Assembly: GCF_000305775.1 (NCBI RefSeq)
Contig: NC_018866.1
Span: forward strand, 2,251,001-2,315,000
DNA length: 64,000 bases
Reading direction: 5' to 3'
DNA from: Dehalobacter sp. DCA
Lineage (GTDB): Bacteria; Bacillota; Desulfitobacteriia; Desulfitobacteriales; Syntrophobotulaceae
In this document: positions 1 to 64,000 of the stretch, piece by piece
Layout: each line of letters begins with the position of its first letter
Numbering within the stretch: position 1 is the stretch's first letter
Position numbers and translations under genes: made by a program
The notes under the pieces: generated by a model
Told to the model about the DNA's origin: nothing
What the model saw: only the letters and a program-made list of their open reading frames with translations
The model's database searches: none

Positions 1-1074
1 TTCCTGAATCCTGGCCCCAAGTTTGTTCAGCTCTGATGCCGTTGCTTTGAGTCTGTCCGATTCTTTGATCCGGAGTCTTCCAGCATTAATGATTCTGGTT
101 GTGCCTTTGCTTAAAGAAGCCAGGACTGCAAGCACAGGTACCAGATCCGGACACTGGCCGGCATCAATTACCATTCCCTCAGTCGGACCACCCAGCACTT
201 CTAGACTGTCATCCATCCAATAAATTCGGGCACCCATCCCCAGCATCATATCGAGAATCGCCCTGTCCCCCTGCAGGGACCGAGCATTTAGATCCAGACA
301 TTTCAGACCGGACCCCAGTGTACCTGCCACCAGCCAGAACGCAGCCTGGGAGTAGTCTCCTTCAATGCGGCAATTAATTGCCTTATACCGCTGCTTTCCT
401 GGAATAAAAAATTCCTGGTATGCGTTGTTTTGTACGGTTATTCCCGACTTTTCCAGCGCATCGATGGTCAGGTCAACATAACCGCGGGATTCTAGTTCCG
501 TTGTAACGACAATTCTCGAATCTCCGTCCAAGAGCGGCAGCAAAAACATAAGTCCTGTAATAAATTGAGAGCTGACATTGCCTTTCAGTTTATACTCACC
601 CGGTGAAAATCTCCCTTTGATCGTCAAGGGCAAATATCCGTCCCGGGTCTGATATTCGATTCCGTGCAGTTGAAACAGCTCATAATATGCGTCCAGAGGA
701 CGCTCCACCAGCTTGCCGGCACCGGTAAAGGTCACCGGGCTTCCTGTCAGTGTGGCCAGCGGTATCAGAAATCTCAGCGTAGATCCGGATTCCCGGCAGT
801 TGATTGTTTCCTGCGCGATTTGAAGCTTCGGGTTCCCTTCCAGCCAAAGCGCGCCTGGTTCACCAGGGTTCGCCGAGACTTCCCCGACGGTTGTACCCAG
901 AGACACCAGCCCGTCCAAGGTTGCAGAAATATCTTCAGAAAAAACAAGATTGTCAATGCTGCTGGTCCCCTCAGCCAGTGCGGCACATATCACTGCCCGG
1001 TGACTGATGCTTTTGGAAGGAGGTATCCTGATCTCCCCTGTTAAGGTTGAAGGTTGCAAGCGTAAGCACGTCAA
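1..1074 (-). CDS. aroA: 3-phosphoshikimate 1-carboxyvinyltransferase (EPSP synthase), 3' end cut by window edge
   Basis: Transfers enolpyruvate from PEP to shikimate-3-phosphate in the shikimate pathway (cytosol). The frame is open from a TTG start at 1074 to base 1, giving 358 residues of the roughly 430 expected. The TTG has a good AAGGAG ribosome site 8 bases upstream, and no nearer ATG fits. Seen motifs: PPSKSISHR at residues 18-26 (catalytic Lys21), CRESGSTLRFL around residue 90, and RIKESDR near the cut end. The ESGSTLRFL form is typical of clostridial enzymes. It begins 12 bases after the tyrA stop, so it is the third gene of the aroF operon. The stop codon lies outside the window. Confidence 0.95.
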   Translation of the reverse strand, partial: MTCLRLQPSTLTGEIRIPPSKSISHRAVICAALAEGTSSIDNLVFSEDISATLDGLVSLGTTVGEVSANPGEPGALWLEGNPKLQIAQETINCRESGSTLRFLIPLATLTGSPVTFTGAGKLVERPLDAYYELFQLHGIEYQTRDGYLPLTIKGRFSPGEYKLKGNVSSQFITGLMFLLPLLDGDSRIVVTTELESRGYVDLTIDALEKSGITVQNNAYQEFFIPGKQRYKAINCRIEGDYSQAAFWLVAGTLGSGLKCLDLNARSLQGDRAILDMMLGMGARIYWMDDSLEVLGGPTEGMVIDAGQCPDLVPVLAVLASLSKGTTRIINAGRLRIKESDRLKATASELNKLGARIQE

Positions 1075-1086
1075 GAAAATCTCTCC

Positions 1087-1941
1087 TTAAAACTTTTCTC
1101 TGCCCCGGCTGGCGTTCTCAAGCATTTGTTTCAGCGAATCCCGGTCCTTTTCTGCGACCGCCGTTCGGATCATCCGGACGTTTTCGATGAACACGTCAAT
1201 TTGTTCTAAAATATTGTCTTTATTCTCGAGTAGAAGTTCACTCCAGAGCTCGGCATTCATTCTCGCGACCCGTGTTGCATCGCGGAAGCTGCCTCCGACA
1301 AAGCTGCCGGTATCCTCAGCACAGGAACTGTTCATCAGGGCGGCCGCAATGACATGCGGAAGCTGACTTGTCAGCGCAATTATTTCGTCATGTTTATGCG
1401 GTTCCATTCGGATCGGCTGTCTGCAGCCGAGACCAAGAATCAGCCTTTCCACCAGTCTCAAGCTTTCATTCTTCGTGCCGTCGATTGGGGTAATCAGATA
1501 GTTGGCCCCCCGAAAAATCTCTTCAGAAGCGTAGGCAAATCCGCTGGATTCTTTGCCAGCCAGCGGATGTCCCCCGACGAAGCTCAAATCTTCCCTTAAG
1601 ACTGAACTAATCTCCTGAACGACTTGTTCTTTGAGTCCTGCTGTATCCGTAATCAGGGCACCGTGTTTAAAATAGGCCAGGTTGTCTTTTACAAACTGAA
1701 CGGCAAGCTCCGGATAGATGCAGATCACAACAATATCCGAGCTTTGCAGCGGAATGCTTGCCTCCGTGAATCCTTTGCTGATCACACCCGTTTTTTCTGC
1801 TTGTTCCAGTACGCTGATGTTAACATCGATTGCCCAGATTTTCTTTGGTTTTAGTTTATTCAAAGCCATGGCGAATGATCCGCCAATAAGTCCCAGACCC
1901 ACTACCGTAATTTCCATACTACCAAAGTCCGGTTCTTCCAA
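1087..1941 (-). CDS. tyrA: Prephenate dehydrogenase
   Basis: Oxidises prephenate to 4-hydroxyphenylpyruvate for tyrosine synthesis, using NAD(P). About 284 residues. The N-terminal Rossmann motif GLGLIGGS is at residues 15-22, GGHPLAGKESSGF lies in the middle, and the helical domain carries HDEIIALTSQLPHV. There is no C-terminal ACT domain, so feedback by tyrosine would have to act elsewhere, for example through aroF control. I chose the TTG at 1941 because a GGAGG site sits 8 bases upstream. The GTG at 1950 overlaps that site, and the ATG at 1917 has none. It lies between aroF and aroA in one operon. Confidence 0.93.
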   Translation of the reverse strand: MEEPDFGSMEITVVGLGLIGGSFAMALNKLKPKKIWAIDVNISVLEQAEKTGVISKGFTEASIPLQSSDIVVICIYPELAVQFVKDNLAYFKHGALITDTAGLKEQVVQEISSVLREDLSFVGGHPLAGKESSGFAYASEEIFRGANYLITPIDGTKNESLRLVERLILGLGCRQPIRMEPHKHDEIIALTSQLPHVIAAALMNSSCAEDTGSFVGGSFRDATRVARMNAELWSELLLENKDNILEQIDVFIENVRMIRTAVAEKDRDSLKQMLENASRGREKF

Positions 1942-1971
1942 GAAATCCACCTCCAGGGATCATCTTATTGA

Positions 1972-2985
1972 TTAAATAATCTTATTCTGTATAACCGCCA
2001 GCTGTCTCAGCGAATCCATTAAAGCCTCGAATCTCTCAGGTTTGATAGACTGCTGCCCATCACATTTGGCATTGGCCGGGTCGTTGTGCACTTCGATCAT
2101 GACACCGTCGGCACCTACGACCATCGCTGCTTTAGCCATCGGTTCGACAAGCCACCACAGCCCTGCCGCGTGGCTTGGATCAACAATAACCGGAAGGTGA
2201 CTCAGTTTCTTGATCACCGGCACAGCAGTCAGGTCAAGCGTATTTCGGGTGTAATTTTCGAAAGTCCGAATGCCTCTTTCACAGAAAATAACATTCTCGT
2301 TGCCATGCGCCAGAATATATTCCGCAGCGAGTAATAATTCCTCAATCGTCGAGGATAACCCTCTTTTTAGAATCACCGGTTTTTGAATTTTTCCGACTTC
2401 TTTTAAGAGTTCAAAGTTCTGCATATTACGGGCGCCGATCTGAATAATATCCACGTCTTCAACGAATCTCTCCAGATATTCAGTCGACATTAATTCCGAG
2501 ACGATTGGCAGTCCTGTCTTGGTTCTGGCTATTTTCAGAAGTTCCAGACCATCTTCTCTTAAACCCTGAAAGCTGTACGGTGAGGAACGCGGCTTAAAAG
2601 CGCCGCCTCTTAAAAAAGCAGCCCCGGATTTTTTGACCGTTTCGGCAATGCCGACGATTTGCGTTTCACTTTCTACCGAACACGGACCGGCAATCACAGC
2701 AAAGGTGTCGCCGCCGATTTTTCTGTCCCCGACACTGATGACCGTATCTTCCGGGTGGAATAAACGGTTAACCTTTTTAAATGGCTCCTGAACATGAATG
2801 ACTTTTTCAACATAATCATTTGCATGCAGCGTGTCCGGGTCAATGCTGCTGGTATTCCCGATCAATCCAAGAATATGGTAGTTCACGCCTAAAGACTCAT
2901 GAACCTCACATCCTAGGTCCAATATCTTCTGTTTCATCTTCGCGATCTCCTCTGGTGGCGTCTTCGGCCTCATCACAATAATCAT
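1972..2985 (-). CDS. aroF: 3-deoxy-7-phosphoheptulonate (DAHP) synthase, type I-beta
   Basis: First step of the shikimate pathway: PEP plus erythrose-4-phosphate gives DAHP. 337 residues. An N-terminal ferredoxin-like regulatory domain (about residues 1-75, starting MIIVMRPKTP) is followed by the TIM barrel. Barrel motifs seen are AGPCSVES, LRGGAFKPRSSPYSF, ILKRG and VDPSHAAG. This domain order is that of the Thermotoga-type enzyme, in which the N-terminal domain binds Tyr/Phe. The ATG has an AAGGAGGT site. It heads the aroF-tyrA-aroA operon and is preceded by a leader-peptide attenuator (see 3121-3294 and 3042-3080). Confidence 0.96.
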   Translation of the reverse strand: MIIVMRPKTPPEEIAKMKQKILDLGCEVHESLGVNYHILGLIGNTSSIDPDTLHANDYVEKVIHVQEPFKKVNRLFHPEDTVISVGDRKIGGDTFAVIAGPCSVESETQIVGIAETVKKSGAAFLRGGAFKPRSSPYSFQGLREDGLELLKIARTKTGLPIVSELMSTEYLERFVEDVDIIQIGARNMQNFELLKEVGKIQKPVILKRGLSSTIEELLLAAEYILAHGNENVIFCERGIRTFENYTRNTLDLTAVPVIKKLSHLPVIVDPSHAAGLWWLVEPMAKAAMVVGADGVMIEVHNDPANAKCDGQQSIKPERFEALMDSLRQLAVIQNKII

Positions 2986-3041
2986 TTTTCCTACCTCCTT
3001 AAACTGTCCTACTTACTTACATGATACTACTCAAGCTTGAA

Positions 3042-3080
3042 TAAAAACAGAAGGCTCATTATTTCTAATGAGCCTTCTTT
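3042..3080 (-). terminator. Attenuator (intrinsic terminator) in the aroF leader
   Basis: On the minus strand a 12-bp stem GAAGGCTCATTA / TAATGAGCCTTC with a GAAA loop is followed by a U-rich run (TGTTTTTATTC). It lies between the aromatic leader peptide and aroF, in the same orientation. The 5' arm (bases 3065-3073) can instead pair perfectly over 9 bp with CTAATGAGC at 3147-3155, inside the leader-peptide coding sequence. That gives a mutually exclusive antiterminator. The two alternative helices are read directly from sequence; the regulation is inferred. Confidence 0.85.
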
Positions 3081-3120
3081 AACAGTATCGTATTTCAACT
3101 TCGGTTTCTCTCGACCGGGG

Positions 3121-3294
3121 TCAGGCCGCAAGGCATTTTCCCGGACGCTCATTAGTGAAGAGAGAAAGTATTCGATTGTAGAACAACCAAAAATAACCGG
3201 TGCTAAAATAAAAATAATAATAGCACTGGCTAAAGCTTCTAAACGTAAAGCTATTGATTTTGATTTGTTCTAGCATTCTCTTACCGTTAAGCAT
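3121..3294 (-). CDS. Aromatic-rich leader peptide controlling aroF
   Basis: A 57-residue ORF in the aroF leader. Residues 24-39 read CYYYFYFSTGYFWLFY, with six Tyr, five Phe and one Trp in about 16 codons. That is far above chance for a short untranslated leader. The start chosen is the ATG at 3294, with GGGAGA 6 bases upstream; another ATG two codons earlier overlaps that site. A TTGACA/TATAAT promoter lies just upstream. The codons after the aromatic block contain the antiterminator arm. By analogy with trp and phe leaders, ribosome stalling at Tyr/Phe/Trp codons would favour antitermination. No T-box consensus was found. The peptide itself is probably just a sensor. Confidence 0.8.
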   Translation of the reverse strand: MLNGKRMLEQIKINSFTFRSFSQCYYYFYFSTGYFWLFYNRILSLFTNERPGKCLAA

Positions 3295-3330
3295 TTTCAT
3301 TCTCCCAAAAGGTACTTTTGAGTTTTGTTC

Positions 3331-3360
3331 ATTATACCGTATAAATTCTTTGGCTGTCAA
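3331..3360 (-). promoter_or_regulatory. Promoter of the aroF leader/operon
   Basis: On the minus strand TTGACA (3360-3355) and TATAAT (3336-3331) are both perfect consensus hexamers, separated by 18 bases. Transcription would begin near 3324, about 30 bases before the leader-peptide start. The promoter sits in the short gap after the fmdE-like gene, so the aro operon is transcribed independently of it. Confidence 0.85.
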
Positions 3361-3403
3361 ACGAAAATCAAATTAGTTTCGACAATCATCTAAACAATTC
3401 TGG

Positions 3404-4015
3404 TTAACGCCATCCCCTGGTGTAAGTCTCATTGCAGTCGGAACAGATGATTTTTCCTTCGACAAGATGCGCTTTGACTTCCGCAAATGGCTCCCCGCAT
3501 TGAGAACATACGACTGTCTGAAAAATTCTGGCCGGTTCAATCCCGGGCATAGTGACTTCGGTAACCGTAAATAATCCATCAGCAGGTGCGGCCAAAAATT
3601 TTTCAATTCTGTCCTTCTGCAGCGTCCCCCAGACTGCCTTTTCCTCTTCACTGGCCGAATCGGCTGATATCTTTGCCTTCAATTCAGTATATTGTTCATC
3701 ATCAGGTTTGTTGCCGAGTTTTCTTAAAATCCTGACCGCTTTGCCGGATTTGCGGTTGGCCAGCGTGACCGCTTGTTTGCCGGCATCCTTATAAATCAGA
3801 TTACCCTTTCCGAGCGTACAACCGGTAAGTACCTGGATCGCATCAACGCCGCAGGCATCGTTTTCGACGACCGCAAACAGTTCTTCATCAGCCGCCCTTG
3901 TCACACCAAGCGCATTGAGTCCGATAAACGCCTGTCTGAAGCCAATTGCAAGTCCCATGCATTGATGTCCATGAAATTCAACACATTTTTCCCAGGGTGT
4001 TTTTTCTCTGCACAT
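3404..4015 (-). CDS. FmdE-like protein with C-terminal zinc ribbon
   Basis: 203 residues. The N-terminal FmdE domain carries CVEFHGHQCMGLAIGFRQA (residues 11-29) and ENDACGVDAIQVLTGCT. The C-terminal tail has a four-Cys knuckle (CSQC ... CSDC). The family is named for formylmethanofuran dehydrogenase subunit E, but stand-alone bacterial members are of uncertain function and are often linked to molybdenum or tungsten enzymes. I therefore do not assign a reaction. The ATG has an AAAGGA site. The gene stands alone between the znu operon and the aro promoter, with the structured element at 4165-4271 upstream of it. Confidence 0.85.
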   Translation of the reverse strand: MCREKTPWEKCVEFHGHQCMGLAIGFRQAFIGLNALGVTRAADEELFAVVENDACGVDAIQVLTGCTLGKGNLIYKDAGKQAVTLANRKSGKAVRILRKLGNKPDDEQYTELKAKISADSASEEEKAVWGTLQKDRIEKFLAAPADGLFTVTEVTMPGIEPARIFQTVVCSQCGEPFAEVKAHLVEGKIICSDCNETYTRGWR

Positions 4016-4164
4016 GATTGGTCAGTCCTTTCTTAAATAACGCGGTAAGCTCATTCAATCGTCACTATTGCTTCAATCGGTAGTTCTAAAATTAGTATAC
4101 CTATTATACACTATAATTCACTGGTACAACGTTCTCAAATTATTTTCACGTATTTATTAGGGCT

Positions 4165-4271
4165 AGTCTAGGGGCCACAATACCGCTTTTCGGCTATTGT
4201 GCCCTCCGTGGCACAAAAAGCCGCGCTTCGCATCCATGCTCCGCTCGCAGCGGAACTGTGGCCCCCAGACT
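4165..4271 (-). ncRNA. GC-rich structured intergenic element A with ANGGA hairpin loops
   Basis: This element fills the centre of the 364-base gap 4016-4379. The outer arms AGTCTRGGGGCCACA and their complement pair over about 22 bases with three mismatches, closing a large stem-loop. Read on the minus strand, inner hairpins include UUGUGCC-ACGGAG-GGCACAA (7-bp stem) and GC-AUGGAU-GC. Both expose an ANGGA hexaloop, the known CsrA/RsmE recognition shape. On the plus strand the loops have no such motif. No clear U-run terminator follows it. It could equally be a palindromic repeat without an RNA function. Confidence 0.35.
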
Positions 4272-4379
4272 GATTATCAGCCTGTTTAAGTTCGTCTGCA
4301 TGCCAAAATTAAATCAATTTGAATGCTGGATATGTTTACTTATTTCCAAAGCGTTCTACTAGAATGGTCATCGTAGATC

Positions 4380-5222
4380 TTATCTTGTTGAAACTTTCCA
4401 GATAAATGTCACGGCAAAGAATAGGGCAAGCACCAGAACAATGGTGGCGCCTGTTGCCGTTCCCCAAAAATAGGACAGGATCAGTCCTGCCAGACCGGAA
4501 ATCAAGGCGATGATCACGGCAAAGACATGATACTGCCTCATGTTGGACGCCAGGTTTCGGGAAGCAGCTGCAGGCAGGACAAGCAGGGAACTGATAATCA
4601 GAATGCCTACCCAGCGAATCGCGAACGTTACCACAACGGCGATCACGATTGCAAATACAAATTCATAAAGGCGGATATGAATTCCCCGGCTTTTGGCCAG
4701 GGATTGATTGACACTTACCAGCAGCAGCTTGTTGAACCAGCCTGCCCAAAACACCAGCACCAGCACAAAAATCAGGGCTAGAATTCCCAGCTCTGAAGGG
4801 GTTATGCTTAACAGATCACCGATCAAATACCCGGAGTACTTGCTAAAACCACCGTTACGTGACAGGATCACGATGCCCAGCGCAACTGCCGTTGAGGAAA
4901 ATACGCCGATGATCGTATCCGTCGATGCCGTATTGGCATTTTTAACACTAATCACCGCAACCGCAAACAACACCGAAAAAACCAGCAGAGCCCAAAAAGG
5001 GCTTTGTATCCCGAGTACAACTCCCGCCGCAACGCCTGTCAACGCCGAATGTCCCAACGCATCTGAGAAAAAGGCCATCCGGTTATTCACGATCATTGTG
5101 CCGAGGATGCCCAAAATGGGCGTCACCAGAAGAACAGCCAGCAGAGCGTTCTTCATGAAATCATATTCCAGCCAGGCCAGAGGAAGCAGGGCATCAAGCA
5201 TCCTATACCATTGTTCGATCAT
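4380..5222 (-). CDS. znuB: Zinc/manganese-type ABC transporter permease
   Basis: ABC-3 family permease of about 280 residues with eight or nine predicted membrane helices, including TPILGILGTMIV and the family signature MAFFSDALGHSALTGVAAG. It would move zinc (or a similar divalent cation) delivered by ZnuA, powered by ZnuC. I start it at the ATG at 5222 (MIEQWYRM), overlapping the end of znuC by 20 bases. A longer reading up to 5291 would overlap znuC by 89 bases and has no ribosome site. It is the last gene of znuA-znuC-znuB. Confidence 0.9.
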   Translation of the reverse strand: MIEQWYRMLDALLPLAWLEYDFMKNALLAVLLVTPILGILGTMIVNNRMAFFSDALGHSALTGVAAGVVLGIQSPFWALLVFSVLFAVAVISVKNANTASTDTIIGVFSSTAVALGIVILSRNGGFSKYSGYLIGDLLSITPSELGILALIFVLVLVFWAGWFNKLLLVSVNQSLAKSRGIHIRLYEFVFAIVIAVVVTFAIRWVGILIISSLLVLPAAASRNLASNMRQYHVFAVIIALISGLAGLILSYFWGTATGATIVLVLALFFAVTFIWKVSTR

Positions 5223-6030
5223 TGGCTTGTTCTTCCTCTTTTCTTTTGGATTCAGCGTTTCCTTTGGCCCACCCCATACCAAATGTTTCAATCACTTTCT
5301 CGTTGTCGAAGACTTCAGCAGCGGTTCCACAGCATTCGATGGTCGCATGATTCAGCAGTATCACGCGGTCCGCATATTTGACCACGAGATTCAAATCGTG
5401 CGAAACAAGAATAATCGATAAGTCATAGTCCTGACGCAGCCTGGAGACAATATCATAGAACAGTTCCAATCCTTTCTGGTCGATACCAGACACCGGTTCA
5501 TCAAGAAACAAGAGATTTGGGACGGGGTCAAGCGCCAGCGCGAGCAATACTCTTTGCAACTCCCCTCCGGATAGCGCACCTAGTTTTCTGTTAAGGAGAT
5601 GTTCAGCCTGCACAAGCGTCAAATTCTTTTGAACACGTTTTTTTGTTTTTTGAGAAGAACCGAGCCAGACGGGAAAACGTTTGTAAGTCGCCGTAAACAA
5701 GTCCAGCACAGTGACCGGCGAACTATTGTCAAAATCAAGTTTCTGCGGGACATAGCCGATGACCGGACGGCCCTTTTTGTTATCTTTAGGATCAAGAAAT
5801 TCAATCGTTCCCGTGTGTGGAATTTCACCAAGGATGGCTTTAAACAAGGTTGTCTTACCAGCTCCGTTCGGTCCAATCACCGCAGTTAAATCACCACAGT
5901 ATATTTCAAGATTAATATCCTGCAGTATTTCTTTGTTATTCAGTGTTACCCCGAGGTGGTTGATCCGGGTACGGCATAAGCCGCATCCACATTCTTCATT
6001 TAATTCATGATTGCAGCATTTATTTTTCAT
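5203..6030 (-). CDS. znuC: Zinc-type ABC transporter ATP-binding protein with Cys-rich N-terminus
   Basis: 275 residues. Walker A GPNGAGKTTLF is at about residues 53-63, signature LSGGELQRVLLAL, Walker B LLFLDEPVSGID, and the switch His is in LVSHDLN. An unusual N-terminal extension of about 20 residues carries five cysteines and a histidine (KCCNHELNEECGCGLC). That could bind metal, although ZnuC proteins generally start close to the first beta strand. It overlaps znuA by 4 bases and znuB by 20, so the three genes are translationally coupled. Confidence 0.92.
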   Translation of the reverse strand: MKNKCCNHELNEECGCGLCRTRINHLGVTLNNKEILQDINLEIYCGDLTAVIGPNGAGKTTLFKAILGEIPHTGTIEFLDPKDNKKGRPVIGYVPQKLDFDNSSPVTVLDLFTATYKRFPVWLGSSQKTKKRVQKNLTLVQAEHLLNRKLGALSGGELQRVLLALALDPVPNLLFLDEPVSGIDQKGLELFYDIVSRLRQDYDLSIILVSHDLNLVVKYADRVILLNHATIECCGTAAEVFDNEKVIETFGMGWAKGNAESKRKEEEQANDRTMV

Positions 6031-7010
6031 TGGAGGGCCTCCTGCAGTGTCTGCAGATTTTTATCCATCAGATCAATGTAAGCATCCGCTTCCAGCGGGC
6101 CCGTGACGATCGGGTCAAGGTAATAGACCCGGGCACCTGTTTCGTTCGCAATTGTCTCTGCCGTATCCGCAGAATACTGAGGCTCGGCGAACAAAGCCTT
6201 GACGTTTAATGCTTTGATTTTTTCGATAGTTTCCGTCAGTTCTATTGGGCTGGGTTCTGATCCGGGCTCCCGCTCGATCACTGCTGCCACATTCAAATGG
6301 AATTCTTCGGCAAAGTACGGGAATGCCTCATGAAAAGTCACGATATCCCGGTTCTTTACCCCATCCAGGGCCTGGTGCATTTTATCTTTTTCCTGTTCGA
6401 GCTTCGCAATATACGCTGCAGTATTTTCCTGATATTTTTCAGCATTTTCGGGATCAAGAACCGCCAGCTGATCGCCAATATTCTGAACCTGTCTGATCGC
6501 TTTAGATATACTCAGCCACACATGCGGATTTTCCCTTGTTTCATCCTGAATCAGGGTAATCCCTTCACTGGCGTCGATGATCTTCAAATCCGGCATCTGC
6601 TCTACAACCTTACCGAGGAATGATTCCATTCCCGCGCCGTTGATCACCAGAGCCTTAGCATCTTCCAGGCTTTTCAGATCTTCAGTCGTCAGGGCATAAT
6701 CGTGGAGACAGCCGGTTGTAGGTTTGGTCATATTGACGACAGTCACGTTTGGAATATCCTTCGTGATGTTTAAGGTGAATAGATAAATCGGATAGAATGA
6801 AGTCGCAATTTTCAGCGATCCCCGACTGTCATCCGTATTCACCGCTGCACGCTCTTTCGCACCGCACCCGCTTAAGGTTACCATGATTGCCAGCAAAGCC
6901 GCGCAAAAAGGTTTCGCCCATTTAAAAAACATTTCTTTCCTTTTGGTTCTATTTGCCCTATTCATTGCCGTCTTATCAATCACAGCCGTCTTTGCGATCT
7001 TAGCAGTCAT
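6027..7010 (-). CDS. znuA: Zinc ABC transporter substrate-binding lipoprotein
   Basis: Periplasmic-type (here membrane-anchored) cluster A-1 binding protein of about 327 residues. A basic N-terminus and hydrophobic stretch lead to the lipobox LSGC, then the mature protein begins KIATSFYPIYLFTLNI. Candidate metal ligands are the His in GCLHDYALT, in NPHVWLS and in TFHEAFPYF, with a late Asp (YYLDPI). There is no long His-rich loop. The ATG at 7010 has an AGGGGAA site. It is the first gene of the operon and lies behind a TATAAT box and an inverted repeat (7038-7056), divergent from the Zur-like gene. Confidence 0.9.
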   Translation of the reverse strand: MTAKIAKTAVIDKTAMNRANRTKRKEMFFKWAKPFCAALLAIMVTLSGCGAKERAAVNTDDSRGSLKIATSFYPIYLFTLNITKDIPNVTVVNMTKPTTGCLHDYALTTEDLKSLEDAKALVINGAGMESFLGKVVEQMPDLKIIDASEGITLIQDETRENPHVWLSISKAIRQVQNIGDQLAVLDPENAEKYQENTAAYIAKLEQEKDKMHQALDGVKNRDIVTFHEAFPYFAEEFHLNVAAVIEREPGSEPSPIELTETIEKIKALNVKALFAEPQYSADTAETIANETGARVYYLDPIVTGPLEADAYIDLMDKNLQTLQEALQ

Positions 7011-7037
7011 CAACTAATTTCCCCTATTTTCTTTTTT

Positions 7038-7056
7038 GCAAATGGTTTGCATTTGC
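7038..7056. promoter_or_regulatory. Inverted repeat, candidate Zur operator in front of znuA
   Basis: GCAAATG-GTTTG-CATTTGC is a 7-5-7 inverted repeat. It lies about 17 bases downstream of a TATAAT box read on the minus strand (7078-7073), so a bound repressor would sit on the initial transcribed region of znuA. The neighbouring Fur-family gene is the obvious candidate binder. It does not match the Bacillus Zur box letter for letter, so the assignment is inference. The rest of the 300-base gap (7011-7313) shows no other gene. Confidence 0.4.
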
Positions 7057-7313
7057 ATTAATATATAAATTGATTATACTACAAAAGTATGCATTTTATT
7101 CCCCTTGATTTAGAAATTATTCCAAATATTTTTTGGCAAAGTCATTAATACTTTGTGAAGCTGTGTAAAAGTATTACAATAGAGTCAGAGTCAGATATAT
7201 AAGGCTGAAATCATTAAAAATCTTCTGGAGCGACTGACAAAAACAACCTCATGATCAATTTGGGGGACACTGTTCCGTTGTGCGCAAAAATTTGACTAAA
7301 AGGACTGAATTCT

Positions 7314-7763
7314 TTGCCTGAAAACCAGCAAGACCCATTAAAAGAAATCATGAAAAAAGCAGGGATCAAGAATACCAAGCATAGGAACTTGATATTTGAC
7401 CTGCTTCAAAATGCGGAAGAACCTCTGACGGCTGAGGAGATTTTTATTTCTCTAAAAGATAAAAGTTCGTCCATTTGCCTTTCTACCGTCTATCGTACGC
7501 TGGAAAAGCTGATGTCGGGCAATCTGCTTCTCAAAACAAATATCTCAGATGACGGCAAAGCCAGATATGAACTGAATCATGACCAGCATAAACACTATCT
7601 GATTTGTATGAAGTGCAACAAACGGATCTCGATTGCGGACTGCCCAATGAAAGAATTCGAAAAGGCCCTGAAAGACCAGGCCAATTTTGATGTGATCCAG
7701 CACAAACTGGAAATCTACGGTTACTGTCAGGACTGCAAGACCTCGCCGCAGCTAAAAAGATAA
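7314..7763 (+). CDS. zur: Fur-family transcriptional regulator, probably Zur
   Basis: 149 residues. The N-terminal winged helix includes AGIKNTKHRNLIFDLL and STVYRTLEKL. The metal site is represented by HDQHKHYLICMKCNK, and a second Cys pair CQDC lies at the C-terminus, giving the two CxxC motifs of the structural zinc site. The divergent position next to znuACB is why I favour Zur over Fur or PerR. The start is TTG at 7314 with an AAAGGA site. The last 37 bases overlap the convergent 3' end of addA. Confidence 0.85.
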   Translation: MPENQQDPLKEIMKKAGIKNTKHRNLIFDLLQNAEEPLTAEEIFISLKDKSSSICLSTVYRTLEKLMSGNLLLKTNISDDGKARYELNHDQHKHYLICMKCNKRISIADCPMKEFEKALKDQANFDVIQHKLEIYGYCQDCKTSPQLKR

Positions 7764-10700
7764 AAGTACTTTTCTTTGACTTTTTTCCCTGTCAGCATTT
7801 CCAGCGCCCTGGCGTAATAGAGAATCTGCTGGCGGTACCTTTCTAGAATAATGCGGGATCCGCCTTCCGGAATCTGGTCCGTCTTATAGTCAACCAGGAC
7901 AATCCCATCCTCTTCCTCAAAATAACAGTCAATAATGCCCTGTAACAGGACGACCTCCTGCCCGCAGACACCTGCCGCCATGTCGGAGAATACTTCCCGG
8001 CATGGTATTTCTATATTGAAGCGGACTTCACGGTTCACACTGCCTGAAGCCTTCATTCTGCATCCGAGCGGAGATTCGAGGAAAAGTCGTATCTTTTCCG
8101 GATCGACGCTTTCGGCCTGCTGCTCTGTAAGCAGTTCTTTTTTAACCATTTCCTGAATCTGACTTGGGATATCATCGTGTTGAATATCCAGGTGCTGCAT
8201 GACAAAATGCAAAATTGTTCCGGCTTCTGCCGCATTCAGCCCTTTCTTTTCTTCGAGAAATAACGGCTTTTTGATCAGCTGCGGCAGGGAAGCCGATCCG
8301 TTTGCAAGCCCCAGCCCCATCTCTTCCGAAAGCTCCGCTTCCAGCCGTCTCTTCAGTTCGGTGACAGAGACTTTGGGCGGGATTCGGGTACTGGCAGTGA
8401 AGGTATACTCCCAGCCAAGCCTTCGCGCAATCTCTTTCTTTACATCTTTGCGGTGGAGCCGATCACTGTCGCTGTCGTTATTATCACGATTATCTCTACT
8501 ATCGTTATTATCGTTTTTATCATCATTAACTTCGGTATCACCGTGATCTTCGGTCTCCTGATGTAAACCGGCCAGCCATCGGATGAATGTTTCTTCTTCC
8601 TGTTCCTGAACGGCTGATCTGCCAAGAAGCTCATTTTTTGTCCACATGCGGATCTGCCATTCGGACGGATCGTCAAGCAGACCGTTTCCCGGTGCTCCCT
8701 CTGTTACATCGGTAGGATACCCGAGCCAGCCGGTCCGAGTGGCAGTGCTGCAGCCCCGGTGCTTTATGAGTGCCGGCCCGATCCAGTCCAGATATTTTTC
8801 TCCTTTGAATACTTCGTATGCAGGCAGCTTTTCCTGATCACCTGCAGCAGCTTTAGACCATTTATTCAACGCCTTCCGGGCATTGGAAACTGCTCCGGAG
8901 ATAATCAGCTTTTCCCTGGCTCTGGTCAAGGCCACATAGAGAATCCGCATTTCTTCCGACAGGGTCTCCATCCTGATTTGTTCCCGAATTGCATATTTAG
9001 GAACAGACGGATACGCTATCCTGAGCCTCGGATCCGCAACGTCAGGACCGAGTCCAAGCTCCTGGTGAAATAAAATACTCCTGTTTAAATCCTGAAAGTT
9101 AAATTTCTTGCCGCATCCGGCCAAAATAACGACCGGGAATTCCAGCCCTTTGCTTTTATGAATACTCATAATCCGGACGACATTATCATTTTCACCAAGG
9201 ATTTTAGCACTGCCAAAATCACCCTGGTTGCTTTTTAGCTTGTCAATGAAATTAATAAAATTGAACAGCCCTTTAAAGCTCGTTTCCTCATATTGTCTGG
9301 CCCGTTCAAATAGAATCCGGAGATTGGCCTGACGCTGCACGCCCCCAGGCATCGCTCCGACAATCCCATAATAGCCTGTCTCGGTATAAAGCTGCCAGAG
9401 CAGCCTGTCGGCAGACAGATATTGAGCGGTGTCCCGCCATCTGTGAAGGTTGTTCAGGAACATTGCTGCTTTCTTTTTCAGCGTTTCTTTTTCAGGTGTT
9501 GCGTTTTTCATCTTTTTTATCTCAGATTTTCCGTCCACGAGTTGGTTCTGAAATTTGATTTCCGGCTTACTGCTCTCTAATTCGTTATCAGGCTTTCTGC
9601 TCTCTGGTTCAGGGGTATCCTCTTCTGCCGTCTCTTCCACCAACTGTTTGATCGCCTCATAGATTGGCACATGCCGTCTGTTAAGCCGCAGCCCGGCGAG
9701 TTCATCAGATGAGAAAGCGGCCAGCGGCGATCTCAGAACGGCCAATAACGGAATATCCTGCAACGGATTATCAATGATCTGGAGCAGTGACAGGATTACC
9801 TGTACCTCGGAAGACTTGAAAAATCCTGTGCCGGTATCAGCAAAGGCAGGGATGCCAGCCGCCGTCAGTTCCTCTGTGAATACCTCGGACCAGTTCCGGG
9901 TGGTCCGGAGAAGAATGACAATGTCGCTGCAACGCAGCTCTCGGTATGCTTTGCTTTCCTTATCATAAACTGCCGTCCGTCTGCCCTGTTCGTCCGGCTG
10001 GAATAGCTCCTCTATCCTTCGTACCGCAAAACGGGCTTCACACTGGATCGCATCCAGCATACCCGGGTCAATCTGTTCCGTTTCATCAGAGAGTCCATTT
10101 GAGGCGTCCGCAAACTCCGTCAATTCCTGTTCTTCCTGACCTGAACTGTCAGAAAATCCGTTTTCCTGATCCAACCGCTCCGGATCACCTGTTTGAATAA
10201 GATGAAATTCTACGGATCCGCCAACAGTCAGCTGTTCCTGGTCATTTTCGGCAAAGACGGCTCCCGGATTCAAAGCCTCGTTGTCATTGTAGTCCAGTTC
10301 CCCGACCTGCACCGACATGATCTGCCTGAAAATGTAGTTAACAGCATCAACCACTTCCCGGCGGCTGCGGAAATTCTTATACAGGCAAATTTTCCGATGG
10401 CTGGCGCCTTGTTCCGGAGAGTAACTGTGATACTTCTCCAGAAACAGTTCCGGTTTAGCCTGTCTGAATCTGTAAATACTCTGTTTGACATCTCCGACCA
10501 TAAAGACATTCGGTCTGGCTGATCCTGTGCGGGAAATCATCTGAAGCAAAATCTCCTGGACCAGATTGCTGTCCTGGTACTCATCGACCAGAATTTCCGC
10601 GAAACGTTCCTGATAGCGTTTGGCTGCTTCAGACGGCACATACGCTCCCGTTTCATCCTGCACCGTCAGAATTTCGAGGCAAAAATGCTCCAGGTCATTA

Positions 10701-11809
10701 AAATCCACCAGAGACTTGCCATTCTTTTTCAACGCATATCTGCGTTCAAATTCAACAACCAGTCTGCTCAGACACTGCATCAGCGGCCGAAGGGTCTGCA
10801 AATCTGCTCTGATTTCTGCCGAATCAGCTGCCAGAGCCCGTTCTTTCAGTTTACCAATCTTCTTTTTGACCTGATCCCGGATTTCTTTGACCTGCTCCTG
10901 AACAGCTTTATCCGCATCTTTGCCGGCTGACGGCAGTCTTTGAAACGGGTAGTTCCGGACTGTTTGGCCAAGGTCATCCCATCTGGCATTACGCTCTTCC
11001 AGACAAAGCTCCCGGATATGCTGTAAAAAGCAGTATTCTTCCTCGAAGACAGGACGGTATTTATCCAGTCCGGCACCAGGCTGCAGAAGCGCAACTGCGG
11101 CCTGCATATTCTGTATCAGTCCCTCAATTTCGAGCCCGATACTTTTAAGCAGGACTTTTCCCCAGCAGGTCTGACTGAAATCCGTACCTTCGGGTATGCC
11201 GAAACGCCCTGTCATCTCTGCAAGCCATTTTTCCGGCCAGGGACTGCTTTGTATAAACGTATGCAAATTCAGCACCATGTCCTGTAAGGCCTGATCGTCC
11301 CTGTTGCCGCCATAACACTCTAAAAGTTCAAAAAAATCCTGATTCTCGGCATTCTCTTCATACATTTCATCGAACAGGTCATTGAGTACTTCCATTTTCA
11401 TCAGCATCGTTTCCGTCTCATCGGCAATCCGGAAAGACGGATCAATATTAATGGCCTGGAAGTTACTGCGGATGACCTCAAGACAAAACGAGTGAATGGT
11501 TGTAATACTGGCTTTGCTCAACAGCGTCAGCTGTTTTTGCATATTGGAAGACCCCGGATTGCTTTCCTGTACTGCAGCGAGCGCTTCGGCAATCCTTTCC
11601 CTCATCTCTGCCGCAGCTGCATTGGTAAACGTCACCACGAGCAGCCGGTCAATGTCCACAGGATCATGGCTGTCTGTAATTCTTTGGATGATCCGTTCCA
11701 CAAGCACGGCCGTCTTGCCGGCCCCGGCGGCCGCTGCAACCAGCAGGTTGCAGTCCTTGGCCGTAATTGCTTCCCATTGTTCATTCGTCCATTTCGTCTG
11801 ATCAGTCAT
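7727..11809 (-). CDS. addA: ATP-dependent helicase/nuclease subunit A
   Basis: 1360 residues, longer than the roughly 1230 usual. With AddB it processes double-strand DNA ends for recombination. UvrD/SF1 motifs seen: Walker A AAAGAGKTAVL near residue 30, LVDEYQDSN, VGDVKQSIYRFRQAKPELF and SIHKSKGLEFPVVIL. The C-terminal RecB-type nuclease is present (GIIDCYFEEEDGIVLVDYKTD). The extra length comes from Lys/Glu-rich residues near 760-790 and an Asp/Asn repeat tract near residues 1090-1120. The start ATG overlaps the addB stop by 8 bases. Its 3' end overlaps zur. Confidence 0.96.
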   Translation of the reverse strand: MTDQTKWTNEQWEAITAKDCNLLVAAAAGAGKTAVLVERIIQRITDSHDPVDIDRLLVVTFTNAAAAEMRERIAEALAAVQESNPGSSNMQKQLTLLSKASITTIHSFCLEVIRSNFQAINIDPSFRIADETETMLMKMEVLNDLFDEMYEENAENQDFFELLECYGGNRDDQALQDMVLNLHTFIQSSPWPEKWLAEMTGRFGIPEGTDFSQTCWGKVLLKSIGLEIEGLIQNMQAAVALLQPGAGLDKYRPVFEEEYCFLQHIRELCLEERNARWDDLGQTVRNYPFQRLPSAGKDADKAVQEQVKEIRDQVKKKIGKLKERALAADSAEIRADLQTLRPLMQCLSRLVVEFERRYALKKNGKSLVDFNDLEHFCLEILTVQDETGAYVPSEAAKRYQERFAEILVDEYQDSNLVQEILLQMISRTGSARPNVFMVGDVKQSIYRFRQAKPELFLEKYHSYSPEQGASHRKICLYKNFRSRREVVDAVNYIFRQIMSVQVGELDYNDNEALNPGAVFAENDQEQLTVGGSVEFHLIQTGDPERLDQENGFSDSSGQEEQELTEFADASNGLSDETEQIDPGMLDAIQCEARFAVRRIEELFQPDEQGRRTAVYDKESKAYRELRCSDIVILLRTTRNWSEVFTEELTAAGIPAFADTGTGFFKSSEVQVILSLLQIIDNPLQDIPLLAVLRSPLAAFSSDELAGLRLNRRHVPIYEAIKQLVEETAEEDTPEPESRKPDNELESSKPEIKFQNQLVDGKSEIKKMKNATPEKETLKKKAAMFLNNLHRWRDTAQYLSADRLLWQLYTETGYYGIVGAMPGGVQRQANLRILFERARQYEETSFKGLFNFINFIDKLKSNQGDFGSAKILGENDNVVRIMSIHKSKGLEFPVVILAGCGKKFNFQDLNRSILFHQELGLGPDVADPRLRIAYPSVPKYAIREQIRMETLSEEMRILYVALTRAREKLIISGAVSNARKALNKWSKAAAGDQEKLPAYEVFKGEKYLDWIGPALIKHRGCSTATRTGWLGYPTDVTEGAPGNGLLDDPSEWQIRMWTKNELLGRSAVQEQEEETFIRWLAGLHQETEDHGDTEVNDDKNDNNDSRDNRDNNDSDSDRLHRKDVKKEIARRLGWEYTFTASTRIPPKVSVTELKRRLEAELSEEMGLGLANGSASLPQLIKKPLFLEEKKGLNAAEAGTILHFVMQHLDIQHDDIPSQIQEMVKKELLTEQQAESVDPEKIRLFLESPLGCRMKASGSVNREVRFNIEIPCREVFSDMAAGVCGQEVVLLQGIIDCYFEEEDGIVLVDYKTDQIPEGGSRIILERYRQQILYYARALEMLTGKKVKEKYFYLFSCGEVLQS

Positions 11810-14800
11810 GATTTTGTTCCGCCTTCATGATATCGTTCCAGATTTCCTCATCCCCACGGTCGGTCAGCAACCGGAAGCTGTTTTCCTTTCTGGCCGGATC
11901 AAATTGGCAGACTGCTGCGTAGCAGCAGTAGGTACACGAGGTTATCCGCTTTTTCTTGTACGGCGTGATCGAAACACTGCCGCTCATCATTTCCTCACAT
12001 AAGTTTTTCAGAAGGTTTCGGACATATTCTCTGAGGATTTCAAATTGTTCCAGGGTAGCTGCCGATGATTTGCCCAGAAGGTCTCCCTTATTGATCCTGG
12101 CCGGAATAATTAGCGAAGTGCCGTCGATGGTCCGATCCATTTCCTTAATCAATTTGACATCCGCGAGCAGCAGGCCCTTCATCTTAAGCTGTTTCATAAT
12201 GTCCAGCTCGATCTCTTCCTCCGTAAGCCTGCCGTCGGCCCTGACGATAGGATCATCGATCCGGAAATACAGGATGCCTCCCGGCAGGACTGGTTTTTCC
12301 GTCTCCAGCCCGCTGTTCTGCCAGAGGGCATCGAGATACGTGAACAACTGGATCTGCAGTCCATAATAAACGTCGGCCAGTTTGAAATCCTTGCTCCCAG
12401 ATTTATAATCCACGATTCTGAGGTAGGTCCCTTCTTCAGCTTCCAGCGCATCGACCCTGTCAATCCTCCCGCTTAAAGATACCTTCCGGCCTGAATCAAG
12501 TTCAATCACAATCGGCGGGAACTTTTCCCGCTCGCCAAATCCAAGCTCATAACCCAACGGCTCAAAGCCGCTGCGCCTGAGGTGCTCCGCAATCATCCAG
12601 ACCGCACGCGTGATAACCCTTTTCAGTCTCAAGGCAAGTGAAGTATACCGTTGGGAGGCTGTGAGTCCGGAACCCTGCATATTCTGAAGTATTTCGTCTA
12701 CAATCGCCGAGACTTTTTCCCGGCACCACGGTCTTTCCATCTCTCGCCAAGAGATTTGCTGCTGTGCCGCCTCCAGCGAAAATCTTTCAAGAACGGCATG
12801 CATAAACGTCCCGACATCCGGCGGGCTAAATTGATAAATCTTTCTTTCTTTGGCTTCAAGTCCATATTGAAGATAAAATGCGAACTGACAGGACGCATAT
12901 TTTTCGAGCCTCGATGCACTGGTATGAGCCGATGCGCCATACAATGCCGTTATTTTTGCTGAGCTGACCGGCTCGGCAATATTTCTGGCTGAAAATGCTG
13001 TCTGAAGCGCCTCACAGCGCGGTTTCCATTCTTCCAGTCCATTGTACCAGCGATAGACATCCTGCCACCAGCCGTTGATTTCCAGCCCTTCTGCCTTACA
13101 GCGGAAAGCTGCAACCATTTGTTTAAAAGAAGGGGATTTCCCTGTCAGCAGCTCAAGTTCATCACTTTCGATCCAGGTGTTTTTTGTCTCGGCATTTTCT
13201 TTACCAGCAGCAAACCTGGATAGCACTGGAATCAGCGTACTGTTTTCCGAAATTTCCGGGAACAGCTTCCTCAGCCGGTAAATCACCAACGAAGGCCGCA
13301 AGCTTCGGCCTTCCTGGTCGGCGATCGGCCAGCTCAGGTGAAGATAAGAAGATGCGGTCGTCAAAGATCGGTAAATCAGATACTGGGCCTGAAAAGCCTG
13401 CGTTCGGGTGTCATTAGCCAGTTCGACACCCAATGTATTCAGCACAGCACGGTCCGCATCAGCCAGGATGCCTTCCGTCTGAGCAGAGGAAGGGAACACC
13501 CCGTCATTGACCCCTAAAATAAAAAGTGCTTTGATCTCATGGCTTCGAAACCGCTCGATGCTGCCGATCAAAACCTGATCCAGGGAAGCCGGTATCAACC
13601 CGATCCGGTATTCGGCAAAGCCAATTTTCAGGGTATCCGCAAAGTTTTCAAGACTCAAAGGCTCCTCATCCATGATCTCCACAGTCTGATCCAGTACGTT
13701 CATCAGGATATTCCAAACCTGGCCGTATTCATTAGCCAGACTCAGCATTCCCTGCCTTCTGAATTCTTCCATGGCTGTTTCCAGCCTGGCCGGGACGCCT
13801 ATCCCGCAAAGAAAATCATATAAGGCCTCGCAGATTTCCGAAGCCTTTTTTCTGTTCTTGGTTTTGGCGCGGAATTGAAGAAGCGGGGCTACAATCTCGC
13901 GTCTGGTCTGATTGATCTCCTTCAGCTCCGTTTCGGCCTTTTCCACATCTTGAGACCGGTAATTTTCTTCCGGCAGTAAGCCTGGACGCATTGACCAGTC
14001 TTCATTTTTCGTCCAGCGGCTTCCGCGGACTCCGCAGGCCAGTACATAATTTTCAATGCGGTCCATACGCTCCCTGTCCAGACCGGTCAATCCGGTTTTC
14101 AGATACGCAAATACCGCTTCATAAGACCAGTGGTCGTTAAATATGTCGAGCATCGCCAGAATCATTCTGACCAGCGGATGATCCGTGATCTCGGTCTTAC
14201 TGTCCAAAAAATACGGAATTTCATACTCAGCAAAAACAGTTTCCAGGAAACTCCGGTAGCCGTCCAGATTTCCGGTGACTACGGCGATATCTCTGTATCT
14301 GAGCCCTCCATCCCGGCAGAGCCTGACTATGTCTGCCGCTGCAGCTTCAATCTCCGTATAGACATTCACCGAAGCATGCAGGGAGATATCCCTGGTTGCT
14401 TCTGGATATACCCGGTACGGATAGGCATCATAATATCGTTCGAGGTGGGACAACTCTCTACTGTAGCGGAACCTGGGCAGAGGAACTTCCGCCAAATGAA
14501 CCGGCGGCTCAATCTTCAAACCCGCCTCCTGGCAGATTTTCTTAAACTTACGGTACACGCCTTTAACTTCAGAGAATACATCGGTTTCCATCAGACCTTC
14601 TTCATCAAGACAGTCCGTACACAGACAAATGTTCACCCTGTTCACCTTAAGCAGCAGCCTTGTGATGACTTTGTATTCCTGCGGTGTAAATCCGGCAAAA
14701 CCATCAACCCAGATTTCTGCGCCGTCAAAAATGTTCGTGGATTCCAGCTTGACTGCCGCCAGGGCAAGATCATCGTCACTGTCCCGGTATCTTTGCCGGA

Positions 14801-15305
14801 TCAATTCCTCGAACCCGAAATAGACGGCATTCAGTTCGGTCAGTTTGTCCTTGAGCGGCTGATCCGCCATACCGGCAATGACGTTCTGCAGATCTTCCGG
14901 CGTGACATTATATCTTTTCAGTTCCGTGATCAACCCAGAAAGCGAGCTGACAAACCCCTTGCGGCCGGCTGATCTCGCATAGAACTTCAGTTCGTCTTTG
15001 ATCTGCGTTAAAATTCGATAAATCAGCATGCTTTTGCCGGCTGGATGAATATGCGGATACGTGATTCCACCCGCCTCATTAAATACCCTGAATGCTAGGC
15101 GGCGGAAACTTAATACTTCCGTCTTTAAAATACCGCCGGTCTTCAGCACATTAATCAAGTCTCTCTCCGCCTGCAGCGTATACTGTTCCGGCACAAGCAG
15201 CACCAGCGGATGATCCGCTCCGGTGTTGATACGTTCCTTTATTTCGTTCAAGCAATAGCTGGACTTGCCGCTGCCGGACCGTCCATAGATAAACCTAAGA
15301 CTCAT
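11802..15305 (-). CDS. addB: ATP-dependent helicase/deoxyribonuclease subunit B
   Basis: 1167 residues, the usual AddB length. Walker A GRSGSGKSSYC is at residues 8-18. The C-terminal nuclease has VDYKSGSKDFKLADVYYG. A split Fe-S cysteine set is visible, with one Cys in KYASCQFAFYLQYGL and three in CTYCCYAAVC near the end, as in Bacillus AddB where four Cys hold a 4Fe-4S cluster. It is the first gene of addB-addA and the two overlap by 8 bases. A TATAAT box is present upstream near 15378, without a convincing -35 box. Confidence 0.95.
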   Translation of the reverse strand: MSLRFIYGRSGSGKSSYCLNEIKERINTGADHPLVLLVPEQYTLQAERDLINVLKTGGILKTEVLSFRRLAFRVFNEAGGITYPHIHPAGKSMLIYRILTQIKDELKFYARSAGRKGFVSSLSGLITELKRYNVTPEDLQNVIAGMADQPLKDKLTELNAVYFGFEELIRQRYRDSDDDLALAAVKLESTNIFDGAEIWVDGFAGFTPQEYKVITRLLLKVNRVNICLCTDCLDEEGLMETDVFSEVKGVYRKFKKICQEAGLKIEPPVHLAEVPLPRFRYSRELSHLERYYDAYPYRVYPEATRDISLHASVNVYTEIEAAAADIVRLCRDGGLRYRDIAVVTGNLDGYRSFLETVFAEYEIPYFLDSKTEITDHPLVRMILAMLDIFNDHWSYEAVFAYLKTGLTGLDRERMDRIENYVLACGVRGSRWTKNEDWSMRPGLLPEENYRSQDVEKAETELKEINQTRREIVAPLLQFRAKTKNRKKASEICEALYDFLCGIGVPARLETAMEEFRRQGMLSLANEYGQVWNILMNVLDQTVEIMDEEPLSLENFADTLKIGFAEYRIGLIPASLDQVLIGSIERFRSHEIKALFILGVNDGVFPSSAQTEGILADADRAVLNTLGVELANDTRTQAFQAQYLIYRSLTTASSYLHLSWPIADQEGRSLRPSLVIYRLRKLFPEISENSTLIPVLSRFAAGKENAETKNTWIESDELELLTGKSPSFKQMVAAFRCKAEGLEINGWWQDVYRWYNGLEEWKPRCEALQTAFSARNIAEPVSSAKITALYGASAHTSASRLEKYASCQFAFYLQYGLEAKERKIYQFSPPDVGTFMHAVLERFSLEAAQQQISWREMERPWCREKVSAIVDEILQNMQGSGLTASQRYTSLALRLKRVITRAVWMIAEHLRRSGFEPLGYELGFGEREKFPPIVIELDSGRKVSLSGRIDRVDALEAEEGTYLRIVDYKSGSKDFKLADVYYGLQIQLFTYLDALWQNSGLETEKPVLPGGILYFRIDDPIVRADGRLTEEEIELDIMKQLKMKGLLLADVKLIKEMDRTIDGTSLIIPARINKGDLLGKSSAATLEQFEILREYVRNLLKNLCEEMMSGSVSITPYKKKRITSCTYCCYAAVCQFDPARKENSFRLLTDRGDEEIWNDIMKAEQNHD

Positions 15306-15429
15306 CCTGATGTTCTCCGATCATCTGAGAATTAACTAACTAGTTTCTCCTGAAAAAGTCCAATTTGCAAACTGATTATACCAAATCAGATTTTGGGTAG
15401 ACCCTATTCTCTAACTTTTTTCATTTTCC

Positions 15430-15618
15430 TTATGTCAATTTGCCGCTTCCGCTGCCAGAAAATGCATCATTAGCGTGTTTAGCCAACTTATTAAGCCAGC
15501 CATGCAAAGTATTAGCACTCTAATATCTAACTCACGTGCGACTTTGGCAACCGGTTTGCCACTTTCCTTAAAGCGACTGACGGCCATCAATTTGTATTCG
15601 CGATCAAATGTTCTCAAA
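15430..15618 (-). pseudogene. Degraded IS3-family transposase OrfA fragment
   Basis: From a TTG near 15618 the peptide begins RTFDREYKLMAVSRFKESG, then GKPVAKVARELDI. That is the OrfA helix-turn-helix start of IS3-type transposases. After ELDI the frame is lost. A +/-1 shift restores SANTLHGWLNKLAKHAN and a short Gly/Ser tail before a stop. There is no OrfB (DDE) partner nearby and I see no terminal inverted repeats. It is therefore a remnant with a frameshift. Confidence 0.6.
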
Positions 15619-15789
15619 ATGGACACCTCTGTGATTAATTTTATCACACGTTCTGTGTGTCCATAAAATCGCGGTAAGGTCACTCTGTCTTTTCTTGAAT
15701 GAAACTACTGCAAAAATTGTACAGAATATTGGTGCCAGAAACGAAAAACTAAAATCTTTTGAACTAACCGGAAAGGGCAATACCTTTGT

Positions 15790-16116
15790 TTAATCGGCCA
15801 ACTGCTTTTCTGTTTTGCTTAAAAATATCTGCAACGCTTCACAGATATCGATATTCATACGCTCAGCTAAAATAATCAGCCACCATATGCATTCACCAAG
15901 TTTATGCTCCAGTTCAGACACTGTCTCTCCACTTTTTGGCCAACGCTCTTGCTGAGACATTGTCAGACGCCCCACTAAACCAGCGTCTGTCAAAAAAGCC
16001 AAAGCATCTTCTTCTACTGTCCATTCTTTTTCATGATATTGCCTTTCCAATTGATGATAGCATTTTCTTATTTGAACGGAACGTTCAACTACCTCACTAA
16101 AGTTCATATCTTTCAT
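15790..16116 (-). CDS. MazG-like nucleotide pyrophosphohydrolase-fold protein
   Basis: 108 residues, all-helical. The C-terminal half, SELEHKLGECIWWLIILAERMNIDI, has the pattern of MazG/dUTPase-like small proteins (helix with E-x-x-D/E, then a helix ending in N-I-D). The upstream acidic stretch EEDALAFLTDAGLVGRL would be the first metal-binding helix. Members hydrolyse unusual NTPs, but the substrate is unknown here. The ATG has a GAAAGAAGA site. It is a single gene between the IS3 remnant and degraded sequence. Confidence 0.6.
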   Translation of the reverse strand: MKDMNFSEVVERSVQIRKCYHQLERQYHEKEWTVEEDALAFLTDAGLVGRLTMSQQERWPKSGETVSELEHKLGECIWWLIILAERMNIDICEALQIFLSKTEKQLAD

Positions 16117-16210
16117 ATCACATCTTCTTTCTTAATAAATATTTAGTATACATGCCGTTATTATATCACGTTAAACTTGATGACAGCATGTCATGTTAAA
16201 TTCAGTCTTT

Positions 16211-16452
16211 TCAATTGTAATAGGTGTAACAGGCAATAAAAAGGTTATACATGTCACTAAATAAAAGCATATCCTCATTAGCTTTACCTGATGGCGGATG
16301 ATTAAATTGTTCTTTGAGTCTATATAAAAGCAACGGCAAATATTTGTCATATGTTTCTGAGGCATATTCTCCCAAGCAAAATTAACTATGGGAACGTAAC
16401 GAAACTTGGTTTCGCTGCATCCCCATTTTGTAGAAAAAATAAACATATTCAT
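16211..16452 (-). pseudogene. Frameshifted remnant of an unrecognised gene
   Basis: Two overlapping minus-strand frames look protein-like in turn. One reads KFRYVPIVNFAWENMP (about 16330-16452). The other, shifted by two bases, reads YASETYDKYLPLLLYRLKEQ and then EDMLLFSDMYNLFIACYTYYN up to a TGA at 16211-16213. Joined, they would make one small protein, so I read this as a frameshifted gene. I do not recognise the family. The alternative is chance ORFs in AT-rich DNA. Confidence 0.3.
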
Positions 16453-16825
16453 TTAATTTTAAAAATGTTGAATAGACCTGTTCCAAAATTATTTCGGGCG
16501 AATAACCGCGTACTTCTCTCTGGAATAAGTAAGAATCACTGTGAAAGCTGTAAGCAACATGTCAGCTCTAAAAACACTGTTAGTTATCGGGTATTCTTTT
16601 TCATTCATCTCTTCGAAAAGCTCGGCAAATATTTAGTGTAATTTATATTTTGGCTATTACCCTTCCCAAAAATATTTTGAAGCTTACAAAGCAAATATGA
16701 GGGAGCTTTTTTGGCTTATTTGAGCCATTTTTTCTTCTGATTTGGTCTGAGCCTTTATGGATCAGGTACACAGAGATGCACGTGCCATATTATTCTATTT
16801 CATCTGTAACTACCGCGATATCCAT
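16453..16825. other. Gap downstream of the ech operon; no gene recognised
   Basis: This 373-base AT-rich stretch follows the echF stop. A plus-strand ORF crosses it, but it has no ribosome site and no recognisable motif. A weak GGCT/AGCC hairpin near 16708-16725 is not followed by a U-run on the operon strand, so I could not identify the ech terminator. Confidence 0.4.
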
Positions 16826-17245
16826 TTAATACTTACTGAAATCCTGTTTGGATTTTTCTGCGGATACAGGTCGTTGTAGCGTAATTACCGTATTCGCTTT
16901 CTCTGCACTACTTACCGGATTGGTATAGGCATATTCCATTGACAGTGACTTTTTGGCACACCCTTCAAGACAATAATTGCAGGTAATACAAGACAGGAAA
17001 TCGATTGTCCAAGTTTTCTCCTCCCTGTTGACCATAATCGCTCCTGTCGGGCAATGTTTTTCACATAGGGTGCAGAAATTGCACAGACTCATATCGTTGG
17101 CAATTTGTCCGCGGGTCGCTTCAAATACTTCATTCTTAACAATCGGGTACATTTTGGTAGACGGTTTGCTAAACAAACTCTTCATTAGTATTCTGGGCAT
17201 CGGAAATACAGACATCTTTCTCACCTCTCTGTGCAGCTTATACAA
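16826..17245 (-). CDS. echF: Ech-type hydrogenase, 2x[4Fe-4S] ferredoxin subunit
   Basis: 139 residues. Two 4Fe-4S motifs are present, CTLCEKHCPTGA and CITCNYCLEGCAKKSL (the second slightly irregular in spacing). The N-terminus starts with a short basic, amphipathic segment (KMSVFPMPRILMKSLF). It would pass electrons between ferredoxin and the small subunit EchC on the cytoplasmic face. It overlaps the end of echE by 25 bases and is the last gene of the operon. The start may be a few codons later (MSVFPMPR). Confidence 0.85.
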   Translation of the reverse strand: MYKLHREVRKMSVFPMPRILMKSLFSKPSTKMYPIVKNEVFEATRGQIANDMSLCNFCTLCEKHCPTGAIMVNREEKTWTIDFLSCITCNYCLEGCAKKSLSMEYAYTNPVSSAEKANTVITLQRPVSAEKSKQDFSKY

Positions 17246-18300
17246 GGATCGATAGTTAATACCAGAACCGGTACATCTGCCAGGTCACTGCCGGCCAAAA
17301 TCTTCAAAAGCGGCGGTATGTTGGCAAAGGTTGGTGTCCTAACCCGGAAGCGGTCCAGATTCTTGGTGCTATTTCCTTTTAAGTAGTAAACGACCTCTCC
17401 CCTAGGCTGCTCTAAACGCTGGAAAGTTTCCCCCTGGGGATTGCCTTTTGGTTTAACAGCAATTTCCCCATCCGGTATTTTCCCGATAGCCTGTTCGATT
17501 AGATCAATGCTCTGGAACAATTCCCGAATCCGGACTTTGGTCCTGGCATAACTGTCGCCTTCATTTTCAACAATCGGTTCCAGATCCAATTGGCCATAAG
17601 CGGCATACCCGAGTTTTCTTAAGTCCGAGGCCACACCGCTGGCACGGAGAGTCGGCCCGACTGCTCCAGTCTCGTAAGCTTCTTGGCTGGAAAGAATTCC
17701 GACACCCTTCGTCCGCTTCTCAACGGTATAGTTTTTTGAGAAGACATCCGTTACTTGTTTAATCTCAGCTTTCATTTCCTTGAGTTTTTCGAGCATGAAC
17801 TTCAAGGTTCCGGCCTCGATATCACGCCGCACACCACCGACTTTGACAACGCTGAAGATGACCCGGCCGCCGGTGGTAGCTTCGATGACATCCAGAATCT
17901 GTTCGCGCAGCCGCCAGCAGTGCATAAACAGGCTTTCAAAACCAAAGGCGTCTGCCATTAGCCCCAGCCACAACAAGTGGCTGTGAATCCTGGAATATTC
18001 GCCCCAGATTACTCTCAGGTATTTGGCCCGCTCCGGAATTTCCAGGTTTAAGAGATCCTCGGCGCCCTGGGCATACCCCATGCTGTGAATAAAGCTGCAG
18101 ATACCGCAGACCCGCTCGGCTACAAAAAGCATTTGGTTATAATCCCTTGTTTCCACCAGTTTCTCCAGACCCCGGTGCACAAATCCGATCGAAGGCAGGG
18201 CCTCAATGACTTTCTCATCTTCCAGGACAAGGTCCAGATGGATAGGCTCCGGCAAAACCGGATGCTGTGGCCCAAAGGGCATTATCGTTTTTTTGCTCAT
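17221..18300 (-). CDS. echE: Ech-type [NiFe] hydrogenase large subunit
   Basis: 359 residues, holding the NiFe active site. The N-terminal ligand motif is ERVCGICSFIHS and the C-terminal one is DPCISCTER. Both Cys pairs are present, so the site should be intact. The protein stops directly after CTER. It therefore has no C-terminal extension of the type normally removed by a maturation protease, a situation known from CooH-like group 4 enzymes. It is related to NuoD (FGPQHPVLPEP near the start). It overlaps echD by 4 bases and echF by 25. Confidence 0.93.
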   Translation of the reverse strand: MSKKTIMPFGPQHPVLPEPIHLDLVLEDEKVIEALPSIGFVHRGLEKLVETRDYNQMLFVAERVCGICSFIHSMGYAQGAEDLLNLEIPERAKYLRVIWGEYSRIHSHLLWLGLMADAFGFESLFMHCWRLREQILDVIEATTGGRVIFSVVKVGGVRRDIEAGTLKFMLEKLKEMKAEIKQVTDVFSKNYTVEKRTKGVGILSSQEAYETGAVGPTLRASGVASDLRKLGYAAYGQLDLEPIVENEGDSYARTKVRIRELFQSIDLIEQAIGKIPDGEIAVKPKGNPQGETFQRLEQPRGEVVYYLKGNSTKNLDRFRVRTPTFANIPPLLKILAGSDLADVPVLVLTIDPCISCTER

Positions 18301-18683
18301 GCTTCAGCTACTCCCCTCTCGTTGCCTTTGCTGCTGCCGGTTTCTTGAAAAGGGGTTTTGACTTTCATCTGATAAAGTTTCCCCTGGTAATCGACGGCGA
18401 TACCCATGAAATTCAATCCGAATAAATCATGCAGTTCATTTTCGTATAAAAAGGCACATAAGAAGATGCCGCTGATACTGGGAAGGTTCATCCCTGAACA
18501 AACCGGAAGACGTAAGTTAACTAAATCCATCTTCCTGTTTTCGAGGGAATAATAAAGGTCAAGTTCCGGATCCGCTTTGGTGCAGTGCATCTGAATCATA
18601 CGATACCCTTTATCCTTATAGCTTTTAATCGTATCTTTCAGGTTATCGGCTTGGGTATCTAGAATTACTTGCTCGCTTGACAT
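18297..18683 (-). CDS. echD: Ech-type hydrogenase NuoC-like subunit
   Basis: 128 residues, related to the 30-kDa complex I subunit. The signature region ENELHDLFGLNFMGI (about residues 80-95) corresponds to the conserved E-R-E-x-x-D-x-F/L-G motif. It has no cofactor motif, as expected for a structural subunit of the peripheral arm. It overlaps echC by 19 bases and echE by 4. The C-terminal tail (GSSKGNERGVAEA) looks disordered. Confidence 0.85.
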   Translation of the reverse strand: MSSEQVILDTQADNLKDTIKSYKDKGYRMIQMHCTKADPELDLYYSLENRKMDLVNLRLPVCSGMNLPSISGIFLCAFLYENELHDLFGLNFMGIAVDYQGKLYQMKVKTPFQETGSSKGNERGVAEA

Positions 18684-19144
18684 GACGGTTCACTCTCCTC
18701 TCGCATGGTCTTACCCTTGATTATGCCGGCGTTTTTTCTTTTTTTCTCCAAAACTCCCAACGCTTTTACCACGCCGTCAATGATCGCTTCCGGGCGTGCC
18801 GCGCATCCTGGAACATAGACGTCTACCGGGAGGATCTTATCCACACCGCCCGATACATTGTAACAATCTTTAAAAATTCCGCCGCTTGCCGCACATATCC
18901 CAACCGCTATGACGACTTTGGGGTCAGGCATCTGATTATAGATATTCAGAATAACCTCTTTGTTCTGTTCATTAACCGATCCGGTAATAACGAAAATATC
19001 TGCATGTTTGGGACTGCCGATATTTAAGATACCAAACCGTTCGACATCATACATCGGCGTCAGGCAAGCCAATACTTCAATATCGCAGCCATTGCAGCTA
19101 GAGGCATCATAATGGATAATCCAAGGAGATTTTGTTAATGACAT
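18665..19144 (-). CDS. echC: Ech-type hydrogenase small subunit (NuoB-like)
   Basis: 159 residues. It carries the proximal 4Fe-4S cluster. The four ligands are visible as CNGCD near residue 17, GICAASGG, and VPGCAARPEAIIDG. The start at 19144 (MSLTKSPWIIHYDAS) has an AGAGGTGA site 8 bases upstream. A longer reading to 19243 would run back into echB by about 80 bases with no site, so I reject it. It accepts electrons from EchF and passes them to the NiFe site in EchE. Confidence 0.92.
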   Translation of the reverse strand: MSLTKSPWIIHYDASSCNGCDIEVLACLTPMYDVERFGILNIGSPKHADIFVITGSVNEQNKEVILNIYNQMPDPKVVIAVGICAASGGIFKDCYNVSGGVDKILPVDVYVPGCAARPEAIIDGVVKALGVLEKKRKNAGIIKGKTMREESEPSCQASK

Positions 19145-19161
19145 AATATCTTTCACCTCTT

Positions 19162-20010
19162 CTAAAACAGCATTAGAACCGCAATGTTTCCTGCTCCCAA
19201 AATCAGGGCAATGACCCAGGAGGCCAGTAAGGTATGCTGCCATTTCAGCCTTGCCGAGTTATTATCTATAAAGATTTCCAGGAAGTAAACCACCAGGACC
19301 ATGATGATCGCGGCGATGGGGTTCGAGCCCAGGAATAGATACACTAAACCGAGCAGGAACACGTTTTCATACCAATGCGCAACTTCGATCCATGCAAGTT
19401 CAGGTCCGGAAAATTCCGTAATAAGCCCTCTGACCAGTTCCTGATGGGCATGATGCGACATAGAAAGATCAAACGGAGACTTTCGGAGTTTGATCGTCAG
19501 GATAAACACGTATCCCAGGAATACTCCGGGCAGCACACTGATGATCGGCTTACCGAAAGCAGCTATGTTCCTGACAAAGAAGCTATGGGTAACCATATAT
19601 AAGCCGACGGTCGTCAAAATGACCATGGGCTCATAAGCCATCATCTGAATCAGTTCCCGTTCAGCACCGAGGTAGCTGTATGGGGAATTCGTGCTGTAAG
19701 CGCCCATGACCAGGAAAATACTGGCTAAGGTCAATACAAAAATGACCAACAGCAAATCTCCGCCAGCAAAAAACAAACAACCGGTAAAGATAATAAAGGT
19801 GAAGAAGCCCAAGACATAGAATTTCTGTGACTTGTTAACGACAATACTCTGTTTGCTGAACAGTTTGTGCACGTCATAAAATGGCTGCAGGATCGACGGT
19901 CCAACCCGTTTTTGCATGTGAGCCGATATTTTTCGGTCGATTCCAGCGATTAAACCGCCAATAACCGGAGCTAGAACAATATAGGCGATTACTATAAGCC
20001 ATGTTTTCAC
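19162..20010 (-). CDS. echB: Ech-type hydrogenase membrane subunit (NuoH-like)
   Basis: 282 residues with about eight membrane helices. The NuoH-type loop RKISAHMQKRVGPSILQPFYD (near residues 26-46) and GAERELIQMMAYEP are seen. This subunit docks the hydrogenase module to the membrane and couples redox to ion movement. It overlaps echA by 4 bases. Confidence 0.92.
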   Translation of the reverse strand: MKTWLIVIAYIVLAPVIGGLIAGIDRKISAHMQKRVGPSILQPFYDVHKLFSKQSIVVNKSQKFYVLGFFTFIIFTGCLFFAGGDLLLVIFVLTLASIFLVMGAYSTNSPYSYLGAERELIQMMAYEPMVILTTVGLYMVTHSFFVRNIAAFGKPIISVLPGVFLGYVFILTIKLRKSPFDLSMSHHAHQELVRGLITEFSGPELAWIEVAHWYENVFLLGLVYLFLGSNPIAAIIMVLVVYFLEIFIDNNSARLKWQHTLLASWVIALILGAGNIAVLMLF

Positions 20011-21884
20011 AGTGCCACAACTCCTATCATCAAGATGATTAATGTTGTTGATAAGCCTATCGCAATTTTATTCAGCCGATGTTCGCCAAAATAGTTGGCC
20101 AGATACAGACTGCGCATGCTCAGTTCCCTGTCCACATGCATCGCTCCGTAATAACTTTCCTTACCGGCGTTGGCTCCACCCATGTAAATCCCAGTGTAAT
20201 GAACATCTTTATAAAACCACAGGCTAAGCGGCATTAAGATGATCATGACCATCATGATCAACATGATAAAAATGTTGCCCTGGGAAATGATCGTATTTGT
20301 GCTGTTTAAGAACGGGATAATGAATTTGGTAGAAATGAACGGGAACAGAACGCAGACTGCAATGGTCAGAAAAGCCAGGATTCCCAGGGAGTATTTCTCC
20401 AGTCTCGGAACTTTACTGTCAAAATCTTGAGGTTTTTGCTTAACCATAACAATTTTCCCCAGCCATTTGCCCCAGAACAACACGGTTGCGGCACTGCCGA
20501 AAGCGATAAACACCGTAAGCAGGGCATTGGCTTTGATGAGTCCCTCCAAAGCAGCCCATTTGCTGATCAACATTCCAAACGGTGCCAGAAACATGCCGAA
20601 AATACCGATAACAATCATTATCGCCAGGGTTGGTACTTTGGTAATCAGACTGTCCATGATTTCAATGTTGCGGTCACCGATTTTATGTTCAACGGAACCG
20701 ACAGCCAGGAACAGCAGAGACTTGGCTACGGCATGGAAGATCACCAGCATAATGGCGGCCCATACCAACTCAGCGGTGCCGATTCCGGCACAAGCGACGA
20801 TCAGACCCAGATTAGCAACCGTGGAATATGCCAGGACGCGTTTGGACTCATCCTGGGCAATCGCCAGGCAGGATGCTGTCAGGAAAGTGAAGGCGCCGAC
20901 CAAGGCGACCATCAGACCAACGTTGGTGCCGAGTAAAACAGGCGATAAACGGATAATTAGATAGACTCCGGCTTTGACCATCGTACTGGAGTGCAGCAAG
21001 GCCGAGGTTGGTGTCGGGGCGACCATCGCGCCTAAGAGCCAGGAAGAAAACGGCATCTGCGCCGATTTGGTGATCCCGGCAAAGCTCAAAAGGGCTGCCG
21101 GTAGCAGGATCAATGCCTGGGCGACTCCCTGTAGTTTGTTGAGTTCAATGACATCAGCCTGGGTGGCGAGAAAGACGATGGCAATTGCAAAGCCTAAACC
21201 GCCAATCAGGTTCATAATGATAGCCCGGAATGAGTTGTTCATTGCAATCACTGTCTTACTGTAACCGATCAAAAGGAAGGAACAAAGTGTGGTGATTTCC
21301 CAGAAAAAGTACAGCCATATTAGATTATTGGCAAATACCAGGCCAAACATTGCGGCCAGAAATACAAACATAACGAAGAAAAAGAAAGGCGTGCGATTTG
21401 GGACATCCGGGTTATGATGATGATAATCTTTCATATAGCGGATCGAATAGATACAGATCAGTCCGCCGATGATACCGATGATCAGGGCCATAATAATAGA
21501 GAATTCATCGATGAACAGATTATTATCGGCATGGAGATTGTGTCCGTATGTCAGTTCAAAATAGAACATCAGTCCTTCTTGCAGCAAGGCCAGTACCGAT
21601 GCCAGATACTTTTTGTAGCGTATTCCCATATAAATAATGAACAGGGCAATAAGTCCTTCGATCCCCAGCATAATTTGGCCTGTTGGTTCGGACGCGAACG
21701 GAAAAAACACGCTTCCTTTCGACAGTCCCTGAACTGTGAGATACACTGTACCGAGAGCGATTACGATCGTCGAAAGTTGGACAATAACTCTTCTGGCAGG
21801 ATACCACCCAAAAACCAGAAGTAGAATAGCCACGATCAGCGGGAAAACGATTAAGCCGATCATGGTGGTCAATAGCGTATTCAT
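20007..21884 (-). CDS. echA: Ech-type hydrogenase proton/sodium-translocating subunit (NuoL/MrpA-like)
   Basis: 625 residues with some 14-16 membrane helices. Antiporter-like features include WEITTLCSFLLIGY, ITKSAQMPFSSWLLGAM (Lys in a helix break) and STMVKAGVYLIIRLSP. This is the ion-pumping part of the complex. The gene order echABCDEF matches that known from Methanosarcina. It starts 42 bases after the nfnB stop with an AGGGTGG site, so it is likely cotranscribed with nfnAB. Confidence 0.92.
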   Translation of the reverse strand: MNTLLTTMIGLIVFPLIVAILLLVFGWYPARRVIVQLSTIVIALGTVYLTVQGLSKGSVFFPFASEPTGQIMLGIEGLIALFIIYMGIRYKKYLASVLALLQEGLMFYFELTYGHNLHADNNLFIDEFSIIMALIIGIIGGLICIYSIRYMKDYHHHNPDVPNRTPFFFFVMFVFLAAMFGLVFANNLIWLYFFWEITTLCSFLLIGYSKTVIAMNNSFRAIIMNLIGGLGFAIAIVFLATQADVIELNKLQGVAQALILLPAALLSFAGITKSAQMPFSSWLLGAMVAPTPTSALLHSSTMVKAGVYLIIRLSPVLLGTNVGLMVALVGAFTFLTASCLAIAQDESKRVLAYSTVANLGLIVACAGIGTAELVWAAIMLVIFHAVAKSLLFLAVGSVEHKIGDRNIEIMDSLITKVPTLAIMIVIGIFGMFLAPFGMLISKWAALEGLIKANALLTVFIAFGSAATVLFWGKWLGKIVMVKQKPQDFDSKVPRLEKYSLGILAFLTIAVCVLFPFISTKFIIPFLNSTNTIISQGNIFIMLIMMVMIILMPLSLWFYKDVHYTGIYMGGANAGKESYYGAMHVDRELSMRSLYLANYFGEHRLNKIAIGLSTTLIILMIGVVAL

Positions 21885-21925
21885 AAGTCCACCCTTTTCT
21901 ATATATAATTAAGAACTTAGACTGG

Positions 21926-23314
21926 TCATTTTGTCTTTAAATACGTATCGATGGAAGCCGCAGCAGTTTTTCCGGCGCCCATTGCGAGAATGACCGTGGC
22001 TGCGCCGGTTACGATATCTCCGCCAGCATACACACCTGGAATCGAGGTCGCCATAGTCGTTTCGTCGGCAACAATATTACCCCACTTGTTCAGTTCCAAG
22101 CCTTCTGTCGTGGTGGTAACGAGCGGATTCGGCCCCTGTCCGATGGAGACAACGACAGTCTGGACAGGCAGTTCGAACTCAGAACCTTCGATTGGTACCG
22201 GACGACGGCGTCCTGAAGCATCCGGCTCACCCAGTTCATATTTCAGACAGGTCATGCTCTTGACGTTCCCGTTTTCATCCCCGTTGATCGTCACCGGATT
22301 GGTCAAGATCTTAAACTGAATGCCTTCTTCCTCAGCATGGTGCACTTCTTCAAGACGAGCAGGCAACTCTACCATAGAACGGCGGTAGACGATATAAACC
22401 TCTTTCGCCCCGAGGCGAAGCGCTGTTCTGGCAGCATCCATCGCAACATTGCCGCCGCCAAGTACCGCAACCTGCTCCCCGACTTTAATCGGTGTCGCAT
22501 GATTCGGAAAATCATATGCTTTCATCAGATTAGAACGGGTTAGAAATTCATTAGCGGAATATACGCCGTTGAAGTTTTCACCCGGAATATTCATAAAGTA
22601 CGGTAGCCCGGCACCGGTGCCGATAAATGCAGCATCATACCCGCTGGCAAGCAGTTCCTGAACCGAGGTGACTTTGCCGACGACCTGGTTGACCAGGATT
22701 TCTACGCCCATATCTTTGAGGCTGTTGATTTCCTTCTGTACAATGGCTTTCGGCAGACGGAATTCTGGAATTCCGTACATCAGAACGCCGCCGGCGACAT
22801 GCAGCGCTTCCAGAACGGTAACGGCATGGCCTTTGCGGGCTAATTCTGCCGCACAAGTAAGTCCCGCTGGTCCGGCACCGATAATGACAACCTTCTTACC
22901 GGTCGGTGCGACCTTTTCTAGTTTACTCGTGCCTTTAGCCATTTCGTAGTCAGCGGCAAAACGTTCCAGGCGGCCAATAGCTACCGGTTCACCTTTAACT
23001 CCGAGAATACACTGAGCTTCACATTGGGTTTCCTGCGGGCAGACACGTCCACAGATTGCCGGCAGCGTATTTTTACTTTTTAAAAGAGAAGCCGCTTCAA
23101 GAAATTCCCCTTCAGCAATTTTTTTTAGAAACTCCGAAATATCTACTCCGACCGGGCATCCTTCCACACATTTGGGCTTCTTGCACTGGATGCAGCGTTC
23201 AGCTTCTTCGACAGCTGTTTCTACCGGGTAACCCAGTGCAACTTCACTGAAGTTTTTGCCCCGGATAATTGGGTCCTGGCAGGGCATATCATGTCTTGGT
23301 GCTTTGCTGGCCAT
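21926..23314 (-). CDS. nfnB: NADH-dependent reduced ferredoxin:NADP+ oxidoreductase subunit B (GltD/SudA-like)
   Basis: 462 residues. The N-terminal Fe-S domain has CIQCKKPKCVEGCPVGVDI and a second set CGRVCPQETQCEAQC. The first nucleotide site is VVIIGAGPAGLTCAAELARKG (FAD), the second VAVLGGGNVAMDAARTALRLG (NADPH). C-terminal: GVYAGGDIVTGAATVI. The sequence alone is equally compatible with glutamate synthase small chain or sulfide dehydrogenase. The partner directly upstream decides for NfnAB/SudAB, and the adjacent hydrogenase favours NfnAB. Confidence 0.85.
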   Translation of the reverse strand: MASKAPRHDMPCQDPIIRGKNFSEVALGYPVETAVEEAERCIQCKKPKCVEGCPVGVDISEFLKKIAEGEFLEAASLLKSKNTLPAICGRVCPQETQCEAQCILGVKGEPVAIGRLERFAADYEMAKGTSKLEKVAPTGKKVVIIGAGPAGLTCAAELARKGHAVTVLEALHVAGGVLMYGIPEFRLPKAIVQKEINSLKDMGVEILVNQVVGKVTSVQELLASGYDAAFIGTGAGLPYFMNIPGENFNGVYSANEFLTRSNLMKAYDFPNHATPIKVGEQVAVLGGGNVAMDAARTALRLGAKEVYIVYRRSMVELPARLEEVHHAEEEGIQFKILTNPVTINGDENGNVKSMTCLKYELGEPDASGRRRPVPIEGSEFELPVQTVVVSIGQGPNPLVTTTTEGLELNKWGNIVADETTMATSIPGVYAGGDIVTGAATVILAMGAGKTAAASIDTYLKTK

Positions 23315-23316
23315 TC

Positions 23317-24165
23317 TTATTTACCCTCCTTTGTGCACTGGCACTCATGCTTGATTTTGTTATAAGTGACAGCTTCTTCAGTTTTGTAGAAAGCCGAACG
23401 TTTCATGGCCAAGTCAAAATCTACTTTATGGCCGTCAAATTCCGGTCCGTCAACACAGGCAAACTTAGTTTCGCCACCGACATCGAGTCTGCAGGCGCCG
23501 CACATTCCTGTGCCGTCAACCATAACCGGATTCATACTGACAATTGTTTTAATCCCGAGCGGTTTGGTAAAGTTCGCTACAGATTTCATCATAACGACCG
23601 GACCGATAGCCCAGATCGCGTCGACTTTGATTCCCCGGTCTAAAACGGACTGGATGCCGTGGGTGACAAACCCTTTCATACCATAAGAACCGTCGTCTGT
23701 TGTGATGACAACTTCATCGCTGACTGCTCGCATTTCTTCCTCGAGGATCAGCAGGCCTTTACTTCTTGCTCCTAGAATGGAGATGACCTTGTTACCTGCT
23801 TCTTTTAGTGCCCGCGCAATCGGATGAACCGGCGCTATGCCGACACCGCCGCCAATACACAGAACCGTACCATAATTCTCAATTTCTGTTTCTTGTCCAA
23901 GCGGTCCTACAAATGTTACAAAAGAATCCCCTTCTCGCATCCGGGTAATCAAGTGGGACGAATAACCCGCTTCCTGGATGACGATGGTGATGGTCCCTTT
24001 TTCCCGGTTAAAATCCATGATGGTCAAAGGAATCCTTTCAGAGTCTTCATTTTGGCGAACTATGACAAATTCACCGGGTTGAGCTTTCTTGGCGACTTCC
24101 GTTGCCAAAACTTCAAGTAAGACAATCGTCTCAGATAGTTGTTGTTTTTTTACAACTGTGAACAT
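23317..24165 (-). CDS. nfnA: NADH-dependent reduced ferredoxin:NADP+ oxidoreductase subunit A (SudB-like)
   Basis: 282 residues. A ferredoxin-NADP reductase-type FAD domain (GYSSHLITRMREGD) is followed by an NAD domain (VLCIGGGVGIAPVHPIARAL). A 2Fe-2S motif ends the protein (DGTGMCGACRLDVGGETKFAC). In NfnAB this subunit binds NADH and bifurcates or confurcates electrons with NfnB. The ATG has AAGGAGGG. Only two bases separate it from nfnB. It is the first gene of the block and lies behind the -24/-12 element at 24260-24276. Confidence 0.87.
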   Translation of the reverse strand: MFTVVKKQQLSETIVLLEVLATEVAKKAQPGEFVIVRQNEDSERIPLTIMDFNREKGTITIVIQEAGYSSHLITRMREGDSFVTFVGPLGQETEIENYGTVLCIGGGVGIAPVHPIARALKEAGNKVISILGARSKGLLILEEEMRAVSDEVVITTDDGSYGMKGFVTHGIQSVLDRGIKVDAIWAIGPVVMMKSVANFTKPLGIKTIVSMNPVMVDGTGMCGACRLDVGGETKFACVDGPEFDGHKVDFDLAMKRSAFYKTEEAVTYNKIKHECQCTKEGK

Positions 24166-24580
24166 CTTCGTTTTCCCTCCTTGTGTAGCATACTTTGATT
24201 GCAGAATTGTACTACCTGTTTAACCTCTTGATAGATGTCTTTAACCCCCATTTTAGTTTGCAAATTTTATGCCAATTAGATTGAAAGAATGACTTTTCGT
24301 CAAAAAGCGTTTGAATAGGCCTCATAGCGAATGTTATTATTGAAGAGTTGGCTGATTACTATATAACTTCCGACCAACAATCAATTGGTTAGGATTTGGA
24401 TGCCAAAGAAATCGCAATGAAGAACAAACAGTTAAAGCCGTCAGTTCTCTGACCGCTTTAACATGGGACTATAGGATCATAGGCGGAGGGCTTTTCTTCC
24501 GAGACAACAATATACCTGACCATTAAATGCTCCCAGACTTGCTGCTTCGTAGCTGAAAGCGTTTTGGAGTTGCTGTCAAA
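24166..24580. other. Intergenic region upstream of nfnA; possible decayed ORF
   Basis: This 415-base gap holds the sigma-54-like element (24260-24276). A short plus-strand reading near 24415-24524 (EEQTVKAVSSLTALTWDYR) has protein-like composition but no start or ribosome site. It may be the tail of a lost gene. Nothing else is recognised. Confidence 0.3.
24260..24276 (-). promoter_or_regulatory. Sigma-54-type (-24/-12) promoter candidate for nfnAB-echABCDEF
   Basis: On the minus strand TTGGCATAAAATTTGC has the invariant GG and GC separated by exactly 10 bases, and TTGGCA/TTTGC matches the -24/-12 consensus at most positions. The predicted start is near 24248, giving a leader of about 80 bases before nfnA with its own AAGGAGGG. 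I found no convincing sigma-A promoter in this gap. No enhancer-binding protein gene is in the window. Confidence 0.45.
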
Positions 24581-25375
24581 CTAACGACCCATGAACATAC
24601 CGCCGTCAACGCCGATTATTTGCCCGGTGATGTACTTGGACATGTCACTGGCAAGGAAGATGGCGGCGTTGGCGGCTTCGTTCACATCGCCGTGCCGGTC
24701 AAAGCCCCACTTGTCGCCCAGAAAGATAGTGCTGTTCAAAAGAGCATCCAGGGTGGCTCGGTACTCGTCATCGCAATTGAGATAGGCTTGCCTGGCAAAA
24801 TCGGTGGCGACCACCGGCAGCATGACATTGACCCGAATATTATATTTGCCCCACTCTTTGGCGACCAAGCGAGAGAAGGTATGCACCGCGCCTTTGGAAA
24901 CACTGTACGCTGTCTCGCCTTCCACACCGTTGATCCCGGCGAATGAACCTAGGTTGATGATGGAGCCGCCCTTGGTCCGCATGTGTTTGAAGGCAGCCTG
25001 ATTGGCGAAGATAGTGCCGTTGACATTGACGTCAAACACCTGCCGCAACTTGGCCGCGTTTACTGCGTCGGAATAGCAGCCGCTCTCAAACGCGGCGGAA
25101 CTGACCAGGCAGTCCAGGCCGCCCAAAAAGGCGACGGCTTCGTCGAAGACTTGGAAAACAGCGTCGCGGTCGCTGACGTCCAGTTGGATGTGCTTGAAGG
25201 AACCCGCGCCCAGGCTGCGGCAGGTCTCGATGACCTTAACGGCTCGTTCATCGGTGGGCAGAGCGCGAGATACGGTGACTACCGACGCACCTTCCCTGGC
25301 GGCTCCCTCGGCGATAGCCTTGCCGCAGCCGGTGACACCAGCGGTGATGATGAGCTTTTTCCCTTGCAATAACAT
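24581..25375 (-). CDS. Short-chain dehydrogenase/reductase
   Basis: 264 residues, classical SDR. The cofactor motif is modified to TAGVTGCGKAIA (residues 11-22) in place of TGxxxGxG. The acid after strand 2 is replaced (TVSRALPTDE), which leans toward NADP. NAG-type loop: SSAAFESG. The catalytic set is Ser in NLGSFAG, YSVSKGAVH (Tyr, Lys). The end VDGGMFMG is typical of FabG-like enzymes. The substrate is unknown. It is divergent from a TetR-type gene, which probably controls it. Its base composition is somewhat more GC-rich than its neighbours. Confidence 0.85.
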   Translation of the reverse strand: MLLQGKKLIITAGVTGCGKAIAEGAAREGASVVTVSRALPTDERAVKVIETCRSLGAGSFKHIQLDVSDRDAVFQVFDEAVAFLGGLDCLVSSAAFESGCYSDAVNAAKLRQVFDVNVNGTIFANQAAFKHMRTKGGSIINLGSFAGINGVEGETAYSVSKGAVHTFSRLVAKEWGKYNIRVNVMLPVVATDFARQAYLNCDDEYRATLDALLNSTIFLGDKWGFDRHGDVNEAANAAIFLASDMSKYITGQIIGVDGGMFMGR

Positions 25376-25465
25376 AGTCTTGTCCTCCTGATTTTATATT
25401 TTGGCGCACTGAAAGTACAGCCAACCTTAATGTAAATAATCAGCAGGGCGATAGCAATTTCCATA

Positions 25466-25494
25466 TTGCATTGGACGTCCAATTATTGTACAAT
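25466..25494 (+). promoter_or_regulatory. Promoter with palindromic operator of the TetR-type gene
   Basis: TTGCAT and TACAAT are separated by 17 bases. The spacer contains the perfect 14-base palindrome ATTGGACGTCCAAT (25470-25483). A repressor bound there would block RNA polymerase. Autoregulation and control of the divergent SDR gene is the simplest reading. Confidence 0.6.
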
Positions 25495-25530
25495 GAAAAA
25501 AAATGTCTAATTTATGTGGAGGAAGGCCAT

Positions 25531-26061
25531 ATGTCCATCGGGACTAAGAAAGCGTTGGCTGATTCTTTACTTGATTTATGCAAGACCATGCCCATGCAAA
25601 AGATCACTATAAATGATATTACGAAGCATTGTGTGGCCAGCAGACAGACGTTTTATAATTATTTTTATGACAAACAAGAGCTGATCGAATGGATATTTAC
25701 CAGCAATTATGACAGTTTTCAGGAGGAATTTAAGGATTTAGACAGGTTTGCGGTAAAAACTGCCCGTCTGTTTTATGAAAACAAGAAGTTTTATACCACT
25801 GTCATGCTGATGAAAGGACAAAACTGCTTCTATGAAACATTCAACAAGATGAGCTATGAAAATATGCGCAATCATATCGTCCTTGATTTTGGTCCTCAGA
25901 AGTTGACAGAAGTTGTGGATTACAGTCTGGAGTTCTGGATATCTGGCGCGTCAAGTATGCTTCTGAAATGGATCATGTCCGGGATGCCTTTCCCACCGGA
26001 AGAGCTCGTAGATAAAAACAAAAAAAATATGCCCGATGTGCTGCAGAAATATTTTTCGTAA
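25531..26061 (+). CDS. TetR/AcrR-family transcriptional regulator
   Basis: 176 residues. N-terminal helix-turn-helix: KITINDITKHCVASRQTFYNYF (about residues 22-43), followed by DKQELIEWIF. The C-terminal part (MLLKWIMSGMPFPPEELVDK) resembles the TetR_C domain seen in DhaS-like regulators. The ATG at 25531 is preceded by GGAGGAAGG; an upstream in-frame start at 25471 lies inside the promoter. The effector is unknown; the divergent SDR gene suggests an aldehyde, ketone or similar substrate. Confidence 0.82.
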   Translation: MSIGTKKALADSLLDLCKTMPMQKITINDITKHCVASRQTFYNYFYDKQELIEWIFTSNYDSFQEEFKDLDRFAVKTARLFYENKKFYTTVMLMKGQNCFYETFNKMSYENMRNHIVLDFGPQKLTEVVDYSLEFWISGASSMLLKWIMSGMPFPPEELVDKNKKNMPDVLQKYFS

Positions 26062-26168
26062 GCAACAATGCCCTCTTAGTGAGGTATCCATAAGACAGTA
26101 TCAACAACAAACCGATCATGGGTAGCGGACAACACGTCCCAACCTGAGAGTATCCCAGAAATTGTGTA

Positions 26169-26217
26169 AACCTCCATATTGGTGTCAATGGAAGCACCGA
26201 TATGGAGGTTTTTTTCT
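26169..26217. terminator. Terminator after the TetR-type gene
   Basis: AACCTCCATAT pairs with ATATGGAGGTT, with an inner GGTG/CACC extension, followed by seven T on the plus strand. It is about 110 bases after the TetR stop and before the convergent YaiI gene. The plus-strand T-run makes it a terminator for the TetR gene. Confidence 0.75.
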
Positions 26218-26318
26218 GAGTCAAAGACCCCTACAGCTCTTTGATGATATCCATCATAGAGGGTGTTGCACAGGAAGAGAGTGCTGCCAGAAGTAAGAAC
26301 ATCACTTGGGGTATCATT

Positions 26319-26768
26319 TTAGACGTATTTATTTTGGGTTTTTTCGATCAGCCTTAGGAAAGCCATCCTGAACCGTTCATTGTCTTCTTTGGTCCTTTTT
26401 TTAACATTTGTGGTTCTTCCACCCCCGCGCCGTACCTTTTGTCCGACGTGACGTTCAAAAAGGAGGCGTTCAATATTATTGTCGGTATAAATAAGACCAT
26501 TTTGATTAATGGCCCTGGCGCCTTTCCCCAGAACAAGCGCCGCCAGTCCGTAATCCTGCGTGACAACAATGTCCTCCCTGTCCAACCGCTTCATCAGTGC
26601 AAAATCCACACTGTCCCGGTCCTGGTCCACGGTGATCACCGTACTGTAGTCGTCCTTCAGTTCATGGGAAGTATCGATGATCATGATGACCGGAAGTTCA
26701 AATTGTTTCGCGCAGCTCACAATGAGCTCCTTTACCGGACAGGCATCCGCGTCAACCAATATTTTCAT
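26319..26768 (-). CDS. YaiI/YqxD family protein (UPF0178, PIN-like)
   Basis: 149 residues. It begins KILVDADACPVKELIVSCA, and DIVVTQDYGLAALVLGKGA and GGGRTT follow in the family order. The acidic N-terminal motif and the DYGLA motif resemble a PIN-like nuclease site, but no activity is established for the family. The start overlaps the recQ 3' end by 17 bases, so it is translated from the recQ message. Confidence 0.88.
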   Translation of the reverse strand: MKILVDADACPVKELIVSCAKQFELPVIMIIDTSHELKDDYSTVITVDQDRDSVDFALMKRLDREDIVVTQDYGLAALVLGKGARAINQNGLIYTDNNIERLLFERHVGQKVRRGGGRTTNVKKRTKEDNERFRMAFLRLIEKTQNKYV

Positions 26769-28542
26769 GTCCTTGCAGGGCCTCCTTGATCTCGGTTAAA
26801 AATAAATCCCCGTATTTCTGCAGTTTCCTTTCGCCAACGCCATTTACCCGGATCAGCGCATTTCTGTCCTGCGGACAGTTTTGAGCCATTTCCCTGAGCG
26901 TGCTGTCCGGAAAAATCATGTACGGAGGTAATCCCTCCTGCTGGGCAATCTGTTTGCGCAAGGCCCGCAGTCTTTCAAAGATTTGTTCAACGGCGGTGAG
27001 CGATACTTCTTCCCGTTGCACCTGAATCTGATACACTTTTTCCTCACTTTTAAGCACAGCCGCCGCTTTCGGCGCAAGCTTCATTACCGGATACTGACCG
27101 CCTGCAACCACGAGATAACCTTCGGCTGCCAGGAAACTGATCCTGTCCTTAATCTCCTGCAGCGGTGTGTCCTTCATGATCCCATGGGTAGATAGTCTGT
27201 CCAGCCCAAACTGAAGGACCTTTTTGTTCTGGGAGCCTTTGAGCACCTCGGCTACCAACGCCGAACCAAAACGTTCCTTCATCCGGTAAACACAGGACAG
27301 GATTTTTTGGGCATCCAGAGTTACATCAACCTTTTTCCGGTCATCGTCACAGTTGCTGCAATTCCGGCATTTATCCGGACTTTCTGTTTCTCCGAAATAC
27401 TCCAGAATGGTCTGCCTTAAACATCTCGATGTATGGCAGTAATCGACCATGGCCTGCAGTTTTTTATACTCATTGGCCACACGCTGTTCCTGAAATATGG
27501 TTTCTTCAATCATCATTTTCTGAATCTGCACGTCCTGGGGGCCAAAAAGCAAAAAACACTCTGCCGGCTCTCCGTCACGGCCCGCCCTGCCAGCTTCCTG
27601 ATAATAGGATTCAATGTTCTTGGGCATGTTGTAATGGATCACAAACCGGACATTGGATTTATCGATTCCCATGCCGAAAGCGTTTGTTGCCACCATCACA
27701 GCAATCTCGTCATAGATAAACTTTTCCTGATTGCGCTTTCGTTCCTGATCGGGCAAACCGGCATGGTAACAGCCGACTGAGAATCCCTGTCCTTTCAGCA
27801 ATTTATAGAGTCTGTCGACATCTTTGCGCGTTGCGGCATAGATAATTCCTGAATCATCGCGGTTATTTCTCAGACGATTCTGAACAAATACCTTCTTGTT
27901 TTCACCGCGAAGAACCGAAAACTTCAGGTTCGGCCTGTCAAATCCCGTGATAAAGCAATTGGGTTTCCTAAGGCCCAGCATGCGGATAATATCCTGCCTG
28001 ACTTCCTCGGTGGCCGTAGCCGTAAAAGCCCCGACCAAAGGCCTTGCGGGCAGAGATTGAAGAAACTTGCTGATCCGCAAATAGCTCGGGCGAAAGTCAT
28101 GGCCCCACTGGGAAACACAGTGCGCTTCGTCTACAGCCACAAAATGGATTGGCAGTCCATTCAACCTGGCAAGGAACTCTTCGGACTCCAGACGCTCCGG
28201 AGCTAGATAGACCAGTTTATACTCTCCCCGCTGCATCCTGTCAATGCGCGACCAGGTCTCTTTCGGAGAAATAGAGCTGTTGATAAACGTAGCCGGAATC
28301 CCGGTTTGCCTGAGGCTGTCCACTTGATCTTTCATTAGAGAGATCAAAGGGGAAATAACCAGCGTAACCCCTTCAAACAGAACCGCCGGAATCTGATACG
28401 CAATCGATTTGCCTGCCCCTGTAGGCATAATGGCTAACGTATCCTGCCTCTGAAGCAGGCTTTCAATGACTTGTTCCTGCCCTTCTCTGAATTCCCGATA
28501 ACCAAAATACTTGAGCAGGGCTTCTTTTGCTCTGGCAATCAT
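26752..28542 (-). CDS. recQ: ATP-dependent DNA helicase RecQ
   Basis: 596 residues, full length. Helicase motifs: aromatic loop region FGYREFREGQEQVI, Walker A PTGAGKSIAYQIP, DEAHCVSQWGHDFRPSY, FTATAT, and QEAGRAGRDGEPAECFL. The RQC zinc cysteines CRNCSNC follow, then an HRDC domain from about residue 515 to the end (LRALRKQIAQQEGLPPYMIF). It unwinds DNA 3'-5' in recombination repair. It is followed by the overlapping YaiI gene. Confidence 0.95.
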   Translation of the reverse strand: MIARAKEALLKYFGYREFREGQEQVIESLLQRQDTLAIMPTGAGKSIAYQIPAVLFEGVTLVISPLISLMKDQVDSLRQTGIPATFINSSISPKETWSRIDRMQRGEYKLVYLAPERLESEEFLARLNGLPIHFVAVDEAHCVSQWGHDFRPSYLRISKFLQSLPARPLVGAFTATATEEVRQDIIRMLGLRKPNCFITGFDRPNLKFSVLRGENKKVFVQNRLRNNRDDSGIIYAATRKDVDRLYKLLKGQGFSVGCYHAGLPDQERKRNQEKFIYDEIAVMVATNAFGMGIDKSNVRFVIHYNMPKNIESYYQEAGRAGRDGEPAECFLLFGPQDVQIQKMMIEETIFQEQRVANEYKKLQAMVDYCHTSRCLRQTILEYFGETESPDKCRNCSNCDDDRKKVDVTLDAQKILSCVYRMKERFGSALVAEVLKGSQNKKVLQFGLDRLSTHGIMKDTPLQEIKDRISFLAAEGYLVVAGGQYPVMKLAPKAAAVLKSEEKVYQIQVQREEVSLTAVEQIFERLRALRKQIAQQEGLPPYMIFPDSTLREMAQNCPQDRNALIRVNGVGERKLQKYGDLFLTEIKEALQGHENIG

Positions 28543-28736
28543 ATCAAATCAATCTCCCATCCGTCGGGATTATAGAAAAATAACCATAGAGCAGAATCTA
28601 TGGCAGAACCTATGGCTGATTTTATGTATTAAAGTTCGCCGAAAAAAAGTCATTTCCTTTATTAATCTCAGGATTTTTGTTACAATTCTTCATATCGTTG
28701 ATATCGTTGCAGCAATTATTTTCAGGAGGTGTTTCT

Positions 28737-28937
28737 GTGAACAAGAAACCAAAAACCAAATTCCCGCGTGCTTTCTTCAAGGTTAAAATGGGCACGCAAA
28801 TCATCCCTCCCAAAAAAGGAGCCGGAGCCAAAGATCTAAACCCTTGCAACCGCAAAGCCAAACACAAAAAAACCACTGCGTTCGAACATTTCGATCCGGT
28901 GGTTTTTTTGTGGTATTCGTTTGGATGGATATCTTGA
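28737..28937 (+). CDS. Small basic protein with intragenic terminator; candidate ribosome-rescue factor (ArfA/BrfA-like)
   Basis: A 66-codon ORF, GTG start, with an AGGAGGTG site 6 bases upstream. The first 45 residues are strongly basic: KKPKTKFPRAFFKVKMGTQ, then IIPPKKGAGAKD and NRKAKHKK. An intrinsic terminator (28867-28912) lies inside the reading frame before the TGA at 28935-28937, so most transcripts should lack a stop codon. That layout is established for arfA and for B. subtilis brfA, whose products release ribosomes when tmRNA is overloaded. The PKKGxG patch recalls the KKGKG motif of ArfA. No homology search was possible. Alternatively the terminator serves the convergent BlaR1 gene and the ORF is chance. 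Confidence 0.5.
   Translation: MNKKPKTKFPRAFFKVKMGTQIIPPKKGAGAKDLNPCNRKAKHKKTTAFEHFDPVVFLWYSFGWIS
28867..28912. terminator. Intrinsic terminator inside the small basic ORF
   Basis: AAAAAACCACTG pairs with CGGTGGTTTTTTT around an inner TTCGA/TCGA part. Plus-strand transcription ends in seven U. The A-rich left arm means it could also end minus-strand transcripts coming from the BlaI-BlaR1 pair. Its plus-strand T-run ends 23 bases before the ORF stop codon. Confidence 0.8.
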
Positions 28938-29001
28938 AAATTTGCCGTTTTTGAAGTTTACTACACTAGTATAGTAGATTTCAAAAACGGCAAATTTTCA
29001 A
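28934..29001. repeat. Near-perfect 30-bp inverted repeat
   Basis: Arms 28934-28963 and 28972-29001 match at 28 of 30 positions. The two differences become G-U pairs in RNA on one strand. The loop is 8 bases. It begins exactly at the stop codon of the small basic ORF and lies between two convergent genes. The stem is far longer than a terminator needs and has no flanking T-run, so a palindromic mobile element scar is as likely as a second terminator. Confidence 0.7.
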
Positions 29002-29084
29002 TGTAGGTTGTCCCATTCTGAATATATAAATGAGCATCATCCCTTTTCTAAAGAAAAGGTTGTTTGGAACAAGACCAAAATTAG

Positions 29085-30917
29085 TTAATTCTGTTCTCCC
29101 CCCAAAATAAGTACACCTTTCGGATAATGATCCTGCACCCAGACCAAACTATTTTTATCTGTTATCTCCTGGATATGTTTCTTATAGGAATCATACCAGT
29201 CCTGATGATTCGTACTGGCATATTTGATATCCTCACTGCCAAGGATCTTTCGGCATAGGATCTCCATAAGACTTCCCTTTAAGCCTGTCTGCCCGCCTTT
29301 TGCAAATTCGGAGAATAGGTAAGGCAGTGCTTTTTCATCCATGGCAATAATTGTTTCAACCTCTGCCGGATGCGCATTCAAATAATCATAGGGATTTGAG
29401 GAAGCCATTGGTGATGTCATGATCTTCTCCAGACAATTTTTAACCTTATTCGCATTATTGGCTACTGTATTCCCATCTGTATATCCATAACTGACATAGA
29501 CGCTGCTCAAGCGGTCAATCAGTTCTTTCAGCTTTCCGATATTGTCGGAATAAAGACGTACATCTCCTTGCATGACCTGCTCAATCCGGCTCCTTGACTT
29601 TGACCAGCTATACCCTTCCAATTGCCCAGTACTGTCGGCAAATCGAATGTTAATGATTTGGACGTTGTCCACCAAAGCAAAGAGCAAAATGGCATTGCGG
29701 TCAAACACATTTCCGATGATTCCGTCTTCTGCCGTAATCGCCGAAGCGTTATTAATCCGATAATTAATGGTTATGCCATATGGCTCAGCGGACGTCTGCA
29801 ACTCAACTTTATCCCGGACAACCCCTTCCGGCAAAGGCATCGCGTCAATCAGCGCGATAACCTTGCTCGCATTGCCTACATACGGTGTTTTGTTGGCCAG
29901 TAATTTATCGACCGCGTAGCCTGAGTACGTTTTCTGCCCTGTAGCCGTCCCATTTATCGGGTTCGCTATGAATCCAATCATCAACGCCGTGATCACGATA
30001 ATTATAGCCGCGCCAATCCAAACACGGGGCTTTCTGTAATGGATCACATTTTTGATTCTCTCTTTAATATTGTTTTCACCGAAAGCTAAAGGGGTAGCCT
30101 GCCAAAAGCTGTTCTTCTGAACTGCCAACGCCAGCAGGGAATTGGAATAATCCGCTTTGATCTCTTGCCCCTTGTTTCTGATAACCGTTTCATCGCAGGA
30201 CATTTCCATGTCCTTAACCATCAGCGCAAAGCAGAGCCACATCAGCGGATTAAACCAATGGATGATTAGAAGCAGAAATGCCGCCGGTTTAATCAGATAA
30301 TCGCGTCTCTTAATATGTACCGTTTCATGCGCCAATACATAGGGTAATTCCCGGGACGAAATGCCTGCAGGCAAATAAATTCTCGGTCTCCTAAAGCCAA
30401 AAACAAACGGCGTGCTGATTTGATCTGTCTCGTAAATATGCGGTAAAGAAGCATCCAGCAGCGTAGCCGTTTTGATCTTTCCTGCAATTTTAAAATAGGA
30501 AAAAATATTCCAAATCAGCAGCACCATCACTCCGGTAATCCAGACCATGCTACCAGTTAACATCATCATAGAAAGCGGACTTACACCCATTACTGCGTCC
30601 AGAGGCAGCGTACTGCCAACTGAGCTGTCTACTGTACCGTTTATCGCATAATTTATGTTCTCAAGGCCTGCCATCACCAGCGTCTCAGGCAAAGCATCAG
30701 GCAGCATGGCGGGTTTGACAACGTTTAGGAAACTGAAAACCGAGGTAAATGAACCAGGACAAACCAGTCTGAAGAAAACCGCCAGCCATAACAAATAAGA
30801 AAAGATTTTCGGTACCCTTTTCAGAAGCAGGCGAATCAGGATCACACCGAGAGCCACATAGGAAGCTGTCATGCTCATACCGACAACAGTACTGAAAACT
30901 GTCATCAAGCTGTTCAT
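29085..30917 (-). CDS. BlaR1-type M56 membrane metalloprotease with DUF4825-like C-terminus
   Basis: 610 residues. The N-terminal half has four membrane helices. The M56 site is LAHETVHIKRRDYL (HExxH near residue 196) with a later Glu in DMEMSCDETVI. The penicillin-binding sensor of true BlaR1 is absent. In its place there is a DUF4825-like segment (SGYAVDKLLANKTPYVGN, VVRDKVELQT) and a helical tail (NPYDYLNAHPAEVETII). It would cleave or inactivate the BlaI-like repressor encoded upstream with a 4-base overlap. The signal is unknown and need not be a beta-lactam. Confidence 0.82.
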   Translation of the reverse strand: MNSLMTVFSTVVGMSMTASYVALGVILIRLLLKRVPKIFSYLLWLAVFFRLVCPGSFTSVFSFLNVVKPAMLPDALPETLVMAGLENINYAINGTVDSSVGSTLPLDAVMGVSPLSMMMLTGSMVWITGVMVLLIWNIFSYFKIAGKIKTATLLDASLPHIYETDQISTPFVFGFRRPRIYLPAGISSRELPYVLAHETVHIKRRDYLIKPAAFLLLIIHWFNPLMWLCFALMVKDMEMSCDETVIRNKGQEIKADYSNSLLALAVQKNSFWQATPLAFGENNIKERIKNVIHYRKPRVWIGAAIIIVITALMIGFIANPINGTATGQKTYSGYAVDKLLANKTPYVGNASKVIALIDAMPLPEGVVRDKVELQTSAEPYGITINYRINNASAITAEDGIIGNVFDRNAILLFALVDNVQIINIRFADSTGQLEGYSWSKSRSRIEQVMQGDVRLYSDNIGKLKELIDRLSSVYVSYGYTDGNTVANNANKVKNCLEKIMTSPMASSNPYDYLNAHPAEVETIIAMDEKALPYLFSEFAKGGQTGLKGSLMEILCRKILGSEDIKYASTNHQDWYDSYKKHIQEITDKNSLVWVQDHYPKGVLILGGEQN

Positions 30918-31273
30918 TGCATCGCCTCCTCAATAATTCTTTTCAGTTCTTCAGCTTCCTTAGCTGTAAGCTTTTTCCGATCGAGAAATGCTGTTAAAAA
31001 CTGCGGCAGAGAACCTTCAAAATTTTTTTCAATTAAAGATTGGCTTTCATACTTCTGCACTTCTTCCTTTTTAACAAGTGAAGTGACTACTGCATCAGCA
31101 TTGTCTAAAATGCCCCGTTCACATAGTTTTCGCAAAACCGTGTAAGTGGTTGACTTCTTCCAGCCCAGTCTTTCCAAAGAAAGCCGTGCAAGCTCAGTCG
31201 AATTCACCGGTTCTTTTTCCCAGACGATACTGACAAATTTATACTCCGCATCAAATAATTTATAGTTCTCCAT
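30914..31273 (-). CDS. BlaI/MecI-family transcriptional repressor
   Basis: 119 residues. The winged helix is KFVSIVWEKEPVNSTELARL followed by KKSTTYTVLRKLCERGILDN. The dimerisation helices lie at the C-terminus (KKLTAKEAEELKRIIEEA). In known systems the repressor is cut by the M56 partner. The start ATG at 31273 has a GGGGG site and lies 10 bases inside the 48-base dyad described at 31283-31339. It overlaps the BlaR1-like gene by 4 bases. Confidence 0.88.
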   Translation of the reverse strand: MENYKLFDAEYKFVSIVWEKEPVNSTELARLSLERLGWKKSTTYTVLRKLCERGILDNADAVVTSLVKKEEVQKYESQSLIEKNFEGSLPQFLTAFLDRKKLTAKEAEELKRIIEEAMQ

Positions 31274-31282
31274 GATACCCCC

Positions 31283-31339
31283 AAGGTTTATCTCAATAGA
31301 CCTACTTGTAAGTCTATTCTAATAAACCTTATTTGTCAA
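31283..31339 (-). promoter_or_regulatory. Promoter and 48-base dyad operator of the BlaI-BlaR1-like pair
   Basis: On the minus strand TTGACA (31339-31334) and TAGACT (31316-31311) are 17 bases apart. A dyad spans 31283-31330: outer arms AAGGTTTAT/ATAAACCTT, inner arms AATAGAC/GTCTATT, centre TACTTGTA. The centre fits the TAC(A)-N2-(T)GTA core of BlaI/MecI operators and covers the -10 box, so autorepression is the expected result. Confidence 0.75.
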
Positions 31340-31392
31340 CAGAAAATCCGCGGTGCTTCAGGACCCTAAAAATTTTGTTCGAGGGCAACCGA

Positions 31393-32871
31393 TCAAAGCC
31401 TGATATATTTTGTTGCCACTGATTGCACAAACGCACTATCATGCTCCACAAACAGCAGGGTCGGCCGGTATCTTACAATGAGGTCCTCAATCTGCATCCG
31501 GGACAGAACGTCAATATAGTTCAGTGGTTCATCCCAGATATACAGATGGGCCTGCTCGCAGAGGCTTTTGGCCAGGAGCACCTTTTTCTTCTGCCCTGCG
31601 CTGAACATACGCATATCTTTTTCGAACTGAACGCCTGAGAAATCGAGCTTGTGCAGAATGGTCAGAAAACGGCTTTCCTCAATCTGGTACTGCTCCGCAA
31701 AACTTCGCAGACTACCCTGCAGGTAAGCGGTATCCTGCGAAATATAGGAGATTCTTAGATTACTTCCAATATTGACCTTGCCGCTGAAGACAAGATCTTC
31801 TCCAATCAGCAGCTTTAAAACACTGGACTTGCCGCAGCCATTCCTGCCACTTAAGGCCACCCGCTCTCCTCTCTCTACAGTAAAATGAACATTCTCGCAG
31901 ACCTTCCTGTCCGCATAATAGATTGCCAGGTCACGTAATTCCACAAGTGTATTTTTCGGGTGTGAAAGGGGTTTTATATTCAGGCTGTCGGCCAGCTCGA
32001 TATTTTTTAAAAGTTTTTCTTTCGTCTGGATGTTCTTTTGCTGCCGAGCTTCGATCACTTTGGACCGTTTCATCATTTTTGCCGCCTGGTGGCCGATATA
32101 GCCTTTATCCGGTTTGATGCCGGAGTTCAGCGTACCCTTCTTGGTTTTCTCGATTTTATCCGACCAGTTGGCCGTCCGCCTGGCTGCTGCCGATAATTGT
32201 TTGATCTCTTTCTGCAGCCTGTCATTCTCCGCTGTTTCAAACGAGTCCATTCTCTCTTTATTGACCCACCACGTTGAAAAATTGCCTTTTTGAAGTTCAA
32301 TATTGGTTTTATTGATGGTCAGGATATGGTCGATACAACGGTCCAGAAAAACCCTGTCATGCGAAACCAGGATGAAGCCGGTTTTCCTGTTCAGATATTT
32401 CCCGACAACGCGCCTACCCTCTATGTCCAAATGGTTGGTCGGTTCATCGATCAAAAGAAAGTTGTGGGGTTTAATGAACAGTGCTGCAAGCAAAACCTTG
32501 GTCTGCTCCCCCTGGCTTAAGGCCGCAAAAGGCAGCTTCAGGACATCCTCTGCGACTTCGAGCAATGACAATTCTTTCTGAAGTTCCCAATGTTCAAAAA
32601 CAGGGCAGATACTTGCCACTACCTCAATGACATTTTGACTGGGATCGGTAACCTGAAAAGGAAAATAATCAAAAGACACGGGGGATTCAATTGTTCCACG
32701 GTACTGGTATTTCCCGCACAGCAGCTGCAAAAAGGTCGTTTTACCGCGCCCGTTCCGGCCAGTGAACCCAAGTTTCCAGTCCGTATCGATCTGAAAAGAT
32801 ATATTTTCAAAAATATTGTCATAACTGCCGTCATAGCAAAACGTTAAATGGTCGATGTTAATCAACGCCAT
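31393..32871 (-). CDS. ABC-F ribosome-protection protein, Lsa/CplR type
   Basis: 492 residues, two ABC domains and no membrane part. First domain: GFTGRNGRGKTTFLQLL, LSQGEQTKVLLAA, LLIDEPTNHLD. The linker (about residues 190-300) is Lys/Glu-rich and helical. Second domain: ALSGRNGCGKSSVLKLL, FSAGQKKKVLLAKSL, IWDEPLNYID. The short interdomain linker and N-terminus resemble Lsa/CplR proteins, which dislodge lincosamides, streptogramin A and pleuromutilins from the ribosome. ATG at 32871 follows GAGGTGATCGCG. A terminator and short upstream start (32976) suggest attenuation. Drug range is not predictable from sequence alone. Confidence 0.87.
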   Translation of the reverse strand: MALINIDHLTFCYDGSYDNIFENISFQIDTDWKLGFTGRNGRGKTTFLQLLCGKYQYRGTIESPVSFDYFPFQVTDPSQNVIEVVASICPVFEHWELQKELSLLEVAEDVLKLPFAALSQGEQTKVLLAALFIKPHNFLLIDEPTNHLDIEGRRVVGKYLNRKTGFILVSHDRVFLDRCIDHILTINKTNIELQKGNFSTWWVNKERMDSFETAENDRLQKEIKQLSAAARRTANWSDKIEKTKKGTLNSGIKPDKGYIGHQAAKMMKRSKVIEARQQKNIQTKEKLLKNIELADSLNIKPLSHPKNTLVELRDLAIYYADRKVCENVHFTVERGERVALSGRNGCGKSSVLKLLIGEDLVFSGKVNIGSNLRISYISQDTAYLQGSLRSFAEQYQIEESRFLTILHKLDFSGVQFEKDMRMFSAGQKKKVLLAKSLCEQAHLYIWDEPLNYIDVLSRMQIEDLIVRYRPTLLFVEHDSAFVQSVATKYIRL

Positions 32872-32890
32872 CGCGATCACCTCACTGTGT

Positions 32891-32976
32891 AAAAATAATA
32901 AGGCTGCAAGAAAGCTTATTCTTGCAGCCTCAAAATATCCTTGAACGCAGTTGATATGCAGAAAAAATGTCAACAT
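32891..32976 (-). promoter_or_regulatory. Attenuator of the ABC-F gene: short upstream start and terminator
   Basis: An ATG at 32976, behind AGGATGTGC, opens a frame reading LTFFLHINCVQGYF. It runs straight into a strong hairpin (AGGCTGCAAGAA / TTCTTGCAGCCT at 32901-32930) ending in TATTATTTTT. The frame has no stop and continues in phase into the ABC-F gene. Upstream ORF plus terminator is the known control of vmlR- and lmo0919-type ABC-F genes, where antibiotic-stalled ribosomes open the terminator. Here the in-phase fusion is odd and would also allow an extended protein. Confidence 0.65.
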
Positions 32977-33027
32977 AATGCACATCCTGAATGCTGTCGG
33001 TTTAATTTGATTGCTTTAAAAGATTAT

Positions 33028-33167
33028 AACTTTCTTGCTCCGTGGGCTTACTGCTCCTTGCCATCCTTGGCACCGCGGCATTAGCCCATCCGTGGGCGTC
33101 ACAAGGCCAGCAGCACTTGCTGCTTACTCCGTAACGCTCTTTTCACTTCACATTTAGCAAGAAAGTT
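33028..33167 (-). ncRNA. GC-rich structured intergenic element B with three ANGGA hairpin loops
   Basis: It fills most of the 300-base gap upstream of the ABC-F leader. Outer arms AACTTTCTTGCT / AGCAAGAAAGTT pair perfectly over 12 bp. On the minus strand the inside contains GCCC-ACGGAU-GGGC, UGCC-AAGGAU-GGCA and GUUACGGAGUAAG, plus GCAGCAAGUGCUGC and two further single-stranded NGGA sites. The loops have the CsrA/RsmE signature. The core GCCAAGGATGGCAAGGAGC is nearly repeated in element C (49279-49353). A TATAAT box lies upstream near 33255-33250; no U-run terminator follows. Confidence 0.4.
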
Positions 33168-33278
33168 TGCGCATCTTCCCATCTCCGATCAAATTTATCT
33201 ATTAAGAAAGACTCCAAATCACCCTATTGATAGATCACTTAATCTTAGTATTATATCAGATAACCCTATCATTCGATA

Positions 33279-34196
33279 CTAGGCTAGAAAACCCTGCAGA
33301 ATCATATCTTCAGCTTCTTTTTCCGTGAGGCCAAGCGTCATCAGCTTGATCAGCTGATCGTTTGCAATCCTGCCGATCGCCGCCTCATGGATCAGCTGAG
33401 CATCCGAATGGAAGGCCGAAATTTCCGGAATAGAAGAAACTTTCGCTTGATCCATAATAATCGAATCACATTGAATATGTCCGCGGCATTGGGCATAGCC
33501 GCGCATATTCAAATGAAAAACTTGGGTGGAATTATCCTGCGCCACGGAACGTGAAATGATCTGGGCGGCAGCATCTTCTCCTGTCAGCTCAACTGTAATA
33601 TTGGATTCGGCATTCTGGTTGGTGGTAGTCAGCAGTCTTTCCATGACAATCAGACGCGCGTTCTTGTGCAGGCGCACTTCCGTATCCCTTTTGGTTTGGT
33701 CGACACCTCTAATCTGAACCATTTCCAGCTCAGCCACGCCGCCCTCTTCGACTTCAATAATCGTCTTCGGATTCAAAATCCTTTCCCCGCTGCCATCGCC
33801 TTCGCCGTAGTGTTTTTCCACATACTTCATCTTGGCGCCCTTACGAACAAAAAATTCGTGAACGCCATCATGCTGGGCTTTCTTGCTTCCCGGGTTATGA
33901 ATCCCGCAGCCGGCCACAATCAGAACGTCCGAGTCGGCACCAATTTCAAATGTATTGTAAACGAGGTCATCCATCCCTTCAGATAGAATAACCGGAATAT
34001 GCACGCTTTCTCCTTTGGTTCCGGGTTTCACAATGATATCAATGCCAGGCTTGTCCTGCTTGGTGATAATATCAATATTTGCAGTCGTATTTCGTCCTGC
34101 TTTCTCACCATTTTTACGGATATTATAGGCTCCATGAGGTATTTCATGCAAATCAGCGACTTCAGCCAGAATTTTTTTATCGATCGCATTCAACAT
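33279..34196 (-). CDS. smsB: SufB/SufD-family Fe-S scaffold protein, SmsB type
   Basis: 305 residues, much shorter than SufB (about 470). It keeps the right-handed beta-helix core region (GCGIHNPGSKKAQHDGVHEF, AELEMVQIRGVDQTKRDTEV) and the C-terminal SufBD helix region (AIGRIANDQLIKLMTLGLTEKEAE). Two-gene SufC-SufB sets without SufS/SufU/SufD are described as the minimal SMS Fe-S assembly system of anaerobes. It starts inside the smsC end (7-base overlap). Confidence 0.85.
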   Translation of the reverse strand: MLNAIDKKILAEVADLHEIPHGAYNIRKNGEKAGRNTTANIDIITKQDKPGIDIIVKPGTKGESVHIPVILSEGMDDLVYNTFEIGADSDVLIVAGCGIHNPGSKKAQHDGVHEFFVRKGAKMKYVEKHYGEGDGSGERILNPKTIIEVEEGGVAELEMVQIRGVDQTKRDTEVRLHKNARLIVMERLLTTTNQNAESNITVELTGEDAAAQIISRSVAQDNSTQVFHLNMRGYAQCRGHIQCDSIIMDQAKVSSIPEISAFHSDAQLIHEAAIGRIANDQLIKLMTLGLTEKEAEDMILQGFLA

Positions 34197-34939
34197 TGGG
34201 CTTTTCCTCCTACAATGGTACAGTTATTTCTGCATTCGCAGTTGGAATCCAGCAGCTCGATTTCACCCAGAATTTTAGCCTTGGTGGTCACTTCGCTGAT
34301 TTTTCCGTCGGACACTAAAACAACCTGGTCGGCCAGACGGAGAATCCTCTCCTGGTGAGAGATAATCACGATCGTCGTGTCATACTTTTTATTTAAATTT
34401 TGGAACGTCTCGGTCAGCTTCTGGAAGCTCCACAGGTCAATCCCTGCTTCCGGTTCATCAAAGACAGCCACTTTCAGGTTGCGCGCTAAAATACTGGCAA
34501 TTTCAACTCTCTTTAATTCCCCGCCCGAAAAGCTCGCATTAATTTCCCTGTCCAAATAATCCTGCGCACATAAACCCACATCATAAAGCAAATCACAGGA
34601 ATTTACCTCTTTATCCGGACCGGCAGCCAGCTTCAAAATATCGCGGACCTTCATTCCTTTGAAACGGGGCGGTGACTGAAACGCATAGCCGATACCCAGT
34701 CGTGCTCTTTCCGTAATTCCCATACCGGTAATATCGGTACCATCCAAAAGTATTTTCCCTGCCGTAGGCTGGTAAATACCCATAATCACTTTGGCGATCG
34801 AGGATTTTCCTCCCCCGTTCGGACCTGTCATGACGTAAATTCTTTTCTTATCCAGGGTGAGACTGATGTTCTCAAGAATTTCTACATCTGTTCCCTTGTC
34901 ATCGTCTAACGTCAGGCCGACATTTATCAGTTCTAACAT
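34190..34939 (-). CDS. smsC: SufC-type Fe-S assembly ATPase, SmsC type
   Basis: 249 residues. Walker A GPNGGGKSS near residue 40, Q-loop FQSPPRFKG, signature SFSGGELKRVEIASIL, Walker B VAVFDEPEAGIDLWS, and switch His in IISHQERIL. It forms the ATPase of a soluble SufBC-like scaffold. A C-terminal Cys cluster (LLDSNCECRNNCTIVGGKAQC) is an unusual extra that could bind metal or a cluster. A small inverted repeat (CATTTTC/GAAAATG) lies 20-40 bases upstream. Confidence 0.88.
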   Translation of the reverse strand: MLELINVGLTLDDDKGTDVEILENISLTLDKKRIYVMTGPNGGGKSSIAKVIMGIYQPTAGKILLDGTDITGMGITERARLGIGYAFQSPPRFKGMKVRDILKLAAGPDKEVNSCDLLYDVGLCAQDYLDREINASFSGGELKRVEIASILARNLKVAVFDEPEAGIDLWSFQKLTETFQNLNKKYDTTIVIISHQERILRLADQVVLVSDGKISEVTTKAKILGEIELLDSNCECRNNCTIVGGKAQC

Positions 34940-35135
34940 CTCAATACCACCTTTTAAGCATTTTCCAATTTGAAAATGGTTGCAACATCTTCCATCATTA
35001 TCTTCTGATAGATATTTCTCCGGATATTATAGCATCCCAAATAAAATAAAGGAAATCCCAGTGTTCTTTAAATTCTTAATTACTTTGTTAACGCCTCAAA
35101 AAACAATTAACTGCTATTGAGGGCAAATATCTTCC

Positions 35136-35666
35136 TTAATGGTTATAAAGCACAAGCGTGAAAAAACCGACTTTTCCCATTCCTGCGTTATACGTCATAT
35201 TCTGGTCTATGGACATCCGGACGACATCGATCCCGCTGCCTTCCATCGAATATTGCTTTTTGTCCGGGAAGCGGCAGGGCTCTTCCTCAAGGGCCGAGCA
35301 TTTCTCGCACAATGTGCAAGGACCTGCGCCCATGATCAGAACATCATCCGCAGTGAATTCTTTCCGCAGCGCTTTGTTCAGATTATCCAGAATCTCAACC
35401 GACTCCTTCATTTCTTTTCTGGAACGGATCGAGATAATTTTGCAGAGAATGAAAGCGTGACCGTATTTCTGAACCCTGGCTTTTCTTTCCTCCTCCGTAC
35501 CTGCTCCGGGCGGACAGGCATGGTTCTTTCCAAAATTCCCGCAGGTATTTCTGGCGCACTGATTGAATACATCCTGTGAAAAAACAATGTTATCAACTTT
35601 GATTTCTCTGTATTCATCAAATCCCAATTTTGTGAATATTTCGATTAACCGCTCTCTTAGATCCAT
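35136..35666 (-). CDS. DUF2284 predicted metal-binding protein
   Basis: 176 residues, with conserved cysteines in CARNTCGNFGKNHACPPGAG (about residues 37-56) and CTLCEKCSALEEEPCRFPDK (about 115-134). The second set looks like an Fe-S or zinc site. No function is known for the family. It is a single gene, minus strand, 200 bases downstream of the smsC start region, with its own GGGGCTAAAGAAC leader. Confidence 0.75.
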   Translation of the reverse strand: MDLRERLIEIFTKLGFDEYREIKVDNIVFSQDVFNQCARNTCGNFGKNHACPPGAGTEEERKARVQKYGHAFILCKIISIRSRKEMKESVEILDNLNKALRKEFTADDVLIMGAGPCTLCEKCSALEEEPCRFPDKKQYSMEGSGIDVVRMSIDQNMTYNAGMGKVGFFTLVLYNH

Positions 35667-35992
35667 GTTCTTTAGCCCCTTTTTTCTTCATTTCTGGCAC
35701 GCAGGAAGCTTGGAACCCTACATATGGAATACTATACAAACTGATCAATTAATTCAAGGGTAAAAGGATTGCTAAAATAACAAATGTAAAACACTCCAGG
35801 TAATTAAGCTGGAGCTTTGTTTCATTGTATAAAATTTTGGTGGATTTCTAGAGTTTGACCCAATTTTTGACCGAATCCTTATTTAGCGATTACTCCTGCA
35901 ATGCTCTTCCCTTCTCTCAGTGCTTCTTTTATTTGGCCTATATTCAATAATCCAGCAAATTCAAGGGGTTTCAGATCATAAAAAAAGAAGGT
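35667..35992 (-). other. Gene-poor stretch with decayed coding fragments
   Basis: Two fragments are readable on the minus strand. One (about 35885-35975) reads LKPLEFAGLLNIGQIKEALR and ends in EGKSIAGVIAK before a TAA; it has no start. The next (35826-35882) reads GFGQKLGQTLEIHQNFIQ and resembles the extreme tail of a tyrosine integrase, also seen at 37430-37455 (FGQNSVNKIIS). The rest shows nothing. Confidence 0.35.
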
Positions 35993-36007
35993 TTATATTA
36001 CCTTCTC
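35980..36007 (-). terminator. Terminator of coiled-coil gene 1
   Basis: AGAAGGT-AATATA-AACCTTCT followed by seven T on the minus strand, overlapping the stop codon of the gene at 35993-36214. Confidence 0.75.
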
Positions 36008-36214
36008 TTCTAATTTTGACACCCTGTCTTTTATTCGGCTTATGTCTTTTTCAAAGCCAACCTTTAGATATTTATGTATATCTGCAATATCTTGTTTTAA
36101 TTCTTTTTTCATTTCCTTTTGTCCTTTTTCTAAGGATTCTAGTTTTTCATCCATTGAGTTTGTTTTACTATCCATAGATGATAACTTTTCTAGGATTAAG
36201 TCAAGTTTATCCAT
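35993..36214 (-). CDS. Small coiled-coil protein, copy 1
   Basis: 73 residues, almost entirely charged heptad repeats (MDKLDLILEKLSSMDSK at the start, ISRIKDRVSKLEEKVI at the end). No signal or membrane segment. ATG at 36214 follows AAGGAGATG. It is paralogous to the gene at 36858-37055: both begin MD, share the KDVxxI/DIADIH middle and a V/I-D-I-x-R-L/I-K-x-R-V-x-x-L-E-x-K-V ending, and have the same promoter repeat. Function unknown. Small coiled coils of this kind are common beside phage genes. Confidence 0.7.
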   Translation of the reverse strand: MDKLDLILEKLSSMDSKTNSMDEKLESLEKGQKEMKKELKQDIADIHKYLKVGFEKDISRIKDRVSKLEEKVI

Positions 36215-36239
36215 TTGGCAAACATCTCCTTTGTCCATT

Positions 36240-36285
36240 AGTATAAATGGAGCAGCGTCATATGTAAATAAATATAATAAATCGG
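36240..36285 (-). repeat. Promoter-region repeat, copy 1
   Basis: 46 bases identical to 37078-37123 at 43 positions; the differences are confined to a 6-base patch. It lies 25 bases upstream of coiled-coil gene 1, as the other copy lies upstream of gene 2. On the minus strand it contains TTATTATATTTATTTACATA, an AT-rich promoter-like stretch. Confidence 0.85.
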
Positions 36286-36378
36286 TAAACGACAAATACT
36301 GAGCCACTACTGAAATAAATCTTAAGCAAAAGCGAGTAAAATGACCTTGTAAGGTGAGCAAGTAAGCAAGGGGATGGA

Positions 36379-36609
36379 TTATACCTTTTGAGATTTTGAA
36401 CGGCTTATGCCTCTTTGTCTTAAATTTGTTTCTAGCAAATCCTTGAGAATCTTTTCTAGCCATAAAAAAGCAGAACCCCAATCATCTTTATAAATGAACT
36501 GAGTTTCTGCTTTGACCTTTACGATCCCCCGCACTATAACATATGTCTTGTCCTTAAAAATGTTACAAGTCTTTTCACTTACAAAATATTCGTTATTTTT
36601 ATATATCAA
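36379..36609 (-). CDS. Hypothetical protein, possibly decayed
   Basis: 76 codons from a TTG. Sequence includes IYKNNEYFVSEKTCNIFKD, TYVIVRGIVKVKAETQF and a basic end (RQRGISRSKSQKV). I recognise no family and see no good ribosome site. A second frame near the end (ARKDSQGFARNKFKTKRH) is equally protein-like, suggesting a frameshift. It lies between repeat copies in the tRNA-Val-associated region. Confidence 0.3.
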   Translation of the reverse strand: MIYKNNEYFVSEKTCNIFKDKTYVIVRGIVKVKAETQFIYKDDWGSAFLWLEKILKDLLETNLRQRGISRSKSQKV

Positions 36610-36700
36610 AAGAGAGCTGAAATAGCTCTCTTAGTTTTTCTAAGTTATTATTTTGCCTAGGTTTCTGACTAGGTTTTTGACTAGGAACTTATGGATACTT
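36608..36700 (-). repeat. Stem-loop plus integrase-tail-like segment, copy 1
   Basis: AGAGAGCT-GAAAT-AGCTCTCT (36610-36632) is followed by a segment resembling 37425-37460: the two share AAAATAATAA, CTAAGAGAGCT and the spaced 'AGTCAAAAACCTAGTCA' / 'GGTCAAAATTCGGTCA' pattern. On the minus strand this one reads SQKPSQKPRQNN. It probably derives from the same ancestral element as copy 2. Confidence 0.5.
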
Positions 36701-36839
36701 ATAGTAATTTGCGGTATTCTAAAGTACATTTTTAGTATAACTGCTCAACCCCAAATATATTTTCAAATCTGGCACCTGATGCGGATCTATAAGGAATTCG
36801 GGCCTAAACGTTTTTGGGTAATTTTAACGAGATTAATAT

Positions 36840-36872
36840 AAAAAAGAAAGTAGTCTGTTACATTACTTTCTT
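36840..36872 (-). terminator. Terminator of coiled-coil gene 2
   Basis: AAGAAAGTA / TACTTTCTT, 9-bp stem with the stop codon in or near the loop, followed by TTTTTTATA on the minus strand. Confidence 0.75.
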
Positions 36873-37055
36873 TTCTAATTCTGTTACTCTGCTTTTCAGC
36901 CGTTCAATATCTACATATACACCTTTTGAAATGTGCAAATTGATGTTTGTTACGTCTTTTTGAATTTTCTTGACTGATTTTTCTAAGCTATCAAGCTTTT
37001 CAAGTTTTTTGTTAATGCCTTGCAATTCGCTTAGAATTGATTCGTTAATGTCCAT
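36858..37055 (-). CDS. Small coiled-coil protein, copy 2
   Basis: 65 residues (MDINESILSELQGINKK ... IERLKSRVTELEKKVM), predicted to be a continuous helix with heptads. ATG at 37055 has an AGGGAG site 9 bases upstream; an in-frame TTG three codons earlier overlaps that site. Diverged paralogue of 35993-36214, with a near-identical promoter repeat and the same type of terminator overlapping the stop. Function unknown. Confidence 0.7.
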   Translation of the reverse strand: MDINESILSELQGINKKLEKLDSLEKSVKKIQKDVTNINLHISKGVYVDIERLKSRVTELEKKVM

Positions 37056-37077
37056 TTGGATCAACTCCCTTTCTTTT

Positions 37078-37123
37078 AGTATAAATGGAGCAGTTTCTTA
37101 TGTAAATAAATATAATAAATCGG
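37078..37123 (-). repeat. Promoter-region repeat, copy 2
   Basis: Second copy of the 46-base sequence at 36240-36285 (43 of 46 identical), in the same place relative to its coiled-coil gene. Confidence 0.85.
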
Positions 37124-37194
37124 AACGGAATAAATAAATCTTGACCAACAATTAAACGAATATAATTTTCAGCAAGAAAGCTTGAATAAAAATA

Positions 37195-37373
37195 TTATAT
37201 CCCCAGAGCAGTATAGAAATCTGCCTCTCGAATAATTTCAATTAATCTTCCGTTTGCCTGTGATTCCAGAGCTTTTTTTACTTTATTACCATAATTTCCA
37301 GCACTCCAAGCTGAGCTTCCCTGCCCTCCTACAACCAAATCGCCAAAATAGGCGGCATAATGACAGAATTTAT
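37195..37373 (-). pseudogene. C-terminal fragment of a BRCT-domain protein
   Basis: An open minus-strand stretch without a start reads FCHYAAYFGDLVVGGQGSS, AWSAGNYGNKVKKALESQA, then GRLIEIIREADFYTALGI and a TAA. This is the closing part of a BRCT domain (strand, Gly-rich turn, Trp/Ser, Lys-rich helix, D-F-x-x-x-L). Such ends occur in exonuclease/BRCT proteins carried by clostridial elements. The N-terminal remainder is gone. Confidence 0.55.
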
Positions 37374-37376
37374 ATA

Positions 37377-37460
37377 TAAAAAGAGAGCTATTTTAGCTCT
37401 CTTAGTTTAATCTAGCTTATTATTTTGTTGACCGAATTTTGACCGAATACTTACGGAAAC
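37377..37460 (-). repeat. Stem-loop plus integrase-tail-like segment, copy 2
   Basis: AGAGAGCTA/TAGCTCTCT stem-loop (37382-37402) followed by a minus-strand reading VFGQNSVNKIIS before a TAG. FGQ-N/K-x-V-x tails are typical of the last residues of tyrosine recombinases. It lies 130 bases from the 3' end of the tRNA-Val gene, where an integrase gene end would be expected. Confidence 0.5.
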
Positions 37461-37591
37461 TTAGGGAATTTTATGGACATTTAGTTTAATTTATCGTTCA
37501 GGCCCACATGTTTTTTGTCTTCTGAAAAACCTGGAAATCCGCTTTTACCAACGGACTCAGTCATATTATTTAATTTAGAATAATTCTTATT

Positions 37592-37668
37592 TGGTGGGTT
37601 TGATAGGATTCGAACCTACGACCCCCGCGATGTGAACACGGTGCTCTAACCGGCTGAGCTACAAACCC
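37592..37668 (-). tRNA. tRNA-Val (anticodon CAC)
   Basis: 77 bases on the minus strand. Acceptor GGGTTTG pairs with CAAACCC, then A and an encoded CCA. D-arm: AGCTCAGCCGGTTAGAGCA. Anticodon stem CCGTG/CGCGG with loop TTCACAT gives CAC. T-arm carries GGTTCGAATCC. All stems are complete, so it should be functional despite the debris downstream. Confidence 0.95.
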
Positions 37669-37749
37669 ACAAATAGCATGGACATAACTTATTATAGCCC
37701 TATTATCTGGGAAATGCTACCCTAAAGCTCTAAAAAGCAACGATCTTTA

Positions 37750-38379
37750 TCAAAGTAAAGGACTGATTAGAAACTTATAGATATACTCAATGGGCGGCCC
37801 GATCACGATATTGATCACATTTGTAATAATCAAAATCAGTAAGATAAACGTACTCATCTGATAAATTTGGCTGTACAGACTACTGTCTTTCAAACCGAGC
37901 AAACCAAAGACAACATGGGAACCGTCAAGCGGCGGGATTGGTAGAAGGTTAAAAACAAACAAGACGACATTCATCCAGACCGCATTAACAAAGATCGTTT
38001 GCAGAATATTTAAAGTATTTTTATCGAGGACGCTTTCTGGAATATAACTGGTGGCCCATATCAGGACCACGAAACATACCGCAAGCAACAAGTTCATCAC
38101 CGGTCCGGCCAGGGATACCAGGATGTCATCTCTTTTTCTGTTTTTAAAATTGCTGGTGTCAACCTGAACAGGCTTAGCCCAGCCAAAATGGGCGATGACC
38201 AGCATCAGAAATCCAATAATGTCAATATGAACCAACGGGTTAAGCGACGTCCTGCCCTGCAGTCTGGGCGTATCATCACCGAACCACACTGCGGTCTGGG
38301 CGTGTGCAAACTCATGAAAGGTAAGACCAATAATGATTCCGGGTAACATATAAAGGGTTTGAACAATATCAAAATCCAT
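37750..38379 (-). CDS. Site-2-protease-like (M50) membrane metalloprotease
   Basis: 209 residues with about five membrane helices. Zinc site: LTFHEFAHAQTAVWFGD (HExxH at residues 22-26), third ligand in PIPPLDGSHVV. RTSLNPLVHIDIIGF is the usual following motif. No PDZ or CBS domain, so it is the small YwhC/Rip3-like form. The substrate is unknown. It is monocistronic, divergent from the cupin gene. Confidence 0.88.
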   Translation of the reverse strand: MDFDIVQTLYMLPGIIIGLTFHEFAHAQTAVWFGDDTPRLQGRTSLNPLVHIDIIGFLMLVIAHFGWAKPVQVDTSNFKNRKRDDILVSLAGPVMNLLLAVCFVVLIWATSYIPESVLDKNTLNILQTIFVNAVWMNVVLFVFNLLPIPPLDGSHVVFGLLGLKDSSLYSQIYQMSTFILLILIITNVINIVIGPPIEYIYKFLISPLL

Positions 38380-38576
38380 GCTTTACTTCCTTTCGGGTAA
38401 TTTGTTCTCTTAACTTTTGAGAGGCCGCCACATTAAGGGGATAAAATCCTATAATCCTAATAATACATAATTCCGGCCCATTTGACAAAGGAATACTTCA
38501 GATACAATATAAGATACAGGATAAGATACAGGATAAAGCTTAAGAATATGTGAATAAAGAAAAGGAAGTGATCCTT

Positions 38577-38924
38577 ATGGAAAAACATTTTCTTAAAAAC
38601 ATTGATTTTGGTAAAGTTCTGGATATGGCTTCTTTGGTAGATTACCAGAACGGTCAGGTCGTCAGCAGAACGCTGGCCCAGAACAAAGCCTTAAGTCTGA
38701 CACTTTTTGCGTTTGATCTGGGAGAAGAGATCAGCTCCCACTCCTCTGGCGGAGATGCGATGGTCTACATCCTTGATGGCAGCGCCCGGATCACGATCGG
38801 ATCTCAGGACCATGTGCTGGAAAAAGGCCAGACCATCGTCATGCCTGCAGCTATCCCACACGCCATATTTGCTGCCGCGAAATTCAAAATGCTACTGATC
38901 GTTGTATTCAATATTGACTCATAA
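38577..38924 (+). CDS. Cupin-domain protein
   Basis: 115 residues, a single cupin barrel. Motif 1 is SSHSSGGDAMVYILDGSARI and motif 2 covers GQTIVMPAAIPHAIFA; a second His is present in PHAIF. The usual Glu of motif 1 is replaced by Asp/Ala. ATG at 38577 has AGGAAGTG; an upstream GTG at 38550 is in frame but unsupported. A short tandem repeat of AGATACAGGATA precedes the gene near 38508-38536. Ligand and role unknown. Confidence 0.8.
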   Translation: MEKHFLKNIDFGKVLDMASLVDYQNGQVVSRTLAQNKALSLTLFAFDLGEEISSHSSGGDAMVYILDGSARITIGSQDHVLEKGQTIVMPAAIPHAIFAAAKFKMLLIVVFNIDS

Positions 38925-38940
38925 TAGACTTTGCTTACAC

Positions 38941-38972
38941 AAGAACCCCCCTGCAATCGGGAGGTTTCTTGT
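38941..38972 (+). terminator. Terminator after the cupin gene
   Basis: AAGAACCCCCC / GGGAGGTTTCTT form an imperfect 10-11-bp stem followed by TGTTTCT, 17 bases after the cupin stop. Confidence 0.55.
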
Positions 38973-39074
38973 TTCTGATGATCATCGGCTTTTCTAATAT
39001 TTTACTGCCTTATTTTAATCGGATATTTTTGGTTCAATATTCTATCTACGCTATCAGCTTATCTGTATACCTTC

Positions 39075-41027
39075 CTATCGTTTGAAGCCTCTTCCGCCTC
39101 CCGGCCCGCCACCGGATCCAGGCTGAGTGGTCCCGGCTCTGCCGCCCATTCCTCCGCTATAGGAACCGACACTCGTAACCTTCTCGGAAATCGCAACCTC
39201 TTCGTAGCATGTTCCAGCCGTATAGGTTCCACCTGAATAGAGACCGTTGGCAGAGGTGCCTGTTGAACCTCCTCCATAATAAATCTTGTAGGTTGTGCCT
39301 TTGGTTAATTCCGATGAACATACGACCAGGTTCCGGAACGTTTTGGTCGGCGCGAAAGTAAGCACTTCTTTTCCATCTGCAGTTTCGATCCTGACGATCG
39401 TACCGGCCTGCTGATCAGACGGCAGGTTAATGTTCAAAGCGTAGAGGGATGAATTCGTATCCGGAGCCTCTGCCATGCCTGCGCTGCCTGCCGCTGCCAG
39501 GAACCCGCCGGTTACGGTGAATGATCCGGTATAATCCAGAGCACCGTTGCCGTTATCCGTTGGTCCGTTGACAATTACCTTTCCATCGGTCATGGTGACT
39601 GGTCCGTTGATATCAATCCCATCACCGCCTGAATCAACAACGATGGTACCACCATTGATACTCATACTGCAGTCACCCGAAGACGCAAAATCATTTTGAC
39701 CCGGCCGGCCATTCACTGAGGAAGAATCTGTACCGCCTGCACCGTTGATACCATCGTCGCTTGACTTCACGTTCATATCCCCGCCATTGATATTGATCAC
39801 AGCACTTTCAATTCCCTCATAGGATTTCGCAATCGTAACCTCTCCGGCGTTAATATCCAGCGTTGCATCGGAATGCATCCCGTCATCACCGGCTGTAATA
39901 TTAATCTTTCCGCTGTTTACCGTTAAACTGCCATTGGAATGGATCGCATCGTCCGCCGAGTCAATGCTGATCGTACCACCTTCAATCGTAATTGCCAAAC
40001 CGGCCTTGAACCCTTTCATACTGGCAGTTGACGTACTGTCATCGGTCGAAGTTGCTTTGGCCGCGGCATCGCCGGGTCTCATCATACCTGAATTTGTTTT
40101 TGTATTAATGCTGTTGGCGCTGCCTCCGCCGGACGTAATATCAATCGTTCCGTCTGTGCACCAAATGCTTGTTTCTGCCTGCATCCCGTCTTCACCAGCG
40201 GCAATATGGATTGTTCCTGCTTCGATCAGGATAAAGCCTTTAGCAGCATCCGCATCATTAGAAGATTTAAACCCGTCATCTCCTGCATTCACCGTGATAC
40301 TACCATCTTTAACGGCGATGAAGTCACGGCCAATGATCCCGTTATTCACGGCATTGATGGAAATGTTGCCGTTCACGATCCTAAGTTCATCTTTGCTCGT
40401 TATGCCATTTTTGAAGTTAGCTTTGATATTCAATGATCCGCTGCCATTAATCGTCAGGTCACTTTTACTGAAGATCACTGCATTCGGTTCCTCTTCTTTA
40501 GGATCCGAGTAAGTGTAGGATGAGCCGTCCTTCAGCGTATTTTTTGTGCCGTCTGCCATGGTAATGACAGTCTTCTCAGATTTCAGCACATAAATAGGTG
40601 CACTGGTTGAACAGGTCATATCGACACCATTCAGGATCAGTCTAACGGTTTTGCTGTCCTCGGTGTAGACGATAATCTGAGCGTCGGCAATTGTGCCGCT
40701 GACAACATACGTACCTGCAGATAGAATGGTTATAACGTTATCGACGACGCTGACTCCGCTTCCCTCTGTCTTTACGGATTCCCCTGAAAAAGTAATATGC
40801 GAAGCCTTGGCATCATCCCATTCCGCATATGTATCTTCATCATTATATTCAACGGAGATACGGCCCTCAGTACTGTCCAGGACAGTACTGGAGCTGTCCG
40901 ATTCCGCTGTCTTCTGTGAGGAGCAAGCTGTTAACGTTAAAAGGGATACGCACAATATAGCAATCATGCCAATGAAAATTATTTTTTTCTTGGAAATATT
41001 GGGAGTATTGGGGGTCTTAGGTCCCAT
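39075..41027 (-). CDS. Secreted lipoprotein with carbohydrate-binding (DUF4353) beta-helix repeats
   Basis: 650 residues. Signal peptide with lipobox LTLTAC near residues 30-35, then a Ser/Thr-rich linker. From about residue 110 to 500, repeats of the type GGTISIDSADDAIHSNGSL and GKINITAGDDGMHSDATLDI recur: each pairs a G-x-I-x-I strand with a conserved D-D-G/A-I/M-H/N turn, as in right-handed beta helices. Acidic turns may bind calcium. C-terminal about 40 residues are Gly-rich. Ligand unknown; family members are called carbohydrate-binding without firm proof. It lies downstream of the CDF gene but behind a terminator. Confidence 0.82.
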   Translation of the reverse strand: MGPKTPNTPNISKKKIIFIGMIAILCVSLLTLTACSSQKTAESDSSSTVLDSTEGRISVEYNDEDTYAEWDDAKASHITFSGESVKTEGSGVSVVDNVITILSAGTYVVSGTIADAQIIVYTEDSKTVRLILNGVDMTCSTSAPIYVLKSEKTVITMADGTKNTLKDGSSYTYSDPKEEEPNAVIFSKSDLTINGSGSLNIKANFKNGITSKDELRIVNGNISINAVNNGIIGRDFIAVKDGSITVNAGDDGFKSSNDADAAKGFILIEAGTIHIAAGEDGMQAETSIWCTDGTIDITSGGGSANSINTKTNSGMMRPGDAAAKATSTDDSTSTASMKGFKAGLAITIEGGTISIDSADDAIHSNGSLTVNSGKINITAGDDGMHSDATLDINAGEVTIAKSYEGIESAVININGGDMNVKSSDDGINGAGGTDSSSVNGRPGQNDFASSGDCSMSINGGTIVVDSGGDGIDINGPVTMTDGKVIVNGPTDNGNGALDYTGSFTVTGGFLAAAGSAGMAEAPDTNSSLYALNINLPSDQQAGTIVRIETADGKEVLTFAPTKTFRNLVVCSSELTKGTTYKIYYGGGSTGTSANGLYSGGTYTAGTCYEEVAISEKVTSVGSYSGGMGGRAGTTQPGSGGGPGGGRGFKR

Positions 41028-41136
41028 CAGTCTTCATCCTTTCCAGGAATCTTTTTTTGTGATTGTACAACAGGTTTGTGACTATGAGGTGTAGGCAATG
41101 TGACAGAATGATGAAAACATTCAACAATCGATAATT

Positions 41137-41163
41137 AAAAGCCGGTTCAGATCGAACCGGCCT
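41137..41163 (-). terminator. Terminator after the CDF exporter gene
   Basis: GGCCGGTTC-GATCT-GAACCGGC followed by TTTTAATT on the minus strand, about 140 bases after the exporter stop and before the lipoprotein gene. It separates the riboswitch-controlled unit from the next gene. Confidence 0.75.
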
Positions 41164-41303
41164 TATACTAGGTATCCTATACTATTGTAATTCTCTTTCA
41201 TTTGTCCATTGTTCCAAAAAAATTCTCATAACGGATTTATCATGCTGTCTTGTGGCAGCTTTTACGTATGTTTTTACTTGTCTATCTCTTTATCTTTCTG
41301 ATC

Positions 41304-42161
41304 TTAATAAGGGTCAAGATGGATATTCACGCGGGTATTTTTCAACTTGTCACTCATGTCCTTTTTCAGGGTTCCAATAATATCATGCGCTTCTTTGACG
41401 GTAACGTTGTGATCGATCGTAATGTGAAAATCGATGTGTTTCATATTTCCTGATTTTCTTGTTTTAAGCTTGTGATAATCTCTGAATTGATGACTGTGCT
41501 CAGAAATGATCTTTTCAATCTCAGCTTCTTCTTCATCAGAGAGCTTCGAGTCGAGAAGGAAGTTAAAGGCTGTTTTGCATAAGTGAAACGCTTCTTTGAT
41601 GATCAGCAAAGCCACAATAACCGCGACAACGGAGTCCAGTGCGGCAACTCCGGTAAGTTCAATCAGCAGGATTCCTACGCCGACGCCTAACGACGTATAA
41701 ACATCGGTTTTCAGGTGAAGTGCATCTGCTTCCAGGGCCATGGATTCCTCTTCTTTGCCCACCTGATATAATTTTTTTGATACAACCAGATTGACAAGCG
41801 CCGATACCAGCATCACTCCGATGGCAACAGCTGCCTGTTCAATCTCGGAAGGCTCAAATATTTTCTTAATAGCTTCAATAATAATCAGTGCCGCTGCAAC
41901 AAAAATTAGAAGCCCTTCGACAAGGCCCGAAATATTTTCGATCTTTCCATGTCCGTAGGGATGATCCTTATCCGCCGGCTTTGTTGACTGTCTCACCGAG
42001 AAAAAGGCGACAATCGATGCGGCAAGGTCCATGCTTGAGTGGATCGCCTCGGAAATAATACTGACGGAACCACTCAGAATGCCTGCTATGATCTTAAATA
42101 TGATCAGCGCAGTATTCGAAAAAATGGATAACAATGCAAACTTGACTCTTCTGTCAGCCAC
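41304..42161 (-). CDS. Cation diffusion facilitator metal exporter (CzcD/FieF-like)
   Basis: About 285 residues with six membrane helices and a C-terminal cytoplasmic domain. Metal-site helices show SEAIHSSMDLAASIVAFF and LEADALHLKTDVYTSLGV (HxxxD type). The loop DHPYGHGKIENIS is conserved. I start it at GTG 42161 (VADRRVKFALLSIFSN) because GGGAGGA lies upstream and homologues begin there; the reading can be extended to 42275 without a site. The transcript passes through a NiCo riboswitch (42301-42422), so cobalt, nickel or iron is the expected substrate. Confidence 0.88.
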   Translation of the reverse strand: MADRRVKFALLSIFSNTALIIFKIIAGILSGSVSIISEAIHSSMDLAASIVAFFSVRQSTKPADKDHPYGHGKIENISGLVEGLLIFVAAALIIIEAIKKIFEPSEIEQAAVAIGVMLVSALVNLVVSKKLYQVGKEEESMALEADALHLKTDVYTSLGVGVGILLIELTGVAALDSVVAVIVALLIIKEAFHLCKTAFNFLLDSKLSDEEEAEIEKIISEHSHQFRDYHKLKTRKSGNMKHIDFHITIDHNVTVKEAHDIIGTLKKDMSDKLKNTRVNIHLDPY

Positions 42162-42300
42162 CGCTTTTCTTCCTCCCAAAATCACCAAAAATATCAATTT
42201 CTTAAAATTACCTAGTACCTTGTTAACCCTAAAATTACAATATAATGACGAGCAGATTTCTGTAAGACAAGGCAAATGATTGAGAAACCCCTTCTTATAT

Positions 42301-42422
42301 AAAAAAACTGTGGAACTATAATTGTTGGAAATATAGTCCCACAGGGTTTGTCTCCTGCTGCCAGTATACCGGCCCAGCCTTATACACCTAAATCAAGTGT
42401 CAAGTGTATCGGCCTGATCGAT
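42301..42422 (-). promoter_or_regulatory. NiCo (czcD) riboswitch with terminator in front of the CDF exporter
   Basis: On the minus strand CAGGCCGAUACAC, GGCUGGGCC, GGCAGCAGG and CCUGUGGGACU occur in the order and spacing of the NiCo aptamer's four-way junction (same blocks as at 46574-46660). The last helix strand CUGUGGGACUAUA also pairs with UAUAGUUCCACAG, making a 13-bp terminator ending in UUUUUUU at 42301. Ligand binding would keep the terminator from forming and turn on export. The outermost helix P1 is weak. Confidence 0.85.
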
Positions 42423-42521
42423 GCGCAATATTTTTTGATAAATCAAGAACCAGTATATTTGAAAACAACCTCTACTGTCAATATCGTTTTGCCTAAAACT
42501 TGAGATAGCTCTACCTAAAAT

Positions 42522-42950
42522 TTAGGATAGCTCCCTGCGTTTAAATACCATTGCAATCAAGCACACCAATCCTGCTGCCGCCCCGGCCCAGCCGGTCACT
42601 TGGAACAGCTGAACGTAGCCGGATGCAGTCCCGGCAATATCGAGTATCCCCTTCAGCAGACTGCCTACGGTTAATACCGCAATGCCGGAATTATAGATAT
42701 TGTAAAACAAACGATAGTTTCTGCGATCGCTGATCCGGGGAACGATCAGCCCCAGAGTAAAATAGAACAATGCGCCGCCCAAAAGCGGATACAGAAACAT
42801 CAGGGTCATTGCCGCCGAACGAACCCCATGACCGAACTGTGCATAGATATTATTGACAGCAATGGATACCGCTGTGAGTATCAGATAGACAATCACCGTT
42901 TTGCGGATCTGCCGTGATCCTTCCCTACTATTCATTACCGATATAGACAA
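42522..42950 (-). CDS. Small membrane protein, four helices
   Basis: 142 residues, four hydrophobic helices (IVYLILTAVSIAVNNIYAQF, MFLYPLLGGALFYFTLGLIV, AVLTVGSLLKGILDIAG, GAAAGLVCLIAMVF) and a basic N-terminus. No recognised family. TTG start at 42950 has a GAGG site; ATG at 42935 is an alternative. It overlaps the end of the phosphodiester glycosidase gene by 23 bases, so they are cotranscribed and may act together in the envelope. Confidence 0.65.
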   Translation of the reverse strand: MSISVMNSREGSRQIRKTVIVYLILTAVSIAVNNIYAQFGHGVRSAAMTLMFLYPLLGGALFYFTLGLIVPRISDRRNYRLFYNIYNSGIAVLTVGSLLKGILDIAGTASGYVQLFQVTGWAGAAAGLVCLIAMVFKRRELS

Positions 42951-43887
42951 TGTCGCTCACCTCTCTCTGCTGAGAACTCCTGCCATCGGTCGGATGATTG
43001 ACGATTTCTCCGTTAAAGTACATGGTCGAAGAGCCTCCTCCATCCAAATTATACGCGATCGTACATCCTCTTTCGGCAAACTCCTGCGCAAGCTCCAGCA
43101 AGGAAAATCCTGCGCTCTCTTCCGTCCGGCCGTCAGAGACAATTACGATATAATGCAGACCGGAGACCTGACCGATCGCGGTCCTCGGATTGCTGTTTTT
43201 GGACTGGGATACCTCACTGGTACTGTCTACCACGATTTCTCCATTTTCGATCAGGGCTGGTCCAAATGAAAGCACCTGCCAGGTATTTGTCAGGGAATCG
43301 GCACTGACCGCATTTTCATTAATAATTGAGAAATTCCCATGGTCGTCAATCACCAAGGCTTCATCGTTTCCGGCCTCCCGGGCCGTATCCCTGTACAAGA
43401 CGCCATTGCGTAAAACATAACCGTTATTTCTAAATCCGTAGTAGTCGCCATTGACCGCGAAGATTGCCTGATGTTCTTCGGCCATATCCGAGGTCGTCTC
43501 CTTGAGATTGCGCCCAAAGCTGTTCTCGGCCAACGCCGTTTTCAGGTAAGACACATCGCTGAGCCGGATATCGGCGACATAAAAGGTTGTTTCATACGCC
43601 TGTACTGTGTCAATCGTTATTTTGATATTTTCATCCTGATAAGAATGATCGGTAACCGCAGCTTTAGTCTCCGACCCGGACTCGGACGGATCCTCTGCTG
43701 CACTTTGCTGCTCAGAGGATGTATTTTGCTGTTCGGCAGCCTCGCGCTGCTTGACTTCGGTCACGTTCTTTGGAATTACAAAGGTGTCCAGCAGAACAAA
43801 AACAAAAGAAAATGTCAGTAAAACAGCTAAGACGGCCGCCCAACGGTAGGGTTTGGCTAAGAATTTTTTCATGTTGCCAATGAACAC
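42928..43887 (-). CDS. Phosphodiester glycosidase (NAGPA) family exoprotein
   Basis: 319 residues. One N-terminal membrane helix (VLAVLLTFSFVFVLLDTFVI), a Gln/Ser/Glu-rich linker (about residues 45-75), then the NAGPA domain: FAVNGDYYGFRNNGYVLRNG, RTAIGQVSGLHYIVIVSDGR, and GCTIAYNLDGGGSSTMYFNG near the end. Bacterial members cut GlcNAc-1-phosphodiester bonds, for example in wall glycopolymers. It starts 85 bases after the ATPase gene and overlaps the small membrane protein gene. Confidence 0.85.
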   Translation of the reverse strand: MFIGNMKKFLAKPYRWAAVLAVLLTFSFVFVLLDTFVIPKNVTEVKQREAAEQQNTSSEQQSAAEDPSESGSETKAAVTDHSYQDENIKITIDTVQAYETTFYVADIRLSDVSYLKTALAENSFGRNLKETTSDMAEEHQAIFAVNGDYYGFRNNGYVLRNGVLYRDTAREAGNDEALVIDDHGNFSIINENAVSADSLTNTWQVLSFGPALIENGEIVVDSTSEVSQSKNSNPRTAIGQVSGLHYIVIVSDGRTEESAGFSLLELAQEFAERGCTIAYNLDGGGSSTMYFNGEIVNHPTDGRSSQQREVSDIVYIGNE

Positions 43888-43972
43888 TCCTGTCTTCTGT
43901 CATCGATTTCTGTTTTATCTTAAATGACCCATGTGACAGTTTGATGAACTATTGATGAGCATTCATTGAATA

Positions 43973-46519
43973 TTATGTTCTTTTCCAGCGCTTAAACCCT
44001 TTGACAACCTCATACCATCCGACAGATACGACGGCCAAAGCAGCGGCCAGGATAAGCTGTTTCCAGGACAACGGCGCGAGCTTCAATAAGTGATTCAGCG
44101 GTGTATAGATAATAAGAAGTAATCCTGCTATTGTTCCAATATTTACCATCCACATGACCTTATCTCTAATCAGTTTCGCAAAAGACCGAAAAGCAGAATC
44201 CGTATTGGAGCTGTTCACCTGAACCAGCACTAGGTTTGCCAGCAAAATAATCGCTAGTGCCATGGTCCTGGCCAGAGAAGCCTGATCAGGATGGTTGTTT
44301 AAAACAGTGAAATAGGTTCCGAATGATGCACCAAAGATCACGAGACCCTGTAGGACACTTTTAGACAGTATTTTTGCAGTGAGCAGCTTTTCATTGGGAT
44401 TCCGCGGAGGCTGATCCATGATATCCCGTTCGGCCGGCTGCCGCTCCAGCACAATTGAACAGGTGGGGTCAATAACAACTTCAAGCAGTACCACGTGCAG
44501 CGGCAACAGCAAAAGACTCGCCGGACTGATTCCCAGGAAGGGTGCAAGTAAAGAGGCAAATGCGATCGGGATATGGATCGTGAAAACATAGCCCACGGCT
44601 TTTCTGATGTTATCATAGATTCTTCGGCCATCCTTAATGGTATCAACAATGGTTGAAAAGTTGTCATCCAGCAGGACCAAATCGGCAGCCTCACGAGAAA
44701 CCTCAGAACCGCGCTTGCCCATTGCAATCCCAATATCGGCATATTTCAAGGCTGGCGCATCATTGACGCCGTCTCCGGTCATCGCGACAATCTCGCCGTT
44801 ATCTTTAAAAGCTTTGACGATTCTCATTTTATGTTCCGGAATCACCCTGGAAAAGATACTGACATCCTTGACTTTCTCACGCAGTTCTTCCTCGCTCATT
44901 TGATTTAGCTCATCGCCGGTGATAATCTTATCGCAGTTCGGCATGTTAATCTGCCTGGCAATCGTGCTTGCCGTAATCCCGTTATCTCCGGTGATCATAA
45001 CGACCCGGACCCCGGCTTTGTTGCAGATTTGAATATCCTGCTTAACAGATTCCCGCGGCGGGTCGGCAAGACCCACCATGCCACAAAGCTGCAGCCGGCA
45101 TTCCGGCAGGGTGTCCGGGACTTCCTCTTTGCCGGCCAGTACCATTTGGCCAACGGCAATCACCCGCAGACCCTGCTGCGACATTTCTCTGATTTTGTGC
45201 TCGGCAACTTTTCTCTCCTGATCCGTCAGACTGCATACGTCCAGAATACGTTCAGGCGAGCCTTTGGCTGCAACCACAAGCTCATTTTCATTTTGCCAGA
45301 CGTGTCCCATCATCTTGGTCTGGTCCGTGAACGCATATTCTTTGATCAGCTCTCCGCCAAAAAGGAGCTCTCTGCCTATCCCTTGCACTTCACAGTAAGC
45401 AATCATAGCCTTCTCCATCGGGTCATAGGCATCCGGCTCGCAGCCCATGCCCATAATCCGGATCAACCCTTTGCCATCGTCGTTCAGACTCCAGGTATCC
45501 CGGACCGTCATTTGGTTCATGGTAATGGTACCTGTTTTATCGACGCAAAGAACGGATACTGCCCCGAGCGTTTCTACGGACGACAATCTTCTGACCAGTG
45601 ACTGCTTTTTAGCCAGCCGCCAGGCACCCATGGATAGAAACACGGTCAAAATAACAGGAAACTCCTCCGGGATCATGGCCATGGCCAGGGTGATCCCAGA
45701 CAAAATGCTTTCAATGACCCGTTCACTGCCAACATGGTCCGGCAGATTGAAATAGGTCACGACTCCGACCAGTGCGAATAAGACTGCGGCAATTCCCGCG
45801 CACAGCTTGACCAGTTTTCCGGTTTGTTTTTCCAGCGGGGTCGGACGGTCAGGCGCAGCGGCTATCTCCTGCCCGATTTTCCCGTATTCGGTGGCCGGGC
45901 CGATTTGATCGACCCTGATCGTTCCGGTGCCCTGGGTAACCAGCGTCCCGGCGTAGCAATAGTCCCGCCGCCAGTATTCTTTGCTGTCGAGGGACAATTC
46001 CCCATTGGCAGCCTTATCTCCGTAGACAACTTTCCAGACACCTGCCGATTCGCCGGTCAGCGAGGATTCATCGACACATAGTGTACTCGCTTTTAAAACC
46101 GTGCCATCCGCCGGCACTTTGACGCCTTCAGCAATAAACATGATGTCGCCGGGCACCAGGTCCGAACTGTTGATGATCTGCATCATCCCATCGCGCAGTA
46201 CGGAAATCTTCGGCGTGGATAAATCCTTCAAAGCCCTAAGTGTTTGGTCGGTTTTCCATTCCTGGATGACTTCTATGCTGATAATCCCGACAACAAAAAC
46301 AAGCATGATAGCGCCGTCCCGGGGTTCTCCGAGGATAAAATAGATCACAGCCGCAATGAGCAGCAGCAAAAACATTGGTTCACTGATTACCTGCAGGATC
46401 TTGTGCGGAAAGCTTTCTTTTTTTTCAGGCACCAACTCATTCTTTCCGAACCTTTCCTGAAGCTGTCTGGCTTCGGAACTTGAAAGTCCCTGCAGTTCCC
46501 TGATTTGTTGTTCTGTCAT
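43973..46519 (-). CDS. P-type cation-transporting ATPase, P2-like, under NiCo riboswitch
   Basis: 848 residues, ten membrane helices. Phosphorylation motif CVDKTGTITMN, TGES loop (SLTGESAGVWK), hinge MTGDGVNDAPALK. Helix 4 has AMIPEEFPVILTVFL, with PEEFP where Ca2+ pumps have PEGLP. Helix 6 has LEVVIDPTCSIVLE. I start at ATG 46519 (MTEQQIRELQ) with GGAGG 8 bases upstream; the longer reading would run through the riboswitch. Annotation pipelines will call it a Ca2+ ATPase, but its switch points to Co/Ni/Fe export. Substrate inferred from regulation. Confidence 0.88.
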   Translation of the reverse strand: MTEQQIRELQGLSSSEARQLQERFGKNELVPEKKESFPHKILQVISEPMFLLLLIAAVIYFILGEPRDGAIMLVFVVGIISIEVIQEWKTDQTLRALKDLSTPKISVLRDGMMQIINSSDLVPGDIMFIAEGVKVPADGTVLKASTLCVDESSLTGESAGVWKVVYGDKAANGELSLDSKEYWRRDYCYAGTLVTQGTGTIRVDQIGPATEYGKIGQEIAAAPDRPTPLEKQTGKLVKLCAGIAAVLFALVGVVTYFNLPDHVGSERVIESILSGITLAMAMIPEEFPVILTVFLSMGAWRLAKKQSLVRRLSSVETLGAVSVLCVDKTGTITMNQMTVRDTWSLNDDGKGLIRIMGMGCEPDAYDPMEKAMIAYCEVQGIGRELLFGGELIKEYAFTDQTKMMGHVWQNENELVVAAKGSPERILDVCSLTDQERKVAEHKIREMSQQGLRVIAVGQMVLAGKEEVPDTLPECRLQLCGMVGLADPPRESVKQDIQICNKAGVRVVMITGDNGITASTIARQINMPNCDKIITGDELNQMSEEELREKVKDVSIFSRVIPEHKMRIVKAFKDNGEIVAMTGDGVNDAPALKYADIGIAMGKRGSEVSREAADLVLLDDNFSTIVDTIKDGRRIYDNIRKAVGYVFTIHIPIAFASLLAPFLGISPASLLLLPLHVVLLEVVIDPTCSIVLERQPAERDIMDQPPRNPNEKLLTAKILSKSVLQGLVIFGASFGTYFTVLNNHPDQASLARTMALAIILLANLVLVQVNSSNTDSAFRSFAKLIRDKVMWMVNIGTIAGLLLIIYTPLNHLLKLAPLSWKQLILAAALAVVSVGWYEVVKGFKRWKRT

Positions 46520-46550
46520 ACAGATGCCTCCATTATTGTCTTGAAGGATA

Positions 46551-46587
46551 TAAAAATACCTGTAGAACATTTTACTGTCCCACAGGT
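46551..46587 (-). terminator. Riboswitch terminator in front of the P-type ATPase
   Basis: ACCUGUGGGACAG pairs with the complement in AUGUUCUACAGGU (12 bp), followed by AUUUUUAUA. The 5' arm is the last aptamer strand (46574-46587), so terminator and aptamer exclude each other. Confidence 0.8.
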
Positions 46588-46660
46588 ATATGTTATCATC
46601 ACCTGCTGCCCATCGGGCCCAGCCCCATGAACTTGTGTCCAAGTTCATCGCCTGCTCAGT
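46574..46660 (-). promoter_or_regulatory. NiCo (czcD) riboswitch aptamer in front of the P-type ATPase
   Basis: Reads ACUGAGCAGGC-GAUGAACUUG ... CAAGUUCAU-GGGGCUGGGCCC-GAUGGGCAGCAGGUG ... CACCUGUGGGACAGU-type blocks on the minus strand, matching the published NiCo aptamer in every conserved segment, including P1 (ACUG/CAGU). Binding Co2+, Ni2+ or, as shown more recently, Fe2+ stabilises it and prevents termination. The rest of the gap up to 46884 is AT-rich with no gene seen. Confidence 0.93.
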
Positions 46661-46884
46661 TTGTACTGTAGATTAATATGCAGTGCAAAGAGATAGTTGA
46701 ATTTTACCATATCGTTTTTTTTTAAGCAATATTTTATGCAAATTTTATTTAGACGATTTTATTTAGCATTTTAAGGCATCAGCTTTTTTTAATGAATAAT
46801 TAATTGAATTTTAGTGGACATTTAATAAATATCGTATACGATTGAAAGAGACCAATTTTTTAATATTACGCAAAGGATATAAGG

Positions 46885-47376
46885 ATGACAACACCTAAGA
46901 CAAATAAACAGAAAGATATTCTCCATATCGGCTTCGAAATCGGTTTGCTGATGAAAGGCGTTGACGGTCTACTGGAAATCATCGGCAGTATCTTGCTGCT
47001 GTTTCTGACGCCGGACCGGTACAACTGGCTGATACGCCTCTTGACGCAGCATGAATTATCTGAAGACCCGCAAGACTTGTTTGCCAATTACCTGATTAAT
47101 TCCAGCCCCAGCTTTTCCTTCAGCACGCAGCATTTTGTGGTATTCTACCTGCTGTCACACGGGATCATCAAATGCATTCTCGTGCTTCTGTTATGGCGCC
47201 AAAAACTGTGGGCTTATCCTTTGGCCATTTTGTCCTTAATCTTGTTTGTCGTTTACCAGCTTTACCGCTATACGTTCACACATTCCGCATTTCTGATTCT
47301 GCTTACGATCTTCGATGTGCTCATGATTTTCCTGACTTACAAAGAATCGAAACAAGTAAAATCTAAGGCTATGTGA
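46885..47376 (+). CDS. DUF2127 membrane protein
   Basis: 163 residues, four helices (GLLMKGVDGLLEIIGSILLL, FVVFYLLSHGIIKCILVLLLW, AYPLAILSLILFVVYQLYRY, AFLILLTIFDVLMIFLTY). The G-x-x-x-K-G-x-D-G-x-L-E start and SHGxIK are the family signatures. Function unknown. It converges on kimA, with a 25-base gap. Confidence 0.75.
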   Translation: MTTPKTNKQKDILHIGFEIGLLMKGVDGLLEIIGSILLLFLTPDRYNWLIRLLTQHELSEDPQDLFANYLINSSPSFSFSTQHFVVFYLLSHGIIKCILVLLLWRQKLWAYPLAILSLILFVVYQLYRYTFTHSAFLILLTIFDVLMIFLTYKESKQVKSKAM

Positions 47377-47400
47377 TTCTGTTTGATCGGTCATTTAGTT

Positions 47401-49227
47401 TCATTTTTGTAAATGGTACGGTATCGTCGCCACGCACACATTTCTCCGATATAACAAATGTGTGCGGATTAGTAAGCTCGACTGGTTATGCAGAATATGG
47501 TGCCATCCTTTTTTCGGAATAAATTCCGGGATCAGAACCATGATCTGATAATTCTGATCGGTTGCTTTGTGTTCGATCATATCGATAAATTTGGTCAGCG
47601 GGTGGATAATACTCCGGTGTAGAGAATTCAACGTTACCAAACGGACGTCGGGATTCCATTTCTCCCACTTTTCCTCGAGCTTTTTCTCTTCTTCCTTATC
47701 AAAGCAAACACTTACCGCAATGATCTGGTTTGCCGACAGCGATTTCGCATAGTTTAACGCATTTTCCACCACGCGCGTGATGCTTGCGACAGGAATAATG
47801 ATAATATTTCCTTTAATCGGTACTGTTGGTTCAGCCGCTGATACCCGAAGCTGTTCTGCGACGTCCATATAATGCTTGTGGATTCTGTGGAAGAGCAGAA
47901 TAATCAACGGCAGGAAGATTAAAATCGGCCAAACCTGCGTAAACTTGGTTAACAGGAACATCATGACAACGACGAGGCTGATCAGCGCCCCGAGCGAATT
48001 AATAATCAGCTTTGGCATCCAGCCTTTCGGCTTTTCGCGGAACCATTTCACGATCATTCCGGTCTGGGCCAGGGTGAACGGAATAAACACGCCAATCGCA
48101 TAAAGCGGAATCAGGCGTTCTGTTCGTCCTTTAAAAGCCACAATTAAAAGGATCGATAAAATGCCAAGGATAAGGATTCCATTGGAGAATCCAAGACGGT
48201 CTCCGCGGATCGTGAACATCCTTGGAATAAATTTGTCTTTAGCAAGATTCACAGCCAGCAAAGGGAAAGCCGAGTATCCGGTATTTGCGGCCAGAATCAA
48301 AATTAACGCGGTTGTACCCTGAATAAAGTAGTAGATAAAATTACGTCCGAATATTCCCTCAGCCATTTGGGAAACAACCGTTTCCTGTGCATTCGGGGCT
48401 ATTCCATAATAAAAGGCCAGAAACACAATCCCCGAAAATAATATTGCGAGCAAACTACCCATCGCCATCAATGTTTTGGCCGCATTATTCGGAGCGGGCT
48501 CTTTAAAATTCGGGATCGCGTTGGAGATAGCTTCAACGCCAGTCAAAGCCGAACAGCCGGAGGCAAAGGCCTTGAGCAGAATAAACAGGCTTATTCCTGC
48601 GACAGGTGTGCCGACAGCCGCATGCAGTTCAGCCGGTACTTGACCGGTAAAGACATTGTACAGACCGACACCAATTAAGATAAACAGGGCGGCCACAAAC
48701 AAATAGACAGGATAGGCCAGGATAGAAGCGGATTCTCTTATCCCGCGCAGATTAAGGACCGTAATTAAGAGAACAAAAAACACAGCGATCGCTACCGTAT
48801 GGGCATGCAAGGCCGGGAAAGCTGAGGTAAGCGCATCGGTTCCCGCAGATACACTAACCGCTACAGTCAGAATGTAGTCGACCAGCAGGGAGCCTCCGGC
48901 GATTAAGCCTGAATTCATGCCGAGGTTGTTCTTCGATACGACATACGCTCCGCCGCCGTGCGGATAAGCAAAAATGATCTGCCGGTACGACAGGATTAAA
49001 GCGATTAAGAGAACCAAAACGCCGATCGCGATCGGAACAGAATACCAGAATGCTGCCGTTCCGACCGTAAAGAGAACGATCAGGATTTGTTCCGGGCCGT
49101 ACGCTACCGAGGATAAAGCGTCGGAAGAAAGAATCGCAAGGGCTTTCTTCTTGTTCAACTTCTGTTCGCCAAGCTCCGTTGATTTTAAGGGACGCCCGAT
49201 TAAGAAGCGTTTAAGGGCAGATACCAT
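47401..49227 (-). CDS. kimA: KimA-type APC-superfamily potassium importer
   Basis: 608 residues. It closely follows Bacillus KimA (YdaO): KRFLIGRPLKS at the start, ILSSDALSSVAYGPEQI, YPHGGGAYVVSKNNLG, LLVDYILTVAVSVSAGTDA, and a cytoplasmic C-terminal domain after the twelfth helix (from about residue 470). It would take up K+ with protons. ATG at 49227 gives the family length and follows GGATGGTGA. kdpDE lie upstream in the same direction. No ydaO (c-di-AMP) riboswitch was found in the leader. Confidence 0.87.
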   Translation of the reverse strand: MVSALKRFLIGRPLKSTELGEQKLNKKKALAILSSDALSSVAYGPEQILIVLFTVGTAAFWYSVPIAIGVLVLLIALILSYRQIIFAYPHGGGAYVVSKNNLGMNSGLIAGGSLLVDYILTVAVSVSAGTDALTSAFPALHAHTVAIAVFFVLLITVLNLRGIRESASILAYPVYLFVAALFILIGVGLYNVFTGQVPAELHAAVGTPVAGISLFILLKAFASGCSALTGVEAISNAIPNFKEPAPNNAAKTLMAMGSLLAILFSGIVFLAFYYGIAPNAQETVVSQMAEGIFGRNFIYYFIQGTTALILILAANTGYSAFPLLAVNLAKDKFIPRMFTIRGDRLGFSNGILILGILSILLIVAFKGRTERLIPLYAIGVFIPFTLAQTGMIVKWFREKPKGWMPKLIINSLGALISLVVVMMFLLTKFTQVWPILIFLPLIILLFHRIHKHYMDVAEQLRVSAAEPTVPIKGNIIIIPVASITRVVENALNYAKSLSANQIIAVSVCFDKEEEKKLEEKWEKWNPDVRLVTLNSLHRSIIHPLTKFIDMIEHKATDQNYQIMVLIPEFIPKKGWHHILHNQSSLLIRTHLLYRRNVCVATIPYHLQK

Positions 49228-49278
49228 GAAATGTTTCACCATCCAATTAAAATAGTTGCTGTACGTATAATGCCTATA

Positions 49279-49353
49279 GAAAGCTTGGCTGGCGCCAAGC
49301 CTTTGGCAATCGTTCCTTGCCATCCATGGCCGTTGGCAGCCTTCGCTGCACTG
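49279..49353 (-). ncRNA. Structured intergenic element C with ANGGA hairpin loop
   Basis: On the minus strand it contains GCC-AUGGAU-GGC, GGCAA-GGAACGA-UUGCC and CUUGGC-GCCA-GCCAAG hairpins. The core GCCATGGATGGCAAGGAAC matches element B (33028-33167) at 17 of 19 bases. It lies 50-125 bases upstream of the kimA start, so it may act in cis on kimA or be an independent RNA. Confidence 0.35.
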
Positions 49354-49498
49354 AGATATATTATGAAGTACTTATACTTCATGATATACCAAAAAAGGTT
49401 AATTTCGTTCGCACACCTATTTATAACACCGATGGCATAAAGAAAGAATTCAGATATATGCCCTTCATATAAAGAATGTATAAAGATTATGGTAAATA

Positions 49499-49521
49499 AA
49501 AAAAGCCCGTTTGTACGGGCT
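49499..49521 (-). terminator. Terminator of kdpDE
   Basis: AGCCCGT-ACAA-ACGGGCT followed by seven T on the minus strand, overlapping the kdpE stop codon. It separates kdpDE from kimA. Confidence 0.88.
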
Positions 49522-50221
49522 AAATCTCCTCAACCATTCGGTATCCTACCCCAACCTCGGTTAGAATATACCTGGGTTCTGCAGGGTTGATTTCCAGCTT
49601 TCTGCGGATATTGGCCATATTGACCCTGAGAGCTTGGATCTCATTGGTGTAAGGTCCCCATATTTCCTTCATGATGAAATCGTGGGTCAGTACTTTCCCT
49701 GTGTTTTTGGAAAGCAGCACGATGATCTTGTACTCAATCGGTGTAAGGTGGATTTCTTTACCGGCCATGGATACAAGCCTTTTCTGATAGTTTATCTCGA
49801 GATCGCCGACTGTCATCTTCTCTGATTCGGGGAAACTGACACTGACGTTCTTTTGACTATGACGGATCCCGGTTCTTATCCTGGCCAGCAGCTCGGAAGT
49901 ACCAAACGGTTTTGTCAGATAGTCGTCCGCACCAAGATCCAGGGCTTCGACTTTTTCCCGCTCCTGTCCGCGGGCCGACACAACGATGATCGGGATTCCA
50001 CTCCACTGCCTGATCGTACGCAGCACTTCCACGCCGTCCATATCCGGCAAACCGAGATCGAGCAGGATCAAATCGGGCGAATAGGATGCCGCCATTGAGA
50101 CAGCTTCTTTCCCCCGGGCCGTCCGGATAATCTGATAATCATTGGAAGTCAGGATCGCCGAAATAAAGTTGCAGATTTTTTCATCATCTTCGACAATCAG
50201 GAGCAAAGATTTGTTACTCAT
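49520..50221 (-). CDS. kdpE: KdpE-type response regulator
   Basis: 233 residues. Receiver domain: acidic pair in LLIVEDDEKI, phospho-Asp in LILLDLGLPDMDG (about residue 53), Lys in YLTKPFG. C-terminal OmpR winged helix: HLTPIEYKIIVLLSKNTGKV and LRVNMANIRRKLE. The true start is ATG 50221 (GGAGGAGG upstream); the open frame further upstream runs inside kdpD. Overlaps kdpD by 8 bases. Targets are unknown; kdpFABC is not in this window. Confidence 0.88.
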   Translation of the reverse strand: MSNKSLLLIVEDDEKICNFISAILTSNDYQIIRTARGKEAVSMAASYSPDLILLDLGLPDMDGVEVLRTIRQWSGIPIIVVSARGQEREKVEALDLGADDYLTKPFGTSELLARIRTGIRHSQKNVSVSFPESEKMTVGDLEINYQKRLVSMAGKEIHLTPIEYKIIVLLSKNTGKVLTHDFIMKEIWGPYTNEIQALRVNMANIRRKLEINPAEPRYILTEVGVGYRMVEEI

Positions 50222-52898
50222 AAATGTTCTCCTCCTCCAGAGGCAGTGTGAACCGGAATACGGCACCGCCCTGCTCTTTGTTGGCAGCCTCCATTTTCCC
50301 ATTGTGAGCCTTGATAATCGACATGCATATTGACAGACCGATTCCCATTCCGCGGGCTGAATCCGAGCTGCGTTTGCCGCAGGGCACATAACTTTCAAAT
50401 AAATACGGGAAATCCTCTTCGGCAACTCCTGGTCCGTTGTCACTAACCTCAAAGACAGCCTGAGCTCCGGCTTTTGTCACCCGCACCGCGGTCACGGCGT
50501 CATCCGGAGAATGTTTGACCGCATTTTCGAGCAAATTGATCAAAACCTGCTCAATCAGCTTGCCATCCATCGGCACCAACAAAAGGTCTTCAGGCACCTG
50601 CACCGTTATTTTACGGTCCGGGTATCGATGACGGGTTCTGCTGATCGCTTCAGCCACGATCTCCTCAGCGGCCTCAAATGTTTTGGCGACATTCATGGTT
50701 CCTTCCTTGATCCGGGTCACGGACAATAAGTTTTCGACCATGCGTATCAGCCATTGCGAATCTTCTTTGATGTTCGAGACCAGTTGGATATGCGTCTCTT
50801 TATCCAGATGATCACCATTTTCAAGGATTGCTGAGCTCGCCCCGAGAATGCCGGTCAGCGGGGTCCTCAGATCGTGTGAAATTGCGCGCAGCAGATTGCT
50901 TCGCATTTTTTCTTTTTCTGATTCGATTAATATTTGCCGTTGTTCATCAGACAGGTACTGCCGTTCCAAAGCCATGGCGACTTGGGAAATAATCATTTTT
51001 AGCAGCAGACGGTTATTACGGCTTAATCTGCCTTTGAGACATGAAATTCCAACCACGCCAAGCACATCGCCTTGGGAAATGATCGGCATATAATAAGCGC
51101 CTGCTTCTGTATGTGTATCTGTTCCTACGCCGGCCTGTTTTTGATTGGCAAATACCCATTGAACAACCTTGCTTTCGCGCTCCGACAGCAGAAATGAAGC
51201 ATCAGGTTCTGCGGAGGATTGCGTCAGGATACCTGATGAACCATGATGATTTGATGAACGATGCAGGTTTGCTGACCCATACTGATCCCGGGTGTAAAAA
51301 ACCGCCGAGCATTTAAAAAGCTTCACAATATATTCGTTGGTCAGCGTAACAATATGTTGAAGTCCTCTGGTCGTTAAAAGCCTTTTATTAATCTCATACA
51401 ATAACTCAGTACGCCCTTCTCTTTCCGCGGCGAGCCGTGCCTGGGTCTGAATGCGGACAGTCGTCGTACTTGTGATCAAAGCCACAACCAGCATAATCAC
51501 AAAAGTGACTGGATAGCCTGTCTGGATGGCATAAAACGAGAAAAGTGGAGAAACAAAAAAGAAGTTAAAAACAAGTACACTTAAGACCGAGGCAGTAATG
51601 CCGTATACATACCCCATGGTGAGTCTGGAAATAAAAAACACAGACAAGATGTAGACCATGATAATATTTTGATTGCCAAATTCCAGCGCCCGAAGGCCAA
51701 AGGAAAGCAGGGTCGCCCCAGTCAGAACCCCTATCGTTTTCCAGATATCCGGCCAGGATAAGAACAGATCCTTACTGATCCGCTTCCGTCGCGGTTCGCG
51801 ATAGGATCTTCGAGGCCCGCTGCTTGGGATGATATGAATTTCAATATTTGGCAGCAGCCCGATGAGCTTGTCCTCAAGTGCCGGATCAAATAATGTTTTC
51901 AGCGTCTTTTTATTTCTGCTTTTTCCAATGACAATATTCGTAATGCCGGTAAGCCTGGCGTATTCCGCGATGATGGAAGCCAGACCTTGTCCGTTCAGCG
52001 TCACAATCTTTGCGCCTAAGAGCTCGGCCAGATCCAGATTCTCCTGGACGTTTTTCTTTTCTTCTTCCGTAAAATATCTGCTTTCCATATCTTCGATATA
52101 TAAAGCAGTCCACGGGGCATGAAAGGCCTCTGCCGATCTGGCCGTCCAGCGGATGCATTTAGCGGTCGACGGAGAAGAACTGATACAGACTAATAGCTTA
52201 ATACCAGCTGTTTTTGCGGATAAGAGCTGTTCATTTTGATTCTCATTAACGATCCGATCCGTAACCTTGCGCATAGCGGTCTCCCGCAGGAGGCGCAGGC
52301 TTTCAAGACTTAAGGGACATTTCTTTTCCGCATAGCGTTTCATCAGTTCGTCCGGCTCAATATCGATCAGCTCGACTTTATCGGCGCTGTCAAACATATA
52401 GTCCGGAATCGTGTCCTGCTCATTAACCTTCGTGATATCCTGCACAAGATCTCTCAGGCTTTCGATGTGCTGCACATTGACTGTGGTGTAGACGTCAATT
52501 CCGGCGTTCAGCAGCTCTTCAATATCCTGATAGCGTTTTTTGTTCCGCATGCCATCTGCATTATTATGGGCCAGCACATCAACCAGCAGGAGCTCAGGTT
52601 TTCTTTGCAAAGCGGCGTCCAGATCAAATTCTTTGCGGTATCGGTTTTTATGGTTAACAGTCTTCGGCGGCAAAGCCGGCAGCCCATCCAGCAGCTGAAT
52701 GGTTTCAGAACCTGTATGCGGCTCCAGATAACCTACGACAACATCTACCCGGCTTTTCAGCTGGCTGCGGGCATCATCAAGCATCGCATAGGTTTTTCCT
52801 ACACCCGGGGCATAGCCAAAGAAGATTTTTAGTTTTCCGGTTTTCTTTGCAGCCCTGGCGCGAATATCCTGCACGCCGCCACCACCCTGACTTTTCAT
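50214..52898 (-). CDS. kdpD: KdpD-type osmosensitive K+ channel sensor kinase
   Basis: 894 residues, full length. KdpD N-domain Walker A GYAPGVGKTYAML near residue 30; Walker B is LLVDVLAHNN rather than the usual DELAHTN (Glu to Val). A Usp domain follows (LVCISSSPSTAKCIRWTARS), then four helices around 370-480, a GAF-like region, the His box AISHDLRTPLTGILGASSA, and the ATPase VLINLLENAVKHS. It senses K+ limitation. In Bacillota the Usp domain often binds c-di-AMP. The Walker B change questions ATP hydrolysis in the N-domain. Confidence 0.9.
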   Translation of the reverse strand: MKSQGGGGVQDIRARAAKKTGKLKIFFGYAPGVGKTYAMLDDARSQLKSRVDVVVGYLEPHTGSETIQLLDGLPALPPKTVNHKNRYRKEFDLDAALQRKPELLLVDVLAHNNADGMRNKKRYQDIEELLNAGIDVYTTVNVQHIESLRDLVQDITKVNEQDTIPDYMFDSADKVELIDIEPDELMKRYAEKKCPLSLESLRLLRETAMRKVTDRIVNENQNEQLLSAKTAGIKLLVCISSSPSTAKCIRWTARSAEAFHAPWTALYIEDMESRYFTEEEKKNVQENLDLAELLGAKIVTLNGQGLASIIAEYARLTGITNIVIGKSRNKKTLKTLFDPALEDKLIGLLPNIEIHIIPSSGPRRSYREPRRKRISKDLFLSWPDIWKTIGVLTGATLLSFGLRALEFGNQNIIMVYILSVFFISRLTMGYVYGITASVLSVLVFNFFFVSPLFSFYAIQTGYPVTFVIMLVVALITSTTTVRIQTQARLAAEREGRTELLYEINKRLLTTRGLQHIVTLTNEYIVKLFKCSAVFYTRDQYGSANLHRSSNHHGSSGILTQSSAEPDASFLLSERESKVVQWVFANQKQAGVGTDTHTEAGAYYMPIISQGDVLGVVGISCLKGRLSRNNRLLLKMIISQVAMALERQYLSDEQRQILIESEKEKMRSNLLRAISHDLRTPLTGILGASSAILENGDHLDKETHIQLVSNIKEDSQWLIRMVENLLSVTRIKEGTMNVAKTFEAAEEIVAEAISRTRHRYPDRKITVQVPEDLLLVPMDGKLIEQVLINLLENAVKHSPDDAVTAVRVTKAGAQAVFEVSDNGPGVAEEDFPYLFESYVPCGKRSSDSARGMGIGLSICMSIIKAHNGKMEAANKEQGGAVFRFTLPLEEENIYE

Positions 52899-53072
52899 TC
52901 GTTTAACTCTTCATCGTTTAGCTTTTATAGCTCTCTATAGAACATTATCATACGCCCGATAGGATGATTTAGCAAGAAGCGTTCAACTCACCTTGCCGCT
53001 TCATTTGAACACATGGTATACTGAGGAAAATTATGCAATCAATCTCTTATTAGCAAAGTGTGGGTGACGACG

Positions 53073-53744
53073 TTGCACAAAATCCTGATTGTCGAGGATG
53101 ACAGCATCATTGCAAAGGCAATCAAAAACCATATTGAAACATGGGGCTGCGAAGCAGCATGTGCCGCAGATTTCAAGGACGTCCTGTCGCTGTTTGTCCA
53201 TTATGATCCGCAGCTTGTGCTGTTAGATATCTCTCTGCCGTTTTACAATGGCTACCATTGGTGCAATGAGATCAGAAAGATTTCCAAAGTCCCGATCATC
53301 TTTATCTCATCCACCTCGGACAACATGAATATCGTGATGGCCATGAATATGGGCGGCGATGACTTTATTGCAAAGCCGTTTGACCTGGATGTCCTAACGG
53401 CCAAGGTACAGGCCCTGCTCCGCCGCACCTATGATTTTTCCGGACAAAGCCATCTTCTGGTGCATCATGGTGCCATCCTGAATATGAACGATGCCACCCT
53501 GACGTATAACGGCGAAAAAATTGACTTAACCAAAAATGACTATAAGATTCTGCAGCTGCTGATGGAGAACAAAGGAAAGGCCGTCAGCCGCGACACGATT
53601 ATGCTGCGGCTCTGGGAGACCAACAGCTTTGTCGACGAGAATACGCTGACCGTGAATATGACGCGTCTGCGCAAAAAACTCGAAGCGGCCGGTCTTTCCG
53701 ACTTTATTACAACAAAAAAAGGGCTTGGCTATCTGGTGCCATAA
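53073..53744 (+). CDS. bceR: BceR-type response regulator (OmpR family)
   Basis: 223 residues. Acidic pair in ILIVEDDSII, phospho-Asp in QLVLLDISLPFYNGYHW, Lys in FIAKPFD; winged helix KIDLTKNDYKILQLLMEN and NTLTVNMTRLRKKLE. LDISLPFYNGY is typical of the BceR group that pairs with intramembrane-sensing kinases. TTG at 53073 is chosen by position of MHKILIVEDD and a GGGTGA site; GTG at 53058 or 53064 are possible. A promoter-like TTGCCG/TATACT pair lies upstream. Confidence 0.87.
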   Translation: MHKILIVEDDSIIAKAIKNHIETWGCEAACAADFKDVLSLFVHYDPQLVLLDISLPFYNGYHWCNEIRKISKVPIIFISSTSDNMNIVMAMNMGGDDFIAKPFDLDVLTAKVQALLRRTYDFSGQSHLLVHHGAILNMNDATLTYNGEKIDLTKNDYKILQLLMENKGKAVSRDTIMLRLWETNSFVDENTLTVNMTRLRKKLEAAGLSDFITTKKGLGYLVP

Positions 53745-53811
53745 TCAGCAAAGAATCCATCATTTGGTTTCATAAGTTTCATAATTATGAAATTAGTCTC
53801 ATGGAGTACGT

Positions 53812-54828
53812 ATGCGTGAATCAAATAGGAATTGCACGAAACCAAATATTTTGTTAAATTATCTGCAACATCACCTCGGGACCATTGCTCTTTTTGGCCT
53901 GTTTGCAGCCGTATTTGCCACTGTTTTTTCTCTTTATGCTTTGCCTATAGAGGCTGTTGCCTATGCTGCCCTGCTCTGTGTCTTTACCGGTCTGATTTTT
54001 GCTGTGGCCGGCTTCTTCCGGTACTTCAGACGCCATAAAACCCTGCATGATATGCTGAGCCGCATCACCCTGAGCGTGGACGGCCTGCCTGCCCCGCGCG
54101 ATTTGCTCGAGCAGGATTACCAGGCTCTTCTCCAAGCGGTCCATACCGACCGCATGCTGCGGATCTCCCAGGCCGACAGCATCAAGAGCGACCTGACCGA
54201 CTATTATACACTGTGGGCTCACCAGATCAAGACGCCGATTGCCGCGATGCAGCTGCTGCTTCAGTCCGGAAACCCGCCCCAGAAAGCGGAGCTCTCCATG
54301 GAGCTGTTCAAAATTGAGCAGTATGTTGAAATGGTCCTGTACTATCTACGACTGGACAGTGACTCTTCTGACTTTGTGCTGAAAAAATATGACTTAGACG
54401 AAATTATCCGCCAGGCGGCGCGCCGGTACGCAAAGCTGTTCATCCTGAAGAAAATACCGCTCGATTTTACGCAGAGCGACCTGACTGTACTGACGGACGA
54501 AAAGTGGCTCGTATTTGTGCTTGAACAATTGCTTTCCAACAGCCTGAAATATACAAAGGAAGGGAAAATCTCCATTTATACCGAGGACCAGACACTGCTT
54601 ATCGCGGACACAGGCATCGGCATCCAGCCAGAGGATCTGCCGCGGGTGTTTGAAAAAGGCTTTACCGGCTACAACGGCAGGCAAGACAAAAAATCTACCG
54701 GTATCGGGCTGTATCTCTGCCAGCGTATTCTGACCAAGCTCGGGCATGGAATTGAGATTGAATCTGAGGTGGGTAAAGGGACTTCTGTCAAAATCAAACT
54801 GGATAGTATTGATTTTTTTGCTGAGTAG
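53812..54828 (+). CDS. bceS: BceS-type intramembrane-sensing histidine kinase
   Basis: 338 residues. Two helices near the N-terminus (about residues 20-75) with hardly any loop between them, so it has no external sensor. His box AHQIKTPIAAMQLLLQ, N-box EQLLSNSLKYT, G boxes ADTGIGIQ and STGIGLYLC. Kinases of this type sense the flux through their partner ABC transporter, here the two genes downstream. ATG at 53812 with GGAG. Confidence 0.88.
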   Translation: MRESNRNCTKPNILLNYLQHHLGTIALFGLFAAVFATVFSLYALPIEAVAYAALLCVFTGLIFAVAGFFRYFRRHKTLHDMLSRITLSVDGLPAPRDLLEQDYQALLQAVHTDRMLRISQADSIKSDLTDYYTLWAHQIKTPIAAMQLLLQSGNPPQKAELSMELFKIEQYVEMVLYYLRLDSDSSDFVLKKYDLDEIIRQAARRYAKLFILKKIPLDFTQSDLTVLTDEKWLVFVLEQLLSNSLKYTKEGKISIYTEDQTLLIADTGIGIQPEDLPRVFEKGFTGYNGRQDKKSTGIGLYLCQRILTKLGHGIEIESEVGKGTSVKIKLDSIDFFAE

Positions 54829-54882
54829 ACAGAAAAATAGATGTTTGATCACTCAAACCTTACAAAACGGTAAGATTAGCCG

Positions 54883-54928
54883 GGGAAATGAAAGCCAAAT
54901 CGATGGCTGGCATTTCCTCTTTTTGTTA
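54883..54928 (+). terminator. Terminator after bceRS
   Basis: GGAAATG-AAAGCCA-AATCGA-TGGCTGG-CATTTCC stem followed by TCTTTTTGTT. bceAB therefore probably has its own promoter in 54930-55036, as is usual when BceR controls it. Confidence 0.75.
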
Positions 54929-55036
54929 TTGTAGTACTAGTACCATGTCGACCCTAAATCTTATATATCCAGTCGTCAGATTTCTTGTAATAACAAGGTA
55001 CTGGAGGGTTAATTTAACTATACAGGAGGAATTCTC

Positions 55037-55804
55037 ATGTCTCTTTTAAGTGTCAGCAACCTGAAGAAGATATACACGACGCGCTTTGGCGGCACCCAGG
55101 TCCAGGCCCTTGCCAATGTATCGTTCTCGGTGGAACAAGGCGAATATGTTGCTATTATGGGTGAGTCCGGTTCCGGCAAAACCACGCTTTTGAATATCCT
55201 TGCCGCGCTGGATAAGCCGACAAGCGGCGAGGTGCTGCTGAATGGCAGGAACACTGTAACAATCAGGGAAAGTGAGATCTCGGCTTTCCGCCGGGACAAC
55301 CTCGGTTTTGTGTTCCAGGACTTTAACCTGCTCGATACGTTTTCCCTGCAGGACAATATTTTTCTCCCACTGGTTCTTTCTGGTAAATCCTTTGAAGAGA
55401 TGAGCCTCCGTCTGGAGCCAATTGCCCGGAAACTGCACATCACCGATATCCTCAGCAAATTCCCGTATGAGGTATCCGGCGGACAGAAACAGCGCGCTGC
55501 CGTGGCCCGGGCGCTGATTACAAATCCCCAGCTGATCCTTGCTGATGAGCCGACCGGAGCACTCGATTCTCACGCCACCGACGGTCTGCTCCAGTTTTTT
55601 AATGAGATCAACGATGACGACCAGACGATCCTGCTGGTGACGCACAGTGTCAAAGCAGCCAGCCATGCTAAACGGGTACTGTTTATCAAGGACGGTGAAG
55701 TATTCCACCAGCTCTACAAGGCATCCCAGACCTATGACGAGATGTACCAGAAAATCTCGGACACGCTCACCATGATAGCCACGGGTGGTGAACGCTATGC
55801 GTAA
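55037..55804 (+). CDS. bceA: BceA-type ABC transporter ATPase
   Basis: 255 residues. Walker A GESGSGKTTLLNIL near residue 40, signature VSGGQKQRAAVARAL, Walker B LILADEPTGALDSH, switch His LVTHSVK. AGGAGGAATTCTC precedes the ATG. It powers the BceB permease, which shares an 8-base overlap. Bce modules protect against bacitracin-like and other lipid II-directed peptides. Confidence 0.92.
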   Translation: MSLLSVSNLKKIYTTRFGGTQVQALANVSFSVEQGEYVAIMGESGSGKTTLLNILAALDKPTSGEVLLNGRNTVTIRESEISAFRRDNLGFVFQDFNLLDTFSLQDNIFLPLVLSGKSFEEMSLRLEPIARKLHITDILSKFPYEVSGGQKQRAAVARALITNPQLILADEPTGALDSHATDGLLQFFNEINDDDQTILLVTHSVKAASHAKRVLFIKDGEVFHQLYKASQTYDEMYQKISDTLTMIATGGERYA

Positions 55805-57818
55805 ACGCACTTTTTATCCGAAGTTGGCTTTCCTCAACATTCAGAAAAACGGCAAGTTTTATCTGCCCTATCTGCTAACCTGCATTATCACCGTCGCCAT
55901 GTTTTATATTATGCGTTATATCGCCACCAACAGCAGTCTTAACAATATGCTCGGGGCTGGATCACTGAAGGAAATCTTATTTTTTGGCAGTATCGTCGTC
56001 GGAATCTTTGCTGCAATCTTCCTGTTCTATACAAACAGCTTTTTGATGAAACGCCGTAAAAAGGAACTTGGACTGTATAATATTCTCGGCATGGAAAAGC
56101 GGCATATTGCCTGGGTCCTGTTATTTGAGACGTTTATCGTCGCTGCAGTCAGCCTTGTCCTCGGTCTGTCCCTCGGCATCCTGCTGAGCAAGCTCATCAT
56201 ACTTATTTTGTTTGAGATGCTTAAATTCACCATACCGTGGGGATTTTCCGTAAGCAGTGCTTCCCTACTGGTGTCTGTCTTACTGTTTTTCGGCATCTTT
56301 CTGGCCACCCTGCTTTTTAACCTGATGCAGATCAGACTGGCCAAACCGATCGAGCTACTTCACGGCAGTCAGACGGGCGAACGGGAACCCAAGACCAAGT
56401 GGATACTGGCAATCCTCGGGATCCTGACTCTTGGAGCAGGCTATACGATTGCAATCGTGACAGAGTCTCCGTTGTCTGCTATCTCGCTATTTTTTATTGC
56501 CGTCGTGCTGGTCATTGTCGGCACCTACTGCCTGTTTACTGCAGGCAGCATCGCACTCTTAAAGCTTCTGCGCAATAATAAACATTTTTACTATCAGACG
56601 AAACATTTCATTGCTGTATCCGGGATGATTTACCGCATGAAACAAAACGCCGTAGGGCTGGCCAATATTTGCATTCTTTCAACCATGGTCCTAATCATGG
56701 TTTCCACCACCGTCTCCCTGTACAGCGGCATGGAAAATATGCTCGACAACCGCTTCCCAACCGATATATCCGTCGGCTTCAAGAATCCTACTGACGGAGA
56801 AATGGAAAACAGACTCCGCCAGCTTCAGGACACCGCAAGTGAGCAGGGCCGCTCACTCAGCAAATTAACCAATTATACCGCACTGTCCTTCGCCGTGAGT
56901 AGGGACGGGAATACCTTTGCCACGGATACCAATAACTATGTCAGTAGCTCCGACGCCTCGGAACTGTGCTTTATCACTGCTACTGAATATGAACATCTGA
57001 CCGGCAGAACGGTCACGCTTGCTGCCGATGAGGTGCTAGTCTACAGCAATGGCGGGCAAATCGGTGAATCTTTCAGCCTGTTTAATCAGAGTTTCCGAGT
57101 CAGAGAACATCTAAACAGCATCCCGATCACCGGTCAGTTCAACGCCAGGCTTGTCGACGGTTATTTTATGGTAGTCAGTGACGATACAGTGCTAAACCAG
57201 CTTTATACCCAGCAAAAAACCGCCTATGGCGACTGGGCAAGCTCGATCAGGGGGGAGATCTCCTTTAATCTGGACGGTACCGACGAAGAAAAACTAGTCT
57301 GCTATGACGCGATCAAAGCAGTGCTGAATAAACCGCTGCCCTCTGAATCCGCCGCAGCGTACACTGGGGAGTACATCGACCACCTCAGTACAATGGAGTG
57401 TAAGCAGGCAGCTGCCAGTGACTTTTATGCCCTGTATGGCGGGTTTCTTTTCCTGGGCCTGTTCCTCGGCACGCTTTTCCTGATGGCGACGGTATTGATC
57501 ATCTATTACAAACAGATCTCGGAAGGATATGACGATAAGGAACGTTTTGAAATCATGCAGAAAGTGGGTTTAAGCCGCAGTGAGGTTAAACACGCGATCA
57601 GCAGCCAGATTGTGATGGTCTTTTTTCTGCCGATCTTGATGGCCGGCATCCACATCCTAGCCGCTTTTAAAATGATCACCAAGCTGCTCGCAGTGTTAAA
57701 TCTTACAAATATCCCGCTGTTCATCGGCTGTACAATCGGTACTATCCTGGTCTTCGGCTTGATTTACGGGGTTGTCTATGCGTTGACGGCCCGGGTGTAT
57801 TACAGGATTGTGAGTTAA
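55797..57818 (+). CDS. bceB: BceB-type ABC transporter permease
   Basis: 673 residues, ten helices. After helix 7 a large external domain runs from about residue 310 to 520 (rich in Thr/Asn/Ser) and carries the peptide-sensing role in this family. KRRKKELGLYNILGMEKRHI is the FtsX-like coupling loop. The downstream half ends with three helices. ATG at 55797 (MRKRTFYPKLAFLNI). It completes bceRSAB. Which peptide it answers cannot be told from sequence. Confidence 0.9.
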   Translation: MRKRTFYPKLAFLNIQKNGKFYLPYLLTCIITVAMFYIMRYIATNSSLNNMLGAGSLKEILFFGSIVVGIFAAIFLFYTNSFLMKRRKKELGLYNILGMEKRHIAWVLLFETFIVAAVSLVLGLSLGILLSKLIILILFEMLKFTIPWGFSVSSASLLVSVLLFFGIFLATLLFNLMQIRLAKPIELLHGSQTGEREPKTKWILAILGILTLGAGYTIAIVTESPLSAISLFFIAVVLVIVGTYCLFTAGSIALLKLLRNNKHFYYQTKHFIAVSGMIYRMKQNAVGLANICILSTMVLIMVSTTVSLYSGMENMLDNRFPTDISVGFKNPTDGEMENRLRQLQDTASEQGRSLSKLTNYTALSFAVSRDGNTFATDTNNYVSSSDASELCFITATEYEHLTGRTVTLAADEVLVYSNGGQIGESFSLFNQSFRVREHLNSIPITGQFNARLVDGYFMVVSDDTVLNQLYTQQKTAYGDWASSIRGEISFNLDGTDEEKLVCYDAIKAVLNKPLPSESAAAYTGEYIDHLSTMECKQAAASDFYALYGGFLFLGLFLGTLFLMATVLIIYYKQISEGYDDKERFEIMQKVGLSRSEVKHAISSQIVMVFFLPILMAGIHILAAFKMITKLLAVLNLTNIPLFIGCTIGTILVFGLIYGVVYALTARVYYRIVS

Positions 57819-57902
57819 AACGCACAAAAGTAAGCCTGCCCAACAAGAAATTGACACAGGCTCACTTGATATCATAATTGCAAACCATATTAATCAGACA
57901 GG

Positions 57903-57930
57903 CACCCCGTCTAACATCCGGGGTGTTGTT
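57903..57930 (+). terminator. Terminator after bceAB
   Basis: CACCCCG-TCTAACA-TCCGGGGTG followed by TTGTTTATT, about 85 bases after the bceB stop. Confidence 0.65.
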
Positions 57931-58026
57931 TATTATGTGATGCACACTTTTTTCTTCCCCAACATATTCTGTTTTAGAATCACTCGTTAAAGTTAGCTTC
58001 GGCTAACCTGCAGAGAATACCTACAG

Positions 58027-58449
58027 TTATTTCTCCCTTGTATGACGCAGAACAAAGTCGTCAAAATCCTGTTTCCAGGACGTATTGCTTTTCATGAACT
58101 CCACCAGCGTTTTTATCGCATCAATCGATGCAATTGAAAGGTAGTGTTCCATTGCTTCAGCCTCAGCAGCAATATTGCATTTGCTACATATCAGCGAAAG
58201 AAATTCCTGCAGCAGCTGATTCCTGGCAACCAGGTAAAACCCATACTCTTTTCCTTTATCCGTAAGCTTGATTTCGCCATACGGTTCGTACTTTATATAG
58301 TCAGAGTCTCGCAGTCTGTAGAGAGCTTTCGTTACGGAAGGCAAAGCGACTTGAAGCCTATTACTTATATCCGTGACTCGAACTTCATCAAGTGACAGCG
58401 AAAAGCGATAAATTTCCTCCAAGTAATCTTCCAGGCTCGGTGAAAGCAT
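58027..58449 (-). CDS. mntR: MntR-type manganese-responsive repressor (DtxR family)
   Basis: About 140 residues. With the ATG at 58449 (AAAGGAG site 8 bases upstream) Asp8 and Glu11 of the sequence MLSPSLEDYLEEIY fall exactly where B. subtilis MntR has its metal ligands; the later pair EAEAMEHYL supplies Glu/His. The helix-turn-helix is VTDISNRLQVALPSVTKALYRL. No SH3 domain, as in MntR. Divergent from mntH, which it should repress with Mn2+. Confidence 0.85.
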   Translation of the reverse strand: MLSPSLEDYLEEIYRFSLSLDEVRVTDISNRLQVALPSVTKALYRLRDSDYIKYEPYGEIKLTDKGKEYGFYLVARNQLLQEFLSLICSKCNIAAEAEAMEHYLSIASIDAIKTLVEFMKSNTSWKQDFDDFVLRHTREK

Positions 58450-58648
58450 CTTCCCCACTCCTTTGCTTCACCTGAAGTTACTGATATTTGTTAGCGTCCA
58501 CCTAACTAAATGCTTATCGCTATTTAAGAAAGAATGATTCAGCCGTATCACAGTAGATTCACATCTATGTGTACTGCTTCGTTCTATACCTATATCATTT
58601 TCTTGCCTCATATGACAGTTCATTAGAAATAAGCGGAGGATTATAACA

Positions 58649-59917
58649 ATGAGCAAAGAAATCAACCTTGTTCAAACTTCATTAACATTACCTTTGCCTA
58701 AAAATACCTGGCTGGAAAAGATCAAAGACACGCTGAAATATCTGGGTCCGGCCTTCATCGTGAGTGTCGCCTATATTGACCCCGGCAACTTTGCCACCAA
58801 CATCAGCGCAGGTTCCAATTTCAATTACAATCTTGTTTGGGTTGTCTTATGGAGCAACCTGATGGCGATTTTCCTGCAAACACTGTCGGCGAAGCTCGGC
58901 ATTGTCACCGGTGTTGATCTGGCTACGCAGTGCGGGCGTGTTTTCTCCAGACCGGTAAATTTTTCACTTTGGATCATCATGCTATTTGCCGTCATCGCAA
59001 CGTATATGGCAGAGTTCCTGGGCTCGACGCTTGGCCTGTACCTACTTTTCGGCATACCGCTCGTGACAGCAGGCCTGATAACCGTATGTCTGACCTTCGT
59101 CATTGTTTATTTGCGGCGTTTCGGCCAGCATATGGTTGAGAGAATTATCATCAGTCTGGTGGCTGTCATCGGGGCCTCGTATTGTCTCGAGCTGTTCCTG
59201 GCTGACCCGGATTGGTCCGCGGTCGCTTTGCACACCTTGGTTCCTAGCCTAGGTCCGGAAAGCATTCTGGTGGCCGTCGGCATGTTGGGCGCGACCGTTA
59301 TGCCTCACGTCATTTATCTCCATTCGGACTTGATGAAAGCAAGACGTACCTCCGATGATTTGGCCGAAGCAAAAAAGCATTTCCGAATGGAATGCTTGGA
59401 TATCGCCTTTGCCATGAACATCGCGTTTCTCGTCAACGCTGCAATGGTTATTATCGCTGCAGCCGTTTTTTTTAACCAGGGCCCCGTCGACTCCATCGAA
59501 CAGGCGCACAAGTCCCTGACGCCGCTGCTTGGCAGTTTATCCAGCGGTGCTTTTGGTCTGGCGCTGCTTGCTTCAGGCCTTTCCTCATCCACCGTTGGCG
59601 CTATGGCCGGGGAATGCATGCTGAAGGGATTCATCGGTCTGGATATTCCGGTCAATATCCGGCGGGCAATCACCATGGTTCCGGCCATCATTCTCCTGTG
59701 GCTCGGCTTTAACCCGATGAAGATGCTGATTATGAGCCAGGTTACCTTAAGCTTTGCTCTGCCGGCAGCAATCATTCCGCTGCTTCTGATCACTAAACGC
59801 CGGGACATTATGGGTGAAATGACAAACCGCAAAATCACTAATGCTGCCGGTGCTGTGATCGTAAGTCTTATTGTCTCGCTGAATGTTGTTCTGTTATATT
59901 TAACTTTTTCCGCTTAA
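58649..59917 (+). CDS. mntH: NRAMP-family Mn2+/H+ symporter
   Basis: 422 residues, eleven helices. Helix 1 YIDPGNFATNISAGS carries the DPGN metal site; helix 6 GATVMPHVIYLHS carries the Met (soft ligand selecting transition metals) and MPH motif. Cytoplasmic loop EAKKHFRMECLDIAF. AGGAGG site 9 bases before the ATG. The 190-base divergent region with mntR holds the presumed MntR site; I could not single out a clean dyad there. Confidence 0.9.
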   Translation: MSKEINLVQTSLTLPLPKNTWLEKIKDTLKYLGPAFIVSVAYIDPGNFATNISAGSNFNYNLVWVVLWSNLMAIFLQTLSAKLGIVTGVDLATQCGRVFSRPVNFSLWIIMLFAVIATYMAEFLGSTLGLYLLFGIPLVTAGLITVCLTFVIVYLRRFGQHMVERIIISLVAVIGASYCLELFLADPDWSAVALHTLVPSLGPESILVAVGMLGATVMPHVIYLHSDLMKARRTSDDLAEAKKHFRMECLDIAFAMNIAFLVNAAMVIIAAAVFFNQGPVDSIEQAHKSLTPLLGSLSSGAFGLALLASGLSSSTVGAMAGECMLKGFIGLDIPVNIRRAITMVPAIILLWLGFNPMKMLIMSQVTLSFALPAAIIPLLLITKRRDIMGEMTNRKITNAAGAVIVSLIVSLNVVLLYLTFSA

Positions 59918-59931
59918 GTTAGAACTAAACA

Positions 59932-61131
59932 TCAGTTTTGAAGATGCCTTAACCCTTTCCGATAAAAGATAATCATGAACAGCGCAGCAATCAGAGCCAT
60001 CACAGAGCCATAGTAAAATGGCACGCTGTAATTGACATGATCATAAAGCAAACCTGCTATGACACTGGCCGGAAGAAGCGTAATACCCACAAGGCTGTTA
60101 TATATGCCCAGTCCTGTCCCCCGTTTGTCCTTATCAACCAAATCAGACACCAATGCCTTCTGTACGCCGTCAGTGGCTGCGCTGTAAAGTCCGTACAACG
60201 CAAAAAGCAATACCACTACGGTTCCGCTGTTTGTTCTACCAAATCCGAAATACAGGATTGAATACAGCAGATAGCCAAAAATAATCAGTCTTTCTCTGCC
60301 GATTTTATCTGACAGCATGCCGGCCGGTACGGAGAAGAGCGCTGACACTGCGTAAAAGATCAGATAGATCATCGGAATCAAGGAGTCTTTGATCCCGATA
60401 TCACTGGCTTTGACCAAAAGAAGCGCATCGGTTGAATTTCCCATCGTAAAGATAAAGATGATTCCAAGAAAGGCATAGTACTTTTTCGGGAAGTCCTTCA
60501 ATGTAATTTTTCCAAGCGGTTCCATCTTCTCCGATTTTGCTTCCTTCACAAAGCATATAATGTTTATCAGTCCCAGCAAGCCTGGGATGGCTGCTATAAG
60601 AAATACCAGCCGGTAATCATTTGGAAACAACAGCAGGATTCCTGCTGCCAGGAGCGGTCCAACGATTGCCCCGCTGTTATCCATCGCTTTATGAAAGCCA
60701 AAGTTTTTGCCTTTGCTGCCGTCTTCAGAGGCCGCGGCGATCAGGCTGTCTCTTGGCGCTGTACGGATACCTTTGCCAACCCGCTCGGTAAATCTGATAA
60801 GCAGAACCTGCAGCGGCGAGGTTACCATCGAAAACATGGGTGAAAGAACTGCCGTGAAAGCATACCCTATGACCATGAATGGCTTATTCTTTCTGATCTT
60901 GTCACTCCACCAGCCGGATAACGCTTTAAGCACGGATGCCGTACTCTCCGCAATCCCTTCAATCAAAGAGAGCTCCGTTTTAGTTGCTCCCAAGGACATT
61001 AAAAATAACGGCATTACAGAATAAATCATTTTCGTCGTCGTATCCGTTAAAAAGCTTGTCAGGCCTACAAAAAAGATGTTCTTCTCTATGCCTAAGATCT
61101 TCTTTTCCCGGATCTTATTGTTATTGCTCAT
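59932..61131 (-). CDS. Major facilitator superfamily transporter
   Basis: 399 residues, twelve helices. Helix 2-3 loop: GWWSDKIRKNKPFMVIGY (MFS motif A), and RVGKGIRTAPRDSLIAAAS in the following loop, a signature of a group of MFS proteins that includes putative multidrug and phosphate-ester transporters. Substrate unknown. Convergent with mntH (stops 14 bases apart). Confidence 0.82.
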   Translation of the reverse strand: MSNNNKIREKKILGIEKNIFFVGLTSFLTDTTTKMIYSVMPLFLMSLGATKTELSLIEGIAESTASVLKALSGWWSDKIRKNKPFMVIGYAFTAVLSPMFSMVTSPLQVLLIRFTERVGKGIRTAPRDSLIAAASEDGSKGKNFGFHKAMDNSGAIVGPLLAAGILLLFPNDYRLVFLIAAIPGLLGLINIICFVKEAKSEKMEPLGKITLKDFPKKYYAFLGIIFIFTMGNSTDALLLVKASDIGIKDSLIPMIYLIFYAVSALFSVPAGMLSDKIGRERLIIFGYLLYSILYFGFGRTNSGTVVVLLFALYGLYSAATDGVQKALVSDLVDKDKRGTGLGIYNSLVGITLLPASVIAGLLYDHVNYSVPFYYGSVMALIAALFMIIFYRKGLRHLQN

Positions 61132-61389
61132 TTTCTTTTCTCATTAAAAAGAGCGATCTCCATCGCCCCAGCTCCCTTTGTAACATCCCTTACGTCAATG
61201 CTAACACATTGTAATATCGGTTACAAGTAGGGATAACACATATCGCCGTTTCATCCCATTCCATATCCCAGTTCGCAAATCTTACGTGCTCAGCCAATCT
61301 TTGAATCCAAAACAGTATTCATAAATAACTTCATTCCTAACGGGAAATACTACGTAAGGTTAGGTTCAAAGTGGAAGGATGAAAGCAGT

Positions 61390-62988
61390 ATGTTCCGCTC
61401 CATTCATTCTAAACTGCGTTTTTGGCAATTGGCAAATCATAACGGCACTGACGCCAATCATTCAGGGAATTCTCAATCTAACCTTTTCGACAATCTGAAC
61501 AAAAACCTTACTGCTCTAAAAGGTGTGTTCGGAAATAGCTATGATCTTAATATGCGTGAATTTAACTTTGGTGATCAGGGACTTACACGTGGTGCGATCA
61601 TCTTCTTATCCGGGATGACGGATACAGCCATAATTAACGAAAGTATTATAAAACCATTGATGTACGACATCCGGTTAAGCTCCAGACAAGATACATCATT
61701 ACTGAATAATATGAGTATTATTCAGACAACGCTGCTTACAGTGGGAATGGTTCAAAAAGTTTCTACGATCAATGACGTCGTAGACGGCTGTTTGTCCGGA
61801 AAAACAATTCTACTGATTGATGGCTCAAAAGAAGCTTTAGTCATTGGCACCGAAGGTTGGGAAACCCGTGGCGTGGACGAACCCAAAACAGAATCCGTTG
61901 TTCGGGGTCCGAGGGAAGGCTTTACCGAAAATTTGCTTACCAATACAACCCTGTTGCGTCGTAAAATAAAAAACCCTAATTTAACTCTGGAAACAATGAA
62001 AATAGGTGAACGAACCAAGACTATCGTTTGTGTTGCCTATTTAAAAGATCTCGTTAATCCACAGCTCATCAAAGAAATTCAACGGCGTCTTCAAAGAATT
62101 AAGACAGATGCAATTCTGGAATCAGGGTATATCGAGCAGTTCATTGAGGATGCTCCTTTTTCTATTTTCTCCACAGTTGCTAACAGTGAAAAACCAGATC
62201 TTGTCGCAGCAAAAATCTTAGAAGGAAGGGCGGCCATTTTTGTTGACGGGACTCCCTTTGTGCTTAGCGTTCCAATGGTTTTTATTGAAAGTTTCCAAAG
62301 CGCTGAAGATTACTATTCCCGGCCTTATTTTGCAAGCGTGGTTAGACTCCTCAGGCTTTTAGCTTTTCTGATTAGCATTACGTCTCCGGCAATCTATGTT
62401 GCTTTAACAACTTTTCACCAAGAATTGATTCCTACTTCCTTACTTTTTACCATGGCTGCATCCGAGGAGGGCGTTCCTTTTCCTGCAATGGCAGAAGCAC
62501 TCATTATGGGAACAACATTTGAAATTCTCAGGGAGGCCGGGGTTCGCTTGCCCCGTCCTATTGGTCAAGCGGTCAGCATTGTGGGGGCTTTGGTTATTGG
62601 CGAAGCTGCTGTAGGTGCCGGAATAATCGGAGAGCCTATGGTTATCGTGATAGCTTTGACAGCAATTTGTAGTTTTGTGGTTCCTTCCCAAACAGATTCC
62701 GGTAGTATCTTACGATTAATTCTTGTTCTCCTAGCCGGGGCAATGGGAGGGTTTGGGATTGCACTTGGATTAATGGGGACATTTATTCACCTGGCTTCCT
62801 TAAGATCTTTTGGAACCCCCTATTTATCACCTTTCGCTCCTCTCAGTACGCAAGACTTGAAAGATACATTCATCAGGGTACCTGTTTGGGCAATGTTTAC
62901 CCGCCCTAGAACGATAGGCTGGCATGACCCTGAACGCCAGGAGTTCAGATTAAAACCCAGCCATCCGTCAGAAGAAGACAAGAGTTAG
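61390..62988 (+). CDS. gerAA: Spore germination receptor subunit A (GerA family)
   Basis: 532 residues. N-terminal cytoplasmic domain (about 1-300) with IFLSGMTDTAIINESII and the conserved GFTENLLTNTTLLRRKIKNP and SIFSTVANSEKPDL, then about five helices, including TSPAIYVALTTFHQELIPTSL and GQAVSIVGALVIGEAAVGAG. It sits in the inner spore membrane and takes part in germinant sensing. An ATG at 61390 preceded by GGAAGGATG. Usual order is gerAA-gerAB-gerAC; here the AC gene follows directly, so AB must be elsewhere. Confidence 0.93.
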   Translation: MFRSIHSKLRFWQLANHNGTDANHSGNSQSNLFDNLNKNLTALKGVFGNSYDLNMREFNFGDQGLTRGAIIFLSGMTDTAIINESIIKPLMYDIRLSSRQDTSLLNNMSIIQTTLLTVGMVQKVSTINDVVDGCLSGKTILLIDGSKEALVIGTEGWETRGVDEPKTESVVRGPREGFTENLLTNTTLLRRKIKNPNLTLETMKIGERTKTIVCVAYLKDLVNPQLIKEIQRRLQRIKTDAILESGYIEQFIEDAPFSIFSTVANSEKPDLVAAKILEGRAAIFVDGTPFVLSVPMVFIESFQSAEDYYSRPYFASVVRLLRLLAFLISITSPAIYVALTTFHQELIPTSLLFTMAASEEGVPFPAMAEALIMGTTFEILREAGVRLPRPIGQAVSIVGALVIGEAAVGAGIIGEPMVIVIALTAICSFVVPSQTDSGSILRLILVLLAGAMGGFGIALGLMGTFIHLASLRSFGTPYLSPFAPLSTQDLKDTFIRVPVWAMFTRPRTIGWHDPERQEFRLKPSHPSEEDKS

Positions 62989-63024
62989 ACCGGCTTGAAT
63001 AACGTTGAAAACAAGAGGCAATTG

Positions 63025-64000
63025 ATGAAAAATCGTATGGGTTCCATTATGAAAATCATAGTATGTTTCATGTTAATTTTGCCCCTAAGCGGTTGCTGGA
63101 GCCGCCATGAGTTAAATTCTTTATCGTTCGTCGTAGGCGTAGGTTTAGATAAAGCCGAGAAGCCCGGAGAAATACAATTGACGACACAAGTTGTAAAACC
63201 GGGTGAACTAAAATCTGCTTCTACTAAAAGTAAGAGCGGTGAGAGTGGGGAAAACGCTTACTGGAACATAAAGAAAACAGGATATGTTGCCTCTGAGATT
63301 ATCAGAGATTTTAGTCATGAATCCAGCCACAGGTTGTATTTCCCGCATAATCAGGTTCTGATGTTTGAGAGAAAGTTGGCTGAGGAAGGAATACAACCAT
63401 ATATAGATGCGTTTATACGAGATAGTGAGACTCGTTTTAATGTTTTGCTCGTGGTCTCCGAAGACCAAGCAAGTGAGGTACTTGATGTTTCGCCTGAATT
63501 AGAGAAGTTGCCGGCAATTAACATTGCAAAATTAGTTGAAACTCAAAAGATAACGTCTGAATCGCCAACAGTTAGGTTAATCGATTTTATTCGTCGTTTA
63601 ATGAGCAAGACCACAGCCCCCATCGCCCCTCTGATTAGAGTGACCGGCGACGGAAATAAAAAAACAGTGGAGGTCTTTGGAACAGCAGTTTTTAAGCATG
63701 ATAAATTGGTTGGTGAACTGAATAAACGTGAAACGCGCGGACTGCTATGGGTTATTAACAAAGTAAAAGGCGGAATGATTGATGTAGCTGTCCCTAGCGG
63801 TGATGGTACAGTGAGCTTAGAGATTACGCTTGCAAAAAGCAAAATGACACCTGTCATCAAAGATGACACGATTCTGATAAAGATAGATATCAAAGCGGAA
63901 GGGATCGTCAATAGCCAGAGTGGTTCAGAAAACATAACATCATCAATCACTGTTGCCTCTCTGGAAAAAGAACTATCCGCTGAAATCAGAAAGGAAATCA
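63025..64000 (+). CDS. gerAC: Spore germination lipoprotein (GerC family), 3' end cut by window edge
   Basis: 325 residues visible of about 380-400. Signal peptide with lipobox LPLSGCWSR (Cys at residue 24), then HELNSLSFVVGVGLDKAE, typical GerAC. ATG 63025 follows AAGAGGC, 36 bases after the gerAA stop. The lipid-anchored protein is the third part of a germinant receptor. The frame is open to the window end. Confidence 0.9.
   Translation, partial: MKNRMGSIMKIIVCFMLILPLSGCWSRHELNSLSFVVGVGLDKAEKPGEIQLTTQVVKPGELKSASTKSKSGESGENAYWNIKKTGYVASEIIRDFSHESSHRLYFPHNQVLMFERKLAEEGIQPYIDAFIRDSETRFNVLLVVSEDQASEVLDVSPELEKLPAINIAKLVETQKITSESPTVRLIDFIRRLMSKTTAPIAPLIRVTGDGNKKTVEVFGTAVFKHDKLVGELNKRETRGLLWVINKVKGGMIDVAVPSGDGTVSLEITLAKSKMTPVIKDDTILIKIDIKAEGIVNSQSGSENITSSITVASLEKELSAEIRKEI

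Follow-up and report, generated by a model that had tools for sequence, protein, structure and literature searches.

The aroF locus of Dehalobacter

The window, that is, the whole stretch of 64,000 nucleotides analysed here, comes from the closed, 3.07 Mb genome of Dehalobacter sp. DCA (NC_018866.1, positions 2,251,001 to 2,315,000). On its minus strand, a consensus promoter, a leader ORF, a terminator and a 9-bp alternative pairing lie ahead of aroF, with the following features (window coordinates).

1..1074, minus strand: aroA (EPSP synthase), operon gene 3, running past the window edge (L220)
1087..1950, minus strand: tyrA, prephenate dehydrogenase, operon gene 2
1972..2985, minus strand: aroF, DAHP synthase, operon gene 1 (TIGR01361, NF006421)
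3042..3078, minus strand: terminator (helix 3:4), a 13-pair stem (3078-3049) and then the U-tract GTTTTTATT
3065..3073, minus strand: arm 3, GCTCATTAG, 5' side of the terminator and perfect complement of arm 2
3121..3294, minus strand: leader ORF of 57 aa (MLNGKRMLEQIKINSFTFRSFSQCYYYFYFSTGYFWLFYNRILSLFTNERPGKCLAA), from ATG 3294 to stop 3121; peptide conserved in 17 genomes
3147..3155, minus strand: arm 2, CTAATGAGC, inside the ORF; predicted antiterminator with arm 3, its 5' end shared with P1a
3178..3225, minus strand: control-codon block CYYYFYFSTGYFWLFY, residues 24-39; Tyr and Phe conserved, Trp not
3221..3232 and 3194..3205, minus strand: hairpin P1c, 5' strand TAGCCAGTGCTA and 3' strand TAGCACCGGTTA, bracketing the Tyr/Phe run (loop)
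3265..3273, minus strand: P1b, CTAGAACAA, pairing with TTGTTCTAC at 3186-3178 (Val/Leu-Glu-Gln codons with Leu-Phe-Tyr codons)
3278..3290, minus strand: P1a 5' strand (arm 1), TTAACGGTAAGAG, pairing with CTCTTCACTAA at 3162-3152
3331..3360, minus strand: promoter TTGACA-18 nt-TATAAT, with 12/12 consensus matches and present in most family relatives in the alignment

Beyond the window, aroC and pheA are the next genes after aroA. The operon order aroF-tyrA-aroA-aroC-pheA joins enzymes of the common pathway to the Tyr and Phe branches, and its products are exactly Tyr and Phe, the same two amino acids as the conserved codons of the leader. A putative ribosome-binding site, GGGAG (3306-3302), is placed 7 nt upstream of ATG 3294, which we took as the start because the ATG at 3300 is too near GGGAG. 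A density of 11 aromatic residues in a 16-aa window was reached by none of 1000 dinucleotide shuffles, and the predicted fold of the leader RNA is 5.4 sd more stable than those of its shuffles.

Most of what the original prediction had read from this region was confirmed by these data: the consensus promoter (3360-3331), the 57-codon ORF with its aromatic block at residues 24-39, the strong terminator ahead of aroF, the perfect 9-bp pairing (3155-3147 with 3073-3065) and the identity of aroF itself. The stem P1 described below, which would complete the switch, was absent from its list. Elsewhere in the window, a long inverted repeat (GGGGCCACAATA...GTGGCCCCC, about 4158-4275), perhaps the remnant of a mobile element, lies between two genes, and two NiCo (cobalt/nickel) riboswitches (42332-42431 and 46573-46669, minus strand) score above the Rfam gathering score.

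Conservation of the leader in the family

Of the family's 25 genomes, a covariance model found the leader in 17, most of which were also recovered by a DNA search, and the promoter, the ORF with the Tyr/Phe block, the terminator and the 9-bp pairing are all kept in these 17. The relatives include Candidatus Dichloromethanomonas, Gracilibacter and Peptococcaceae MAGs. The covariance model (R1) gave no clear match over 49 genomes of two sister families; its weak matches were in G049 (E = 0.012) and, as second ones, in G011 and G012. A search of viral contigs with the consensus peptide gave no match. The aroF leaders of genus g8 (L016, L017, L019) and genus g20 (L069, L070) have diverged strongly and place the stop codon within arm 2 or right at it. 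In genome G021 pieces of a group II intron lie upstream of the leader (L010, 1-340).

The family alignment gave the leader peptide consensus KRxVEQxNxFxFxSFSQCYFYFYFSTGYFCLFYKRIxxLLSNE. Indels in the ORF among the 17 leaders are of 3, 6 or 15 nt, with the sole exception of a 4-nt indel in the most divergent relative, in which the ORF remains open across arm 2 in another frame; because the frame differs there, arm 2 is preserved as RNA and not as peptide. Trp is absent from nine of the 17 leaders, and many relatives have a Cys or Ser codon in place of the lone Trp codon. The proposal that ribosome pausing at Tyr, Phe and Trp codons antiterminates aroF was therefore retained for Tyr and Phe, whose codons are conserved, and Trp was rejected as a signal. 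Relatives lacking the codons or the pairing, which had been named as the finding that would speak against the proposal, were looked for; the 17 leaders retain the Tyr/Phe codons and 99% of the pairs between arm 2 and arm 3, and the proposal withstood this check.

This conservation bears on the simplest alternative, namely that the ORF is a gene for a small functional protein with an ordinary terminator, aroF being transcribed from elsewhere. The 57-aa ORF does have a promoter and a terminator, but the ORF is complementary to the terminator arm in 17/17 relatives, no further promoter-like site on the same strand was seen between the terminator and aroF, and the C-termini of the peptides in far relatives (below) are unrelated. 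We regard a small protein gene as very improbable.

Competing helices and the stem P1

Pairing was evaluated in an alignment of the 17 leaders (A1), with the variable stretch from arm 2 to the terminator excluded. The terminator is conserved and covarying, with 96.6% of cells paired and four pairs changed on both sides. Arm 2 and arm 3 form 9/9 pairs in 16 of the 17 leaders (99.3% of cells paired), and three of the pairs have changed on both sides. To the extent of these three and four changes, the covariation foreseen for the two competing helices was observed. Since arm 3 is common to both helices, 2:3 excludes 3:4. In all 17 family members arm 2 is within the ORF, 20-56 nt ahead of the stop codon.

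The ORF itself also supplies the third helix (1:2), the long stem P1, whose apical loop contains the first Tyr/Phe codons and whose base abuts arm 2. In P1a, Lys-Arg codons pair with CTCTT just 5' of arm 2 and, in several relatives, also with bases 1-4 of arm 2; the lower four pairs are 93% formed and the upper part, which overlaps arm 2, 59%, with compensatory changes. P1a is strongest in three relatives (G012, G013 and G014), and its upper part is poorly paired in Dehalobacter itself. P1b has 95% of cells paired and three pairs changed on both sides (for example, G-C to A-U four times), and P1c, which recurs in far relatives, is paired in 99% of the family's cells and has two pairs with compensatory changes. 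Directly after the 3' strand of P1c stands TTTTTG (3193-3188), with the spacing that a pause hairpin would have, suggesting that P1c and TTTTTG together may act as an RNA-polymerase-pause-like element. Over its 26 pairs, the whole of P1 is 85.9% paired, compared with 37-49% when the strands were slid, and ten pairs carry changes on both sides where shuffles gave 3.3, a test that kinship among the sequences can inflate. This inflation is countered by the drop in the slid versions and by the recurrence of changes at column pair 60:170 (G-C to A-U or G-U).

The covariation in P1 also bears on whether a nascent chain could be the sensor. As in TnaC, whose nascent chain senses Trp, a translated arrest peptide with the motif F-S-x-G-Y-F might sense free Tyr/Phe in the exit tunnel, and not uncharged tRNA. 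The length of the leader peptide and its conservation, also outside the aromatic codons, exceed those of classic attenuator leaders, and the motif S-(A/T)-G was seen again in far relatives. However, the replacement of Cys/Ser by Trp/Thr accompanies the change of GTGCT/AGCAC to GTGGT/ACCAC, in which the partners change together. The conserved non-aromatic residues can be explained by RNA pairing, because they lie in P1b/P1c and change together with their partners. Moreover, it is the density of aromatic residues, and not the peptide sequence, that persists in far relatives. An arrest peptide is thus unlikely.

T-boxes and other RNA families

Genes for aromatic amino acids in Bacillota are the textbook case of T-box and TRAP control. 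At the aroF leader, however, no T-box, riboswitch or other Rfam family was matched, the T-box (RF00230) being absent even at a relaxed threshold, and the leader was likewise unmatched by the Rfam covariance models Phe_leader and Trp_leader. The same genome has 12 T-box matches, including those at trpE, trpB and pheS (L107, L111 and L115), and aroF is not among them. In the sister family, T-boxes stand ahead of 3 of 20 DAHP synthase genes. These two occurrences could suggest that the aroF leader is itself a diverged T-box, but with no match even at the relaxed threshold we find this hardly credible. The genome would seem to divide its aromatic control, with T-boxes for Trp and PheRS and the leader peptide for Tyr/Phe. 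Several of the sister-family aroF genes without a T-box match (among L081-L088) have a conserved terminator, GCACCCTCTATTCAGGGTGC, shortly upstream.

A translation-free RNA element, either a riboswitch or a protein-binding leader, could also run the terminator, the ORF being incidental. P1 is long and covarying and could be an aptamer. Nevertheless, the ORF has a ribosome-binding site and frame-preserving indels, the Tyr/Phe codons are conserved even where the RNA sequence of far relatives differs, and Rfam gave no match. Such an element seems quite unlikely here.

Leaders beyond the family

Across the wider phylum we applied a fixed rule to the sequences upstream of aroF (a Shine-Dalgarno sequence and an ORF of 12-90 aa containing six or more F/Y/W in 12 residues, then a terminator). 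The rule was matched by 15 of 86 aroF genes, all of them among the 26 closest to the query, and by 0/516 dinucleotide shuffles and 0/86 reverse strands. In a second draw, which is the fairer test because the rule was written after the first examples had been seen, 9 of 16 more passed, and two genomes of genus g20 passed too. In total, outside the family, the rule was passed by 26 of 45 members of the same aroF clade, from about 15 families, compared with none of 79 aroF genes outside the clade (0/59 other aroF and 0/20 sister-family aroF). One match (L138), whose terminator is 219 nt away from aroF, may belong with a different gene.

Examples of the far leader peptides are MNASTQNKTSYFFYFYGWSFFSAGFLP, MKNLTGRTFAEFYYFFSQYYFYFSTGYWFCKK... 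and MHNPLASKINQVNNFYFKNWCFYFSTGYLRC... In these far relatives the ORF, the hairpin and the terminator are kept, as is the aromatic density, whereas the peptide sequence is not, and the C-termini are unrelated. Many of the far leaders share the hairpin TAGCynGnGCTA-loop-TAGCnCyGGyTA, with Tyr/Phe codons in the loop. When the arms alone were aligned with a dummy loop, this P1c-type hairpin was 86% paired, with six pairs changed on both sides. The complementarity between arm 2 and arm 3 of the far leaders also exceeded that of shuffled spacers (combined p about 1e-8, with kinship ignored). In two further leaders (L211 and L215, YYYYFYF), a 15-bp hairpin has the Tyr/Phe codons in one of its strands and not in its loop.

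Tentatively, and with somewhat less than even confidence, we propose that these leaders represent a largely unrecognised, old class of Tyr/Phe attenuator, which travels with one aroF clade through about fifteen families of Bacillota and is built around a conserved pause-like hairpin holding the control codons in its loop.

A proposed model of attenuation by the translating ribosome

On the comparative evidence the leader is functional. Three features expected of a ribosome-mediated attenuator are present, namely an ORF with codons for the products of the pathway, a terminator, and an antiterminator sharing an arm with the terminator. We consider it probable (roughly 0.85), judging from the sequences, that the leader is a ribosome-mediated transcription attenuator of aroF-tyrA-aroA-aroC-pheA, which would read the charging of tRNA-Tyr and tRNA-Phe.

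In the proposed mechanism, RNA polymerase would be held at P1c until this hairpin is melted by the arrival of the first ribosome. With ample Tyr and Phe, the ribosome would traverse the block and arm 2 during the synthesis of arms 3 and 4, so that the terminator would form and the operon would be off; by an alternative route to the same state, P1 would re-form behind the ribosome, and the terminator would follow. Under a shortage of Tyr or Phe, the ribosome would stall in the block or at its end, with P1 unzipped and arm 2 free, and pairing of the free arm 2 with arm 3 would allow the operon to be transcribed. Unlike in E. coli trpL, a ribosome waiting at the stop codon should leave arm 2 uncovered, because the stop is 20-56 nt past arm 2; the off-state proposed here is the re-formation of P1 behind the ribosome. 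This position of the stop speaks against the model, as does the poor pairing of upper P1a in Dehalobacter.

We modelled these states by partition-function folding of the 17 leaders with a ribosome footprint of about 30 nt. With the footprint covering arm 2, which places the ribosome 5-12 codons beyond the block's last Tyr, the predicted probability of helix 2:3, P(2:3), was about zero in 17/17 leaders. With the ribosome 1-3 codons past the last Tyr, the mean P(2:3) was 0.67-0.77, compared with 0.45 without a ribosome, whereas a stall in the middle of the block gave about 0.45-0.5, near the value without a ribosome and varying among leaders. The model thus strongly supports the prediction that a running ribosome terminates, and partly supports the prediction that a stalled ribosome antiterminates, namely for stalls at the end of the block. 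Because a stall in mid-block leaves P(2:3) near the value without a ribosome, kinetics, queued ribosomes or the polymerase pause would be needed there.

Relation to known systems

Transcription outruns translation in B. subtilis, and the two are thought to be uncoupled. If the old attenuator class is real, the ribosome would be kept close to RNA polymerase at the aroF locus. The leader could also serve as a natural reporter of transcription-translation coupling in clostridia, because the switch needs a ribosome close behind the polymerase. If many clostridial lineages control the entry of the pathway by a translation-coupled attenuator, this would add a class of regulator for which the signal, the helices and the control codons are all predicted, and it would aid the annotation of aroF operons in Dehalobacter and its relatives, which are used in bioremediation.

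In enterobacterial pheL and trpL the stop codon stands before or within arm 2. These attenuators (pheA/pheL and trpL) resemble the aroF leader in encoding a peptide rich in the amino acid(s) being regulated and in the mutually exclusive helices 1:2, 2:3 and 3:4, a scheme that is predicted for aroF; they differ in that there is no sequence or Rfam match between them, and in that the aroF leader would govern aroF-tyrA-pheA by Tyr and Phe jointly. In contrast to trpL of E. coli, arm 2 of the aroF leader lies inside the ORF, ahead of the stop, although the diverged leaders of genera g8 and g20 have the classic stop geometry of trpL. T-box leaders (RF00230) respond to the same signal, tRNA charging, and control the same genes in sister lineages, but they bind the tRNA directly without translation and are absent at Dehalobacter-type aroF.

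Within Bacillota, the Leu-rich leader peptide of the S. aureus ilv-leu operon (Kaiser et al., PMC5794164) is also an amino-acid-specific attenuator, differing in its Leu codons, its target (the ilvD operon) and its occurrence in Bacilli. In bacilli, leader peptides with His codons stand before hisS/hisZ; Naville and Gautheret (PMC2965389) reported them as the first known beyond Proteobacteria and Actinobacteria. They likewise replace a T-box, but differ from the aroF leader in their codons and target genes. Ribosome-mediated attenuation is also known for bmrCD of B. subtilis (PMC4191407).

The open-access literature yielded no description of the clostridial leaders, of control by Tyr, or of P1 or the antiterminator; the original prediction likewise knew of none for a clostridial aroF. 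The idea as such is not wholly new, since a Phe uORF before aroF of Acholeplasma has been published (PMC8632094). This motif, uORFC-13-1, with a Phe uORF and a terminator before aroF, was reported in 2021 from Acholeplasma and environmental sequences only; it shares with our leader a uORF with Phe codon(s), a promoter, a terminator, the site before aroF and proposed attenuation. Compared by the published text only, it has at least one Phe codon, and the text is without a 1:2/2:3/3:4 scheme (PMC8632094), whereas the Dehalobacter-type leader has a block of Tyr and Phe codons, a covarying P1 and an antiterminator, and occurs in about 15 families. Among published elements uORFC-13-1 is the nearest to our leader, and the two may belong to one class; the genomes of family f17 (1.1-1.7 Mb) may be the same group as its Acholeplasma carriers. 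What is surprising in the Dehalobacter-type leader is its breadth in Bacillota and its layout, with arm 2 inside the ORF, and not the principle.
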